Positions 1 to 64,000 of a stretch of DNA of 64,000 nucleotides are shown piece after piece. The DNA is from Alphaproteobacteria bacterium. Lineage in GTDB: Bacteria; Pseudomonadota; Alphaproteobacteria; JAEULC01. The notes below the pieces were generated by a model. It made no database searches. It worked only from the letters and a program-made list of their open reading frames with translations, and was not told the origin of the DNA. The stretch covers positions 22,899 to 86,898 of the forward strand of contig JAKLKW010000002.1 in assembly GCA_023150455.1 (NCBI GenBank), read 5' to 3'. The position numbers and the translations under genes are program-made. The number at the start of each line of letters is the position of its first letter. Position 1 is the first letter of the stretch.

Positions 1-371
1 TGGCCGTCCTCCTCGATGAAGCGCAGCTGCTCGTCGTTCGGGATGTCGCTCCACAAGAGGTAGCGGCCGACGCCGTTCCACGCCGGGCCCTCGGCCCACA
101 GCGTGCCGGTGTAGAGGCGCTGGATCGGCGTGTTGCCGAGCTTGTACTTGAAGCGCTTGTCGAGCGCGACGATGTCGGGATCGGGATAGCGCGTCGGCCC
201 GGCATCGGCCCCGAAATTGCGCGCGAAGGCGGTGCCGGACATGCCGGTCACGGCCGCCAGCGTCGCCGCCTTGGCCAGGAACGAGCGCCGGCTGACCTCC
301 GGAAGCCGCTCGATCGGCCGTGGACGACCTCGAGTCAGATCATCGAACCGGTGCTCCTGCACGCGATGCAT
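1..371 (-). CDS. SMP-30/gluconolactonase-like protein with Tat-type signal (partial, runs off window edge)
   Basis: Minus-strand translation from ATG at 371: MHRVQEHRFDDLTRGRPRPIERLPEVSRRSFLAKAATLAAVTGMSGTAFARN...LYTGTLWAEGPAWNGVGRYLLWSDIPNDEQLRFIEEDG; SRRSFL Tat motif and SMP-30-like EGPAW..GRYLLWSDIP. Confidence 0.7.
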   Translation of the reverse strand, partial: MHRVQEHRFDDLTRGRPRPIERLPEVSRRSFLAKAATLAAVTGMSGTAFARNFGADAGPTRYPDPDIVALDKRFKYKLGNTPIQRLYTGTLWAEGPAWNGVGRYLLWSDIPNDEQLRFIEEDG

Positions 372-617
372 GGTTTCCTCCCGGATGAGGCGGATCGTTG
401 TCCGCTGTTCCTGCGTTGAACATCGTGGGTCAATCAGAGCCGATGTCCCGACTCATGAACGTGGCAACTCTGTGATCGTTGCAACCGGCAGGGGCGCTTC
501 GCCTCACGTCGGCGCGAGGCGCAACTCGTCGTCGCAGGGGACGACAGTGCGTCGTCGAGCAGACGCGCAAAATGCGGATCGAATGTTTGCGCGAATGGGC
601 GCGCGCCGCGGACGAGG

Positions 618-1997
<1,380 letters not shown>

Positions 1998-2101
1998 GGT
2001 GTCTCGAAACTTCGAGTTTCAGATCCGTCCCTCTCTCCTGAGCTTGGCGAAGGGGCGGGAGGGGGGACCGGAAATCAGGAACATCGATCCTGCCGTTGCC
2101 A

Positions 2102-3766
2102 TCACGACTTCGGCCGGAACGCGTTGGTGATCGGGTAGCGGCGGTCGCGGCCGAAGGCGCGGCGCGAGATCTTGACGCCGGGCGGCGCCTGGCGGCGCTT
2201 GTACTCGGCGAGGTAGAGCATGCGCTGCACGCGCTCGATCGTCGCCATGTCGTGGCCGCGCGCCGCGATCTCGCCGGGCGCCATCTCCTGCTCGATCAGG
2301 CATTTCAGGATGTCGTCGAGCTTCTCGTAGGGCGGCAGCGAGTCCTCGTCGAGCTGGCCGGGCTTGAGCTCGGCCGAGGGCGGCTTGGTGATCGACCGCT
2401 CGGGGACGGCGCGGCCGTCGGGTCCCCGCGCGCCCTCCGGGAAGTGCTGGTTGCGCCAGCGCGCCAGCGCGAAGACGGTCATCTTGTAGACATCCTTCAG
2501 CACCGAGTAGCCGCCGCACATGTCGCCGTAGAGCGTGGCGTAGCCGACCGACATCTCGGACTTGTTGCCGGTGGTCAGCACCATGTGCCCGAGCTTGTTC
2601 GACAGCGCCATGATCGCGACGCCGCGCACGCGCGCCTGGATGTTCTCTTCCGTGGTGTCGGGCGCGCGGTCGTTGTAGAGCCGCCGCAGCATGTGGTCGA
2701 AGGCCTGCATCGCCGGCTCGATCGGCACGGTGTCGACGCGCATGCCGAGCAGCCTGCCGGTCTCCTCGGCGTCGACCAGGCTGTGCTCGCTGGAATAGGG
2801 CGAGGGAAAACGCACGCCGCGCACGCGCTCGGGCCCCAGGGCGTCGACCGCGACGGCGGCAGTCAGCGCCGAATCGATGCCGCCGCTCAGGCCGAGGATC
2901 ACGCCGGGGAAGCGGTTCTTGTCCACGTAGTCGCGCAGGCCCAGCATCATCGCATGGTAGATCGCGACCAGGCCGTCGGCCGGCTTGCTGAGCGGGCCCT
3001 CGACGCAGATCCATTTGCCGTCGTTGCCGCGCCGCCAGTCGGTGACCGCCAGGTCTTCGCGGAAGCTGGGCAGCATGGCGTTGAGGCGCTTGTCGACGCC
3101 GATCACGAAGGAGCCGCCGTCGAACACCAGCTCGTCCTGGCCGCCGACCTGGTTGACGTAGACGAGCGGCAGGCCGGTTTCCGTCACGCGCGCCACGGCC
3201 AGGTTGATGCGCTGGTCCTGCTTGTCGCTCTCGTACGGGCTGCCGTTCGGTACGACCAGGATCTCGGCGCCCGATTCGATCAGGCATTCCGGCACGTCCG
3301 GCGTCCAGATGTCCTCGCAGATCGGCACGCCCAGGCGCACGCCGCGGAACATGATCGGCCCCGGCATCGGGCCCGCGCGGAACACGCGCTTCTCGTCGAA
3401 CACGCCGTAGTTCGGCAGGTCGACCTTGAAGCGCCTGGCCTGGATGCGGCCCTGGTCGGCCAGCAGCGCCGCGTTGTGCAAGGACCCGTCCTCGCGCCAG
3501 GGTGTCGTGATCAGCACGGCCGGACCGCCGTCGGCCGTGGCCGCGGCGATGCGTGCCGTCGCCGCCTCGCAGGCCTCCTGGAAGGCCGGCTTCAGCACCA
3601 GGTCCTCCGGCGGATAGCCCGAGATCACCAGCTCGCCCGGCACGACCAGGTCGGCGCCCTGCTTCGCCGCCTCGGCGCGCGCAACCAACAGCTTCGCCGC
3701 GTTGCCGTCGACGTCGCCCACGGTCGGATTGATCTGCGCCAGCGCGATCTTGAGGGAGTCGGTCAT
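2102..3766 (-). CDS. nadE: NAD+ synthase (glutamine-hydrolysing)
   Basis: 554 aa; N-terminal nitrilase domain (ALAQINPTVGDVDGN) and C-terminal LGLSGGIDSALTAAVAVDALG synthetase motif. Confidence 0.95.
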   Translation of the reverse strand: MTDSLKIALAQINPTVGDVDGNAAKLLVARAEAAKQGADLVVPGELVISGYPPEDLVLKPAFQEACEAATARIAAATADGGPAVLITTPWREDGSLHNAALLADQGRIQARRFKVDLPNYGVFDEKRVFRAGPMPGPIMFRGVRLGVPICEDIWTPDVPECLIESGAEILVVPNGSPYESDKQDQRINLAVARVTETGLPLVYVNQVGGQDELVFDGGSFVIGVDKRLNAMLPSFREDLAVTDWRRGNDGKWICVEGPLSKPADGLVAIYHAMMLGLRDYVDKNRFPGVILGLSGGIDSALTAAVAVDALGPERVRGVRFPSPYSSEHSLVDAEETGRLLGMRVDTVPIEPAMQAFDHMLRRLYNDRAPDTTEENIQARVRGVAIMALSNKLGHMVLTTGNKSEMSVGYATLYGDMCGGYSVLKDVYKMTVFALARWRNQHFPEGARGPDGRAVPERSITKPPSAELKPGQLDEDSLPPYEKLDDILKCLIEQEMAPGEIAARGHDMATIERVQRMLYLAEYKRRQAPPGVKISRRAFGRDRRYPITNAFRPKS

Positions 3767-3819
3767 GGCGCCGGCAGACTAGCGTGGAACGCCGGGGAAG
3801 GCCACTTGCGGCGGGCGGG

Positions 3820-4290
3820 TTACGGCATGGCGTAGTCGTAGCGGATGAAGCCGTTGAAGCGCCCGACCTTGTCGTAGAGCGCGCGGGCCCGCGCGTTGTC
3901 TTGCTTGGTCTGCCAGTAGAGCTTGATCGCGCCGCGCTCCTTCGCCGCAGCCGCCACGTGCCCGATCAGGGCGCGCGCCACGCCGCGGCCGCGTACCGAT
4001 TCGTCGACGAACAGGTCCTGGAGATAGCAGACGTCCTCGGTCCAGGCGGCCGCATGAATCAGGTAATGCGCGATGCCGACCAGCTTGCCGTCGAGATCAG
4101 CGCCCAGGGCGTGCACGTCCTCGTTCCGGATCAGCCGCCGCCAGGTCGCGTCGTAGGCCCGATCGGGCAGCACGGTCTCGTAGAACGCCTTGTAGCCGCG
4201 CGCGAGGACCTCCCAGCGCGCACGGTCGGCGGCAGCGAGCGGGCGGATGACGGCCGCGCCGTGCCGGCCGGCCGCCGTGGCGCTATCCAA
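3820..4290 (-). CDS. GNAT family N-acetyltransferase
   Basis: 156 aa; IRPLAAADRARWEVL...LQDLFVDESVRGRGVARALIGHV acetyl-CoA binding motif. Confidence 0.9.
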   Translation of the reverse strand: MDSATAAGRHGAAVIRPLAAADRARWEVLARGYKAFYETVLPDRAYDATWRRLIRNEDVHALGADLDGKLVGIAHYLIHAAAWTEDVCYLQDLFVDESVRGRGVARALIGHVAAAAKERGAIKLYWQTKQDNARARALYDKVGRFNGFIRYDYAMP

Positions 4291-4939
4291 TCGAGAACCC
4301 GGTCACGTGCGCCGGCGGCTTCAGGCCCGGCTTGTTGCGCGGGTCGTCGATCGGCTGGCCGACGGTCAGGCGGATCGGAAGCACGCCGGCCCAGATGGGA
4401 AGCGCGTAGTCCTCATCGTCGTCCTTGGGCGGGCCCGCGCGCAGCTTGGCCGAGGCTTCCGTGATCGGCATCGTCAGCACCGTGGTCGCCTTCAGCTCCT
4501 GCCGGTTGGCCGGGCGCAGCATGTCCCAGCGGCCGGCGAACAGCCCGTCGACGAAGTTCCTGAGGCGCAGCTCCTTCTCGGCCGGATCGGCGACCTTGGC
4601 GGCGCGGCCCATCAGCATGACGGAGCGGTAGTTGACGGAGTGATGGAAGGCCGAGCGCGCCAGCACCAGCCCGTCCATCAGCGTGACGGCCATGCAGACC
4701 GGCGCGTCCTCCGCCGCCTCGAGCATGCGGCTGGCGGCCGAGCCGTGCCAGTAGACGTGGTCGCCCTCGCGCCACTGCAGCGTCGGAGTCACGATGGGCG
4801 CGCCGTCCAGCACATAGGCGACGTGCGCGAGCGGCATGGCGTCGAGCACGGCGTCGATCGCGGCGCGGTCGTAGCACCCGCGCTCGGGCAGTCGCTTGAC
4901 GCGCGTGCGCTCGGACGGGACGGCGCTGGCTCTGGACAT
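4283..4939 (-). CDS. Pyridoxamine 5'-phosphate oxidase family (FMN-binding split barrel) protein
   Basis: MSRASAVPSERTRVKRLPERGCYDRAAIDAVLDAMPLAHVAYVLDGAPIVTPTLQWREGDHVYWHGSAASRML; divergent from a MocR regulator. Confidence 0.85.
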   Translation of the reverse strand: MSRASAVPSERTRVKRLPERGCYDRAAIDAVLDAMPLAHVAYVLDGAPIVTPTLQWREGDHVYWHGSAASRMLEAAEDAPVCMAVTLMDGLVLARSAFHHSVNYRSVMLMGRAAKVADPAEKELRLRNFVDGLFAGRWDMLRPANRQELKATTVLTMPITEASAKLRAGPPKDDDEDYALPIWAGVLPIRLTVGQPIDDPRNKPGLKPPAHVTGFSIG

Positions 4940-5041
4940 CGGCCTCTCCTGCGGCAAGGGCGCGTCCTGGATAGGCCGCGATTGGTCCATGGCAAAGAGC
5001 CAATTTCTGATATACTGCATGGTCCATTTCCCGGAGACGCC

Positions 5042-6493
5042 ATGCCCCGGCCGACCGCCGATGCCCCGATCCTGTCGCTCGCCGTCGATGCGCGGGCGCG
5101 GGAGCCGGCCTATCTGCAGCTCTACGGGCAGCTGCGCGGGCTGATCCTGAGCGGCCGGCTCGGCGCGCGCGACCGGCTGCCGGCGACGCGGGCGCTGGCG
5201 GGCGAGCTCGGCCTTTCGCGCGGCACGGTGGTCAGCGCGTTCGAGCTGCTGCAGAGCGAGGGCTACATCGAGTCGCGCGTCGGCGCCGGCGCCCAGGTCG
5301 CGGCGCTGACGCCGGAGCACCTGCTGCAAGTCAACGCGCGCGCATCGCCGCCGCCGCGCGACGCGACGCCCGAGCCGGCGCGCCGGCCGCAGCCGCCGTT
5401 CCATCCCAATGCCGCGGCGCTCGACCAGTTCCCGCATCGCGACTGGGCGCGCGCCATGTGGACGGCGTGGCGCGACCCGCCGCTCGACCGCATGGGCAAT
5501 CCCGATCCGCAAGGGCACCTGCCGCTGCGCCGCGCGATCGCCGAGCATCTCGGCGCCTGGCGCGGCATCGCCTGCGCACCCGAGCAGGTGTTCGTGTTCT
5601 CCGGCATGACCGAGGGCATGGCGCTGGTCGGGCGGGCCCTGCTGTCGCCCGGCGACCTTGTGTGGCTCGAGGACCCGGGCTATCCGCTGCTCCACCGCGT
5701 CCTGGCGGCGCACGGATTCCGGCCGGCGCCGGTGCCGATCGACGCGGAGGGATTCGACCCGCGTCTGGCGCGCGCGACGGCGCCGCGCGCGCGCATGGCG
5801 GTGATCACGCCGTCGCATCAATACCCGCTCGGCCACACCATGCCGCTGCCGCGCCGCCTGGAGCTGCTCGACTGGGCGCGCCAGCAGGAAGGCTGGATCG
5901 TCGAGGACGACTATGCCAGCGAATACCGCTACGCCGGCCGGCCGCTCTCGGCGCTGATGAGCCTCGACGAGCGCGGCCGCGTGATCTACGCGGGCGCCTT
6001 CTCCAAGGTGCTGTTTCCCGCGCTCAGGCTCGGCTACGTGGTCGCGCCGCCGGCCATCCTGCCGCGGCTGCGCGCGGCGCTGGCGCGGCTCCCGGCACAG
6101 GCCTCGATCATGGCGCAGCCGGCCCTGGCCGAGTTCATGGCATCGGGCCAGTTCGCCGCGCATGTCAGGCGCATGCGCCGGCTCTATGCCGGACGCCAGA
6201 AGAAACTGCTGGAACTGCTGGCGCGCGAGCTCGACGGCACGCTGATCGCCGCGCCGGCCGAGGCCGGCATGCATCTCGTCGCGCGCCTGTCGCCCGGTCT
6301 GCGCATCAGGGATTGCGACCTGTCGGCGCGGGTCGCCGCGGCCGGGCTGGTGGCGCCCGCCCTGTCGTCCTACAGCCAGCTGAAGCGGCCGCCGCAGGGC
6401 CTGCTGCTCGGCTATGCGGGATTCGCCGAGGCCGCCTTGAGGGACGCCGTCCGGAGATTGGCCACAATCGTCGCGCAGTGTCGGCGCCGATGA
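5042..6493 (+). CDS. MocR-type (GntR-HTH plus aminotransferase class I) transcriptional regulator
   Basis: LQLYGQLRGLILSGRLGARDRLPATRALAGELGLSRGTVVSAFELLQSEGYI HTH fused to PLP aminotransferase fold (AGAFSKVLFPALRLGYVV). Confidence 0.92.
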   Translation: MPRPTADAPILSLAVDARAREPAYLQLYGQLRGLILSGRLGARDRLPATRALAGELGLSRGTVVSAFELLQSEGYIESRVGAGAQVAALTPEHLLQVNARASPPPRDATPEPARRPQPPFHPNAAALDQFPHRDWARAMWTAWRDPPLDRMGNPDPQGHLPLRRAIAEHLGAWRGIACAPEQVFVFSGMTEGMALVGRALLSPGDLVWLEDPGYPLLHRVLAAHGFRPAPVPIDAEGFDPRLARATAPRARMAVITPSHQYPLGHTMPLPRRLELLDWARQQEGWIVEDDYASEYRYAGRPLSALMSLDERGRVIYAGAFSKVLFPALRLGYVVAPPAILPRLRAALARLPAQASIMAQPALAEFMASGQFAAHVRRMRRLYAGRQKKLLELLARELDGTLIAAPAEAGMHLVARLSPGLRIRDCDLSARVAAAGLVAPALSSYSQLKRPPQGLLLGYAGFAEAALRDAVRRLATIVAQCRRR

Positions 6494-6623
6494 TTGTCAC
6501 CGTCACATTGCGGGTCATGGACAGGCCGGGCGCCGATCAATATGTTCTGCGCCTCCGCGGCCCCAAGGGCTTCACTGGCCACTGGCCCGCGCCGCCTTCT
6601 CATTCCCGAAAGGACCGCCCGCG

Positions 6624-7811
6624 ATGACCGTGCGCGCCGGCCGCGAATTCCTGTCCATCCCCGGACCGACCACGATCCCCGACGCCGTGCTGCAGGCGAT
6701 GCACCAGCCGGCGGTCGACATCTATGGCGGCGGGCTGCCGCAGATGACCGACTCGATCCTGGCGGACCTGAGCAGGCTGTTCCGCACCAAGGGCCGCAGC
6801 TACATCTACATCGCCAACGGCCACGGCGCGTGGGAGGCCGCGCTCACCAACGTGCTGTCGCGCGGCGAGAAGATCCTGGTGCTGGAGAGCGGCCGCTTCG
6901 CCCTGGGCTGGGGCGAGGCGGCGGACCGGCTGGGCATCAAGGTCGAGATCCTCAAGGGCGACTGGCGCCGCGCCGTCAGGCCCGCCGAGATCGAGGAGCG
7001 CCTGAAGAAGGACAAGGCGGGCGAGATCAGGGCGATCCTGGTGGCGCAGGTCGACACCGCCTCGGGCGTGGTCAACGACATCCCGGCGATATCGCGCGCG
7101 GTCAAGGCGGCCGGGCATCCGGCCCTGCTGATGGTCGACACGGTCGCGTCGTTGAGCTGCATGAAGTTCGAGATGGACGAATGGGGCATCGACGTCGCGG
7201 TCTCGGCCGGACAGAAGGGCCTGATGACCTCGCCGGGCCTGGGCTTCGTCGCCGCGGGCGCGCGGGCGCGCGCCATCCATCCCAAGGCCGACCTGCGCAC
7301 GCCCTACTGGGACTGGACCGCGCGCGAGGGCGAGGAGCACTACATGAAATACGCCGGCACGCCGCCGGAGCACCTGCTGTTCGGCTTGCGCAAGGCGCTC
7401 GACATGATCTGGGCCGAGGGGCTCGAGAACATCTTCCTGCGCCACCGCCTGCTGGCCGAGGCGGTGCGCCGCGCCGTCTCGGTGTGGTCCGAGGGCCAGG
7501 CGCTCAACTTCAACATCGCCGAGCCGGGCGAGCGCTCCGACACGGTGACGACCATCCTGATGAACGGCGGGCGCGATCCCGAGCAGCTGCGCAAGTACTG
7601 CAACGACAAGTGCGGCGTGGTGATCGGCATCGGCATCGGCGCGCTCACGGGCAAGGCGCTGCGCATCGCGCACATGGGCCACGTCAACGCGCCGATGGTG
7701 CTGGGCACGCTCGGCGCCGTCGAGGTCGGCCTGAACGCCCTCGGCATCCCGCACGGCAAGGGCGGCGTGCAGGCCGCGATCGACTGGCTGGGCGAACAGG
7801 TGAAGCCGTAG
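6624..7811 (+). CDS. Pyridoxal-phosphate-dependent aminotransferase, class V (alanine-glyoxylate/serine-glyoxylate type)
   Basis: 395 aa; FLSIPGPTTIPDAVLQAMHQPAVDIYG; SAGQKGLMTSPGLGFV lysine region. Confidence 0.9.
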   Translation: MTVRAGREFLSIPGPTTIPDAVLQAMHQPAVDIYGGGLPQMTDSILADLSRLFRTKGRSYIYIANGHGAWEAALTNVLSRGEKILVLESGRFALGWGEAADRLGIKVEILKGDWRRAVRPAEIEERLKKDKAGEIRAILVAQVDTASGVVNDIPAISRAVKAAGHPALLMVDTVASLSCMKFEMDEWGIDVAVSAGQKGLMTSPGLGFVAAGARARAIHPKADLRTPYWDWTAREGEEHYMKYAGTPPEHLLFGLRKALDMIWAEGLENIFLRHRLLAEAVRRAVSVWSEGQALNFNIAEPGERSDTVTTILMNGGRDPEQLRKYCNDKCGVVIGIGIGALTGKALRIAHMGHVNAPMVLGTLGAVEVGLNALGIPHGKGGVQAAIDWLGEQVKP

Positions 7812-7874
7812 GGGCGGAGTCGCTTCCATCTTCGTCCCCCCTCCCCTTGCGGGACGGGGGGACCGAAATGGAAA

Positions 7875-9971
7875 TTACGCCGGCACCGCGAATCCCTGCG
7901 GCTTGTCGCCGCGCTGGCTGCGTTCCCGCATCGCGACGTAGGCCTGCTCGATGTGGCGGCGGAACAGCGCCGTGTCGAACAGGGGGCAGGTCGCGCGGTT
8001 CAGCGCGAGCTTCGCCTTCAATTCCGCCAGCAGCGCCGGCGTCGTCGCCAGCTTCAGCGCCAGGGCTTCGTATTCCGCGTCGCTCGAGGTGATCAGCTCC
8101 GGCATTCCGGCGGCGCCGAGCAGGCTGGCGGCGACGCGGCCGGCGAAGGTGCCGCCCGTGCAGGTCACGAGCGGCAGGCCGGCCCACAGCGCGTCGCTCG
8201 CGGTCGTGTGCGCGTTGTAGGGCAGCGTGTCGAGGAACAGGCCGGCGAGCCGGTGGCGCGCGAGATGCTCGTCCGGCCGGACGCGCGGCGCGAACACGAT
8301 GCGCCCGGCGTCGACGCCGCGCCGCTCGGCCTCGCGCCAGAGGTTGCGCGTCGCGGCCTCGCTGCTCTCGAGCAGCCACAGCACGCTGCCATCGACCTGC
8401 CGCAGCAGGCGCATCCAGGCGTCGAACGTGCCCGGCGCGATCTTGTAGTTCTTGTTGAAGCAGCAGAACACGAAGCCCGTCTCCGGCAGCCCGGCTTCCG
8501 CGCGGGTCGGCGTGCGCTCCGCGATGGCGCGCCTGGAGTCGTTGGCCTGGTAGCTGTGCGGCAGATGCACCACCTGCTCGGCAAAGGCGCCGCGTTCCGC
8601 CGCCGGGATCACCGCGGCGTCGGCGACGATGTAGTCCATGTACGGCGCGCCCATCGTGCCGGGATAGCCCAGGTAGTTGACCTGCACCGGCGCCGGCCGG
8701 TGCGCGAAGATGGCGGTGCGGTTGCCGTGGGTGAAGCCGGACAGGTCGACCGCGATGTCGATCTCGAGCGCGCGCACCTGCTCGGCGACCGCGCGGTCGC
8801 CCATGCGCGAAGCGTCGACATGGCGGTCGAACGCGGCGCGGATGCGCCGCCCCATCGCGCTGTCGTCCTCGGGATTGAGCGAGATTCCCGTGACCTCGAA
8901 GCGCGCGCGGTCGTGCTGCTCGAACAGGCCGACGATCAGGATCGGCACGGGATGGTCGCGGAAGTCGGCCGACACATAGGCGAGCCGTATGCGGTCATGC
9001 GCGTAGCGCTGCCCCGTCCACAACGGATCGGGCGCCGGCGGATAGCGGTCGGCGGCGAAGGCGCGCGCGCAGGCGAGCTGGTCCATCGGCGAGGACGGCA
9101 TGGAGAGCAGCGAGAACGGCAGCACGGCGCGCCTGCCCTGCCCGACCGCCGCCTCGATCCGCCGCGCGCTGCCGGCATAGTCGGTCCAGTCGCAGCATTG
9201 CAGCCGGGCGTGGAAGTCGCGCCCGAGCGCGTAGTCGAACTCGGGCGCGACGGATGCCAGGCGCGCGAAGCACTGCGCGGCGTCCTCGTGGCGCCTGAGG
9301 ACCGTGAGGACGTTGCCGCGGCTGTTCAGCGCGAGCGCATGATCGGCCTTGAGCGCGACGACCCGGTCGTAGCACGAGAGCGCCTCGTCGAGACGGCCGC
9401 TCTCCTCGAGCAGGATGCCGCGGTTGTAGGTCGCCTCGACATAGTCGGGCCTGAGCGCCAGCGCCCGGTCGTAGCTGGCGAGCGCCTCTTCCGGGCGCGC
9501 GAGCGCCTTCAGCACGTTGCCGCGGTTGTTGAGCGCCTCGGGCAGGCCGGGCCGTATCGCCAGCGCGCGATCGTAGCTCTCGAGCGCCGCGTCGAAGCGA
9601 TCGAGGGCCAGCAGCGCATTGCCGCGATGATAGAGCGCCTCGGGATAGTCGGGCTTGAGCGCGATCGCCTTGTCGTAGCAGGCGAGCGCTTCGGCGTACC
9701 GCCCGAGCTCGAGGAGCGCGTTGCCGCGGTTGTACTGCGCCGGCGCCACGTCGGGCCGGACGCCGAGCGCCCGGCCGATCAGCCGCTCGGCCTCCGCGTG
9801 GCGGCCGGTCTGCGAGGCGATCACGCCGAGCAGGTGCAATGCGTCGAAATGGCCGGGCGCGGCGTCGAGGATCGCCTTGTAGAGCGTCTCGGCCTCGGCG
9901 AGCCTGCCCGCCTGATGCAGGCCGATGGCGCGCTTCAGCGCCTCCCCGACGGTCGCCGCCGCGTCCGCCAT
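7875..9971 (-). CDS. TPR-repeat O-GlcNAc-transferase/SPINDLY-like glycosyltransferase
   Basis: Tandem TPRs (YNRGNALLELGRYAEALACYDKAIALKPDYPEAL) then C-terminal GT41-like domain (VNYLGYPGTMGAPYMDYIVAD, FVFCCFNKNYKIAPGTFDAWMRLL, DTLPYNAHTTASDALWAGLPLVT). Confidence 0.9.
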   Translation of the reverse strand: MADAAATVGEALKRAIGLHQAGRLAEAETLYKAILDAAPGHFDALHLLGVIASQTGRHAEAERLIGRALGVRPDVAPAQYNRGNALLELGRYAEALACYDKAIALKPDYPEALYHRGNALLALDRFDAALESYDRALAIRPGLPEALNNRGNVLKALARPEEALASYDRALALRPDYVEATYNRGILLEESGRLDEALSCYDRVVALKADHALALNSRGNVLTVLRRHEDAAQCFARLASVAPEFDYALGRDFHARLQCCDWTDYAGSARRIEAAVGQGRRAVLPFSLLSMPSSPMDQLACARAFAADRYPPAPDPLWTGQRYAHDRIRLAYVSADFRDHPVPILIVGLFEQHDRARFEVTGISLNPEDDSAMGRRIRAAFDRHVDASRMGDRAVAEQVRALEIDIAVDLSGFTHGNRTAIFAHRPAPVQVNYLGYPGTMGAPYMDYIVADAAVIPAAERGAFAEQVVHLPHSYQANDSRRAIAERTPTRAEAGLPETGFVFCCFNKNYKIAPGTFDAWMRLLRQVDGSVLWLLESSEAATRNLWREAERRGVDAGRIVFAPRVRPDEHLARHRLAGLFLDTLPYNAHTTASDALWAGLPLVTCTGGTFAGRVAASLLGAAGMPELITSSDAEYEALALKLATTPALLAELKAKLALNRATCPLFDTALFRRHIEQAYVAMRERSQRGDKPQGFAVPA

Positions 9972-9987
9972 CGCCGTGGCGTGCCCG

Positions 9988-11112
9988 TCAGGTCTTCTTG
10001 CGCAGCAGGAACTCGCGGCCGACCTTGACGCGCGGCGTGTGGTCGTACTCGACGATGTCGGCCGTGGCATAGGTCTCGGACCATTTCTCCGGCAGGTAGG
10101 AACCGGTGCCGATGATGTCGACCGGCGCGCGGGCGATCGCCATGACCCGGCACTTGGCCGGGTTGAACCCGGACGAGGCCACCAGCTTCACCTTGTCGAA
10201 GCCGGCGGCATCGAGCGCCTCGCGCAGGTGCCAGATCGCCGCCGCCGACACGCCTGTGCCGACCAGGTAGCGCAGGTCCTGCTCCGAGCGGTAGCCGCGG
10301 ATCGCCTCGGGCACGTTGCGCTCGAGCACGGCATAGGAGCCCGGCGGGTCGAGGCCTTCGACGAAACGCCCGCCCGGCGTGTCGAGCCTGACGCCGAGCC
10401 GCCCGTCGGCGGCGAGCTCGGGGAAGCGCCGGCAGACATCGAGCGCGTCGCTGAGCTCGCGCCCGAAATAGTCGACCAGCACGTAGAGCGGCTGGTCGGG
10501 GAAGACCTCGTGGAACATCTCGGCCGCGCGCACGGTCGAGCCGGCATAGCCGATCAGCGCGTGCGGCATCGTGCCGTAGCCGGACTCGCGGCCGAAGAAA
10601 TGCGCCGTCGCGTCGGTCGCGTTGCCCATGAAGCCCGCAGCGCCCACCTTCACCTGCGCCCGCTTCGAGCCAACCGAGGCGGCATAGGCCATGAGCGCGG
10701 CCATGTCCGATCCGGCGCAGTGCCGCGCGTCCATCGCGAGGAACTGCGCCTTGGGCAGGTCGACGCACATGGTGAAGGCGTTCCAGGCCGCGACGCAGGC
10801 CGGGCCCAGGAGCTGCAGGTAGATCGTCTCGAGATCCGAGAGATGATAGAGCGAGCCCGCGATGTACATGATCGGCTCGCCGGCGCCGACCCACTTGCCC
10901 TCGGGGAAGTTGAGCTCGATGTCGAAGCGGGTCTGCCGCTGCTCGGCCACCTGGCGCAGCCACTCGACCGCGAGCCGCGGCGCCGAGATCACCGGCCGGC
11001 GCATGAACACGGCGTAGGTCGCGCGCACGTCGCCGAAGCGGCCGACGATGTCCCTGGTGCGCAGGAAATACTTGTCGGTCAGCGCGGGAATGTCGTCGAT
11101 GCCCGGCCGCAT
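9988..11112 (-). CDS. Nicotinate phosphoribosyltransferase-like protein
   Basis: MRPGIDDIPALTDKYFLRTRDIV...; GYGTMPHALIGYAG; LVASSGFNPAKCRVMA. Confidence 0.75.
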   Translation of the reverse strand: MRPGIDDIPALTDKYFLRTRDIVGRFGDVRATYAVFMRRPVISAPRLAVEWLRQVAEQRQTRFDIELNFPEGKWVGAGEPIMYIAGSLYHLSDLETIYLQLLGPACVAAWNAFTMCVDLPKAQFLAMDARHCAGSDMAALMAYAASVGSKRAQVKVGAAGFMGNATDATAHFFGRESGYGTMPHALIGYAGSTVRAAEMFHEVFPDQPLYVLVDYFGRELSDALDVCRRFPELAADGRLGVRLDTPGGRFVEGLDPPGSYAVLERNVPEAIRGYRSEQDLRYLVGTGVSAAAIWHLREALDAAGFDKVKLVASSGFNPAKCRVMAIARAPVDIIGTGSYLPEKWSETYATADIVEYDHTPRVKVGREFLLRKKT

Positions 11113-11131
11113 GTGTCCCCCCGGAGACGCA

Positions 11132-11190
11132 TCCTTCGGCAAGCTCAGCATGAGGAGAAAGAGGAACCCCGTCCTGAGCCTGTCGAAGGA
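11132..11190. repeat. REP/BIME-like intergenic palindrome
   Basis: TCCTTCGGCAAGCTCAG ... TCCTGAGCCTGTCGAAGGA inverted arms in a gap between CDSs; related copy at 47067-47129. Confidence 0.65.
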
Positions 11191-11203
11191 CGAGCCCTCA
11201 CCG

Positions 11204-12589
11204 CTACTCCCCCGCCGCCACCGCCAGGCGCCGCTCGGCGCCGCGCGCGCGCTTCAGCTCCCCGGCGATGGTGAAGGCCAGCTCCAGCGCCTGGCTCGCG
11301 TTCAGCCGCGGGTCGCAATGCGTGTGGTAGCGGTCCTTCAGGGTCTCGTCGGTGATCGCCTGGGCGCCGCCGATGCACTCGGTCACGTCCTGGCCGGTCA
11401 TCTCGAAATGCACGCCGCCGGCATGCGTGCCTTCCGCGGCATGGACCCCGAAGAATCCGCGCACCTCGGCAAGGATGCGGTTGACGGCGCGGGTCTTGAA
11501 GCCGGTCGGCGAGGTGACCGTGTTGCCGTGCATCGGGTCGCAGGCCCACACGACCGCGCGGCCCTCGCGCTTGACCGCGCGCACCAGCGCCGGCAGGCGC
11601 TTCTCGACCTCGTCGGCGCCCATCCGGCTGATGAGCGTCAGCCGGCCGGGGATCTCGTCCGGGTTCAGCGCGTCGATCAGCCGGATCAGCTCGTCCGGCG
11701 TGGTCGAGGGCCCGACCTTCATGCCGATCGGGTTCTTGACGCCGCGCATGAACTCGACATGCGCGCCGTCGAGCTGGCGCGTGCGGTCGCCGATCCACAG
11801 CATGTGCGCCGAGCAGTCGTACCAGTCGCCGGTCAGGCTGTCGCGCCGCGTCAGCGCCTCCTCGTACCAGAGCAGCAGCGCCTCGTGCGAGGTGTAGAAC
11901 GAGGTCTCGCGGATCTGCGGCGAGGATTCGCCGGTCAGGCCGCAGGCCTCCATGAAGGCGAGCGCTTCGTCGAGCCGGTCCGCCAGCTCGCGGTATCGCT
12001 CGCCCTGGGGGCTGCCGGACACGAAATCCAGGTTCCAGCGATGCACCTTGTGCAGGTCGGCGAAGCCGCCCTGGGCGAAGGCGCGGATCAGGTTCAAGGT
12101 CGCGGCCGACTGGTTGTAGGCGCGGATCAGGCGCTGCGGGTCGGGCCTGCGCGCCTCGGGCGTGAACTCGATGCCGTTGACGATGTCGCCGCGGTAGGAC
12201 GGCAGCGTCTGGCCGCCCTGCGTCTCGGTCGGGGCCGAGCGCGGCTTGGCGAACTGGCCGGCGAGCCTTCCGACCTTCACCACCGGGCAGGCGGCGCCGA
12301 AGGTCAGCACCACCGCCATCTGCAGCAGCACCTTGAACGTGTCGCGGATGTTGTTGGCGCGGAACTCGGCGAAGCTCTCGGCGCAGTCGCCGCCCTGCAG
12401 CAGGAAGGCCTTGCCCTCGGCCACGCGGCCGAGCGACTTCATCAGGTCGCGCGCCTCGCCGGCGAACACCAGCGGCGGGAAGATGGCAAGCTGCTGCTCG
12501 GCCTCGGCGAGCGCCTCGGCGTCGGGGTAGTCCGGCACCTGCCGGACCGGCTGCTGCCGCCAGCTATCGGGCGACCACGGTTGCGCCAT
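11204..12589 (-). CDS. 3-deoxy-7-phosphoheptulonate synthase, class II
   Basis: [23 protein letters not shown]...[14 protein letters not shown]...[14 protein letters not shown], typical class II DAHP synthase. Confidence 0.95.
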
Positions 12590-12675
12590 GACACGAACTC
12601 CAGGAGCCCCGCGCTTCCCGGCGGGGCAAGGGACCATGCTAATACGCGGAAATTTGCCGAAATTCCAGCGTGTTG

Positions 12676-14058
12676 CTACTCCGCGGCCTCGGCCTCCACA
12701 TCGGGGACCTTCTGGCGCAGCGTGACGAACTCCTCGGCCGCGGTCGGGTGGATGCCGATGGTGCGGTCGAACGCCGCCTTGGTCAGGCCCGCCTTCACGG
12801 CGATGGCGATGCCCTGGATGATCTCGGGCGCGTCCTGCCCGACCATGTGCGCGCCGAGCACGCGGTCGGACGCCCGGTCGACCACCAGCTTCATCATGGT
12901 TCGCTCGTCGCGCCCGCTGATGGTGTGCTTCATCGCCTTGAAGGTCGTGCGGTAGATGTCGACCCGGAAGCCCTTCTCGCGCGCGCGCTCCTCGCTCAAG
13001 CCCGCGCTGCCGACCGGCGGCTGGCTGAACACGGCCATCGGCACGCTCTCGTGGTCGACCGGGCGCTTCAGGTTGCCGAACACCGTGTCGGCGAAGGCAT
13101 GGCCTTCCATCAGCGCGACCGGCGTCAGGTTGATGCGGTCGGTCGCGTCGCCGACGGCGAAGATCGACGGCACGGACGAGCGCGACCACTGGTCGACCTT
13201 GATCGCGCCGTTCTCGGCCATGGCCAGCCCAAGCTCCTCGAGCCCGATGCCGCGCGTGTTGGGCCTGCGGCCCGTCGCGTACATGACCGTGTCGCACTCG
13301 ACGCCCTCGTCCTCCAGGCCCGTGTCGTCGTGGAAGCGGACGACGAGCTTGCGCCCCTTCTTCTCGATCGCTACCGGCTCGCGGCCCAGGCGGATGTCGA
13401 TGCCCTTCTTCTGCATCTCGGCCTGCAGATGCGCGCGCGCATCGTGGTCGAAGCCGCGCAGGATCATCTCGCCGCGGTAGACCAGGATCACCTCGGCGCC
13501 GAGCCCGTTGAAGATGCCCGCGAACTCGACCGCGATGTAGCCGCCGCCGACGATGGCGATGCGCCTGGGCAGCTTCGGCAGGTCGAGCGCCTCGTTCGAG
13601 GTGATCGCGTACTCGCGGCCGGGAATTTCGGGGATGAACGGCCGGGATCCGGTGGAGACGAGGATGTTGCGCGCAGCGACGCGCTTGCCGCCGATCTCGA
13701 CCTCGTGGGGACCCGTCACGCGGGCGCGCCCGCGCATCAGCGCGACATGGGCGCGGTCGAGCATGCCGCCATAGGCGGCCTCGAGCCGGTCGAGCTCGGC
13801 GTTCTTGTTCCGGATCAGCTTCTTCCAGCTGTGCTTGGACTTGCCCACGGTCCAGCCGTAGCCGCGCGCGTCCTCGAAGTCCTCGGCGAAATGCGCGGCG
13901 TAGACCAGGAACTTCTTCGGCACGCAGCCGCGCATGACGCAGGTGCCGCCGACGCGGCTTTCCTCGGCCAGCGCCACCTTGGCGCCATGGCCGCCGGCGA
14001 TGCGCGCCGCACGCACGCCGCCGGAACCGGCGCCGATGACGAAGAGATCGTAGTCCAT
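12676..14058 (-). CDS. gor: Glutathione-disulfide reductase
   Basis: 460 aa; [47 protein letters not shown] redox-active GGTCxxxGCVPK motif. Confidence 0.93.
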
Positions 14059-14140
14059 GAGGCCCTCAGCTCTCAGCCGTCAGCCAAAGATAGAGCCTCT
14101 GGCCGACCGCTGAAAGCTGAATGCTGACGGTTCTATCGGG

Positions 14141-15631
14141 TCAGCGGTCGATCCCGCCCATGCACAGGTACTTGATCTCGACGAAGTCGTCGATGCCGTA
14201 CTTCGAGCCCTCGCGGCCGAGGCCCGACTCCTTCATGCCGCCGAACGGCGCCACCTCGGTCGAGATGATGCCGGTGTTGATGCCGACGATGCCGTACTCG
14301 ACGCTCTCGGCCACGCGCCAGATGCGGCCGATGTCGCGGCTGTAGAAATAGGCGGCGAGGCCGAACTCGGTGTCGTTGGCCAGCCGCACGGCGTCCTTCT
14401 CCTCCTTGAAGCGGAACACGGGCGCCAGCGGCCCGAAGGTCTCCTCGCGCGCGACGGCCATCTGCGGGTTCACGTTCGCCAGCACCGTCGGCTCGAAGAA
14501 CGTGCCGCCGAGCGAATGGCGCTTGCCGCCGGTCACGATCTTGGCGCCCTTCTTCGTCGCGTCGGCGATGTGCTCCTCGACCTTCTCGACCGCCTTCATG
14601 TCGATCAGCGGTCCCTGCGTCACGCCCGACTCCAGGCCATTGCCGACCTTGAGCTGCTTCACGGCGCCGACCAGCTTGTCGACGAACTTGTCGTACACGC
14701 CGTCCTGCACCAGGAGGCGGTTGGCGCACACGCAGGTCTGGCCGGTGTTGCGGTATTTCGAGGCCATGGCGCCTTCGACCGCCTGGTCGAGGTCGGCGTC
14801 GTCGAACACGATGAAGGGGGCGTTGCCGCCGAGCTCGAGGCCCATCTTCTTCACCGTGCCGGCGCATTGCTGCATCAGCTTCTTGCCGATCTCGGTCGAG
14901 CCGGTGAAGGTGAGCTTGCGCACGATCGGGTTCGAGGTCATCTCGCCGCCGATCTCGGATGCGCTGCCGGTGACCACGTTGAACACGCCCTTCGGCACGC
15001 CGGCGCGCTCGGCGAGCTCGGCCATGGCGAGCGCCGAATAGGGCGTCTGCGTCGCCGGCTTGCACACGAAGGTACAGCCCGCCGCCAGCGCCGGGCCCGC
15101 CTTGCGCGTGATCATCGCCGCCGGAAAGTTCCACGGCGTGATCGCCGCCACGACGCCGATCGGCTCCTTGATCACGACGATGCGCTTGTCGGACTGGTGC
15201 TGCGGGATCACGTCGCCGTAGACGCGCTTGCCCTCCTCGGCGAACCACTCGATGAACGAGGCGGCATAGGCGACCTCGCCCTTGGCCTCGGCCAGCGGCT
15301 TGCCCTGCTCCGAGGTCATCAGCACCGCCAAATCCTCGGTGTTGGCGAGCATCAGCTCGAACCACTTGCGCAGGATCGCCGCCCGCTCCTTCGCGGTCTT
15401 GGCCTTCCACGGGCCCCAGGCCTTGTTGGCGGCCTCGATCGCGCGCCTTGTCTCCCCGGCGCCCATGCGCGGCACGGTGCCGAGGATCTGGCCGGTCGCC
15501 GGGTTGTTCACGGCCACCGCGGCGCCGCCGTCGGCGTCGACCCATTTGCCGTCGATGTATCCCTGCTGGCGGAACAGCTTCATGTCCTTGAGGGTCGGGG
15601 GTGCGGTCTCCGGATCGTCCTTGGGTGCCAT
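14141..15631 (-). CDS. gabD: NAD(P)-dependent (succinate-semialdehyde type) aldehyde dehydrogenase
   Basis: ITPWNFPAAMITRKAGPALAAGCT, LELGGNAPFIVFDDADLDQAV, NTGQTCVCANR motifs. Confidence 0.88.
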   Translation of the reverse strand: MAPKDDPETAPPTLKDMKLFRQQGYIDGKWVDADGGAAVAVNNPATGQILGTVPRMGAGETRRAIEAANKAWGPWKAKTAKERAAILRKWFELMLANTEDLAVLMTSEQGKPLAEAKGEVAYAASFIEWFAEEGKRVYGDVIPQHQSDKRIVVIKEPIGVVAAITPWNFPAAMITRKAGPALAAGCTFVCKPATQTPYSALAMAELAERAGVPKGVFNVVTGSASEIGGEMTSNPIVRKLTFTGSTEIGKKLMQQCAGTVKKMGLELGGNAPFIVFDDADLDQAVEGAMASKYRNTGQTCVCANRLLVQDGVYDKFVDKLVGAVKQLKVGNGLESGVTQGPLIDMKAVEKVEEHIADATKKGAKIVTGGKRHSLGGTFFEPTVLANVNPQMAVAREETFGPLAPVFRFKEEKDAVRLANDTEFGLAAYFYSRDIGRIWRVAESVEYGIVGINTGIISTEVAPFGGMKESGLGREGSKYGIDDFVEIKYLCMGGIDR

Positions 15632-15743
15632 GGTCGCGTTCTCCCGGGTTCGGATGCTCGAAATCTGGCTGGTTGCCGGCATCATAGTCCCGCCCGCGTC
15701 CCGTGTTAACCGTCCGGCGGAACTCTGCTATGGATAGCGCGCT

Positions 15744-16271
15744 ATGCCGAAAGGAGCCGTGACCATGCTGCGCACCCTGATGGTGGCGCTCGGCCTGCTG
15801 TTCGCCGCGTTCGCGCCGGGGGCCCGCGACGCCGGGGCGATCACGGACAACGAGGAGCGCACGCCGATCACCGACCGCGCCGAGCTCACGCGCCTGTTCG
15901 TCGACCGGACCTTCTACGGGCGCTACGCCGACAACAGCAAGTTCATCGAGTACTACGCGCCGGACGGGCGGGCCGGCTACTTCGACGGCTGCCCGCATTC
16001 CGGGCGCTGGTGGGTCGCCGAGTCCGGCGGCGAGGCAGTCGTGTGCTTCGTCTACCCGACCATGGCGCCGCCGGGCCCGCACTGCTTCGACGTGTTCCGC
16101 GCCGCGACCAGAAACGGCGGCCGCCTCGAGTTCCTGCTCGACGGCAGCGACGCGTCCTGGCCGGCGCACGCCTGGACGCGCGCGATCCGGCCGGGCAATC
16201 CCGAGCAATTGTCGCTGACCGCCAGCGGCTGCCAGATCGGTCAATCCGTCCGCGAGGAGGACCAGGGATGA
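15744..16271 (+). CDS. Hypothetical exported protein
   Basis: 175 aa with N-terminal signal-like segment (MLRTLMVALGLLFAAFAPGARDAGA); family not recognised. Confidence 0.7.
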   Translation: MPKGAVTMLRTLMVALGLLFAAFAPGARDAGAITDNEERTPITDRAELTRLFVDRTFYGRYADNSKFIEYYAPDGRAGYFDGCPHSGRWWVAESGGEAVVCFVYPTMAPPGPHCFDVFRAATRNGGRLEFLLDGSDASWPAHAWTRAIRPGNPEQLSLTASGCQIGQSVREEDQG

Positions 16272-17326
16272 AGAGCTACGACGTCGCCGAATGCGGCTGC
16301 CCGCTGAAGCTGTTCGAGCGGCCGACGCCGCAGCCGGCGGGCACCGAGGTGCTGCTGCGCGTGCTGGCGGCCGGCGTGTGCCATAGCGACCTGCATTTCT
16401 GGGAGGGCTCCTACGATCTCGGCGGCGGCAAGAAGCTGAAGCTGACCGACCGCGGCATGAAGCTGCCGCTGACCATGGGCCACGAGAATGTCGGCGAGGT
16501 CGTGGCGATGGGACCGGAGGCGAAAGGCGTCAAGATCGGCGACCGGCGGCTCGCCTATCCCTGGATCGGCTGCGGCCAGTGCATGGTGTGCCGGCGCGGC
16601 GAGGAGAATCTGTGCCTCAAGGCGAGCTTCCTCGGCGTGCATCGTCCGGGCGGCTATGCCGATCATCTGCTGGTGCCGCATCCGCGCTATCTCTACGAGA
16701 TCGGCGACCTGGCGCCCGAGGTCGCGGCGCCGCTCGCCTGCTCGGGCATCACGACCTACGGCGCGCTGAAGAAGCTCGGCTCGGTGCCGCAGGAGCAGCC
16801 GATCGTCATCATCGGCGCCGGCGGGCTCGGTCTCATGTGCCTGTCGCTGCTGAAGAAGATGGGCGGCAAGGGCGCCATCGTAGTCGACATCGACGCGGTC
16901 AAGCGCGAGGCGGCGAAGAAGGCCGGCGCGCTCGCCGTGGTCGACGGCCGCGCCGCCGACGCGGTGAAGCAGATCCAGGGGCACTGCCCGGACGGCGTCT
17001 GGGGCGCCGTCGACCTGGTCGGCTCGGGCGACACGGTCAAGCTCGGCACCGACTGCCTGACCAAGGGCGGCAAGCTGGTCGTGGTCGGCCTGTTCGGCGG
17101 CGAGATCACCCTGCCGACCGCCTACATCCCGATGCGCGCCATGAACATCCAGGGCTCCTATGTCGGCACGCCGGCCGAGATGAAGGAGCTGCTCGACCTC
17201 GTGCGCCGCGCCCGGCCGCCGGCGCTGCCCATCACCAAGCGCCCGCTGCCCGAGGCCTACCAGTGCCTGCAGGAGCTGAAGGAAGGCAAGCTCGTCGGCC
17301 GCGCGGTGCTGGTGCCGGCGGGGTGA
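16268..17326 (+). CDS. Zinc-dependent alcohol dehydrogenase
   Basis: MKSYDVAECGCPLKLFERPTP...GVCHSDLHFW, GHENVGEVV, GCGQCMVCRRGEENLC zinc motifs; ATG overlaps upstream stop. Confidence 0.93.
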   Translation: MKSYDVAECGCPLKLFERPTPQPAGTEVLLRVLAAGVCHSDLHFWEGSYDLGGGKKLKLTDRGMKLPLTMGHENVGEVVAMGPEAKGVKIGDRRLAYPWIGCGQCMVCRRGEENLCLKASFLGVHRPGGYADHLLVPHPRYLYEIGDLAPEVAAPLACSGITTYGALKKLGSVPQEQPIVIIGAGGLGLMCLSLLKKMGGKGAIVVDIDAVKREAAKKAGALAVVDGRAADAVKQIQGHCPDGVWGAVDLVGSGDTVKLGTDCLTKGGKLVVVGLFGGEITLPTAYIPMRAMNIQGSYVGTPAEMKELLDLVRRARPPALPITKRPLPEAYQCLQELKEGKLVGRAVLVPAG

Positions 17327-17329
17327 GAA

Positions 17330-17426
17330 GCAAAAGGGCGGCCGGAGCCGCCCTTGCATTTTGTGCGTCACCGGCCGAAGCCGGGACGCTTGTTAACGGA
17401 TGGACCGCGTTCTCTCGTGAGCTAAC
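17330..17426 (-). ncRNA. Predicted type II-C tracrRNA
   Basis: Minus strand: GTTAGCTCACGAGAGAACGCGGTCCATCCGTTAACAAGCGTCCCGGCTTCGGCCGGTGACGCACAAAATGCAAGGGCGGCTCCGGCCGCCCTTTTG. Positions 17401-17426 are a 26-nt perfect anti-repeat to the CRISPR repeat; stem-loop GCGTC-CCGGC-TTCG-GCCGG-T-GACGC at 17365-17389; terminal hairpin at 17334-17355. Confidence 0.88.
17334..17355. terminator. Bidirectional hairpin between convergent adh and predicted tracrRNA
   Basis: AAGGGCGGC-CGGA-GCCGCCCTT, 9-bp perfect stem, 8 nt after adh stop; also forms the 3' terminal hairpin of the minus-strand tracrRNA. Confidence 0.8.
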
Positions 17427-17482
17427 TGACAGTCTATTCGCTTCCGTCCGTTCAATCTAACGTTGCCCCGCAGCAAACCGAC

Positions 17483-17518
17483 TGTCAATGGACTCCTGGG
17501 CGTCGGTCAGGCTACAAT
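17483..17518. promoter_or_regulatory. Candidate divergent promoter region between tracrRNA (minus) and cas9 (plus)
   Basis: Minus-strand TTGACA at 17488-17483 abuts plus-strand TGGACT (17489-17494), which is followed after 18 bp by TACAAT (17513-17518); the minus-strand -10 is weak by eye. Confidence 0.4.
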
Positions 17519-17682
17519 TTTTGTGGAACGGATCAACGGCAGCAATCAATCACGGATGCGTATGGTACAGCCGTGCCAATTCTGGCGAAGCTCACGAAGT
17601 GCGGCGACGCAAGTATACGCCCGTGAAGCAATGAGGAGTTGGAAACCAGCTCCCCGTTGACTCGCGCAGCTTGGGGGAAGAC

Positions 17683-20600
17683 ATGCGCGCGGAGAGGACA
17701 CGCAAGAGCATACCGTGGCGCCTCGGGCTCGATGTCGGCACCAATTCACTTGGCTGGTGCGCATTCGACCTGTCGAAGCCGGATAGGGAAGGGCGCCGTC
17801 ATCCGGTTGGCATTCGCCGGGTTGGGGTCCGTATCTTTAGCGATGGACGGGACCCGCAATCTGGAGCCTCGCTGGCGCAGGCGCGGCGCGAGCCGCGCAG
17901 CGCACGCAGGCGGCGCGATCGGTTCCTCATGCGGCAGATGACTCTCATGCGGGCGCTCGACCGTCTCGGCCTCATGCCGAGCGATCCTGCCGCACGCAAG
18001 GAACTCGAGAAGCTCGATCCCTGGCGCCTGCGCGCAGAGGGTCTCGAGCGCGCGCTCTCGCCCCACGAGTTCGGCCGTGTCCTGTTCCACCTAAATCAGC
18101 GCCGCGGCTTCAAGAGCAACCGCAAGACCGATCGCGGCAAGGACGAAGCCAGCGCCAAGGAAACCCAGGACATGAAGGGCTCGGCGCGGGCGACCGCGGC
18201 GCTGATCGGACCGGACAAGCCGAATGCCCGCACGCTCGGGGAATACCTCTACAAGACGTATCGCGCGCGAAACAACGGCCTCTCATGGGAGCCGTTGAGC
18301 TCGGCGGAAGCTCACAGCGTGCGGGCCCGTCCGCGTGCCGTGAAAGGGCGGAACGAATACGACTTCTACCCCCTGCGGCGCATGGTCGAGGACGAATTCG
18401 ACGCGCTTTGGGAGGCGCAGAGACGCCATCTTCCCGCGCTGACCAGTGAGACGCGCGAACGGATCCGGCACGTCATCTTTCATCAGCGGCAGCTCAAGCC
18501 GGTCGATCCTGGCCCCTGCACGCTTGATCCCGACGACAAGCGGGCGCCGCTTGCCCTGCCCATCGTGCAGGAATTTCGCATCCTGCAGGAGCTTGCCAAC
18601 CTCGAACTGGTCGACAAGCGCAATCCTTCGAACTCGCGCCGGCTCACGCTCAGGGAGCGGGACCACCTGCTCGCGCTGTTGCGACGCACGGAAAGGCTGA
18701 CCTTCAAGCGCATCCGCAAGGAGCTGCACATCGAGGCCGTCTGGGCCTTCAATCTTGAAAGCGAACGTCGCGATCACCTGAAAGGAGATAGCACGTCGGT
18801 CCGCCTCGCCCACAAGGAATGCTTCGGCCCCCGATGGTGGGACGGATTGGCGGACATCGAACGCCACACCATCGCTCAGAAGCTGCTCGACGAGGAAGAC
18901 GAGGACGAAGCGGTTCGGATCGGCGTCGAGTATTGGAACCTGTCGCCGGAGGCGGCCGAGAAGGTCGCCAACGTGCGGCTGGTAGATGGTTACGGCAGTC
19001 TCGGCACCAAGGCGCTGGAAGAGATCGTACCGATCATGCGGACAGGTTTCGACGGGAGTGGCAACCCGATTCGCTACAGCGACGCGGTGCAACGGACTCG
19101 CTACAAGCACCACTCCGATTTCCGCGACGCCACGATCCTGCCGGCGTTGCCCTACTATGGCGAGGTGCTGCGCCGATACATGGCGCCGGTCCGCAGCGAC
19201 TCGGCGCCGCAATGGGAGCGCGACTTCGGGCGTATTGCGAATCCAACCGTCCATATTGGATTGGGCCAGCTACGCAAGCTCGTCAACGCCCTGATTGATC
19301 GCTACGGCCACCCGGAGGAAATCGTCGTCGAGCTTGCACGTGACCTCAAGCTGTCACGCGAGCGCCGCGAGGAAATCGACAAACGCCAGGCGGAAAACCA
19401 GAGGAAAAACGATCAGCGGCGCGCGAAGCTGGCCGAAATCGGCTTACCCGAGCGCGGCGAGTCCCTGCTGCGCCTGCGGCTCTGGGAAGAACTGAACCCC
19501 AATGACCCGAGCGATCGCAAATGCGTTTACACTGGCGAGCAGATCTCGCTGAGCCGCCTGTTCAGCGATGACGTCGAGACCGAGCATATCCTTCCCTTCA
19601 CCCTGACGCTCGACGACAACCCGAGCAACCTGACCGTATCTTTGCGCAAAGCCAACCGCTTCAAGGGCAACCTCACGCCCCATCAAGCGTTCGGCAGCAA
19701 TCCCATGGTCGACGGCCGACCCTGCAACTGGCCCCAGATCATGCTGCGCGCGTCCGCGCTGCCGAAAGCCAAGCAGTGGCGGTTTCGGCCCGACGCGATT
19801 GAGCTGGTTCAGAGTCGGATCAGACGCGACGCGGCTCGGCAGGAAGGCGCGCTGCCGAAGGAAATGCTCGACGATATCGAGCGAACCGGCGGCTTCCTGG
19901 CGCGGCAACTCGTCGACACCGCCTACCTCGCCCGGGTCACCCGTCAGTATCTGTGGAAGATCTGCGACCCCGACAAGACCTGGGTGATCCCCGGCCAGAT
20001 GACCGCGCTCTTGCGCCGCAAATGGGGCCTCAACTCGCTGCTTGGCGACCACAACCGCAAGAACCGCGCCGACCATCGCCATCATGCGATCGACGCCTTC
20101 GTCACCGGGCTTACCGATCGCTCTCTGCTTCAGCGGATCGCGACGGCGGCCGAGAAATCAAGGGACCGCCTGATCGACGATATGCCTGATCCCTACGAAG
20201 GCTTCCGTGAGGAACTGAAGTCCGCCCTGCAGCGCGTCGTGGTCTCCCATCGGCCGGACCACAGCGCCAAAGGCAAGCTGCACGAAGAGACGGCCTACGG
20301 GCTGGTCGAAGAGGCGGAGCGCGAAGGCGGCAACGTCGTCGCGCGCAAGCCGATCGAGGCGCTGAGCGAGAGCGAGATCGACCGCGTTCGCGACCCGGTG
20401 ATCCGCGATAAGCTCAAACGACATCTCGGCAGATTGCTCGCATACGACTCAGGCATCGAACGGGCCAAGGCCAAACTCGCGGAGGCGCGGCGCAAGAAGG
20501 ACGCGCATGCGATCGAGCGGGCCGCCGCCGAGTTGGATCGCACCAAGCGCGAGCGCAAGCAGAGACGCAAGGATGGCGCCAAGGACTTCAGGGCGGCCCT

Positions 20601-21096
20601 GGCCGAGTTTGGCCGAAAGGAGGGCATACGGCGTGTGCGACTCGTGAAATCCGAAGCAGCGATCATTGCTGTCCGCGATCGAACTGGCCACCCATACAAA
20701 GCGTATAGCGCCGGCGACAACCATCGCGTCGAAGTTTTCGCAAGGCCGGATGGATCATGGGGCAGAGACCTCATTACCGTATTCGACGCGAACAGGCCCG
20801 ATTTTGCGCCTTCATGGCGTCGGAACGGAGCTGGCAACCGTCTCGTCGCAATCTTTCACAAGAACGATCTGGTGCGTGCCACAGTTGACGGCGAGGAACG
20901 GACCATGCGCGTCGTATCGCTGTGGGACCGCTACCTGCAGCTCGCAGGGCACGAGGACACCAACCTCGCCGATCGGTATCGCGACGGCGAATTCAAGTGG
21001 ACGTTCGCGAACTACGACAAACTCAAGGAAATGGGCCTTCGGCGCGTCACGGTGGACTTCCTCGGCCACATGCACGATCCCGGCCCGCCGAAGTGA
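17683..21096 (+). CDS. cas9: Type II-C CRISPR-associated endonuclease Cas9
   Basis: ATG at 17683 preceded by GGGGGAAG; RuvC-I LGLDVGTNSLGW, bridge helix RSARRRRDRFLMRQ, RuvC-II IVVELARDLKLSRERR, HNH VETEHILPFTLTLDDNPSNLTVSLRKANRFKGNLTP, RuvC-III ADHRHHAIDAFVTGL. Confidence 0.97.
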   Translation: MRAERTRKSIPWRLGLDVGTNSLGWCAFDLSKPDREGRRHPVGIRRVGVRIFSDGRDPQSGASLAQARREPRSARRRRDRFLMRQMTLMRALDRLGLMPSDPAARKELEKLDPWRLRAEGLERALSPHEFGRVLFHLNQRRGFKSNRKTDRGKDEASAKETQDMKGSARATAALIGPDKPNARTLGEYLYKTYRARNNGLSWEPLSSAEAHSVRARPRAVKGRNEYDFYPLRRMVEDEFDALWEAQRRHLPALTSETRERIRHVIFHQRQLKPVDPGPCTLDPDDKRAPLALPIVQEFRILQELANLELVDKRNPSNSRRLTLRERDHLLALLRRTERLTFKRIRKELHIEAVWAFNLESERRDHLKGDSTSVRLAHKECFGPRWWDGLADIERHTIAQKLLDEEDEDEAVRIGVEYWNLSPEAAEKVANVRLVDGYGSLGTKALEEIVPIMRTGFDGSGNPIRYSDAVQRTRYKHHSDFRDATILPALPYYGEVLRRYMAPVRSDSAPQWERDFGRIANPTVHIGLGQLRKLVNALIDRYGHPEEIVVELARDLKLSRERREEIDKRQAENQRKNDQRRAKLAEIGLPERGESLLRLRLWEELNPNDPSDRKCVYTGEQISLSRLFSDDVETEHILPFTLTLDDNPSNLTVSLRKANRFKGNLTPHQAFGSNPMVDGRPCNWPQIMLRASALPKAKQWRFRPDAIELVQSRIRRDAARQEGALPKEMLDDIERTGGFLARQLVDTAYLARVTRQYLWKICDPDKTWVIPGQMTALLRRKWGLNSLLGDHNRKNRADHRHHAIDAFVTGLTDRSLLQRIATAAEKSRDRLIDDMPDPYEGFREELKSALQRVVVSHRPDHSAKGKLHEETAYGLVEEAEREGGNVVARKPIEALSESEIDRVRDPVIRDKLKRHLGRLLAYDSGIERAKAKLAEARRKKDAHAIERAAAELDRTKRERKQRRKDGAKDFRAALAEFGRKEGIRRVRLVKSEAAIIAVRDRTGHPYKAYSAGDNHRVEVFARPDGSWGRDLITVFDANRPDFAPSWRRNGAGNRLVAIFHKNDLVRATVDGEERTMRVVSLWDRYLQLAGHEDTNLADRYRDGEFKWTFANYDKLKEMGLRRVTVDFLGHMHDPGPPK

Positions 21097-21102
21097 TCCG
21101 AC

Positions 21103-22029
21103 ATGCTCGGGCGCATCATTGAAATCGCAGAGGATGGACGCCATCTAGCGGTCGATCGCGGCTTCATGACGGTGAGCACCGATGGCGCCGAGCTTGGAAG
21201 AGTCCCGCTCGACGACATCGGCGCCGTGATTGTCAATGCCCACGGCTGCACGTACAGCAACAACCTGATTGTGCGATTGGCCGAACGTGGCGCGGGGGTG
21301 GTCGTCTGCGGCGCCAACCATAGCCCGGTGGCCTGGCTATGGCCGGTCGTGGCCCATCACGCACAACGCAGCCGCATCGAGTCGCAAATCGTCGCCGGAA
21401 AGCCGCTTGCGAAGCGCCTGTGGCAACGCGTGGTTCAGCAGAAGATTCGCCTTCAGGGCGCGACTCTTGCCGCTCTCGGCCGCGACGGTGCGGGCGGATT
21501 CGATCTGATGGCACGACGCGTAGGGTCAGGAGATCCGGAGAACATGGAGGCACAGGCAGCACGTCGCTATTGGCCATTGCTGTTCGGCGCCGATTTCCGC
21601 CGCGACCGCGAGGCTCCGGGAGCCAATTCGATGCTGAACTATGGCTATGCGGTCCTGCGGTCGGCGACGGCGCGCGCAGTCTGCGGCGCCGGTCTGCATC
21701 CGGCGATCGGGATCAGTCACAAGAGCGAGGACCTGCCTTTGGCTGACGACCTGATGGAGCCGTTCAGGCCAATGGTCGATCTGCTGGTGGCGCGCGCCGC
21801 GGACATGGGACACGAGAGCGTCACCAAGGAGATTAAGCGGTATCTGGCGTCGGTGGCCGCGCTCGATCTCCAGACGGAGCGGGGACGCACCCCGCTCTAT
21901 ACGTGCGTTGAACGACTTGCACAGTCGCTCGCTGCCGCCTTCGCTAGCGGAAAGCCTGACTTGGAGTTTCCCTTGGCACCTTTGCCGCTGGACCTGCCAG
22001 CGCTGCCTGCTTCGGCCGACGATTCGTGA
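21103..22029 (+). CDS. cas1: Type II CRISPR-associated endonuclease Cas1
   Basis: 308 aa; MLGRIIEIAEDGRHLAVDRGFMTV...LPLDDIGAVIVNAHGCTYSNNLIVRLAERGAGVVVCGANHSPVAW; immediately downstream of cas9. Confidence 0.95.
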   Translation: MLGRIIEIAEDGRHLAVDRGFMTVSTDGAELGRVPLDDIGAVIVNAHGCTYSNNLIVRLAERGAGVVVCGANHSPVAWLWPVVAHHAQRSRIESQIVAGKPLAKRLWQRVVQQKIRLQGATLAALGRDGAGGFDLMARRVGSGDPENMEAQAARRYWPLLFGADFRRDREAPGANSMLNYGYAVLRSATARAVCGAGLHPAIGISHKSEDLPLADDLMEPFRPMVDLLVARAADMGHESVTKEIKRYLASVAALDLQTERGRTPLYTCVERLAQSLAAAFASGKPDLEFPLAPLPLDLPALPASADDS

Positions 22030-22041
22030 GCGGTCGAGGCC

Positions 22042-22368
22042 GTGCTGACCGGCTATCGCCTAATGTGGATGATGGTCCTCTTCGACCTGCCGGTCGGCAC
22101 GAAAAAAGAGCGCAAGGCTGCAACGAAATTCCGCCAGTTCCTCCTCGACCAGGGATTCCAAATGTCGCAATACTCGGTCTACATGCGATTTTGTGCCGGA
22201 AAGGAACAGTCAGAGGCTTACACAAAGAAGGTCGAGAAGGAGGTGCCAAGCACGGGCAAGATTCACATCGTCTACCTGACCGACAAACAGTATGAGAACA
22301 TCGTTACATTCGACGGACGAGTGAAGGAACCTACCCGGAAAAACCCGGAACAGTTCGTGTTGTTCTAA
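22042..22368 (+). CDS. cas2: CRISPR-associated endoribonuclease Cas2
   Basis: 108 aa from GTG; YRLMWMMVLFDLPVGTKKERKAATKFRQFLLDQGFQMSQYSVYMRFC...IHIVYLTDKQYENIVTF. Confidence 0.95.
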   Translation: MLTGYRLMWMMVLFDLPVGTKKERKAATKFRQFLLDQGFQMSQYSVYMRFCAGKEQSEAYTKKVEKEVPSTGKIHIVYLTDKQYENIVTFDGRVKEPTRKNPEQFVLF

Positions 22369-22404
22369 TGTATGTGGCTGCGAACAAACGGCGACCCGGA
22401 AGGG

Positions 22405-22430
22405 AAAAAAGGCCCTGTTACCAGGGCCTT
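22405..22430 (-). terminator. Intrinsic terminator at the cas2-proximal end of the CRISPR array (minus-strand reading)
   Basis: Minus strand AAGGCCCTG-GTAA-CAGGGCCTT-TTTT, 9-bp stem followed by T-tract; orientation supports array transcription on the minus strand. Confidence 0.75.
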
Positions 22431-22441
22431 AGCGGATCATG

Positions 22442-22543
22442 AGGTTAGCTCACGAGAGAACGCGGTCCAACCGCAACCACCCGGTCGAACCGCGCGACCG
22501 TCAGGGGAGGTTAGCTCACGAGAGAACGCGGTCCAACCGCAAC
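22442..22543 (-). CRISPR. Minimal CRISPR array: 2 identical repeats, 1 spacer
   Basis: Identical repeats at 22442-22477 and 22508-22543 (36 bp; minus strand GTTGCGGTTGGACCGCGTTCTCTCGTGAGCTAACCT) flanking a 30-nt spacer 22478-22507; period 66 bp; repeat matches the anti-repeat upstream of cas9. Confidence 0.93.
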
Positions 22544-22566
22544 GGATCGCTTCGCGATCCGTTGCG
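22538..22566. repeat. Perfect hairpin spanning the repeat/flank junction of the array
   Basis: CGCAACGGATCGC-TTC-GCGATCCGTTGCG, 13-bp stem, 3-nt loop; one arm overlaps the terminal 6 nt of repeat 2. Confidence 0.8.
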
Positions 22567-22603
22567 CTGCTCAGCAAACAGGGACCGGGCTCCGGCTACT
22601 GAT

Positions 22604-22960
22604 TCAGTTCAAAGAACCACCGCCAATGGCGGTGAGAATCGCGCTCATCTTCGCCCGCACGTCGGGCAGGAACGTGGTCACCACCGACCAGACCACCTCG
22701 AACTCGACGTCCTGATAGTCATGGACAATAACGTTGCGCATGCCGACGATCTTCTGCCACGGGATTTCGGGATGTTCAGATTGAAACTCGGCGGATATCC
22801 GTCGGCAGGCTTCGCCGACGATCTGGAGCTGGCGCAAGACGGCCGATTGAACCAGCGGGTCCTTCAGGAACCGTTCGAAGCTGTAACCGTCCGTGAATGA
22901 CGCGACGAGCTCGGCCGCCCTGACGACATCAGCCAGGTAGTCCGCATCACGCCATTTCAT
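22604..22960 (-). CDS. hepT: HepT-like HEPN-domain ribonuclease toxin (DUF86)
   Basis: 118 aa; MRNVIVHDYQDVEFEVVW contains the RX4HXY (RNVIVHDY) HepT motif; overlaps upstream MNT gene. Confidence 0.9.
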   Translation of the reverse strand: MKWRDADYLADVVRAAELVASFTDGYSFERFLKDPLVQSAVLRQLQIVGEACRRISAEFQSEHPEIPWQKIVGMRNVIVHDYQDVEFEVVWSVVTTFLPDVRAKMSAILTAIGGGSLN

Positions 22961-23264
22961 AGACGGTCTGGGCGGAATCGAGGATGTGCTGCTTGCGCAG
23001 TGGATTCCGGCTGCGCTCGATCGCCTGCCGCGTCATGAGATCGACGCGACGCCCAAACAGGCGTTCGAGCGCTTCCTTCGTGTCGAGGAAGTGCGTCAGG
23101 TCGAGCACCAGGTCCCGCTCGAACATCACCAGCACGTCCACGTCGCTGTCGGGCCGGAACTCGTCCGTGAGGACCGAGCCGAACAGCGCCAGCTCCGCGA
23201 TCTTCCATTTCTTGCAGAACGCGGCAAGCTCTCCCTTCGGGATCCTGATGCGCGGCTCGGGCAT
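22947..23264 (-). CDS. mntA: MntA-like minimal nucleotidyltransferase antitoxin
   Basis: 105 aa; MPEPRIRIPKGELAAFCKKWKIAELALFGSVLTDEFRPDSDVDVLVMFE with GSx(n)DxD nucleotidyltransferase motif; 14-bp overlap with hepT. Confidence 0.9.
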   Translation of the reverse strand: MPEPRIRIPKGELAAFCKKWKIAELALFGSVLTDEFRPDSDVDVLVMFERDLVLDLTHFLDTKEALERLFGRRVDLMTRQAIERSRNPLRKQHILDSAQTVYEMA

Positions 23265-23287
23265 GTTCGCCTCCGTCGCCCGCGATC

Positions 23288-25111
<1,824 letters not shown>

Positions 25112-25129
25112 CGCTGCCTATCCCTTCGC

Positions 25130-26527
25130 CTATTCGTCCACTGGCACCTTGGCGCGGGGCTTGGCCGTCTTCCCCGTCTCGCGGGCCTTCTGCTCGCGGA
25201 ACCTCGCCGCCCAGCCCTCGACCGTGCGCTGCTCGCCCCGCTCGATGCGCAGCGCGTCCGCCGGCACGTCCTGCGTCACGACGCTGCCGGCGCCGACGAT
25301 GGCGCCGTCGCCGACCTTGACCGGCGCCACCAGCGCGGTGTTCGAGCCGATGAAGGCGCCGGCGCCGATGTCGGTATGCGCCTTGGTGAAGCCGTCGTAG
25401 TTGCAGGTGATCGTGCCGGCGCCGACATTGGCGTCGGCGCCGACGCGCGCATCGCCGATATAGGAGAGGTGGTTGGCCTTGGCGCCGTCCTCGATGACGG
25501 CGTTCTTGACCTCGACGTAGTTGCCGATATGCGCGTCGCGGCCGATGCGCGCGCCGGGCCGGAGGCGCGCGAAGGGGCCGATGCGGGCGCCCGCCTCGAT
25601 GACGGCGCCCTCGATGTGGCAGAAGGGCAGGATTTCCACGCCGTCGGCCACGACGGCGCCGGGGCCGAACACGACGTTCGGCCCGATCGTGACGTCGCGG
25701 CCGATCCGCGTATCGACGCAGAGGAACACCGATCGGGGATCGGTCAGCGTAGCACCGCCTTCCATCGCGCGGGCGCGCAGGCGCTGCTGCATGTGAAGCT
25801 CGGCGAGCGCGAGCTGGGCACGCGTGTCGATGCCGATGAACTCCTCGGCCGGGCGCTCGATCGCGGCGCAGGCCAGTTTCATCTTGCGCGCGACGGCGAC
25901 GATGTCGGTCAGGTAGTACTCGCCCGCGGCGTTGGCGTTGCCGATCGCGTCGATCAGCGCGAAGAGATGCCGGCCGTCGACGGCCATGGCGCCCGCGTTG
26001 CACAGGCGGATGCGGCGCTGGGCCGGCGTGGCGTCCTTGAACTCGACGATGGCCGTGAGCCGGCCGGCGCGGTCGGTGACCAACCGGCCGTAGCGCAGCG
26101 GGTCGTCCGGCTTGAAGCCGACCACGACCACGGAAGGCTTGTCCCTGGCGGCGCGGCGCTCGAGCAGCTGGCCGAGCGTCTCGGCCGACATGAACGGGTT
26201 GTCGCCGAAAAGGACGAGAACGTCGCCCGCGAATCCGGCGAGCGCCGCGCGGGCCGCCTTGACCGCGTCGGCGGTGCCCCGGGCCTGGGGCTGGATCGCG
26301 GTCGGCACCGGCGCCACGGCGCGGCCGACCGCCTCCATGCCGGGTGCCGTCACCACGACCGTCCGGGCCGGGTTCAGCGTCGCCACCGCATCCAGCACGT
26401 GGCCGATCACCGGCCGGCCGGCGATCGGCAGCAGCACCTTGGGCCGGTCGGATTTCATCCGCGTCCCCTTGCCGGCGGCAAGGATCACGGCGGCGGTTTC
26501 GCGCTGGCGGGCGGCGCGCTGGGTCAT
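25130..26527 (-). CDS. glmU: Bifunctional UDP-GlcNAc diphosphorylase/glucosamine-1-phosphate N-acetyltransferase
   Basis: AAVILAAGKGTRMKSDRPKVLLPIAGRPVIGHVL and C-terminal left-handed beta-helix hexapeptides. Confidence 0.97.
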   Translation of the reverse strand: MTQRAARQRETAAVILAAGKGTRMKSDRPKVLLPIAGRPVIGHVLDAVATLNPARTVVVTAPGMEAVGRAVAPVPTAIQPQARGTADAVKAARAALAGFAGDVLVLFGDNPFMSAETLGQLLERRAARDKPSVVVVGFKPDDPLRYGRLVTDRAGRLTAIVEFKDATPAQRRIRLCNAGAMAVDGRHLFALIDAIGNANAAGEYYLTDIVAVARKMKLACAAIERPAEEFIGIDTRAQLALAELHMQQRLRARAMEGGATLTDPRSVFLCVDTRIGRDVTIGPNVVFGPGAVVADGVEILPFCHIEGAVIEAGARIGPFARLRPGARIGRDAHIGNYVEVKNAVIEDGAKANHLSYIGDARVGADANVGAGTITCNYDGFTKAHTDIGAGAFIGSNTALVAPVKVGDGAIVGAGSVVTQDVPADALRIERGEQRTVEGWAARFREQKARETGKTAKPRAKVPVDE

Positions 26528-26632
26528 GCAACGGCCCTTGGGGGAACGGCCCCTGGGCGAACGGACCAGGGGGCCCGGGCCCCGACAAGAGGAATGACCG
26601 ATGACCGGAGCTTGGTATAGAAGCACGGGGTC

Positions 26633-27424
26633 ATGGCGCGGCGGACCATGACACAAAGCCACCCGAGCCGCCAAGAGTCTAACGATCACAGATTGTTACG
26701 AAACTTGTCCCCGATTCCGGCCCCCGACTCCCGTACGGATACGCTGATCTTCGACCTGGACGGCACGCTGATCGACAGCCTGCCCGACCTCACCGACGCC
26801 TTGAACCGGCTGCTGGCCTCGGAAGGCCGCGCCATCCTGCCCGAGGACCGCGTGCGGACCATGATCGGCGACGGAGTGACGAAGCTGGTCGAGCGCGGTC
26901 TGGCCGCCACCGGCGACATGCCCGAGCGGGGCGCGTTCGCCGCGCTGCTGGCGCGATTCCACGCCGACTACGAGCCGCGCTCGGCCGAGCGGACGCGGCC
27001 TTATCCGGGCGTCGCCGACCTGCTGGCGCGCCTTTCGGAATTGGGCTGGCGGCTGGCGCTCTGCACCAACAAGCCGCAGGCCGCGACCCTCCGTATCCTG
27101 CGAAGCCTCGGGCTGGCGGGCTGGATCGGCACGGTGGCGGGCGGGGACCGGTTCGGCCTGCACAAGCCCGACCCGCGGCACCTGACCCTGACGGTCGGGG
27201 CGGCCGGGTCGGTGCCCGCCCGGGCGATCATGGTCGGGGACGGCCCGCAGGACCTCGCCGCCGCCCGCGGCGCGGGAATGCGCGCCATTGCCGCCCTTTA
27301 TGGATACGGCCGCGAACGCATGGCCGCCGCGGACCTCGATGGAATCGTCACCATCGAGGCGTTCGCATGTCTGCCGGAAGCGCTGGCAAACATCATGCGA
27401 CAGAGGCATATCTATCATGCATGA
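26633..27424 (+). CDS. gph: HAD-family phosphoglycolate phosphatase
   Basis: TLIFDLDGTLIDSLPDLTDALNRLLASEG; GDGPQDLAAARGAGMRAIAALYGYG. Confidence 0.88.
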   Translation: MARRTMTQSHPSRQESNDHRLLRNLSPIPAPDSRTDTLIFDLDGTLIDSLPDLTDALNRLLASEGRAILPEDRVRTMIGDGVTKLVERGLAATGDMPERGAFAALLARFHADYEPRSAERTRPYPGVADLLARLSELGWRLALCTNKPQAATLRILRSLGLAGWIGTVAGGDRFGLHKPDPRHLTLTVGAAGSVPARAIMVGDGPQDLAAARGAGMRAIAALYGYGRERMAAADLDGIVTIEAFACLPEALANIMRQRHIYHA

Positions 27425-27455
27425 AACGCATTGACGAACGCCCGGCACGGCACTT

Positions 27456-27674
27456 ATGAAACGCCGCCGCGAACGCCCCGACAGGAGTCCCAAGGTGTCC
27501 CTGCCCTTCCCGCCCGCCGCCAACGACAGCCAGACCCCCGAAAAGCTCGCCGCCGACCTGGTGCGGCAGCTCGGCGTGGACGGAGCGATCAATGCCTGCC
27601 GGCAGAATCTCTGGTTCGGCGTGCTGCAGGCGATCCAGCACCAGCACCTGCTGCGCCGCGCCCGCGGGCGGTAG
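27456..27674 (+). CDS. Small hypothetical protein
   Basis: 72 aa, SLPFPPAANDSQTPEKLAADLVRQLGVDGAINACRQNLWFGVLQAIQHQ; fills the gap between convergent genes. Confidence 0.6.
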   Translation: MKRRRERPDRSPKVSLPFPPAANDSQTPEKLAADLVRQLGVDGAINACRQNLWFGVLQAIQHQHLLRRARGR

Positions 27675-27677
27675 CTG

Positions 27678-28520
27678 TCACTCCGCCGCGCGCAGGTGCA
27701 GTACCAGCGTGCCGAGCGCGAGCTCGGCCTCGGCGCGCACGGGCAGGCTGGGCGCGCCGGGCTTGGGCGGGGCGAGCCAGACGACGACCGGCTTGTCCGC
27801 GTCGGGCGCCGCCTGCCGGCGCGGATCCTTCTCCTTCCAGAAGCCCGCCAGCCGGCGCATGACGGCCTCGCACTTGCGCGCCTGGCCGGCGAACAGGCTG
27901 TAGCTGGTCTTCTCCAGCGTGGCCTCGCCGGCATCCGACACGCTGAGGTCGTAGCGCCGCCTTCCGTCATAGACCGGGAACGACCCGTCGCAGCGACCGG
28001 TCGCGCCGACCTTGCGCACGAGCGCGACCAGGGCGCTCAGGATGTCGATCGTGTTGCGCGCCAATTGCGGCGGAACGGGATCGCGGTTGTCCTCCTCGTT
28101 GCTCGGCTTCGCCGCGGTCACCACCGATCCGTCCGCAGCGTAGGTCACGTCGGTGAAGCGCGTCTCGCCGCGCCACGTCGTGTCGGAACGGCTGCGGGCC
28201 GGCCGCAGCAGGCCGTTGTCCACCGTGCCATGCGAAACGCCCCTGCCCCGCCAGTCGCCGATCCAGCCGACCACGCCGCGCGTCAGCGCCGCCACCTCGA
28301 TGTCGTAGTCGTCGGCGTCCCAGCGCACCGCCGAGACGATCGACAGGATGCGGAACCCGCCGATATAGGCCTCGTAGTCCAGGCGCCACTTGGCCGATGG
28401 CGCGCCCGCCTCCTGCGCCGCGGCGCCGTGGCAGGCGACGGCCAGCAGCACCGGCGCGAGCGCGTGTTTCCAGGAATGCATGGCGCGATGGTAGACGGGG
28501 CGGCATCCAGGGCGCATCAC
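27678..28520 (-). CDS. DUF3108-like exported protein (true start likely internal, MHSWKHALAP)
   Basis: Signal-like N-terminus, WRLDYEAYIGGFRILSIVSAVRWDADDYDIEVAALTRGVVGWIGDWRGRGVSHG. Confidence 0.75.
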   Translation of the reverse strand: MMRPGCRPVYHRAMHSWKHALAPVLLAVACHGAAAQEAGAPSAKWRLDYEAYIGGFRILSIVSAVRWDADDYDIEVAALTRGVVGWIGDWRGRGVSHGTVDNGLLRPARSRSDTTWRGETRFTDVTYAADGSVVTAAKPSNEEDNRDPVPPQLARNTIDILSALVALVRKVGATGRCDGSFPVYDGRRRYDLSVSDAGEATLEKTSYSLFAGQARKCEAVMRRLAGFWKEKDPRRQAAPDADKPVVVWLAPPKPGAPSLPVRAEAELALGTLVLHLRAAE

Positions 28521-28630
28521 GTTCGCGCGAAGCGCGGGGCGGCGAATTCCCCCTGGCCCAGCGACCCGCTTGCCTTGACTCCGGCTTCCGGCGCGACGTA
28601 TATCCCGCCCTCTGCCGCCGCTTTCGGCAC

Positions 28631-28705
28631 GGGCGATTAGCTCAGCGGGAGAGCGTCCCCTTCACACGGGGAAGGTCGCAAGTTCAATCCTTGCATCGCC
28701 CACCA
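28631..28705 (+). tRNA. tRNA-Val(CAC)
   Basis: GGGCGAT-TA-GCTC...GAGC-G-TCCCC-TTCACAC-GGGGA-AGGTC-GCAAG-TTCAATC-CTTGC-ATCGCCC-A-CCA; full cloverleaf, anticodon CAC, encoded CCA. Confidence 0.97.
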
Positions 28706-29066
28706 TCCCCGCCCATTCGCCCGATCGGCCGCGAAATTCGAGACCTTGCCGCGGCCGCTCATGCTGCTGGTCGGCGCCGTGATCATCGCCTCGGACCTGC
28801 GCGAGCTACCGCGGGCGTTCCTCGCATCCTGGCATTGCATCGCCGACGCTCCTTGCGCCCCCTCGTCGGGACGAGCAACGCAGGCTCGCTCCGCGCCCCT
28901 GAGCTCGTCGAAGGGCGGCGTATCCGCGTGAACCGTTCAGGAAAGACGCACGCGGAGACGCGGAAGACGCGGACCGGATGCGATCACGACCCGGGCGGAC
29001 CGTGTGGGCATGACGACATCGCCGCGCTTTCGGGCCGCGGCGGGCTTTGCTAAGAACCGCGCGACC

Positions 29067-30269
29067 ATGGATGCGCCATCGCCACGCCCTTCCCCGCTCG
29101 ATCTCATGTTGGTCGTGCTGATGGCGGCGCTGCTGTCGGCCTTCTCGGTCCCCGGCCTGTTCGCCGCCGTCGCCGCCTTCCTCATCTACATCGTCGTGCG
29201 CCAGGCCGCCGGCCGGGTCGCCTTCGCCGCCATCTGCGTCTCGCTGCTGCTTTGCCTCGGCGTGGCCGAGGCGGCCTTGCGCCTGGCCGGGTCCAACCCG
29301 AGCTACTACCGGCCGGACGAAGTGCTGGCCGTGTTCGCACGCGACGGCGGCCGCTCGCACTACAAGCCGAGCCAGCGCATCGACTTCAAGATGCCGTTCG
29401 GCGACCTCTACGTGCTGTCCGGCCGCACCGCGCGCGACATCGTCGAGCCGCGCGACGTGGTCTTCGTGACCGACCGGCTCGGCTACCGCGACGCACACGG
29501 GCCGGACGGCCGCCGCTACGTGCTGGTCGGCGATTCCTTCGCCATGGGCAGCGGCACGACGCAGGAGCGCATCCTGAGCGAGCTCCTGCGCCGCGAGCAC
29601 GGCGTCGACATCTACGACGCCGGCTTCCCCGGCGACGTGCCCGACTACGCCGCGCGCGTCCGCTGGCTCAAGGCGAACACCGGGCTGGTCGGCGGCCGCA
29701 ACGTCGTGGTGCTGCTGTTCGAGGGCAACGACTTCACCTGCCCGGCCACGGCGCCGCCGCCGGAGACGATCGCGTCCTGGCGCTGGCGCCCGGTGACGCG
29801 GCTCGAGACCTATCGCCTGTTCTACGGGCTGACGCGCACGGCCTTCGGCTCGGGCGAGCTCAACCGCGCGGTGCTGGTGCGCGCGGTCGGGCCGAAGCCG
29901 ATGGGCTTCCTGCAGCAATACACCGCGGTCACGAAGCGCGCGCAGGCCTGCGACTGGCCCGAGGTCGCGGCGGCGCTCGGGTCGGTGCGCGACGAGCTGG
30001 CGCTGGTCGCCTTCGCGCCGACCAGCTATCGCGTCTATGCCGACCGGGTCGAGCCGGGCGCCGCTCTGCCGCATCGGCAATGGGAGTTCGTCGAGGCGAC
30101 CGCGCGCGCGCTCGGCGTGCCGGCGATCGACCTGACGCCGGCGCTGAAGGAGCGCGCCACGGCGCTCTTGCCGCAGGGCCGCTACGTGTTCTGGCGCGAC
30201 GACACGCACTGGAACGACGAGGGCATGACGGCGGCGGCGGCGGCGATCGCGGCCGTGCTCAGGCGTTAG
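29067..30269 (+). CDS. SGNH/GDSL-type hydrolase-like membrane-anchored protein
   Basis: N-terminal TM segments; VLVGDSFAMGSGTTQE (GDS block) and C-terminal FWRDDTHWNDEGM (DxxH). Confidence 0.8.
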   Translation: MDAPSPRPSPLDLMLVVLMAALLSAFSVPGLFAAVAAFLIYIVVRQAAGRVAFAAICVSLLLCLGVAEAALRLAGSNPSYYRPDEVLAVFARDGGRSHYKPSQRIDFKMPFGDLYVLSGRTARDIVEPRDVVFVTDRLGYRDAHGPDGRRYVLVGDSFAMGSGTTQERILSELLRREHGVDIYDAGFPGDVPDYAARVRWLKANTGLVGGRNVVVLLFEGNDFTCPATAPPPETIASWRWRPVTRLETYRLFYGLTRTAFGSGELNRAVLVRAVGPKPMGFLQQYTAVTKRAQACDWPEVAAALGSVRDELALVAFAPTSYRVYADRVEPGAALPHRQWEFVEATARALGVPAIDLTPALKERATALLPQGRYVFWRDDTHWNDEGMTAAAAAIAAVLRR

Positions 30270-31167
30270 CTTTCCTCCGCTGCCGCCCGACGACGATCTC
30301 GCGGTGCAGGATGTAGAGGCCGCTCGCGACGATCAGCGCGGCGCCGGCGCCGGTCCAGAGGGTCGGCGTCTCGTCCCAGACGAGATAGCCGGCGATCACG
30401 GCCCACAGCATCGCGGTGTACTCGAACGGGGCAAGCAGCGCGACCGGGGCGGAGCGGAAGGCCGAGGTGTGCATGACCTGGGCGATGCCGCCGATCAGGC
30501 CCATCAGCACCAGGAGCGCGAGGTCGAGCAGCGTCGGCGTGCGCCAGGCGAAGGGCAGCAGCGCGCCCGAGATCACGGCCGAGCTGGCCATGAAGTAGAA
30601 CACGATCGTCTCGCTGCGCTCGGTGCGGGTCAGCTTGCGCACCCAGATCAGCGCCAGGGCGTTGCACAAAGCGGCGCCGAGCGGGAACAGCGACAGCACG
30701 GCGCTGCCGCCGAAGCCGGGCCGGACGATCAGCAGCACGCCGACGAACCCGACCACGACCGCGCTCCAGCGGCGCAGGCGCACGACCTCGCCGAGCAGCG
30801 GGATCGACAGCGCGGTCGAGAACATCGGCACGGTGAAGCCGATCGCCACGACGTCGGCCAGCGGCAGGACGGTCAGCGCGTAGAAGTTCAGCGCCATGCC
30901 GACCACGCCGACCAGGCAGCGGAAGGCGTGTGCGCCCGGCCGCTCGCTGCGCAGCGCGTTCACGAGACCGTGCCGCATCATCAGCGGCAGCACCGGGACC
31001 AGGGCGAAGAAGGCGCGGCCGAAGAACACGATCACCACGCCGTAGATCACGCCCAGCCACTTCACCAGAACGGTCATCACGCTGAACAGCACGATCGAGG
31101 AGACCAGCAGCGCGATGCTGCGGCCGGTGCTGAGCGCGGCCGGCGGGCCGGGCGGGGCGGCGGTCAT
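30259..31167 (-). CDS. EamA/DMT-family transporter
   Basis: Ten-TM pattern; ALTVLPLADVVAIGFTVPMFSTALSIPLLGE typical EamA. Confidence 0.92.
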   Translation of the reverse strand: MTAAPPGPPAALSTGRSIALLVSSIVLFSVMTVLVKWLGVIYGVVIVFFGRAFFALVPVLPLMMRHGLVNALRSERPGAHAFRCLVGVVGMALNFYALTVLPLADVVAIGFTVPMFSTALSIPLLGEVVRLRRWSAVVVGFVGVLLIVRPGFGGSAVLSLFPLGAALCNALALIWVRKLTRTERSETIVFYFMASSAVISGALLPFAWRTPTLLDLALLVLMGLIGGIAQVMHTSAFRSAPVALLAPFEYTAMLWAVIAGYLVWDETPTLWTGAGAALIVASGLYILHREIVVGRQRRKANA

Positions 31168-31184
31168 CCGGCCACCACAACAGG

Positions 31185-31904
31185 TCAGCGCCGCTTTTTC
31201 AACAGAACGTCCTTGGCCTGGTTGATCTTGGCGGCGAGATAGGTGGAGCCGCCCTGGTCGGGATGGTTCTTCATCATCAGCCGGCGGTGCGCCTCCTTGA
31301 TCGCACCCTCGTCGGCGTCCTCGCCGACGCCCAGGATGCGGCGCGCCTCGGCCGGGGTCATCGCCTCGGCGAAGCCGCCGGCGCCGGTCCTGGTCGCGGC
31401 CTCTTCCCTCTGCTCGGCGCCGCGCCACTCCGGATGCACGCGGTCGAGGAAGGTCTCGACCAGCGGCACGCCCTGCGGATCGGCCGACCTGCACGCCTCG
31501 AGCAGCTCGACCAGCTCGTCGCGCGACAGCGCGCTCAGGCGCCTTCCGGCGAACCGCCCCTGCCTGACGTCGCCGTCGAGCTGGCCGCTGTCGTGGTCGA
31601 GCTCCATGGTGATCCATTCCGTCTCGACCGCCGAGCGCTGGCCGGGCTTGGGCCCCATGGCCGACTTGATCCGGCTCCACAGGGCCGAATAGCGCGTCAG
31701 CAGCAGCCCCAGCACGGCCGCGTCCGCGATCGCCTGCGTGAAACGGCCGGTCGCGAGCAGGAACACGCCGACGACCACAACCAGGGCGATGGCGAGCCAG
31801 CGCAGCAGCTTTGCCAGCAGCTTGGGATCGGCACCGGCGACGCCGCGGATCAGCAGCATCACGGCAACGGCGAGAACGATGCCGGCGATCAGCCAGACGA
31901 ACAT
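31185..31904 (-). CDS. Membrane-anchored J-domain (DnaJ-like) protein
   Basis: N-terminal TMs; C-terminal MTPAEARRILGVGEDADEGAIKEAHRRLMMKNHPDQGGSTYLAAKINQAKDVLL with HPD motif. Confidence 0.92.
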   Translation of the reverse strand: MFVWLIAGIVLAVAVMLLIRGVAGADPKLLAKLLRWLAIALVVVVGVFLLATGRFTQAIADAAVLGLLLTRYSALWSRIKSAMGPKPGQRSAVETEWITMELDHDSGQLDGDVRQGRFAGRRLSALSRDELVELLEACRSADPQGVPLVETFLDRVHPEWRGAEQREEAATRTGAGGFAEAMTPAEARRILGVGEDADEGAIKEAHRRLMMKNHPDQGGSTYLAAKINQAKDVLLKKRR

Positions 31905-31908
31905 CGCC

Positions 31909-32634
31909 CTAGCGGCCGCCGCCCATCTGGTGGGTGAGCCGGAGCGCGAGCCCGCCGCGGCGCTTTCCGTGATCGACCAGCGCCGCGCGCCCGCCGGCGG
32001 CGAAGACGGCGACCGCGCGCAGGAGATCGCGCAGCTGGTCGGCGCTGCCGGCGTCGAACGGGCACCAGGCGCCGCCGGTCAGCCGCGCGATCTGCTGGAA
32101 GGCCTGGCGCGCGATCGGGTCGCCGCCTTCCTGGAACATGAAGCAGGGCACGCCCTTGAGGCCCAATTCGCCGGCCGCCTGGCACAGGCGGTCGACGTCC
32201 TCCTCCATGCAGTCGCCGACGAACACCAGCGCGTTGACCTTGCGGCGCGCCGTCTCGGCCAGCGCATGGCGCAGCACGCGCAGGATCTGCGTGTTGCCGG
32301 CAAGGCAGGCGACGCCGGTCATCTGCCGCGCCAGGCCGCGCGCGTCGGCGACCCAGGCGGTCGCCTCGAACTCGCCGAAGCCGCGGTAATAGGCGAGCTG
32401 GACCTCGAGCCCGCCGAGGCTCGCCGTTACCTCGAACATCTCGGCCTGGATCTGGCAGGCGCGGTGCCAGGTCGGCTCGCGGCTGGCGGTGGCGTCGAGC
32501 GCGATGATCAATCGCCCGCGCACGGCGCCGGAAGGCATCGGCTTCGGCGCGGCCGCGACCTTGCCGAGGAAATCGGCGACCGCCTTGTCGGTAGCGGCGC
32601 GTTCTTGTGGCAGCTTCTTGTCATCGGCAGGCAT
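31909..32634 (-). CDS. VWA-domain-containing protein
   Basis: GRLIIALDATASREPTWHRACQIQAEMFEVT...ALVFVGDCMEEDVDRLCQ. Confidence 0.8.
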   Translation of the reverse strand: MPADDKKLPQERAATDKAVADFLGKVAAAPKPMPSGAVRGRLIIALDATASREPTWHRACQIQAEMFEVTASLGGLEVQLAYYRGFGEFEATAWVADARGLARQMTGVACLAGNTQILRVLRHALAETARRKVNALVFVGDCMEEDVDRLCQAAGELGLKGVPCFMFQEGGDPIARQAFQQIARLTGGAWCPFDAGSADQLRDLLRAVAVFAAGGRAALVDHGKRRGGLALRLTHQMGGGR

Positions 32635-32673
32635 GGGGCGAAGTCTACCACGCCGTCGGACGGCGGCGGCCGG

Positions 32674-34752
32674 TCAGTTGGTCGGCTTCAGCCACACCGC
32701 GGTGTCGTGGAACACGGCGCCGCCCTTCGGCGGCGCGGCGTCGGCGCTGACCAGGACGTTGATGCCGATGCCCTCGCGGAAGGCGCCGTTCGGCCAGATG
32801 CTCTCGACCACGACGACGCCGCGCTGCAGCCCGTCGAACGGCTCGACATGGACCACGACCGAGCCGCGCCGGTTGCCGATCCGGACCAGCGAGTCCGCAA
32901 TCAGCCCGAGCGCGGCGCAGTCATCGGGATGGATCTTGGCGGTCGGCCGCACCTCGCGCGCGCGCGAGCCCGGCGTCTCGGTGAAGCTGGTGTTGAGGAA
33001 CTGCCGCGCCGGCGCGGTCACCAGGCGGAACGGGTGCTCGGCGTCGGCCGCGTCGATCGTCGCCATGTGGTCGGGCAGCTCGGGCATCTTCGCGTGGTCG
33101 AGGCCCCAGCGCTTCCAGTCCGGCGCGAAGTGGAAGCGCCTGTCCTCGTAGCCGAACCCGTCGAGGAAATGCGCGGTGCGGTAGTCGGGCGAGAGGTCGA
33201 TCCAGCCCATGCGATGCGCGGTCTCGGCGTCGGGCAGACCGGAGGCCTTGAGCGTGCGGTCGATCATCTCCCAGGCGCTCATCTCGAAGCCCGGATGCTG
33301 CGCGCCGAGGCGCTGCGCCAGCGCGCAGAGGACGTCGTGGTTCGAGCGCGCCTCGCCCACCGGCTCGATCACCTTCCTGGTCACCTGCAGATGCGTGTGC
33401 CCGCCGGCCTGGTAGATGTCGTCGTGCTCGAGGAACGTGGTCGCCGGCAGCACGACGTCGGCCATCGCCGCCGTGTCGGTCATGAACTGCTCGTGCACGC
33501 AGACGAACAGGTCCTTGCGCAGGAAGCCCTCGCGCACCTTCAGCGACTCGGGGCAGACCACCGCGGGATTCGTGTTCTGGATGAACAGCGCCGTGACCGG
33601 CGGCCCATCGCGCAGATCGCGCTTGTCGCCCGTCAGGATCGGCCCGATGCGCGACTGGTCGAGCAGGCGCTTCGACTTGTCGACCACGTCGAGTCCCTCG
33701 ATCAGCGTCTTGTCGATCCGATAGATGCCCGACATGCCGTAGAGCGCGCCGCCGCCGCGATGCTGCCAGGCGCCGGTCACCGCCGGCAGGCAGGAGGCGG
33801 CGAACATCTGCGCAGCACCGTTGCGCGAGCGGCTGAAGCCGTAGCCGAGCCGCAGATAGGCGCGCCTGGTGCCGCCGTAGAGCCGCGCGAAGGAGACGAT
33901 CTCGTCGACCTTCAGGCCGGTGATGCCGGCGGCCCACTCGGGTGTGCGCGTCGCAAGATGCCGCTCCAGCCGGTCGGCGTCCTTGGTGTAGCGCCGGAGA
34001 TAGTCGCGGTCGACCATGCCTTCGGTGAACAGCACGTGCATCACGGCACAGGCGAGCGCGCCGTCGGTGCCGGGCCGCAGGCACAGATGAACGTCGGCCT
34101 GCTCGGCCGTGCCCGTGCGGTAGGGATCGACCACGACCAGCCTGGCGCCGCGGCTCTTCCGCGCCCGCGCGATATGGGTCATGACGTTGACCTGGGTCGC
34201 GACCGGGTTGCCGCCCCACACCACGATCAGGTCGGCCTCCGCCATCTCGCGCGGGTCGGCGCCCCACTTGGCGCCGTTGCCGGCGAACCAGCCGGCGTCG
34301 CTCAGCGTGTTGCAGATCGTGGAATGAAACCGCGAGTAGCCCATCGCGTGGCGCAGCCGCTCGATGCCGTCGCGCTGCACCAGCCCCATCGTGCCGGCGT
34401 AGTAGTAGGGCCAGACCGCCTCCTTGCCGTGCTTCCCGGCGGCCAGCGTCATCGCCTCGGCGGTGCGGTCGAGCGCCTCGTCCCAGCCGATCTCGACGAA
34501 GGCGCTGCGGCCCTGGCCCTTGTCGCCGACGCGCTTGAGCGGCCTGGTCAGGCGATCCGGATGGTGCACGCGCTCGGCATAGCGCGAGACCTTGGCGCAG
34601 ATGACGCCCGCCGTGTAGCCGTTGGCGGCGGCGCCGCGCACCTTGCCGATGCGATGCGCGTCGACGCGCTCGACCTCCAGCGCGCAGGTGCTCGGGCAGT
34701 CGTGCGGGCAGGCCGAGTTGCGGTACTCGCGGTAACGGGCATCGTCGGGCAT
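32674..34752 (-). CDS. Molybdopterin-dependent oxidoreductase (DMSO reductase superfamily)
   Basis: SACPHDCPSTCALEVE Fe-S motif; VVWGGNPVATQVNVMTHI; GSRAREVRPTAKIHPDDCAALGL. Confidence 0.93.
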   Translation of the reverse strand: MPDDARYREYRNSACPHDCPSTCALEVERVDAHRIGKVRGAAANGYTAGVICAKVSRYAERVHHPDRLTRPLKRVGDKGQGRSAFVEIGWDEALDRTAEAMTLAAGKHGKEAVWPYYYAGTMGLVQRDGIERLRHAMGYSRFHSTICNTLSDAGWFAGNGAKWGADPREMAEADLIVVWGGNPVATQVNVMTHIARARKSRGARLVVVDPYRTGTAEQADVHLCLRPGTDGALACAVMHVLFTEGMVDRDYLRRYTKDADRLERHLATRTPEWAAGITGLKVDEIVSFARLYGGTRRAYLRLGYGFSRSRNGAAQMFAASCLPAVTGAWQHRGGGALYGMSGIYRIDKTLIEGLDVVDKSKRLLDQSRIGPILTGDKRDLRDGPPVTALFIQNTNPAVVCPESLKVREGFLRKDLFVCVHEQFMTDTAAMADVVLPATTFLEHDDIYQAGGHTHLQVTRKVIEPVGEARSNHDVLCALAQRLGAQHPGFEMSAWEMIDRTLKASGLPDAETAHRMGWIDLSPDYRTAHFLDGFGYEDRRFHFAPDWKRWGLDHAKMPELPDHMATIDAADAEHPFRLVTAPARQFLNTSFTETPGSRAREVRPTAKIHPDDCAALGLIADSLVRIGNRRGSVVVHVEPFDGLQRGVVVVESIWPNGAFREGIGINVLVSADAAPPKGGAVFHDTAVWLKPTN

Positions 34753-34758
34753 GCGCGA

Positions 34759-35295
34759 TCAGTCCTTCGGCATGAAGTCGGGGTCGAGCGCCTGGTCGAG
34801 CGTGTAGGGTGGCGATGCGGGGAAGACGCCTGGAGGCAAACGGGTCTCTTCGATCGCTTGCCGCACAGCCTCGCCGTAGGTCCTCGTGAATCGCACGATG
34901 AGCGAGCGGCGGAGACTCGGGCTCTGCTCGAGGATGTCTTGAATTTCTCTGTGTTGCGTGATGATGGTCACCCTCCAACTATGCGTCCGCTTGTCCGGCT
35001 GGAATTGCCATTTCAGCAGATGCATCAGGACGAGGCGCAAGCGGCTGTGAATCTCGCGACGATCCCGCTTTCCCAAGCTCTCGATCTCCTCGGCCAGATT
35101 CTCCAGGTCGAGTTCCGACAACTTGCCGGCGCGCAGCAGCTTCGCCTGCTGGCGCGTCCAGCGATACATGTCGCGGTCGTAGAGCGGCTTCGGCGGCGCG
35201 CGGAAGCGCACGCGGCGCTCGGCGGCGCGTCGGGCGGTCGGTGAGGTGCGCTGGGCCATGGCGCGCATCCTAACCCGGATTTGCCCTTGTCGCAT
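34759..35295 (-). CDS. DUF29-family protein
   Basis: LYDRDMYRWTRQQAKLLRAGKLSELDLENLAEEIESLGKRDRREIHSRLRLVLMHLLKWQFQP. Confidence 0.88.
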   Translation of the reverse strand: MRQGQIRVRMRAMAQRTSPTARRAAERRVRFRAPPKPLYDRDMYRWTRQQAKLLRAGKLSELDLENLAEEIESLGKRDRREIHSRLRLVLMHLLKWQFQPDKRTHSWRVTIITQHREIQDILEQSPSLRRSLIVRFTRTYGEAVRQAIEETRLPPGVFPASPPYTLDQALDPDFMPKD

Positions 35296-35325
35296 CCCGG
35301 CCTATGATCCCCTCGGCGAGGAAAA

Positions 35326-36996
35326 ATGCTGGTACCGGCAAAGAGTTACGACGAGGCCGTGGCGCGGTTCCGCTGGCGCGTGCCGGCGAGGTTCAACATC
35401 GGCGCCGACGTCACGGACAAGCATGCGGGCAGCGACAGGCTGGCGCTGATCTACCGCGACGAGGCGGGCGCCGAGCGGCGCTACTCGTTCCGCGACATGG
35501 CGCTCTTGTCCAACCGCCTGGCCAACGCGCTGCTGGCGCAGGGGCTCGGGCGCGGCGACCGGATCGCCATCCTGCTGGTGCAGTCGCCGGAGACGGCGAT
35601 CGCCCATGTCGCCGCCTACAAGGCGGGACTGATCGCCGTGCCGCTGTTCGCGCTGTTCGGCGTCGAGGCGCTGGAGTACCGGCTGGCGAACAGCGGCGCG
35701 CGGGCGCTGGTGACCGACGCGGTGGGCCTCAGCAAGATCGCCGCGATCCGCGACCGCCTGCCCGAGCTGCGCACGGTGCTGGTGACCGACATGGCAAGCG
35801 AGGGCGAGGCCAACCTGTGCTTCGCGCGCGGCGACCAGCCGCTGCCGTTCTGGCCGCTGGTCGAGGCGGCGTCGGACCGGTTCACCGCGGCCGACACCAG
35901 CGCCGACGACCCGGCGCTGATCATCTACACCTCGGGCACCACCGGGCAGCCGAAGGGCGCGCTGCACGCGCACCGCGTGCTGCTGGGCCACCTGCCGGGC
36001 GTCGAGTTCCCGCACGAGTTCTTCCCGCAAGCAGGCGACCTGATGTGGACGCCGGCGGACTGGGCCTGGATCGGCGGGCTGCTCGACGTGCTGCTGCCGG
36101 CCTGGCACCACGGCGTGCCCGTGCTCGCCTATCGCGCGCGCAAGTTCGATCCCGAGGAGGCGTTCTTCCTGCTGGCGAAGTACGGCGTGCGAAACTCCTT
36201 CCTGCCGCCGACGGCGCTGAAGCTGATGCGCCAGGTGGAGACGCCGCAGCAGCGCCATGCCTACAAGCTGCGCTCGATCGGCAGCGGCGGTGAGACGCTG
36301 GGCGGCGAGCTGCTGGACTGGGGCCGCGCCACGTTCGGCCTTACGATCAACGAGTTCTACGGCCAGACCGAATGCAACCTGGTGGTCGGCAACTGCGCCG
36401 GCATCATGGCGGCGAAGCCGGGGCTGATGGGCCGCGCCATTCCCGGGCACCGCGTCGCCATCGTCGACGACGAAGGCAACGAGCTGCCGGACGGCGAGCC
36501 GGGCAACGTCGCCGTGCGCCGGCCCGACCCGGTGATGTTCCTCGAGTACTGGCGCAATCCCGCGGCGACGCGGGAAAAATTCGTCGGCGACTGGCTCGTC
36601 ACCGGCGACACGGCGCGGCGCGAGCAGGACGGGTATTTCCGCTTCCAGGGCCGCGCCGACGACGTGATCACGACGGCGGGCTACCGCGTCGGCCCGGCCG
36701 AGATCGAGGACTGCCTGCTGAAGCACCCGGCGGTCGCCATGGCCGCCGTGATCGGCGTGCCCGATCCCGTGCGCACCGAGGCGGTCAAGGCCTTCATCGT
36801 GCCGAAGGCCGGCGTGGCGCCGGACGCGCGCCTGGTCCGCGACGTGCAGGACTGGGTGCGCACGCGGCTGGCGGCGCACGAGTATCCAAGGCTGGTCGAG
36901 TTCGTCGACGCGTTGCCGATGACCACGACCGGCAAGATCCAGCGCAAGGTGTTGCGCGAACGCGAGGCAGCGAAGATGGCGGAGAGGACCGGATGA
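35326..36996 (+). CDS. Acyl-CoA synthetase (AMP-binding family)
   Basis: LIIYTSGTTGQPKGALHAHRVLLGH, EFYGQTECNLVVGNC, GYFRFQGRADDVITTAGYRVGPAEIE. Confidence 0.94.
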   Translation: MLVPAKSYDEAVARFRWRVPARFNIGADVTDKHAGSDRLALIYRDEAGAERRYSFRDMALLSNRLANALLAQGLGRGDRIAILLVQSPETAIAHVAAYKAGLIAVPLFALFGVEALEYRLANSGARALVTDAVGLSKIAAIRDRLPELRTVLVTDMASEGEANLCFARGDQPLPFWPLVEAASDRFTAADTSADDPALIIYTSGTTGQPKGALHAHRVLLGHLPGVEFPHEFFPQAGDLMWTPADWAWIGGLLDVLLPAWHHGVPVLAYRARKFDPEEAFFLLAKYGVRNSFLPPTALKLMRQVETPQQRHAYKLRSIGSGGETLGGELLDWGRATFGLTINEFYGQTECNLVVGNCAGIMAAKPGLMGRAIPGHRVAIVDDEGNELPDGEPGNVAVRRPDPVMFLEYWRNPAATREKFVGDWLVTGDTARREQDGYFRFQGRADDVITTAGYRVGPAEIEDCLLKHPAVAMAAVIGVPDPVRTEAVKAFIVPKAGVAPDARLVRDVQDWVRTRLAAHEYPRLVEFVDALPMTTTGKIQRKVLREREAAKMAERTG

Positions 36997-37598
36997 AGAC
37001 GGCGTCGAAGACGATCGACTATTACTACACGCACCAGAGCCCGTGGTCCTACATGGGCCACCAGCGCATGCTGGCGATGGCCAAGGCCGCCGGCGCCAAG
37101 GTCAACTTCAAGCCGACCGACTACGGCAAGGTCTTCCCGCAGTCCGGCGGCCTGCCGGTGGCCAAGCGACCGCCGCAGCGCCAGGCCTACCGCCTGGTCG
37201 AGCTCGAGCGCTGGAGCAGGCATCTCGGCATCAAGCTGAACCTGCACCCGAAGTTCTTCCCGGCCGACCAGACCGCGGCCAACAAGCTCGCGATCGCCGC
37301 CGACAGGGCCGGGCACGACGTCGCGGCGCTGTCGCACGCGATCATGCGGGCGATGTGGGAGGAGAACCGCAACATCGCCGATACCGACACGCTGGAGGAG
37401 ATCGCCAAGGCGCTCGGCCTCGACGGCAAGGCGCTGCTCAAGGCCTCGGCCTCGCCCGAGGTCGAGGCGCTGTACCAGCGCTATACCGACGAGGCGATCA
37501 AGGGCCAGGTGTTCGGCGCGCCCTGGTACGTCTACAAGGGCCAGCCCTATTGGGGCCAGGACCGGCTGGAGTTCCTCGAGCGGGCGCTGAAGGAATAA
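36993..37598 (+). CDS. 2-hydroxychromene-2-carboxylate isomerase-like (DsbA/GST-kappa family)
   Basis: IDYYYTHQSPWSYMGHQRMLAMAKAAGAKVNFKPTD; FGAPWYVYKGQPYWGQDRLEFLE; ATGA overlap with upstream gene. Confidence 0.9.
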   Translation: MKTASKTIDYYYTHQSPWSYMGHQRMLAMAKAAGAKVNFKPTDYGKVFPQSGGLPVAKRPPQRQAYRLVELERWSRHLGIKLNLHPKFFPADQTAANKLAIAADRAGHDVAALSHAIMRAMWEENRNIADTDTLEEIAKALGLDGKALLKASASPEVEALYQRYTDEAIKGQVFGAPWYVYKGQPYWGQDRLEFLERALKE

Positions 37599-37712
37599 AT
37601 AATAAGCGATCCGGATTGCATACAATCCCCGGCCCTCATAGATTGCGGGCGCGGGCGGTTGACCGGATTGTCAATCTTCCGATCGAGCAAGTTCACCAGG
37701 GAGCGGAACGCC

Positions 37713-38783
37713 ATGGCGGCGACCTACAACATCCTGATCCTGGGCGCGTCCTACGGGTCGCTGCTGGCCTCGAAGATGATGTTCGGCGGCCACAACGTGA
37801 AGCTGGTCTGCCTGCCGGCCGAGGCCGATCTCATCAACAAGGAGGGCTTCCGCGTGCGCATGCCGGTGCGCGGCCGCAAGGACCCGGTCGAGATCGACTC
37901 GCGCAAGCTCAAGGGCAAGGTTTCGGCGGCCGGTCCCGCGGACGTGAATCCCAAGGACTTCGACCTGATCGGCCTGGCGATGCAGGAGCCGCAATACCGC
38001 TCGCCCGGCGTGCGCGAGCTGCTCGACGCCGTCGCCAGGTCGCGCGTGCCCTGCATGTCGATCATGAACATGCCGCCGCTGCCCTATGTGAAGCGCATCC
38101 CGGGCCTGAACTACGACGCGCTCAAGGTCGCCTACACCGATGCCAGCGTGTGGGACAGCTTCGACCCGGCGACGCTGACGCTCTGCAGCCCGGACCCGCA
38201 GGCGATCCGTCCGCCGGAAGAGAAGGTCAACGTGCTGCAGGTGACGCTGCCGACCAACTTCAAGGTCGCGCGCTTCGACAATCCGAAGCACACCGCGATC
38301 CTGCAGCAGCTCGAGCAGGACATCGAGGCGGTGCGCTTCGACGCGCCGGAGGGCAAGATCGAGCTGCCGGTGAAGCTGAAGGTGCACGACTCGATCTTCG
38401 TGCCGCTGGCGAAGTGGTCGATGCTGCTGGCCGGCAACTACCGCTGCATCACCAAGGACGGCATGCGCACCGCGCAGGAAGCGGTGCACAGCAACATCGA
38501 GGAGGCGCGCTCGGTCTACAACTTCGTGTTCGACCTGTGCGTCAAGCTGGGCGCCGCGCCCGCGGACCTGGTGCCGTTCGAGAAGTACGCCGCCGCCGCT
38601 GAGAGCCTGTCGCGCCCGGCCTCGGCCGCGCGCGCGCTGCAGAACGGCGCGCCCCATATCGAGCGCGCCGACAAGCTGGTGCAGCAGATCGCCCTGCAGA
38701 AGGGCATGCGCCATCCGGCGATCGACGCGATCGTAGCGCTGGTGGACGCGCGGCTCGAGGCCAACCGCAAGAAGGCGGCGTAG
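37713..38783 (+). CDS. Ketopantoate reductase-like NAD(P)-binding protein
   Basis: MAATYNILILGASYGSLLASKMMFGGHNVKLVCLPAEADLINKEGFRVR. Confidence 0.65.
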   Translation: MAATYNILILGASYGSLLASKMMFGGHNVKLVCLPAEADLINKEGFRVRMPVRGRKDPVEIDSRKLKGKVSAAGPADVNPKDFDLIGLAMQEPQYRSPGVRELLDAVARSRVPCMSIMNMPPLPYVKRIPGLNYDALKVAYTDASVWDSFDPATLTLCSPDPQAIRPPEEKVNVLQVTLPTNFKVARFDNPKHTAILQQLEQDIEAVRFDAPEGKIELPVKLKVHDSIFVPLAKWSMLLAGNYRCITKDGMRTAQEAVHSNIEEARSVYNFVFDLCVKLGAAPADLVPFEKYAAAAESLSRPASAARALQNGAPHIERADKLVQQIALQKGMRHPAIDAIVALVDARLEANRKKAA

Positions 38784-38802
38784 CCATTCGCGGCAGCGAG
38801 TG

Positions 38803-38917
38803 CATCATTCTTCGAGACACTCGCTTCGCTCGTTTCTCAGGATGACGGTTTCTATTGAGCTCCATACATTCGCGTCATCCTGAGGAGCCCGCGTTTCGCG
38901 GGCGTCTCGAAGGATGA
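38803..38917. repeat. Paired REP/BIME-like palindromic element
   Basis: Two opposed TTCGAGAC...CTCAGGATGACG / CGTCATCCTGAGG...GTCTCGAAGGATG arms; same architecture at 59834-59940. Confidence 0.75.
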
Positions 38918-38931
38918 ACGGCACCAGCGCT

Positions 38932-41900
38932 TCACACCGAGAAATACTTCGCCCGCGGGTGGTGAACGACGATCGCCGAGGTCGACTGCTCGGGATGGAG
39001 CTGGAACTCGTCCGACAGCTCGACGCCGATGCGCCCGGCGCCGAGCAGCTTCAGGATCGGCGCCTGGTCCTCGAGCCTGGGGCAGGCGGGGTAGCCGAAG
39101 CTGTAGCGTGAGCCGCGATAGGACTGGCGCAGCAGCTCGTCCATGCTGCGCGCGTCCTCGTGACCGAAGCCCAGCTCGGCGCGGATGCGCGTGTGCACGT
39201 ACTCGGCCATCGCCTCGGCCATCTCGACGCCGAGACCGTGCAGGTAGAGATAGTCCTGGTAGCGGTTGTCGGCGAACCATTCGCGCGCCACGTCGGCGGC
39301 GCGCTGGCCCATGGTGACGACCTGGAAGCCGATCACGTCGCGCCGGTCGGGGCCGAGCGATACGTCGCGGAAGAAATCGGCGATGCACAAGCCCTCGGGG
39401 CGCGCCTGGCGCGGCAGGGCGAAGCGGCAGAGCTCGGACGATCCGTCGGTGTCGTAGACGATCACGTCGTTGCCCTCGGCCGCCGCCTTCCAGAAGCCGT
39501 AGGCGGCCTTGGGCTGCAGGATGTCCTGCTGCTCGCACACGTCGATCAGGCGCTTCAGGATCGGCTTCAGCTCCTGGCGCGCCCAGGCCATGTACTGCTC
39601 GAGCGTGCGGCCTTCCTTGCGGAAGCCCCAGTGGAACTGATAGAGCATGCGCTCGTTGAGATAGGGCACGAGCGCGCGGATCGGCGTGTGGTCGATGATG
39701 CGCGCGCCCCAGAACGGCGGCGCCGGCGCCTCGACGCCGCCGGCGAGCTCGGAGCGGCGCAGGCGCGTCTCCTCGTAGTCGACCGGCCGCGTCGCCGCGT
39801 CGGTCGCCCGGCCGAGCGTCCGCCGCGTGTTCCTGGCCTTGTTCTGGTTGGCCGCCCGGCGCGCGGCCAGGTGATCGTCGAAGCGGCCCTCGACCACGCG
39901 CGTCGCGAGGTCGAGCCCGTCGAACGCGTCGCCGGCATAGGCCACGCGGCCGCAGGCATAGGCGCGCACGCAGTCGTCCTCGACGTAGCGCCGCGTCAGC
40001 GCCGCGCCGCCGAGCAGGACCGGCGTGTTGACGCCCAGCCGCGTCATCTCGTTGAGGTTGTCCTTCATCACCACGGTCGACTTGACCAAGAGGCCCGACA
40101 TGCCGATGGCGTCGGCCTTGTGCTCCTCCGCCGCCTTCAGGATCGCGTCGAGCGGCTGCTTGATGCCGAGGTTGACGACCTTGAAGCCGTTGTTGGTGAG
40201 GATGATGTCGACCAGGTTCTTGCCGATGTCGTGCACGTCGCCCTTGACCGTGGCGAGCACGACGGTGCCCTTGTTCTGGCCGTCGACGCGCTCCATGAAC
40301 GGCTCGAGCCAGGCGACCGCCGCCTTCATCGTCTCGGCCGACTGCAGCACGAAGGGCAGCTGCATCTTGCCGGCGCCGAACAGCTCGCCGACCACCTTCA
40401 TGCCGTCGAGCAGGAACGTGTTGATGATGTCGAGCGGCTTGTAGGTCTGCATCGCCAGCGCCAGGTCGTCGGTCAGGCCCTGGCGCTCGCCGTCGACGAT
40501 GCGGAGCTTGAGGCGCTCCTCCACCGTCTCGGCGCGCGCGCGCTTCTCGCTCGCCTCGGCCTGGCGGTCCTTGAACAGGGCGATGAACGCCTGCAGCGGA
40601 TCGTAGCCGTCGCGCCGGCGGTCGTAGATCAGGTCCTCGGCGACCTGGACCTCTTCCGCCGGGATCTTGTGCAGCGGCGTGATCTTCGAGACGTGCACGA
40701 TCGCACCGGTCATGCCGCGCTTCAGCGCATGGTCGAGGAACACCGAGTTCAGCACGTGCCGCGCCGCCGGCTTGAGGCCGAACGAGATGTTCGACAGCCC
40801 CAGGATGATCTGGCACTCGGGCAGCTCCTTGGCGATGCGCTCGATCGCCTCCAGCGTCCACAGGCCCAGCTTGCGGTCGTCCTCGTTGCCGGTGCAGATG
40901 GTGAAGGTCAGCGGGTCGAACAGCAGGTCGGACGGCGGCAGGCCGTGCCGGTTGCAGGCGAAGTCGTAGAGCCGGTGCGCGACCTTGACCTTGTCCTCGG
41001 CCGACTTGGCCATGCCCTTCTCGTCGATCGTCAGCGCCACGACGGCGGCGCCGAAGCGGCGCGCGAGCGCGAGGCGCTTGGCCGCCGGCTCCTCACCGTC
41101 CTCGAAGTTGATCGAGTTGATGACCGGCTTGCCGCCGTAGAGCTTGAGCGTCGACTCCAGCACGTCGTACTCGGTGGAATCGATCACCAGCGGCGCGTTG
41201 ACCGAGCCGCGCATGCGCGAGACCACCTCGGCCATCTCCTTGATCTCGTCGCGACCGACGAAGGCGGTGCACACGTCGAGCGCGTGCGAGCCTTCCTTCA
41301 CCTGCTCGCGCCCCATCTCGACGCAGCCCTGCCAGTCGCCCTTCTCCTGCAGCTCGCGGAATTTCTTGCTGCCGTTGGCGTTGCAGCGCTCGCCGATCGA
41401 GAGATACGCGTTCTCCTGCCTGAGCGGCACCTGGCCGTAGAGCGAGGCGATCGAAGGCGTCCAGCGCGCGCTGCGCTGCTTCGGCGCCGGGCGCCAGCCG
41501 TCGCCTGCGCGCGCGCGCAGCATGCGGTCGAGCGCGCGGATATGCTCGTGCGTCGTGCCGCAGCAGCCGCCGATCAGGTTGACGCCGTCCTCGACGACGA
41601 AGCGCTCGAGCCACTTCGCCATCTCCTCGGCGCCCAGCGGATAGCGCGTGCGGCCGTCGACCAGCTCGGGCAGGCCGGCATTGGGCTGCACCGAGATCGG
41701 GCCGGTCCAGTTCTCGGCCAGCCAGCGCACGTGCTCGGCCATCTCGCGCGGCCCGGTGGCGCAGTTGAGCCCCATGGCGGCGACGTCGAGCGCGTGCGCC
41801 ACGGTCGCCGCCGCGGCGATGTCGGAGCCGACCAGCAGCGTCCCGGTGGTCTCGACCGTCACCTGCAGGAGGATCGGCGTCGCCGTGCCGGCCGCCGCGC

Positions 41901-42429
41901 GCGCGCGCTTGGCGCCGTTGATCGCGGCCTTGAAGTAGAGCGGGTCCTGGCAGGTCTCGATCAGGATCGCGTCGGCGCTGCCGTCGATCAGCCCGCCGCA
42001 CTGGACCCAGATCGCGTCCTCGACCGTCTGGTAGTCGACATGGCCGAGCGTCGGCAGCTTGGTGCCCGGCCCGACCGAGCCCACGACGAAGCGCCTCCGC
42101 CCGTCGCGCCCGGCGTCCTCGGCGGCCTCGCGCGCCAAGAGCGCCGCGGCCTTGTTGAGCGCGTACGCCTCGCCCTCGAGCCCGAACTCGGCGAGCGTGA
42201 TCGGCGAGCCGCCGAAGCTGTTGGTCTCGACCATGTCGGCGCCGGCCTCGAAATAGCCGCGATGGATGGCGCGCACGAGGTCGGGCCGGCTCTTGTTCAG
42301 GATCTCGGTGCAGTTCTCCTGGCCGAGATAGTCGCGGTCGACGTCGAGGTCCAGCGCCTGGACTTGCGTGCCCACGGCGCCGTCGCACAGCAGCACGCGC
42401 TCGGCCAGAAGGGCCAGGAATTCGCTCAT
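38932..42429 (-). CDS. metH: Methionine synthase (cobalamin-dependent)
   Basis: 1165 aa; LCDGAVGTQVQ, GGCCGTT, cobalamin-binding VKGDVHDIGKNL, C-terminal activation domain. Confidence 0.97.
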   Translation of the reverse strand: MSEFLALLAERVLLCDGAVGTQVQALDLDVDRDYLGQENCTEILNKSRPDLVRAIHRGYFEAGADMVETNSFGGSPITLAEFGLEGEAYALNKAAALLAREAAEDAGRDGRRRFVVGSVGPGTKLPTLGHVDYQTVEDAIWVQCGGLIDGSADAILIETCQDPLYFKAAINGAKRARAAAGTATPILLQVTVETTGTLLVGSDIAAAATVAHALDVAAMGLNCATGPREMAEHVRWLAENWTGPISVQPNAGLPELVDGRTRYPLGAEEMAKWLERFVVEDGVNLIGGCCGTTHEHIRALDRMLRARAGDGWRPAPKQRSARWTPSIASLYGQVPLRQENAYLSIGERCNANGSKKFRELQEKGDWQGCVEMGREQVKEGSHALDVCTAFVGRDEIKEMAEVVSRMRGSVNAPLVIDSTEYDVLESTLKLYGGKPVINSINFEDGEEPAAKRLALARRFGAAVVALTIDEKGMAKSAEDKVKVAHRLYDFACNRHGLPPSDLLFDPLTFTICTGNEDDRKLGLWTLEAIERIAKELPECQIILGLSNISFGLKPAARHVLNSVFLDHALKRGMTGAIVHVSKITPLHKIPAEEVQVAEDLIYDRRRDGYDPLQAFIALFKDRQAEASEKRARAETVEERLKLRIVDGERQGLTDDLALAMQTYKPLDIINTFLLDGMKVVGELFGAGKMQLPFVLQSAETMKAAVAWLEPFMERVDGQNKGTVVLATVKGDVHDIGKNLVDIILTNNGFKVVNLGIKQPLDAILKAAEEHKADAIGMSGLLVKSTVVMKDNLNEMTRLGVNTPVLLGGAALTRRYVEDDCVRAYACGRVAYAGDAFDGLDLATRVVEGRFDDHLAARRAANQNKARNTRRTLGRATDAATRPVDYEETRLRRSELAGGVEAPAPPFWGARIIDHTPIRALVPYLNERMLYQFHWGFRKEGRTLEQYMAWARQELKPILKRLIDVCEQQDILQPKAAYGFWKAAAEGNDVIVYDTDGSSELCRFALPRQARPEGLCIADFFRDVSLGPDRRDVIGFQVVTMGQRAADVAREWFADNRYQDYLYLHGLGVEMAEAMAEYVHTRIRAELGFGHEDARSMDELLRQSYRGSRYSFGYPACPRLEDQAPILKLLGAGRIGVELSDEFQLHPEQSTSAIVVHHPRAKYFSV

Positions 42430-42454
42430 GAGGGAATGCCCCGGGCGGGAGGGA

Positions 42455-43363
42455 TCAGGCGCCGACCGCCGACGCCAGCGGCGCGGCGGGTTCCTGCGCC
42501 ACGATGCCGACGGCGGCGCAGATGTCGCGCGTCAGCTCGGCGCGGTTCAGCGTGTAGACGTGCAGCGCGCCGACGCCGCCTTCGATCAGCGCCGCCGCCA
42601 TCGCCGCGGCGGTCTCGACCGCCGCCGCGTGGCGCGCCTTGGGATCGGCGTCGAGCCCCTCGAAGCGCCGCCTGAGCCCGGCCGGCACCGTCGTGCCGCA
42701 CCGCTCGCTGAAACTGCAGGTCTGCCGGAAATTGGCGATCGGCAGCAGGCCCGGCACGATCGGCACGGTGATGCGCCTGGCGCGCGCGCGGTCGCGGAAG
42801 CGGAAGAAGATGTCGGGGTCGAAGAAGTACTGCGTGATCGCGCGGCAGGCGCCGGCGTCGATCTTGCGCTTGAGGTTGTCGAGATCGGCGTCGGCGCTGG
42901 CGGCTTCCGGATGCGTCTCGGGGAAGGCCGCGACCGAGATGTCGAAGTCGTTGATGCGCCTCAAGCCCTCGACCAGCTCCGCGGCATAGGCATAGCCGCC
43001 GGGGAAGGGCGTGTAGCGCTCGCCCAGGCCCTCGGGCGGATCGCCGCGCAGCGCCACGATGTGGCGCACGCCGGCACGCCAGTAGCGCACGGCGATGGCG
43101 TCGATCTCCGCCCGCGTGGCGCCGACGCAGGTCAGGTGCGCCGCCGGCTCGAGCGCGGTCGTGGCGCGGATGCGGGCGACCGTCGCATGGGTGCGGTCGC
43201 GCGTCGTGCCCCCGGCACCGTAGGTGACGGAAACGAACCGCGGCTTCAGGGGCGCCAGCGCCTGGATCGCCTGCCACAGGCGCTGCTCCATGTCGGGCGT
43301 CTTGGGCGGGAAGAACTCGAACGACAGATCGATCGCGCGCCGGCCCGATGCATCAGTGCTCAT
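42455..43363 (-). CDS. metF: Methylenetetrahydrofolate reductase
   Basis: FEFFPPKTPDMEQRLWQAIQALAPLKPRFVSVTYGAGGTTRDRT; ATG overlaps the preceding stop (ATGA). Confidence 0.96.
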   Translation of the reverse strand: MSTDASGRRAIDLSFEFFPPKTPDMEQRLWQAIQALAPLKPRFVSVTYGAGGTTRDRTHATVARIRATTALEPAAHLTCVGATRAEIDAIAVRYWRAGVRHIVALRGDPPEGLGERYTPFPGGYAYAAELVEGLRRINDFDISVAAFPETHPEAASADADLDNLKRKIDAGACRAITQYFFDPDIFFRFRDRARARRITVPIVPGLLPIANFRQTCSFSERCGTTVPAGLRRRFEGLDADPKARHAAAVETAAAMAAALIEGGVGALHVYTLNRAELTRDICAAVGIVAQEPAAPLASAVGA

Positions 43364-44448
43364 CGCTTTCGCCCTTCCGGTTGTCCGTTGGCCGGTTGTC
43401 CATTGGCCGGTTGTCCGTTGGCCGGTTGTCCCTTGGCCGGTTGTCCCTTGGCCGGTTGCGCTCCGGCCATCTGCTCTTGCTTCTCGTCGTTCTCGTTGCC
43501 GGCGGCCGTGGCCTGCCAGATGTTCACGGTGAGCGGATCGCCCGCGAGGCGGACGACCGGCTCGGGCTCCAGCCCCGCCGCGCGGCACCAGCCGGCGATC
43601 TCGTCGTCGCGGAATCCGAGGCGGCGATGGGCGTGCTCGCTGCGCAGGTGCTCGAGCTCGTGCGGGGCGAAATCGACCACGACCAGCCGCCCGCCGGGCC
43701 GGAGCACGCGCGCCGCCTCGGCGATCGCCTCGGCCGGCTCGTCGGCGTAGTGCAGCACCTGGTGGATGATGACCGCGTCGAAGGAGCGGTCGGGCAGCGG
43801 CAGCTGGTACATGTCGCCCTGGCGCACCAGGCAGTTGCGCCGGCCGGTCTTGTCGAGGTTGGCACGCGCCACCGCCAGCATCTCGCGCGACATGTCGATG
43901 CCGACCGCGTGCTCCACGCGCTCGGCGAACAGCTCCAGCATGCGCCCGGTGCCGGTGCCGATGTCGAGCAGGTCGGCGATGCCCTGGCGCGGCAGCATTT
44001 CGAGCAGCGCGCCCTCGACCACCCGGTCGTCGACATGGAGCGAGCGAATCTCGTCCCACCGCGCCGCGTTGGCGCGGAAATAGGCCGCCGCGGCCTCGGC
44101 CCGCGCGCGGCGCACGTCGCCGAGCCGGGCCAGGTCGCGGCCCAGCGTGGCATCGTCGGGGGGAATCAGGTCGATCAGCCCCCGTGTCAGCTCGGCGCCC
44201 GGCCCGTGCTGCGCCACCCGATAGAACACCCAGGTGCCCTCGCGGCAGCGGTCCAGGAGCCCCGCCTCGCACAGCAGCTTGAGGTGCCGGGAGACACGCG
44301 GCTGGCTCTGGCCAAGTATTTGCGTCAGCTCGCTGACGGTCAGCTCGGCATGGGCGCACAACGCCAGAAGCCGGAGCCGGGAAGGCTCGGCGGCGGCGCG
44401 CAGGCCTGACAAAAGCTCGTCCATAGCCAAAACCGTAACGGGGCTCAT
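43360..44448 (-). CDS. ArsR-family HTH regulator fused to SAM-dependent methyltransferase
   Basis: LSGLRAAAEPSRLRLLALCAHAELTVSELTQILGQSQPRVSRHLKLL wHTH plus LLDIGTGTGRMLELFAERV methyltransferase; C-terminal PA(K/N)GQ pentapeptide repeat. Confidence 0.93.
   Translation of the reverse strand: MSPVTVLAMDELLSGLRAAAEPSRLRLLALCAHAELTVSELTQILGQSQPRVSRHLKLLCEAGLLDRCREGTWVFYRVAQHGPGAELTRGLIDLIPPDDATLGRDLARLGDVRRARAEAAAAYFRANAARWDEIRSLHVDDRVVEGALLEMLPRQGIADLLDIGTGTGRMLELFAERVEHAVGIDMSREMLAVARANLDKTGRRNCLVRQGDMYQLPLPDRSFDAVIIHQVLHYADEPAEAIAEAARVLRPGGRLVVVDFAPHELEHLRSEHAHRRLGFRDDEIAGWCRAAGLEPEPVVRLAGDPLTVNIWQATAAGNENDEKQEQMAGAQPAKGQPAKGQPANGQPANGQPANGQPEGRKR
43381..43455. repeat. 15-bp in-frame tandem repeat (5 units)
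   Basis: TTGTCCGTTGGCCGG / TTGTCCATTGGCCGG / TTGTCCGTTGGCCGG / TTGTCCCTTGGCCGG x2; encodes PAKGQ/PANGQ on the minus strand. Confidence 0.95.
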
Positions 44449-44462
44449 CTAGACAGAAGGAT

Positions 44463-44478
44463 ATAAAAATATGTTTAT
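44463..44478. promoter_or_regulatory. Candidate ArsR-type operator palindrome
   Basis: ATAAAAATATGTTTAT imperfect palindrome in an AT-rich island 15 bp upstream of the ArsR-methyltransferase start. Confidence 0.4.
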
Positions 44479-44814
44479 GTATTTCTGCGATGCCTGTCGA
44501 GCGAAAAAATAGCCCGAGTGACGGCGATCACATCCAGGCCGCGGCAAAACTGCAACAACGGTGTCAATAAACACACAGGGTTGCGGGAAACCAATTCTCC
44601 CTATTGGAGGGACGTGATAGGCGTTAACCCGACGTCGGGCCATATCCGTCCGACGGCGCTCCTTGCCCGTATGAAGCGACTGGCAAGGGGATGCCGAGTG
44701 CGTGCCAGGGCTGCCACGCGAGACGGAAACGCAACGACACGCGGGACAACCGCGGGCCGGGATCGGAGAACGCGGTAGGGACTTGGTGTTGGACGAGTTG
44801 GTCAGAGACAAGAA

Positions 44815-45705
44815 ATGCAAGAACGCTTGAAGCGCAGTCTGATGGGAGCGGCCTTGGCGGCCATGGTGCTGACCTCCGGATGCGCCGGGCCGCCCACCGA
44901 TCCGGATGCCAGGGCCGCCTATGAAGAGGCGAACGACCCTTGGGAGCCGTTCAACCGCTACATCTTCGACGTCAACTACGCGATGGACCAGCTGTTCTTC
45001 CGGCCCATCGCCGGCATGTACCGCACCGGCGTGCCGGAAGTGGTTCGCGACGCGATTCGCAATTTCCTGCGCAACCTGCGCTCGCCGCTGATTCTGATCC
45101 ACGACCTGCTGCAGGGCGAGCTTGACCGCGCCGGCCAGACGCTGCAACGATTCGCGCTCAACTCGACTTTGGGCGTGGCCGGTTTCATCGATTTCGCCGA
45201 CGAGGTGATGGGCGTTACGTTCCACGACGAGGATTTCGGGCAGACGCTCGGCGTCTGGGGCTTCCAGGAGGGCTGGTACATCATGCTGCCCTTCTACGGG
45301 CCGTCGAACCCGCGCGACACGGTCGGCCTCGTCGTCGACAGCTTCATCGATCCAGTTTCGATCGCGATGCAGCTCTACGGGCCGGAATACGGGCCGCTGG
45401 CGCGCTCGGTGCTGACCGCGCTCGACCAGCGCTCGCGCGCCATCGACGCGCTGGACGAGGTCGAGCGCACCTCGATCGACTATTACGCGACGATCCGCAG
45501 CCTGTATCGCCAGCGCCGCGACGACGAGATCCGCCAAGGCCGGCCGACCGCGACGCCGTTCGCGCCGACGATCACGGGCGAAGAGCAGAGCCCGATGTTC
45601 CAGACGCCGAAGCCGGCCGAGGCGCCGGCTGCTCCGCCGCCGAGCCCGCTGTTCATCAAGAAGGGCGGCGTCGGGGCGGATCAGATTTCGCAACGGGCGC
45701 AGTAG
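44815..45705 (+). CDS. mlaA: MlaA/VacJ-family lipoprotein
   Basis: Lipobox LTSGCAG; NDPWEPFNRYIFDVNYAMDQLFFRPIAGMYR...GWYIMLPFYGPSNPRDTVG. Confidence 0.95.
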   Translation: MQERLKRSLMGAALAAMVLTSGCAGPPTDPDARAAYEEANDPWEPFNRYIFDVNYAMDQLFFRPIAGMYRTGVPEVVRDAIRNFLRNLRSPLILIHDLLQGELDRAGQTLQRFALNSTLGVAGFIDFADEVMGVTFHDEDFGQTLGVWGFQEGWYIMLPFYGPSNPRDTVGLVVDSFIDPVSIAMQLYGPEYGPLARSVLTALDQRSRAIDALDEVERTSIDYYATIRSLYRQRRDDEIRQGRPTATPFAPTITGEEQSPMFQTPKPAEAPAAPPPSPLFIKKGGVGADQISQRAQ

Positions 45706-45715
45706 CGAGGTCATC

Positions 45716-46357
45716 ATGTTGACGCGCCGCGGCGTCGGCATGGCACTGCTGATGATGACGGCAGCGGCGCTGCTTTCGCCGCCCGAGCATGCGCGTGCGG
45801 CCAGCGAGCATGCGGAGGGCGCGCGGAGCTTCCTGCAGGGGCTCGCCGACCGCACCATCGCCGTGCTGAACCAGAAGGACCTGCCGCCGCCCAAGCGCAT
45901 CCAGACGTTCCGCCAGCTGTTCGCCGACGGCTTCGACGTGCCGACGATCGGGCGATTCGTCGCCGGCCGCTCGTGGCAGCGCGCGACCGAGCCGCAGAAG
46001 ACCGCCTACCTGCAGGTGTTCGAGGATGTCACCATCCTGACCTGGGCGCTGCGCTTCGACCAGTACGCCGGCGAGAGGCTGGAAATCGACAGGGTGCGCG
46101 AGGACGGCAAGGCGGTGATCCTGGAGAGCTCGATCATCCGCCCCGGCAAGGGCTCGATCAAGGTCGAGTGGCGCATCGAGAAGGGCAAGGACGGCTACAA
46201 GATCCTCGACATCATCGCCGAAGGCACCAGCCTGGCGATCGCCCAGCGCGCCGACTACTCGGCCGTGATCCAGCAGAGCAACGGCGAGTTCGAAGGGCTG
46301 ATCCGGGCGCTGCGCGACAAGCGCGAGAAGCTCAGGCAGCAGGCGAAGCTCGAGTAG
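45716..46357 (+). CDS. mlaC: MlaC/Ttg2D-family phospholipid-binding protein (copy 1)
   Basis: RIQTFRQLFADGFDVPTIGRFVAGRSWQRATEPQKTAYLQVFEDV; VEWRIEKGKDGYKILDIIAEGTSLAIAQRADYSAVIQ. Confidence 0.9.
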   Translation: MLTRRGVGMALLMMTAAALLSPPEHARAASEHAEGARSFLQGLADRTIAVLNQKDLPPPKRIQTFRQLFADGFDVPTIGRFVAGRSWQRATEPQKTAYLQVFEDVTILTWALRFDQYAGERLEIDRVREDGKAVILESSIIRPGKGSIKVEWRIEKGKDGYKILDIIAEGTSLAIAQRADYSAVIQQSNGEFEGLIRALRDKREKLRQQAKLE

Positions 46358-46418
46358 CGACGCCATCGGTCCCGCCTGCGATCCGATTCGCCGCGGCGGC
46401 CGTACCACGATCGAAGAG

Positions 46419-47066
46419 GTGGACGTGATCCTTTCCCGACGCGCCGCATTGGCCGGCGCCGCTGCAACCTTCGTCCTTGCCGGGCAGGCCCGCGCCGAGA
46501 GCGCCTTCGGCGACGGCGCCGGCGTGTTCATCAAGGACCTGGCCGACCGCGCCATCGGCGTGCTGAACGACAGGTCGATGCCGGTCCAGCGCCGCGTCGA
46601 TTCGTTTCGCGCCCTGTTCCTCGAAGGCTTCGACGTGCCGACCATCGCCCAGTTCGTCATGGGCCGCGCCTGGGCACGGGCGACCGACGAGCAGCGCCAG
46701 ACCTACCTCAGGGTGTTCGAGGAGGTCACGCTGCTGACCTGGGCGCTGCGCTTCAACGAATATGCCGGCGAGACGCTGAAGCTGGACAAGACCCGCGTCG
46801 AGGGCGGCCGGGTCGCCTTCGTCGACAGCCAGGTGGTCCGGCCCGGCCGCGACCCGGTCAAGGTGCAATGGCGCATCGAGCGGCCGCGCGGCGCCTACAA
46901 GATCCTGGACATCGTGGTCGAGGGCAGCTCGATGGCCGTGGCGCAGCGCGCCGACTATTCCGCCGTGCTGCAGCAGGGCAACGGCAAGGTCGACGCCCTG
47001 ATCGCGGCGCTGAACACCAAGCTCGACCAGCTGAACCAGAAGGCCCAGGCGCTGGCGCAGAACTGA
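46419..47066 (+). CDS. MlaC/Ttg2D-family phospholipid-binding protein (copy 2, tandem paralog)
   Basis: RVDSFRALFLEGFDVPTIAQFVMGRAWARATDEQRQTYLRVFEEV; VQWRIERPRGAYKILDIVVEGSSMAVAQRADYSAVLQ, clearly homologous to 45716-46357. Confidence 0.9.
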   Translation: MDVILSRRAALAGAAATFVLAGQARAESAFGDGAGVFIKDLADRAIGVLNDRSMPVQRRVDSFRALFLEGFDVPTIAQFVMGRAWARATDEQRQTYLRVFEEVTLLTWALRFNEYAGETLKLDKTRVEGGRVAFVDSQVVRPGRDPVKVQWRIERPRGAYKILDIVVEGSSMAVAQRADYSAVLQQGNGKVDALIAALNTKLDQLNQKAQALAQN

Positions 47067-47129
47067 TCCTTCGACAAGCTGCGGACAAGGCCTCGGTCGC
47101 CTCTTCCTCGTCCCGAGCCTGTCGAAGGA
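47067..47129. repeat. REP-like palindrome
   Basis: TCCTTCGACAAGCT ... CCGAGCCTGTCGAAGGA arms between mlaC-2 and ettA 3' ends. Confidence 0.6.
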
Positions 47130-47144
47130 CGGCGCGCCGACCGG

Positions 47145-48824
<1,680 letters not shown>

Positions 48825-49361
48825 ACGGCCCCTCCGGTCGGATTGCGAATGGGATAGCGGATTGAAATGGCGGGGACTTGTAGCCGCAAGCGGGCGCCGA
48901 CGCAACGTCCGGCAATCAAGTCCCCGGCCTTGGCGCCGGCGGGCCGGGACCGGCGCGATCGCGCATCGGGGCTTGTTGGCGTTGGCGCCGAACCACACAA
49001 CCGATTCTCGTGTCACCGATATTCGACCACCCCGTTCGCCGGCGCCGTCACGGCGACCTCGACTCGTTGGATGCCGAGTACCTGGTGGCGGGTACGCTTG
49101 ATCGTACCCTTCGCTACGCTCGCATCACGGTCGCCGACGCCGGCAGCGCCCGATGCCCTGGCGCCGCGCGGCGGCGAGGCCTGAAAGCCCGCCCCGGCTG
49201 TGCCGGGCCACATTGGCTGGACAGCATGCGCACTCTCAAGGATTGCCAAGAGCTGCGTCGACCCATCGGCCGGAAAATCACGGTTTCCTAACCGCGCCGC
49301 ATCGCCTAGCATGGGGCGACGATCCGGCCGCGTCTGAAAGCGGTTTCTTGAGGGGGTTACG

Positions 49362-50432
49362 ATGGCACAGTCTCGGGGAGCGACGCGGAGCATCGCGGCG
49401 CTGGTCTTGGCATTCGCTGTCGCGGGCGGCGGAGTCGCGGCGGCTCAGGACAAGTCGAAGCAGGTGTACTTCCTCAGCTGGGGCGGCACCGTCCAGACGA
49501 TGCTGGAGAAGGAAGGATGGGCGGACCAGTTCGCCAAGGATACCGGCTACACCGTCACTCTGGTCCCGAAGGCAACGTCGAGCGAGATCATCGCAACCGC
49601 CGTCGCGCAGAAAGAAAAGCCGCAGGTCGACGTGGTGATGTGCGATCTGATCGCCTTCATGCAGGGTACCGACCAGGGCGTCTTCGCCAAGATCGATCCG
49701 GCGAAGGTTCCGAACATGTCCAAGATGGCGGACATGGCGAAGATGCCCGGCGGCGATGGGGTATACACCTACGCAGACGTGCTCGCGATCATCTACCACG
49801 AGGAGATGTTCAAGAAGAAAGGTTGGAAGGCGCCGACCACCTGGTCCGATCTGCTACGGCCGGAACTGAAGGGCACCGTCATCATTCCGCCCGTCAGCAA
49901 CACCTACGGTCTCTACACGCTGGTCGAGTTCGCGCGGATGAACGGGGGCGGCGAGACAAATATCGACCCGGGCTTCGCCACGTTGAAGAAGGTCGCGCCG
50001 AACGTCGTCGACTGGACCACCACCTTCGCGAAGATCGGCACGCTGATGGAAAGCGAGACCGCGTCGATCGCGGTCTTCGGCAACGCCTCGGGCTGGGAGA
50101 TCAAAGGCAAGGGCATCCCGGTCAGCGTCGTCGTCCCGCGCCCCGCCTACATTAGCCCGACCGTGGCCGGCATCATGAAGGGCAGCCCCAACCCCGCCGG
50201 TGCGGAGGCGCTGCTGAACTGGCTGATCGGCGAGAAGGTGTTGACCTACCGCGCCGAGCGTTTCGGCAACACGCCGATGAACAAGGAAGTGAAAGTCGGT
50301 GACAAGGCGAAAGACCGCGTGCTGACCGGCGATCAGCTGAACAACCTGGCGAAGCTCGACTACACCAAGGTGCTGGCGCAACGGGCGGAGTGGAATGCCC
50401 GCTTCGAGCGCGAAGTCGCCACGATCAAGTAG
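49362..50432 (+). CDS. ABC transporter substrate-binding protein (PotD/spermidine-putrescine-like)
   Basis: Signal sequence; VYFLSWGGTVQTMLEKEGWADQFAKDTGYTVTLVPKATSSEI. Confidence 0.88.
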   Translation: MAQSRGATRSIAALVLAFAVAGGGVAAAQDKSKQVYFLSWGGTVQTMLEKEGWADQFAKDTGYTVTLVPKATSSEIIATAVAQKEKPQVDVVMCDLIAFMQGTDQGVFAKIDPAKVPNMSKMADMAKMPGGDGVYTYADVLAIIYHEEMFKKKGWKAPTTWSDLLRPELKGTVIIPPVSNTYGLYTLVEFARMNGGGETNIDPGFATLKKVAPNVVDWTTTFAKIGTLMESETASIAVFGNASGWEIKGKGIPVSVVVPRPAYISPTVAGIMKGSPNPAGAEALLNWLIGEKVLTYRAERFGNTPMNKEVKVGDKAKDRVLTGDQLNNLAKLDYTKVLAQRAEWNARFEREVATIK

Positions 50433-50497
50433 GACGGCCGACGCTTTCGCGCCGCCGTCCTCGTACCTTGTGACCGCCCGGAGGCAGCACCTCCGAC

Positions 50498-51562
50498 ATG
50501 TCGCTGGAACTGAAATCGCTGCGCAAGCACTTCGGCGCGGTGAAGGCGATCGACGACGTGTCCCTGGCCGTCGGTGACGGGGAGTTCTTCTCGCTGCTCG
50601 GCCCGTCCGGCTGCGGCAAAACGACGCTCCTGCGCACGATCGCCGGGATCCTGCAGCCGGACGGCGGCACCATCGCGCTCGACGGGCGCGATATCACCAG
50701 GGTGCCCGTGCACGCACGCAACACCGCCCTGGTGTTCCAGAGCTATGCCCTGTTCCCGCACCTCACCGTCTTCGAGAACATCGCGTTCGGGCTTCGGATG
50801 CGGCGGGAGAAGGAAGCGGCGATCCGATCGCGGGTAGTCGAGGCGCTTGGCCTGGTACGCCTCGAAGGGATGGGCGAGCGCCTTCCGGCGCAGATCTCCG
50901 GCGGGCAGCAGCAGCGCGTGGCGCTCGCCCGCGCCCTGGTCGTGCGACCCGCGCTGCTGCTGCTCGACGAACCGCTGAGCAACCTCGATGCCAGGCTGCG
51001 GGAGGAGATGCGCGTCGAGATCCGCCGCATCCAGCGCGCGGTCGGGATTACGACCATCCTCGTCACGCACGATATCCAGGAGGCTTTCGCGCTTTCCGAC
51101 CGCATTGCGGTCATGAACCAGGGCCGGGCGGAGCAGATCGGCTCGCCGGCGGACATCTACCTGCGGCCTGCGACGCAGTTCGTCGCCGAGTTCGCCGGCC
51201 AGATCAATCATTTCGCCGTGCGCGTGGAACGCGTGGACGGCGCGCGGGCGCAGGTGGCCGCGTCCGATGGCTTCCGGTTTTGGATCGCCTCGATCGGGCG
51301 CGCCCCGGCCGTCGGAAGCGAACTGGTGGTGATCCTGCGCCCGGAGCGGGTACGGCTGGACGCCGGCCCCCACGCCAATCGCTTCACCGCAACCGTCGAG
51401 GACGTAACCTATCTTGGCGGGCTCACGATCTACCGCTTGGCGCTGGGAGCGCACCGCCTGCTTGCCCAGGCGCAGAATCTCGGGGCGCCGGGGCCGTCGC
51501 CGGGCGCAACCGTGCCGGTGGGGTGGGAACCCGAGGACGGGGTCTGCCTTGTCCGGAACTGA
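50498..51562 (+). CDS. ABC transporter ATP-binding protein (PotA-like)
   Basis: LLGPSGCGKTTLLRTIAG Walker A, ISGGQQQRVALARAL, C-terminal TOBE-like domain. Confidence 0.94.
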   Translation: MSLELKSLRKHFGAVKAIDDVSLAVGDGEFFSLLGPSGCGKTTLLRTIAGILQPDGGTIALDGRDITRVPVHARNTALVFQSYALFPHLTVFENIAFGLRMRREKEAAIRSRVVEALGLVRLEGMGERLPAQISGGQQQRVALARALVVRPALLLLDEPLSNLDARLREEMRVEIRRIQRAVGITTILVTHDIQEAFALSDRIAVMNQGRAEQIGSPADIYLRPATQFVAEFAGQINHFAVRVERVDGARAQVAASDGFRFWIASIGRAPAVGSELVVILRPERVRLDAGPHANRFTATVEDVTYLGGLTIYRLALGAHRLLAQAQNLGAPGPSPGATVPVGWEPEDGVCLVRN

Positions 51563-52448
51563 CGCCACGATCCAGGGCCAGGGCGCCGCGCGCTGGCTGC
51601 CGGCCGTTTTCGTCCTGCCGCTCGGCATCGTCCTGGCCCTCGGCTTCCTGTGGCCGCTCTTCGACGGGACCGTCAACAGCTTCCACCCCTTCACCCGTGC
51701 CGGCATCGACCGCTCGACCTGGACCCTCGAGAACTATGCCAAGCTGGCCGACAGCTTCTACGCGGGCATCCTCTGGCGCACGATCCGCGTCAGCCTGATC
51801 GTCACGCTGCTGACGGCCGCGCTCGCCTATCCGGTCGCCCTCTACATCGTCGGGCTGTCGCCGCGTGGCCAGGCCTTCTATCTGCTGATCTACATGACGC
51901 CATGGCTGGTCAATGTCGTGGTGAAGGCCTTCGGCTGGTCGCTGCTGTTGAGCGCGAACGGGGTCATCAACCAGTCGCTGAAGGCGCTGGGCATCATCGA
52001 GACGTCGATGCGCCTGATGCTCAACGAGACCGGTATCGTGATCGGCCTGACGCACGGGCATTTCATCTTCGTGCTTCTGCCGCTGTGGGCGGCGTTGAGC
52101 GGCCTCGACCCCAACCTGCGCTGGGCGGCCGCCAACCTGGGCGCGCGCGGCTGGGACATCTTTCGCCGCGTGACCCTGCCGCTCACGTTGCCGGCGCTCA
52201 TGGCCGGGCTGATCATCAACTTCACGATGAACATGACCGCGTTCGCGACGCCGGCGCTCCTGGGCGGAGCGCGGGCCCGGGTCGTCTCCTTTCTTGCCTA
52301 CGAGGTGAACCTGGTCGAGCTCAACTGGCCGCTCGGCTCCGCCATGGCCGTGGCGATGCTGGCGATCTCGCTGCTGCTGATCTGGCTGTCGCTGCGCACC
52401 GCGTCCTTCGGCAGCCGCCGCGTCAGGCCCGAGGGGGCGTCACCATGA
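51549..52448 (+). CDS. ABC transporter permease (PotB-like); proposed TTG start
   Basis: TTG in frame 51549 overlapping the upstream stop; ARWLPAVFVLPLGIVLALGFLWPLF; membrane protein with NLGARGWDIFRRVTLPLTLP EAA loop. Confidence 0.85.
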   Translation: MSGTDATIQGQGAARWLPAVFVLPLGIVLALGFLWPLFDGTVNSFHPFTRAGIDRSTWTLENYAKLADSFYAGILWRTIRVSLIVTLLTAALAYPVALYIVGLSPRGQAFYLLIYMTPWLVNVVVKAFGWSLLLSANGVINQSLKALGIIETSMRLMLNETGIVIGLTHGHFIFVLLPLWAALSGLDPNLRWAAANLGARGWDIFRRVTLPLTLPALMAGLIINFTMNMTAFATPALLGGARARVVSFLAYEVNLVELNWPLGSAMAVAMLAISLLLIWLSLRTASFGSRRVRPEGASP

Positions 52449-53215
52449 TCCTGCGCGTCTTCAATTGGGTCATGGCTGCGGTGATGCTGGCGCCCCTGGT
52501 GCTGATCGTCTGGATGTCGTTCACGCCTGCTGCCTTCTTCCGGCTGCCGACGACCGAGTTCTCGCTGCGCTGGTACCGCGAGGCGTTCAACTACCCGGGA
52601 TTCCTCAACTCCTTCCTGCTGAGCCTCCGGCTCGCCGGCGTTTCGGCGGCGATCGCGACCTTCCTCGCATTCCTCGCCGCCTACGGCCTGGTGCGGTTCC
52701 GCTTCCCGGGAAAGGGCGCGCTCGAAGCCTTCTTCATGTCGCCGCTGCTGGTGCCGGGCGTGGTCTACGGCATCGCCATGCTGCAGTTCGTCAATTCGCT
52801 GGGACTCTACAACACCTTCTGGGCTTTGGTGCTGGCGCACATCGCGATCGTCGTGCCCTACGCGCTGCGCCCTATCCACGCGCAGCTGCGCGCGGTACCG
52901 GAGGACCTGGAGTGGGCTGCAAGGACGCTCGGTGCCACGCGGACGCGGACACTGCTGAGAGTGACGTTCCCGATCTGCGCCCGGGGAGTGCTCTCGGGCT
53001 TCCTGCTCGCCTTCCTCATTTCCTTCGCCGAGGTCACGGTCGTGATCTTCATGACCGGCCCCGCGTACCAGACGCTGCCCATCCGCATCTACAACTACCT
53101 GACCGACCAGATCGACCCGACCGTCGCGGCGATCTCCGCCATGCTGATCGGCCTGTCGCTCGTGCTGATCCTGATCCTCGACCGCATCGGCGGCCTGCGC
53201 CCGGCCGCCAAGTAG
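52445..53215 (+). CDS. ABC transporter permease (PotC-like)
   Basis: MILRVFNWVMAAVMLAPLVLIVWMSFTPAAFFRLPTTEFSLRWYREAF; RTLGATRTRTLLRVTFPICARG EAA loop. Confidence 0.92.
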   Translation: MILRVFNWVMAAVMLAPLVLIVWMSFTPAAFFRLPTTEFSLRWYREAFNYPGFLNSFLLSLRLAGVSAAIATFLAFLAAYGLVRFRFPGKGALEAFFMSPLLVPGVVYGIAMLQFVNSLGLYNTFWALVLAHIAIVVPYALRPIHAQLRAVPEDLEWAARTLGATRTRTLLRVTFPICARGVLSGFLLAFLISFAEVTVVIFMTGPAYQTLPIRIYNYLTDQIDPTVAAISAMLIGLSLVLILILDRIGGLRPAAK

Positions 53216-53236
53216 AAATCACCCTGGAGGGCCCAC

Positions 53237-54019
53237 ATGGCCTACGAGACCATCGTCCTGTCGCACCGCGATGCCGTGGCGACCATCACGCTCAACCGGC
53301 CGACGCTGAATGTCGTGACGCCCGCGCTGCTGCAGGAGCTGCTGGCGGCATTCGACGATCTGGAAGGACGCGACGATACGCGCTGCCTCGTGCTCACCGG
53401 CTCCGGGACGCGGGCCTTCTGCGCCGGCGCCGACCTGGGGGACGAGGCGCGCCATAGTCCAGAAGCCGGGCAGGCCTTCCGCGAGATGGGCCGGCGCGTC
53501 GTCGAGCGCATCGAGACCTATCCCAAGCCGGTCGTGGCCGCAGTCCGCGGCTGGTGCATCGGAGGCGGGACCGGGCTCGCTTGGCCCTGCGACATCCGGA
53601 TCGCGTCCGAGACGGCCAAGTTTCGCGCCGGCGACGTCTATCTCGGCATTATCCCGACATGGAGCGTCGGGATGGTGCGGCTGGTGCACTATATCGGCCG
53701 CAACCGGACGCTCGACACGCTGTTGCTGGGCGAGGACATCGGCGCGCGCGAGGCGCTGGAACTCGGCATCGTCAGCCGCGTCGTGCCCGACGACAGGTTC
53801 GAAGCCGAGGTGGAGCGCATTGCCGCGCGCCTCGCCTCCGGCGCGCCGCTGGCGATCCGGGCGATCAAGGAGGCGGTGCGCTGCCAGTACCGCGATACGG
53901 CCGACCGCGCCGCGATTCTGGAGGAGCAGTGGGCGAAAAAAGTCCTCGCCTCCGCCGATGCCAAGGAAGGCATCGGCGCCTTCAGGGAAAAGCGCAAGCC
54001 TGTCTTCAGGGGAAAGTGA
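53237..54019 (+). CDS. Enoyl-CoA hydratase/isomerase family protein
   Basis: RCLVLTGSGTRAFCAGADLGDEARH; VAAVRGWCIGGGTGLAWPCDIRIASETAKF. Confidence 0.93.
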   Translation: MAYETIVLSHRDAVATITLNRPTLNVVTPALLQELLAAFDDLEGRDDTRCLVLTGSGTRAFCAGADLGDEARHSPEAGQAFREMGRRVVERIETYPKPVVAAVRGWCIGGGTGLAWPCDIRIASETAKFRAGDVYLGIIPTWSVGMVRLVHYIGRNRTLDTLLLGEDIGAREALELGIVSRVVPDDRFEAEVERIAARLASGAPLAIRAIKEAVRCQYRDTADRAAILEEQWAKKVLASADAKEGIGAFREKRKPVFRGK

Positions 54020-54022
54020 CCC

Positions 54023-56146
54023 ATGGCCGATCAGCGCGCCGCGGCGCCGCGGCTCGACATCGGCGGTATCGCCAATCCGCGCTCCGTCGCCGTGTTCGGC
54101 GCGTCGGATAACAAGGACAAGTTCGGCGGCCGGGTAATGCATTACCTCACCCGGCACGGCTTCGCCGGCAGGGTGCTGCCCATCAACCCCAACCGAACCG
54201 AGGTGCTGGGGATCAAGGCCTTCAGGACGATCTCCGACGCACCCCGGCCGGTCGATGTCGCGCTTCTGGCCGTGCCCGCGGCAGCGCTGCTGCAAGGCGT
54301 GCGGGAATGCGCCGAAGCCGGGGTCGGCTGCTGCGTGATCATGACCACCGGCTTTGCCGAGGCCGGCACCGACGAGGGTCGCGATCTGGAGCGCGCGCTG
54401 GTGGACACCGCGCGCAATGCCGGCATGCGCATCGTCGGACCGAACTGCATGGGGCTGATAAGCCCGTTCGCCAAAATGGCGCTGACCTCGTCGCTGGTTC
54501 TGGAGATCGACCGGATCCAAACCGGCCATGTCGGCCTGGTCAGCCAGAGCGGCGCGCTGATGGTTTCGATCTTCAATCGCGCGCACGACGCCGGGATCGG
54601 GTTCAGCCTCTGCGTCTCGCTCGGCAACCAGTCTGACCTCGAGATCTGCGATTTCATCGACTATCTGGTCGGCGACGACAGGACCAAGGCAATCTGCGTC
54701 TATGTGGAGGGATTCAAGGACGGGGCACGGTTCCTGCGCAGCGCCGCAGCCTGCCGCGCCGCCCGCAAACCGCTCGTGATCGTAAAGACCGGCCGCACGC
54801 CGGCAGGCGAACGCGCGGCCCAGTCGCATACGGCGAGCCTGGCCGGATCCTACGGCGTGCTGCAGGCCGCCTGCCGCCGGCATGGCGCGGTCCTGACCGA
54901 CGATCCGGACGCGATGGTGTGCCTGGCCGATCTGCTCGTGCGCTGGCCGAACATGACAGGCGACGGGATCGGCGTGCTGTCGCCCTCGGGCGGCGGAGCA
55001 GGCATCGGGGTCGACCGCACGACCGAGGCCGGGATGCGGCTGGCGCAGCTCTCGTCCGCGACGAAGCAGCGGCTGCTGGAGGTATTGATCCCCCCACAGG
55101 CCGACAACCCAATCGATCTCGGCGGCCGGCGCAGCGGCGACGTCGCGGGGACGGCCGGAAAGGTGATGACGCCGCTGGCCGAGGACCCGGACGTCGCGGC
55201 CGTCCTGGTCGTACTGACAACCGTGCCGTTCTATGAACAGACCACCCGGGAGCTCGCGACGGCGGCGCTCGCCGCCGGCAAGCCGGTGCTGTTCTCGGTG
55301 ACGCCCGGCTCGGCCGCCGACGGACCGCGCCGCGGCCTGCGCGCCGTGGGTTGCCCGTATTTCGACAGTCTCGACCAGGCCTTGCGTGTGCTGAAGCTCA
55401 TGGTCGAGTATCGCACGCTGGACCAGGCAATCGCCGCACCGCCGGTGCGCCCGCCCGGGCTCGCGGCCCCAGCCGGGAATCCGAGCCCGGGACGGCTGAC
55501 CGAGCCCGAAGCGAAGCGCCTGCTCGCGGCCTACGGCGTGCCGGTCACGCGGGAATCCGTCGCCGCCGACGCCGAGACCGCCATGGCCGTAGCGCGGAGA
55601 ATCGGCTACCCGGTGGTGCTGAAGGCCGTGGCGCGCGATCTGGTGCACAAGAGCGATGTCGGCGCGGTGAAGCTGAACCTGGCCGACGATGCGGCCGTGC
55701 GCGCGGCTTTTGCCGCGATAACCGAGACGGTGCGCAAGGCCTTGCCAGACTCTGCGATCGAAGGCTGCGTGGTGCAGGAAATGGTGCGCGGCGAGGCAGA
55801 GCTTATCGTGGGGATACGCCGCGACCCGCAATACGGCCCTGTCGTGATGGTCGGCGCCGGCGGCATTCTCGTGGAGCTCCTGACGGATATCGAGCTGGCG
55901 CTTGCGCCCGTCTCGCACGAACAGGCGCTGGAGATGCTGAAGCGCCTGCGCCTGGCGAAGGTGCTTGCGGGCATTCGAGGCCGTCCGGCGCTGGATGCCA
56001 AGGCCGCGGCAGATGTGATTTCGCGCCTCAGCTTCCTCGCCGTCGACCTGGGCGACCGGCTGGTCGATCTGGAGGTCAATCCGTTGATGCTCCGCAGGGC
56101 CGGCGACGGCGTGATCGTCGCCGACGCACGCGGCTTGTTGTCATAG
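54023..56146 (+). CDS. Acetate--CoA ligase (ADP-forming)-like acyl-CoA synthetase
   Basis: IANPRSVAVFGASDNKDKFGGRVMHYLTRHGFAGRVLPINPNR (CoA-binding) and C-terminal ATP-grasp (YPVVLKAVARDLVHKSDVGAVKLNL). Confidence 0.93.
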   Translation: MADQRAAAPRLDIGGIANPRSVAVFGASDNKDKFGGRVMHYLTRHGFAGRVLPINPNRTEVLGIKAFRTISDAPRPVDVALLAVPAAALLQGVRECAEAGVGCCVIMTTGFAEAGTDEGRDLERALVDTARNAGMRIVGPNCMGLISPFAKMALTSSLVLEIDRIQTGHVGLVSQSGALMVSIFNRAHDAGIGFSLCVSLGNQSDLEICDFIDYLVGDDRTKAICVYVEGFKDGARFLRSAAACRAARKPLVIVKTGRTPAGERAAQSHTASLAGSYGVLQAACRRHGAVLTDDPDAMVCLADLLVRWPNMTGDGIGVLSPSGGGAGIGVDRTTEAGMRLAQLSSATKQRLLEVLIPPQADNPIDLGGRRSGDVAGTAGKVMTPLAEDPDVAAVLVVLTTVPFYEQTTRELATAALAAGKPVLFSVTPGSAADGPRRGLRAVGCPYFDSLDQALRVLKLMVEYRTLDQAIAAPPVRPPGLAAPAGNPSPGRLTEPEAKRLLAAYGVPVTRESVAADAETAMAVARRIGYPVVLKAVARDLVHKSDVGAVKLNLADDAAVRAAFAAITETVRKALPDSAIEGCVVQEMVRGEAELIVGIRRDPQYGPVVMVGAGGILVELLTDIELALAPVSHEQALEMLKRLRLAKVLAGIRGRPALDAKAAADVISRLSFLAVDLGDRLVDLEVNPLMLRRAGDGVIVADARGLLS

Positions 56147-56156
56147 GCGGTGCAGC

Positions 56157-57302
56157 ATGGACTTCGCGCTCGGCAAGAAGCAACACGAGTTACAGGAACG
56201 CGCGCGCGAGGCCGTGGCGCGCGTCGTCGTGCCGATCGTCGACGAGGCGAAGGACGGCGCCATCTTGAATCGCGATCAGGTGTCGCGCATCTACAAGGGC
56301 CTCGTGCCGACCGGGTATCTGGGCTCGACGATCTCGCCCGACCAGGGCGGCGCCGGCTTGAGCTTTCTCGACTACGGCCTGCTGCTCGAGGCGTTCGGCG
56401 CGAGTCCGTTCCTGCTGGGCGAGGTCGTGCCGCCGCGCCTGATCGCCCGCGTCGGCACGCCGGAACAGAAGGCGCGCTGGCTGCCCAAGCTGCTGTCCGG
56501 CGATCTGATCGGAACCTCCGCGATCACGGAGCCACAGGCCGGATCGGACACGCGCGGCTTCACCTGTGAAGGCGTGCCGGGCCCGACTTCCTATCGAATT
56601 ACCGGGAAGAAGAAATGGATCAAGTTCGGCGGCATCGCCGATCTGCTGGCGCTGATGTTGGTCGAGCCGGGCCTGCCATCCAAGGCGCGGCACACGCGCC
56701 TCATCGTCGAGCGCAGCGAGACGCCGTGGATCGCGCGCGAGACCCCTTCGGTCGGCATCCGCAACGTCTCGTACGCCGAGTTGGAGTTCCAGGGCGTCGA
56801 GGCGCCGATCGCCAACCGCGTCAGCAAGCCGGGCGAGGCCTTGCAGGCCTTCGGCCGCGGCATCGAGGCCTCGCGTCCGTTCATCGGGCTCACGGCCATA
56901 GGCATTGCCAATCACGCCCTCGGCCTGGCGACACAGTACACCAGAGACCGCGTCGCTTTCGGCCGACCAATCGCGAAGTTCCAGGCAATCCAGGTAGCAC
57001 TCGCCGACGCGGCGATGGAGATCGCCGCCGCGCGGCTCCTTTGCTTGCAGGCGCTCTGGATGATGGACAACGAGATTCATGCCGCGCGCGAAGCATCGAT
57101 GAGCAAGGTGTTCGCCACCGAGGCCGCGGTCCGCGCCTGCGACGCGGCGATGAACGTGATGGGCGCCATGGGATTGTCGGAAGAGGCTGGCGTCGAGCGC
57201 TGCTGGCGCGACTGCCGGATGCTGACGGTCATCGACGGCACTTCGGGAATCAACCGGTTGATCGTCGGTCGCGAGATGACGGGCCACGCCGCATTCGTCT
57301 GA
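56157..57302 (+). CDS. Acyl-CoA dehydrogenase family protein
   Basis: MDFALGKKQHELQERAREAVARVV; GTSAITEPQAGSDTRGF; GLSEEAGVERCWRDCRMLTVIDGTSGINRLIVGREM. Confidence 0.93.
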   Translation: MDFALGKKQHELQERAREAVARVVVPIVDEAKDGAILNRDQVSRIYKGLVPTGYLGSTISPDQGGAGLSFLDYGLLLEAFGASPFLLGEVVPPRLIARVGTPEQKARWLPKLLSGDLIGTSAITEPQAGSDTRGFTCEGVPGPTSYRITGKKKWIKFGGIADLLALMLVEPGLPSKARHTRLIVERSETPWIARETPSVGIRNVSYAELEFQGVEAPIANRVSKPGEALQAFGRGIEASRPFIGLTAIGIANHALGLATQYTRDRVAFGRPIAKFQAIQVALADAAMEIAAARLLCLQALWMMDNEIHAAREASMSKVFATEAAVRACDAAMNVMGAMGLSEEAGVERCWRDCRMLTVIDGTSGINRLIVGREMTGHAAFV

Positions 57303-57427
57303 GCCGGTCCCGTCGTCGCCGATCGCGTCCCGCGGCATGGTGCAGGGGGCGCGATGGGGTCGCGCTCTCCGGCGTGTTCGGCCGGCTCTGTTACGCTGCC
57401 ACGGCGGCCGGGGAAGGACCACGGTCG

Positions 57428-58189
57428 CTACAGGATCTGGCTCAGGAACTGCCGCGTGCGCGGATCCTTGGCTTGGGCGAAGAATTCCCTGGGCGGGCCG
57501 TGCTCGACGATCACGCCGCGGTCGGTGAAGTAGACGTGGTCGGCCACCTCGCGCGCAAAGCCCATCTCGTGCGTGACGATGGCGCAGGTCATGCCCTCCT
57601 CGGCCAGCTCGCGGATCGTGACCAGCACCTCCTTCACCGTCTCGGGGTCGAGGGCCGCCGTGACCTCGTCGAACAGCATGATCTCGGGGTTCATCGCCAG
57701 CGAGCGGGCGATGGCGACGCGCTGCTGCTGCCCGCCCGACAGCTCGCCCGGATAGGCGTCCTCCTTGCCTTCGAGCCGCACCTTGGCGATCAGGCGCCGC
57801 GCGCGGGACTCGACCTCCCGGCGGTCCTGCTTCAAGACGTGGATCGGCGCCATCATGACGTTCTCGATGGCCGTGCGGTGCGGGAACAGGTTGTACTGCT
57901 GGAACACCATGCCGACCTTGCGCCGCAGCTGCAGCTTGTCGAGCCTGGGGTCGTTGACCTCCTGCCCGTCCACCACGATCGAGCCGCGGTCGATCGGCAC
58001 CAGCGCGTTGATGCAGCGCAGCAGCGTCGACTTGCCGGAGCCGCTGGGGCCGATGACGCAGATGACCTCCCCCTTGGCGACGTCGAGCGACACGCCCTTC
58101 AGCACCTCGACCTTGCCGAACGACTTGTGCACGTCGGCGATGTGGATCAGCGGCGCCTCGGTGCGCGTGACGTGGCCGGCGGGACTCAT
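57428..58189 (-). CDS. Polar amino acid ABC transporter ATP-binding protein (GlnQ-like)
   Basis: VICVIGPSGSGKSTLLRCINALVPIDRGSIVVDGQEV; LSGGQQQRVAIARSLAMNPEIMLFDEVTAALDPETVKEVL. Confidence 0.95.
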   Translation of the reverse strand: MSPAGHVTRTEAPLIHIADVHKSFGKVEVLKGVSLDVAKGEVICVIGPSGSGKSTLLRCINALVPIDRGSIVVDGQEVNDPRLDKLQLRRKVGMVFQQYNLFPHRTAIENVMMAPIHVLKQDRREVESRARRLIAKVRLEGKEDAYPGELSGGQQQRVAIARSLAMNPEIMLFDEVTAALDPETVKEVLVTIRELAEEGMTCAIVTHEMGFAREVADHVYFTDRGVIVEHGPPREFFAQAKDPRTRQFLSQIL

Positions 58190-58202
58190 TTGCCAACGGG
58201 AC

Positions 58203-59054
58203 TCATTTGACCGCGAACCGCTTTTCCAGCGCCACCGTGGCGCGCGAGATCGGGTAGCAGTAGAGGAAGAACCACAGCAGCAGGTAGGCGTACATCGGCA
58301 CCAGCAGCTCGTTGCGCGCCTCGGCCGCCAGCGCGTCGCCGGTCAAGGTCATCGCCTCGTTGACGCCGACGATCGAGCACAAGGGCGTCGCGACGGTCAG
58401 GATCGCGTACAGGTTCATCCAGGGCGGCGTCATGCGCTTCACGCATTGCGGCAGGATGATCATCCACAGGATCTGCCGGCGCGAGAAGGCGAGCGCGTCG
58501 GCGGCCTCCCACTGGCCGAACGGGATCGAGCGGATGGCGCCGCGCACCAGCTCCGACACGTTGGCCATCACCGGCAGCGCGAGGCCGACCGTCGCCTTGA
58601 ACCAGTCCGGCAGCGGGACGATGTGGCCGCCGACGTTCACCTCGAACGGCAGCAGCAGCATGCAGTAGAACAGCAGCACGAGCCACGGCGAGTTGCGGAA
58701 GAACTGCGTCATGAACCACGAGCCCGTGCGCACCGGCGGCAAGAGCGAGATCTGGCACAGGCCCAGGACCGTGCCCGCCGCCGTGCCGATCGCCATGGCG
58801 AGGAAGCTGATGAGGATGTTGAGCGCGAAGCCCTGCGCGAGCAGCGGCGTCCACTTGAGGATGGTCGCGACCGTCGACGGCCGGCCGGCGTCGCTTTGCG
58901 CCTCGGCGATGCCGGCGGAGAGCGCGAAGACCAACGCCAGCGCCACGCCCCAGGCGGCGCCGAGCCCCGGCGCGGGCTCGGCCGCCCCCCGCGCACCCGG
59001 GCGGAACGGCAGCAGGACCGGCAGGTCGGTCGTGCCGTAAGGGCCGGCCCTCAC
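58203..59054 (-). CDS. Amino acid ABC transporter permease (proposed GTG start)
   Basis: LAMAIGTAAGTVLGLCQIS; RNSPWLVLLFYCMLLLPFE; GTG start overlapping upstream stop. Confidence 0.88.
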   Translation of the reverse strand: MRAGPYGTTDLPVLLPFRPGARGAAEPAPGLGAAWGVALALVFALSAGIAEAQSDAGRPSTVATILKWTPLLAQGFALNILISFLAMAIGTAAGTVLGLCQISLLPPVRTGSWFMTQFFRNSPWLVLLFYCMLLLPFEVNVGGHIVPLPDWFKATVGLALPVMANVSELVRGAIRSIPFGQWEAADALAFSRRQILWMIILPQCVKRMTPPWMNLYAILTVATPLCSIVGVNEAMTLTGDALAAEARNELLVPMYAYLLLWFFLYCYPISRATVALEKRFAVK

Positions 59055-59800
59055 GACACGTAGCCGGGCACGCGCAGCGCCCGTTCCCACTTGTGCATGA
59101 TCCAGACCACCACGCCCACCAGCGACACGTAGATCACCAGGAGGACGTTCATCATCTCGGGCACGTTGACCTCGTCGGACCAGATCTGGTTGGCGACGTA
59201 GAGCATCTCCGGCACGGCGATGGCGTAGGAGATCGTGGTGGTCTTCACGAGGTTGACCAGGTTGTTGTTGAGCGCCGGCAGGCTGATGCGGAAGGCGAGC
59301 GGCAGCAGGATGTAGACGTAGGCGCGCAGGCGGCTGTAGCCGAGCGCCTCGGCCGCCTCGATCGTCTCCTTCGGCACCGCCTCGATGCCGGCGCGGAAGA
59401 TCTCGACGTTGAAGGCGCCGGCGTAGAGCGACAGGCAGATCACGGCCCAGGCGAAGTTCGACACCAGCGCCACGCGCAGGCCCTCGTCCGTCATGTAGGA
59501 CAGGTAGTAGCCGAGCGCGAAATAGAAGAAGTAGAGCTGCACCAGCGGCGGCGTGTTGCGGAAGAACTGGATGTAGCCCTGCACGGCGAGCCGCACGGGC
59601 TTGAGACGCGAGCCCTGCAGCCAGGCGCCGACCACGCCCACGACGACGCTCGACACCAGGCACGCGGCCTGGAGCCTGACCGAGGTCAGGAACCCGTCGA
59701 AGAACCGCTGGCGGTCGAAGGCGTCGTAGAAGATGGTGAGCTTGACGCCGGTCGCGCCGTAAAGCCAGCGGAACCATTCCCACAGCGGCGTCAGGTCCAT
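59051..59800 (-). CDS. Amino acid ABC transporter permease
   Basis: FFRNTPPLVQLYFFYFALGYYL; AGIEAVPKETIEAAEALGYSRLRAYVYILLPLAFRISLPAL. Confidence 0.93.
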   Translation of the reverse strand: MDLTPLWEWFRWLYGATGVKLTIFYDAFDRQRFFDGFLTSVRLQAACLVSSVVVGVVGAWLQGSRLKPVRLAVQGYIQFFRNTPPLVQLYFFYFALGYYLSYMTDEGLRVALVSNFAWAVICLSLYAGAFNVEIFRAGIEAVPKETIEAAEALGYSRLRAYVYILLPLAFRISLPALNNNLVNLVKTTTISYAIAVPEMLYVANQIWSDEVNVPEMMNVLLVIYVSLVGVVVWIMHKWERALRVPGYVS

Positions 59801-59833
59801 CGCGGGGTCTCGTGATGATGCGGCATCGAGTCC

Positions 59834-59940
59834 ATCATCCTTCGAGACGGCGCTTCGCGCCTCCTCAGGATGACGGTTTCAATCGAACGCAATGAAACGC
59901 GTCATCCCGAGGTGCAAGCGGAGCGAGCCTCGAAGGATGA
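59834..59940. repeat. Paired REP/BIME-like palindromic element
   Basis: TCATCCTTCGAGACGGCGCTTCGCGCCTCCTCAGGATGACGGTTTC...GCGTCATCCCGAGG...CCTCGAAGGATGA; same layout as 38803-38917. Confidence 0.75.
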
Positions 59941-59965
59941 GAAGCGCCGGCGGCTCAGTCCCGCG

Positions 59966-60790
59966 TCAGCTCTTCGCCTTCTTCGCCTCCTCGTGCATCT
60001 TCTTCAGATAGGCCGAGGCCGGGATCTTCCACTTCTTCTCGAGCTCGATCAGCCGGCCGGTCCGGTGCCATTCCTTGATCATGTCCGACATGAACTTGCC
60101 CCATGGGCCCTCGCGCTCCTCGAGCCGCACGGCCAGGCCCCACGGCTCTTCCATGATCGTGGGCAGGCTCATCTCGTAGTCCTTCCATTTCGCGTCGGCC
60201 AGCCGCTCGGCGAAGGCGGTGTCGTCGTAGACCCAGCCGATGCAGTTGCCCTGCAGCAGCGCGGTCTCGACCTCGGCCTGGCCCTTGAACGAGATGAAGT
60301 CGGCGCCGTACTTCTCGGCCACCGGCTTGTTGTACCAGGCGCCCTGGATGCCGCAGACCTTCTTGCCCTTGAGCTGCTCCCAGGTCTTCAAGCCCGCCTT
60401 CTTCGCCGCCAGCACGTTGACGCCGGACGCGTAGTAGAGCGGCTCGATGATGCCGACGACCTGCCGCCGGTCGGGCTTGTCGTTCATGGTGGCGATCATC
60501 AGGTCGATCTTGCCCTGCTGCAGGAACTGCATGCGGTTGGACGAGACCACCGCCTCGAGCTCCAGCTTCACGCCCAGCTTCTTGGCGACGTCGGCGGCCA
60601 TGTCGGGCTCGAAGCCGACGATCTTGCCGGACGGGTCGCGGAAGCCGAAGGGCTTGTAGTCGGCCTTCGAGCCGACCACGATCACGCCGCGCTGCTTGAT
60701 CTTGTCGAGCGTCTGCGCGGCGGCGGGCAGGGTGGCGAGGGCGGCCGCCGCAAGCGCGAACGCGCCCAGTCCCAAAAGGCGTCTGGTCAT
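59966..60790 (-). CDS. Amino acid ABC transporter substrate-binding protein
   Basis: Signal MTRRLLGLGAFALAAAALATLPAAAQ; IKQRGVIVVGSKADYKPFGFRDPSGKIVGFEPDMAADVAKKLGVKLELE. Confidence 0.93.
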   Translation of the reverse strand: MTRRLLGLGAFALAAAALATLPAAAQTLDKIKQRGVIVVGSKADYKPFGFRDPSGKIVGFEPDMAADVAKKLGVKLELEAVVSSNRMQFLQQGKIDLMIATMNDKPDRRQVVGIIEPLYYASGVNVLAAKKAGLKTWEQLKGKKVCGIQGAWYNKPVAEKYGADFISFKGQAEVETALLQGNCIGWVYDDTAFAERLADAKWKDYEMSLPTIMEEPWGLAVRLEEREGPWGKFMSDMIKEWHRTGRLIELEKKWKIPASAYLKKMHEEAKKAKS

Positions 60791-61227
60791 CTCCAACTCC
60801 CCCAAGTGTAGCGCCGCCCGGTATTCTTCCCGGGCGCGCGATGAAGAATTCCCTCGGATTTGAGCAAGGACCTCCCACCCAGCAACCCGCTCCGGCCGCG
60901 CCCGGCTCATCGACGAATGCGCCGCCGGTCACCCCCGGTGCCCGGGTCGCGACGGACGTCGCGCGGGTGGCGCCTGTCTTCGGCGCTCGTGTTCGGAGGA
61001 CTTGTAGTGCCGGTCGTCACGAGTCACGACGCCCGGCCGACGCACTGCCACTGCAGATACAATAATCGTTCCTGTGATCATTTGCGCTCGTCTAGGCAAT
61101 CGCGCAGTCGTGTACGCCGGACCACTTGCAGCGGCATAAGATTTGTGGGTGCTGCGAACGTCGCGGGACAATACGCGGCCCCGATCCGGCAATACCAACC
61201 AAATCCTCGAGGTGGGAGAAAGCCATC

Positions 61228-61812
61228 ATGGTCAGGTTGCAGGTCAACGGCCAGGAGCGGAGCTACGACGGCGATCCGTCGATGCCGCTCCTGTGGTTCT
61301 TGCGCGACGAGCTGGGGCTGACCGGCACCAAGTTCGGCTGCGGCGTCGCGGCGTGCGGCGCCTGCACGGTGCACGTCGACGGACAGGCCGTGCGGTCCTG
61401 CCAGACGCCGATGAGCGTGGCGGCCGGCAAGGTCGTGCTGACCATCGAAGGGCTCGACCCCGCGGGCGATCACCGCGTGCAGAAGGCCTGGCGCGCCCAG
61501 GGCGTGCCGCAATGCGGCTATTGCCAGAGCGGCCAGATCATGCAGGCGGCGGCGCTGCTCAAGGACAAGGCGAATCCGACGGACCAGGACATCGGCGTGA
61601 CATGGAACGGACGCTTTGTCTCGAGAACGTCAGCCGGCGGCACTTCCTGGCCGGCACGGCCTCGCTCGGCGGCCTCGCGCTCGCCGCGCACATCCTGCCG
61701 CTGGGCGCGGCCATGGCGCAGGACCAGAAGAAATACGGCGCCGACGCCATGCCGAACGGCACGGTCAACGACCCGCGCGTGTTCCTGTCGATCGCCCCGG
61801 ACGGCACCGTGA
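61228..61812 (+). pseudogene. (2Fe-2S)-binding subunit of isoquinoline-1-oxidoreductase-type Mo-hydroxylase, C-terminus missing/out of frame
   Basis: [49 protein letters not shown]...[27 protein letters not shown] then [16 protein letters not shown]...; expected CxRC motif absent; remaining frame overlaps the next gene. Confidence 0.65.
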
Positions 61813-63902
61813 CGATCACCTGCCACCGCTCGGAGATGGGCCAGGGCGTGCGCACCGGCATTCCGCTGATCCTGGCGGACGAGCTGGAAGCCGACTGGGC
61901 GCGCGTCAAGATCGCCCAGGCGCCGGGCGACGAGAAGCGCTACGGCAACCAGGACACCGACGGCTCGCGCTCGACCCGGCATTTCATGAAGCCGATGCGC
62001 GAATGCGGCGCCGCGGCCCGCGCGATGCTGGAGCAGGCCGCCGCCAAGCGCTGGAACGTCGCGGCCGCGGCGGTGGAGGCCAGGAACCACGAGGTGATCC
62101 ACAAGGCCTCGGGCCGCAAGCTCGGCTACGGCGAGCTGGCGGCCGATGCCGGCGCGCTGCCCGTGCCGGCCCAGGAGAGCCTGAAGCTCAAGGATCCGGC
62201 GCAGTTCCGCTACATCGGCAAGGGCCAGCCGATGCTCGACAATTTCGACATGACGACCGGCCGCGCGATCTTCGGCCAGGACGTCAGGCTCGACGGCATG
62301 AAATACGCCGTGATCGCGCGGCCGCCGGTGCTGGGCGGCAAGGTGAAGTCCGTCGACGCCAGCGCGGCGGCCAAGGTGCCGGGCGTCGAGAAGATCGTGC
62401 AGATCGAGGCGCCGACGGCGCCGGTGAAGTTCCAGCCGCTCGGCGGCGTCGCGGTGATCGCCCGCAACACCTGGGCGGCCATGCAGGGCCGCGCGGCACT
62501 GAAGATCGAGTGGGAGGACGGCCCCAACGCGGTCTACGATTCCAAGGCCTACGAGCAGCAGCTGCTCGCGACCGCGCGCAAGCCGGGCAAGGTGGTGCGC
62601 AACCAGGGCGACTTCGACAAGGCCTTCGCCGGCGCGGCCAGGAAGGTCGAGGCGGAGTACTATCTGCCGCACCTCGCCCACGCCACCATGGAGCCGCCGG
62701 CGGCCACCGCGCGGATCGTCAATGGAAAATGCGAGGTCTGGGCCTGCGCGCAAAGCCCGCAGGCGACGCGCGACGACGTCGCCAAGCGCCTGGGACTCTC
62801 CGCCGACGACGTGACGGTCAACGTCACGCTGCTCGGCGGCGGCTTCGGGCGCAAGTCCAAGGCCGACTTCGCGACCGAGGCGGCGATCCTGTCGATGGAG
62901 ATGGGCGGCCAGCCGGTCAAGGTGGTCTGGACGCGCGAGGACGACATCCGCCACGGCTTCTACCACACGGTCTCGGCCGAGCGGCTCGAGGCCGGGCTCG
63001 ACGCCTCGGGCAAGGTCGTGGCGTGGCGCCACAACTCCGTGGCGCCGTCGCTGATGGCGCTGTTCATGCCCGACCCGAAGCACGAATCGGGGCTGGAGAT
63101 GGGCATGGGGCTGGTCGACGTGCCGGTCGACGTCGCCAACCTCAGGATCGAGAACGGCGAGGCGGCGGCGCACACGCGGATCGGCTGGTTCCGCTCGGTC
63201 TCGAACATCCCGCATGCCTTCGCCGTCCAGTCCTTCATCGCCGAACTGGCGGCGGCTTCGGGCAAGGACCCGAAGGACTACCTGCTCGAGCTGATCGGCA
63301 GCGCGCGCATCTTCGATCCGGCGAAGACCACGGCCGACAAGTCGTACTGGAACAACGGCGAGTCGAGCGAGGTCTACAAGATCGACACGGGACGCCTGAC
63401 GCGCGTGGTGCAGCGCGCGGCCGAGCGCGCGGAATGGGGACGCAGGCTGCCCCAAGGCCAGGGCCTGGGCATCGCGGTGCATCGCAGCTTCGTCAGCTAC
63501 ATCGCGACCGTGGTCGAGGCGGCGGTCGACGAGCGCGGGAGGCTCACCGTGCCGCGGGTCACCGTCGCGGTCGATTGCGGCCCCTACGTCAGCCCCGACC
63601 GCGTGCGCGCGCAGATGGAAGGCTCGTGCGTCATGGGCATGAGCCTGGCGGTCAAGGGCGAGATCTCGTTCAAGAACGGCCGGGTGGAGCAGAGCAACTT
63701 CACCGACTACGACATGGCGCGCATGGACGACGCGCCGCGCGCGATCGGCGTCCACATCGTCGAGACCGGCTGGAACGAGCCGCCGGGCGGCGTCGGCGAG
63801 CCGGGCGTGCCGCCCTTCGCACCGGCGCTCGCCAACGCGATCTTCGCGGCCACCGGCAAGCGCATCAGGCGCCTGCCGATCGGCGACCAGCTGCGCGCCT
63901 GA
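61602..63902 (+). CDS. Molybdopterin-binding subunit of isoquinoline-1-oxidoreductase-type (xanthine dehydrogenase family) enzyme
   Basis: Tat-like [92 protein letters not shown]. Confidence 0.9.
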
Positions 63903-63921
63903 CACGCAGCCACTCCGGCGC

Positions 63922-63960
63922 GGGGCGCGGGGCCCATGTGCCCCGCGCCCCTTTTCTTTT
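63922..63960 (+). terminator. Intrinsic terminator after Mo-hydroxylase large subunit
   Basis: GGGGCGCGGGGC-CCATGT-GCCCCGCGCCCC (12-bp stem) followed by TTTTCTTTT. Confidence 0.9.
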
Positions 63961-64000
63961 TCGCGTTCTCCCCTACCCCGCCGACAGCGCGTCGCGCGTC

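Follow-up and report, generated by a model that had tools for sequence, protein, structure and literature searches.

In the type II-C CRISPR-Cas systems, new spacers enter the array at its last repeat, and each repeat carries its own promoter (PMC12080349). Helices and repeat mutations are among three ways in which these systems may block the extraneous crRNA (Feussner et al. 2025, PMC12080349). The metagenomic EHCas9, to which the locus considered here is likened by description, likewise belongs to a II-C system with a compact Cas9, and a two-repeat, one-spacer array was used in its tests; its PAM, NGG, is not transferable to the present Cas9 (PMC10281378). The characterised II-C Cas9s with solved structures share the RuvC, the HNH and the overall domain order with this enzyme, but are distant from it in sequence. 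Among the II-C loci of the host's own class, the best match (locus L048, in genome G069) likewise has a divergent upstream tracrRNA, the order cas9-cas1-cas2, 36-nt repeats, and a 66-nt unit.

The window, which is the whole 64,000-nucleotide stretch of alphaproteobacterial DNA analysed, carries a II-C locus at 17333-22566, formed by a tracrRNA gene on the minus strand, cas9, cas1, cas2, and an array of two repeats and one spacer. Given that the same layout and the 66-nt unit recur across the host's class, with G069 as the best match, the locus is of a known kind. It is complete and ordinary for a II-C locus, with some instructive details, and is apparently intact; it is very probably a CRISPR-Cas9 adaptive immune locus of type II-C, acquired horizontally, and what mainly sets it apart is that its memory array holds a single spacer. 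The preliminary description had delimited it at 17330-22566, and the locus stands as described there, although the array itself ends at 22543, with the second repeat in forward order, and 22566 is the end of an abutting hairpin.

The cas9, cas1 and cas2 genes are contiguous and all lie on the plus strand. The cas9 gene (17683..21096; 1137 aa), for which an ATG start is preferred to the upstream TTG at 17671, scores 565.9 bits against TIGR01865 (cut-off 100), and the RuvC_III, HNH_4 and Cas9_a domains are found in its product. It is followed by cas1 (21103..22029; 308 aa), of type II (225.2 bits against TIGR03639, the type II Cas1 family, with a cut-off of 120; Cas1_II in PADLOC), and by cas2 (22042..22368; 108 aa, GTG start), which reaches 71.3 bits against TIGR01573 (cut-off 24.5) and is classed as Cas2_II by PADLOC. 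The profile search proposed in the preliminary description thus places all three genes above the curated cut-offs. The type II-C arrangement that it had read, with neither csn2 nor cas4, is borne out by this adjacency, by the family scores, and by the lack of space, since no further gene fits between the cas genes and the gap between cas2 and hepT is only 236 bases long and filled by the array. A genome-wide search for Csn2 gave no match, and the control genomes were likewise without one.

The nuclease motifs said to be readable in the translation hold up when 28 Cas9 sequences (that of the window and 27 homologues) are aligned: seven catalytic residues are invariant in all 28, namely D17, E550, H801 and D804 of the RuvC domain, and H635, N649 and N658 of the HNH domain. 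The eighth catalytic position, 634, is E in the window Cas9 and either D or E among the homologues, so E634 is no defect. In the Cas9 tree, built from homologues of the host's class and one other II-C-like locus, the window enzyme pairs with that of G069 at full support, and this closest Cas9 is 65-66% identical overall and 63% identical in the WED/PAM-interacting part. A scan of the genome contigs returned one relative, 46% identical. The nearest solved structures by sequence are 9ar4 and 8jtj, followed by 6jdq, with partial matches split into stretches; these are probably the ThermoCas9/GeoCas9 and Neisseria meningitidis enzymes, which belong to II-C.

The divergent tracrRNA predicted upstream is well supported. 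Its gene lies on the minus strand at 17333..17428, with putative precise ends, and comprises an anti-repeat (17397-17426) that matches the repeat at 29/30 positions, the conserved CCGTTAAC adjoining it, a hairpin (17365-17389), and, as the last of the hairpins after the anti-repeat, an intrinsic terminator (17334-17355). The fold of this candidate has a z of -4.06, with 0/200 shuffles as good, and the repeat:tracrRNA duplex is predicted at -63.4 kcal/mol. The CCGTTAACAAG and CACAAAATG motifs are common to the relatives. The near-perfect anti-repeat was considered as an unusual trait, and dropped, given that the relatives show the same, including G069, with 31/32. Rfam returned just two matches, both far below the gathering score.

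Downstream, the minimal array with a matching repeat is confirmed as two identical repeats in a 66-nt unit (the 36+30 of the relatives) with one spacer, all read here on the minus strand: repeat 2, proximal to cas2 (22442..22477), the only spacer (22478..22507, 30 nt), and repeat 1, which is the outer, "extra" copy (22508..22543). The repeat length of 36 nt comes from comparison with the relatives, the two copies having 37 identical bases as aligned. No further copy of the repeat core was recovered elsewhere in the draft genome (279 contigs) with up to three mismatches. Beside cas2, a 9-bp stem followed by TTTTTT (22409..22430, minus strand) forms a probable terminator, and many relatives, such as G069, have a hairpin and T-run at the matching place. 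A comparison of the repeats and flanking sequences of the relatives indicates that the crRNA would be read from the minus strand, opposite to the cas genes, up to this terminator. Many relatives have a mutated outermost repeat and perfect repeats near cas2, which is consistent with the entry of spacers at the last repeat (PMC12080349) and suggests that the array grows at its cas2-proximal repeat, where Cas1 and Cas2 would insert new spacers.

Transcription of the crRNA may start from a promoter-like sequence that lies within repeat 1, or may result from read-through. This sequence is weak in the window repeat (TGGACC, 16 nt, TAACCT, with 4/6 matches at -35 and 3/6 at -10), and good in L069 and L070 (TTGACC or TTGACT, 16 nt, TATAAT). 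A HepT-like/MntA-like toxin-antitoxin pair lies directly beyond the array, on the minus strand at 22604-23261, reading toward it, and its matches fall under the NCBIfam cut-offs and over those of Pfam; read-through from this pair could reach the array. In one of the relatives, L060 (array at 3923-5277), a tRNA-gene-like sequence immediately adjoins the array on its outer side.

The weakness of this promoter-like sequence and the lack of a convincing target for the one spacer are the points that count against the immune-locus reading. In the host's own genome, the 29 nt searched had no other match with up to three mismatches, and the array, searched against phages and plasmids, returned weak matches only, with no convincing protospacer. 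Three exact matches in viral contigs to an 18-nt stretch on the PAM side of the spacer were judged to be chance, just 20-22 of the 29 nt being matched. The target search was extended to spacers of G069, whose Cas9 is 63% identical to that of the window in the PAM-interacting region; four of them had no viral match, and one of the two G069 arrays had no plausible target in phages or plasmids. The PAM is therefore not deducible from the sequence, as the preliminary description had stated.

These same features would be expected of a decaying or silent II-C locus, in which the reading frames persist, but an array reduced to one spacer no longer confers useful immunity, and the single spacer, the weak promoter-like sequence and the searches without a match all speak for it. 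Decay is nevertheless unlikely, given that cas9, cas1 and cas2 are intact, with the catalytic residues of cas9 conserved, that both repeats are identical, and that the anti-repeat still matches at 29/30 positions. It is far less probable still that the spacer, alone between its two perfect repeats, serves as a dedicated guide to a host or mobile-element site, rather than as part of a growing memory, given the retention of cas1 and cas2, the 27 spacers of G069, and the own-genome search, which would have left room for a short partial match. Those 27 spacers, compared with one in the window, are held in two arrays of the same repeat, approximately 1.4 kb apart (L048:10917-14302).

In the adaptive immune locus favoured here, Cas9 would be loaded with a duplex of the tracrRNA (17428 to 17333 on the minus strand) and a crRNA that comprises the single spacer and repeat 2 and ends at the terminator at 22409-22430. 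The loaded enzyme would then cut matching DNA through its HNH and RuvC sites. Repeat 1 would, in turn, yield an extraneous guide RNA, and a perfect 13-bp stem with a 3-nt loop (22538..22566, minus strand) overlaps the first six bases of this repeat. This hairpin was reached by 0/300 base shuffles, and its sequence is single copy in the genome, which rules out a dispersed repeat. In G069, too, the array has a long hairpin on its outer side, with an 18-bp stem at the same place, whereas most of the other relatives tested lack one, and many of these have a mutated outer repeat instead. The hairpin appears to cover the guide of the extraneous crRNA, and would mask and so silence it, rather than terminate transcription, given that no T-run follows the stem. 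With the control described by Feussner et al. (2025, PMC12080349) the locus shares a helix over the guide part of the extra repeat, a probable entry of spacers at the last repeat, and a promoter-like, though weak, sequence in the repeats; it differs in that no T-run follows its stem, whose masking role is predicted. A masking hairpin is not a new idea, since such helices are already named in that study.

The origin of the locus can be approached through three congeners (G001, G002 and G003), none of which has it at this site. In G002, no gene separates an alcohol dehydrogenase gene from a hepT-like one, and mntA and glmS come next; in G003, an aldehyde dehydrogenase gene adjoins glmS, and in G001, approximately 530 bases stand where the window has the island. 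The lower G+C content noted for the cas region is real, at around 63%, compared with around 70% in its surroundings. The idea of a horizontally acquired island is now also backed by the congeners that lack it between the same flanking genes, and both lines of evidence favour acquisition by this genome, which is the presumed direction of transfer, loss of the locus from the congeners being less probable. The hepT-like gene of G002 (G002:C129:4333-4772, L085) is not alignable at the DNA level with that of the window, and mntA is 82-84% identical between the two right from its start, a pattern that would fit a replacement of hepT along with the island.

The same genome contains a second cas9-cas1-cas2 locus (L045:8383-11354; G000:C104), whose array runs off the end of the contig. 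Neither this locus nor the strand, growing end and outer hairpin of the window array figured in the preliminary description. The repeat of the second locus differs from that of the window and is identical to that of the congener G002. Compared with that of G002, the cas9 of this second locus lacks 73 nt near position 10059 of L045, through a single deletion, either real or an assembly error, in which the HNH histidine motif and core are lost and the frame is shifted; the remaining gaps within the gene all have lengths divisible by three. Repeat:tracrRNA pairing is predicted at -25.8 and -14.5 kcal/mol between the loci, and at -63.4 and -52.1 kcal/mol within them, and with cross-locus pairing so much weaker, the two systems look orthogonal. 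These observations might represent a turnover of CRISPR systems in progress, in which the cas9 of the II-C system shared with G002 was deprived of its HNH core in this genome and an orthogonal, acquired one-spacer II-C system with a hairpin-masked extra repeat took over, but this scenario is rather doubtful.

As a biological discovery, the locus is routine; its contribution is a further intact II-C Cas9 for which a guide scaffold can be clearly predicted. The masking of the extraneous crRNA would matter most in a one-spacer array, and given that this RNA could be half of all the guides, the two-repeat array offers the simplest test of how such systems suppress it.
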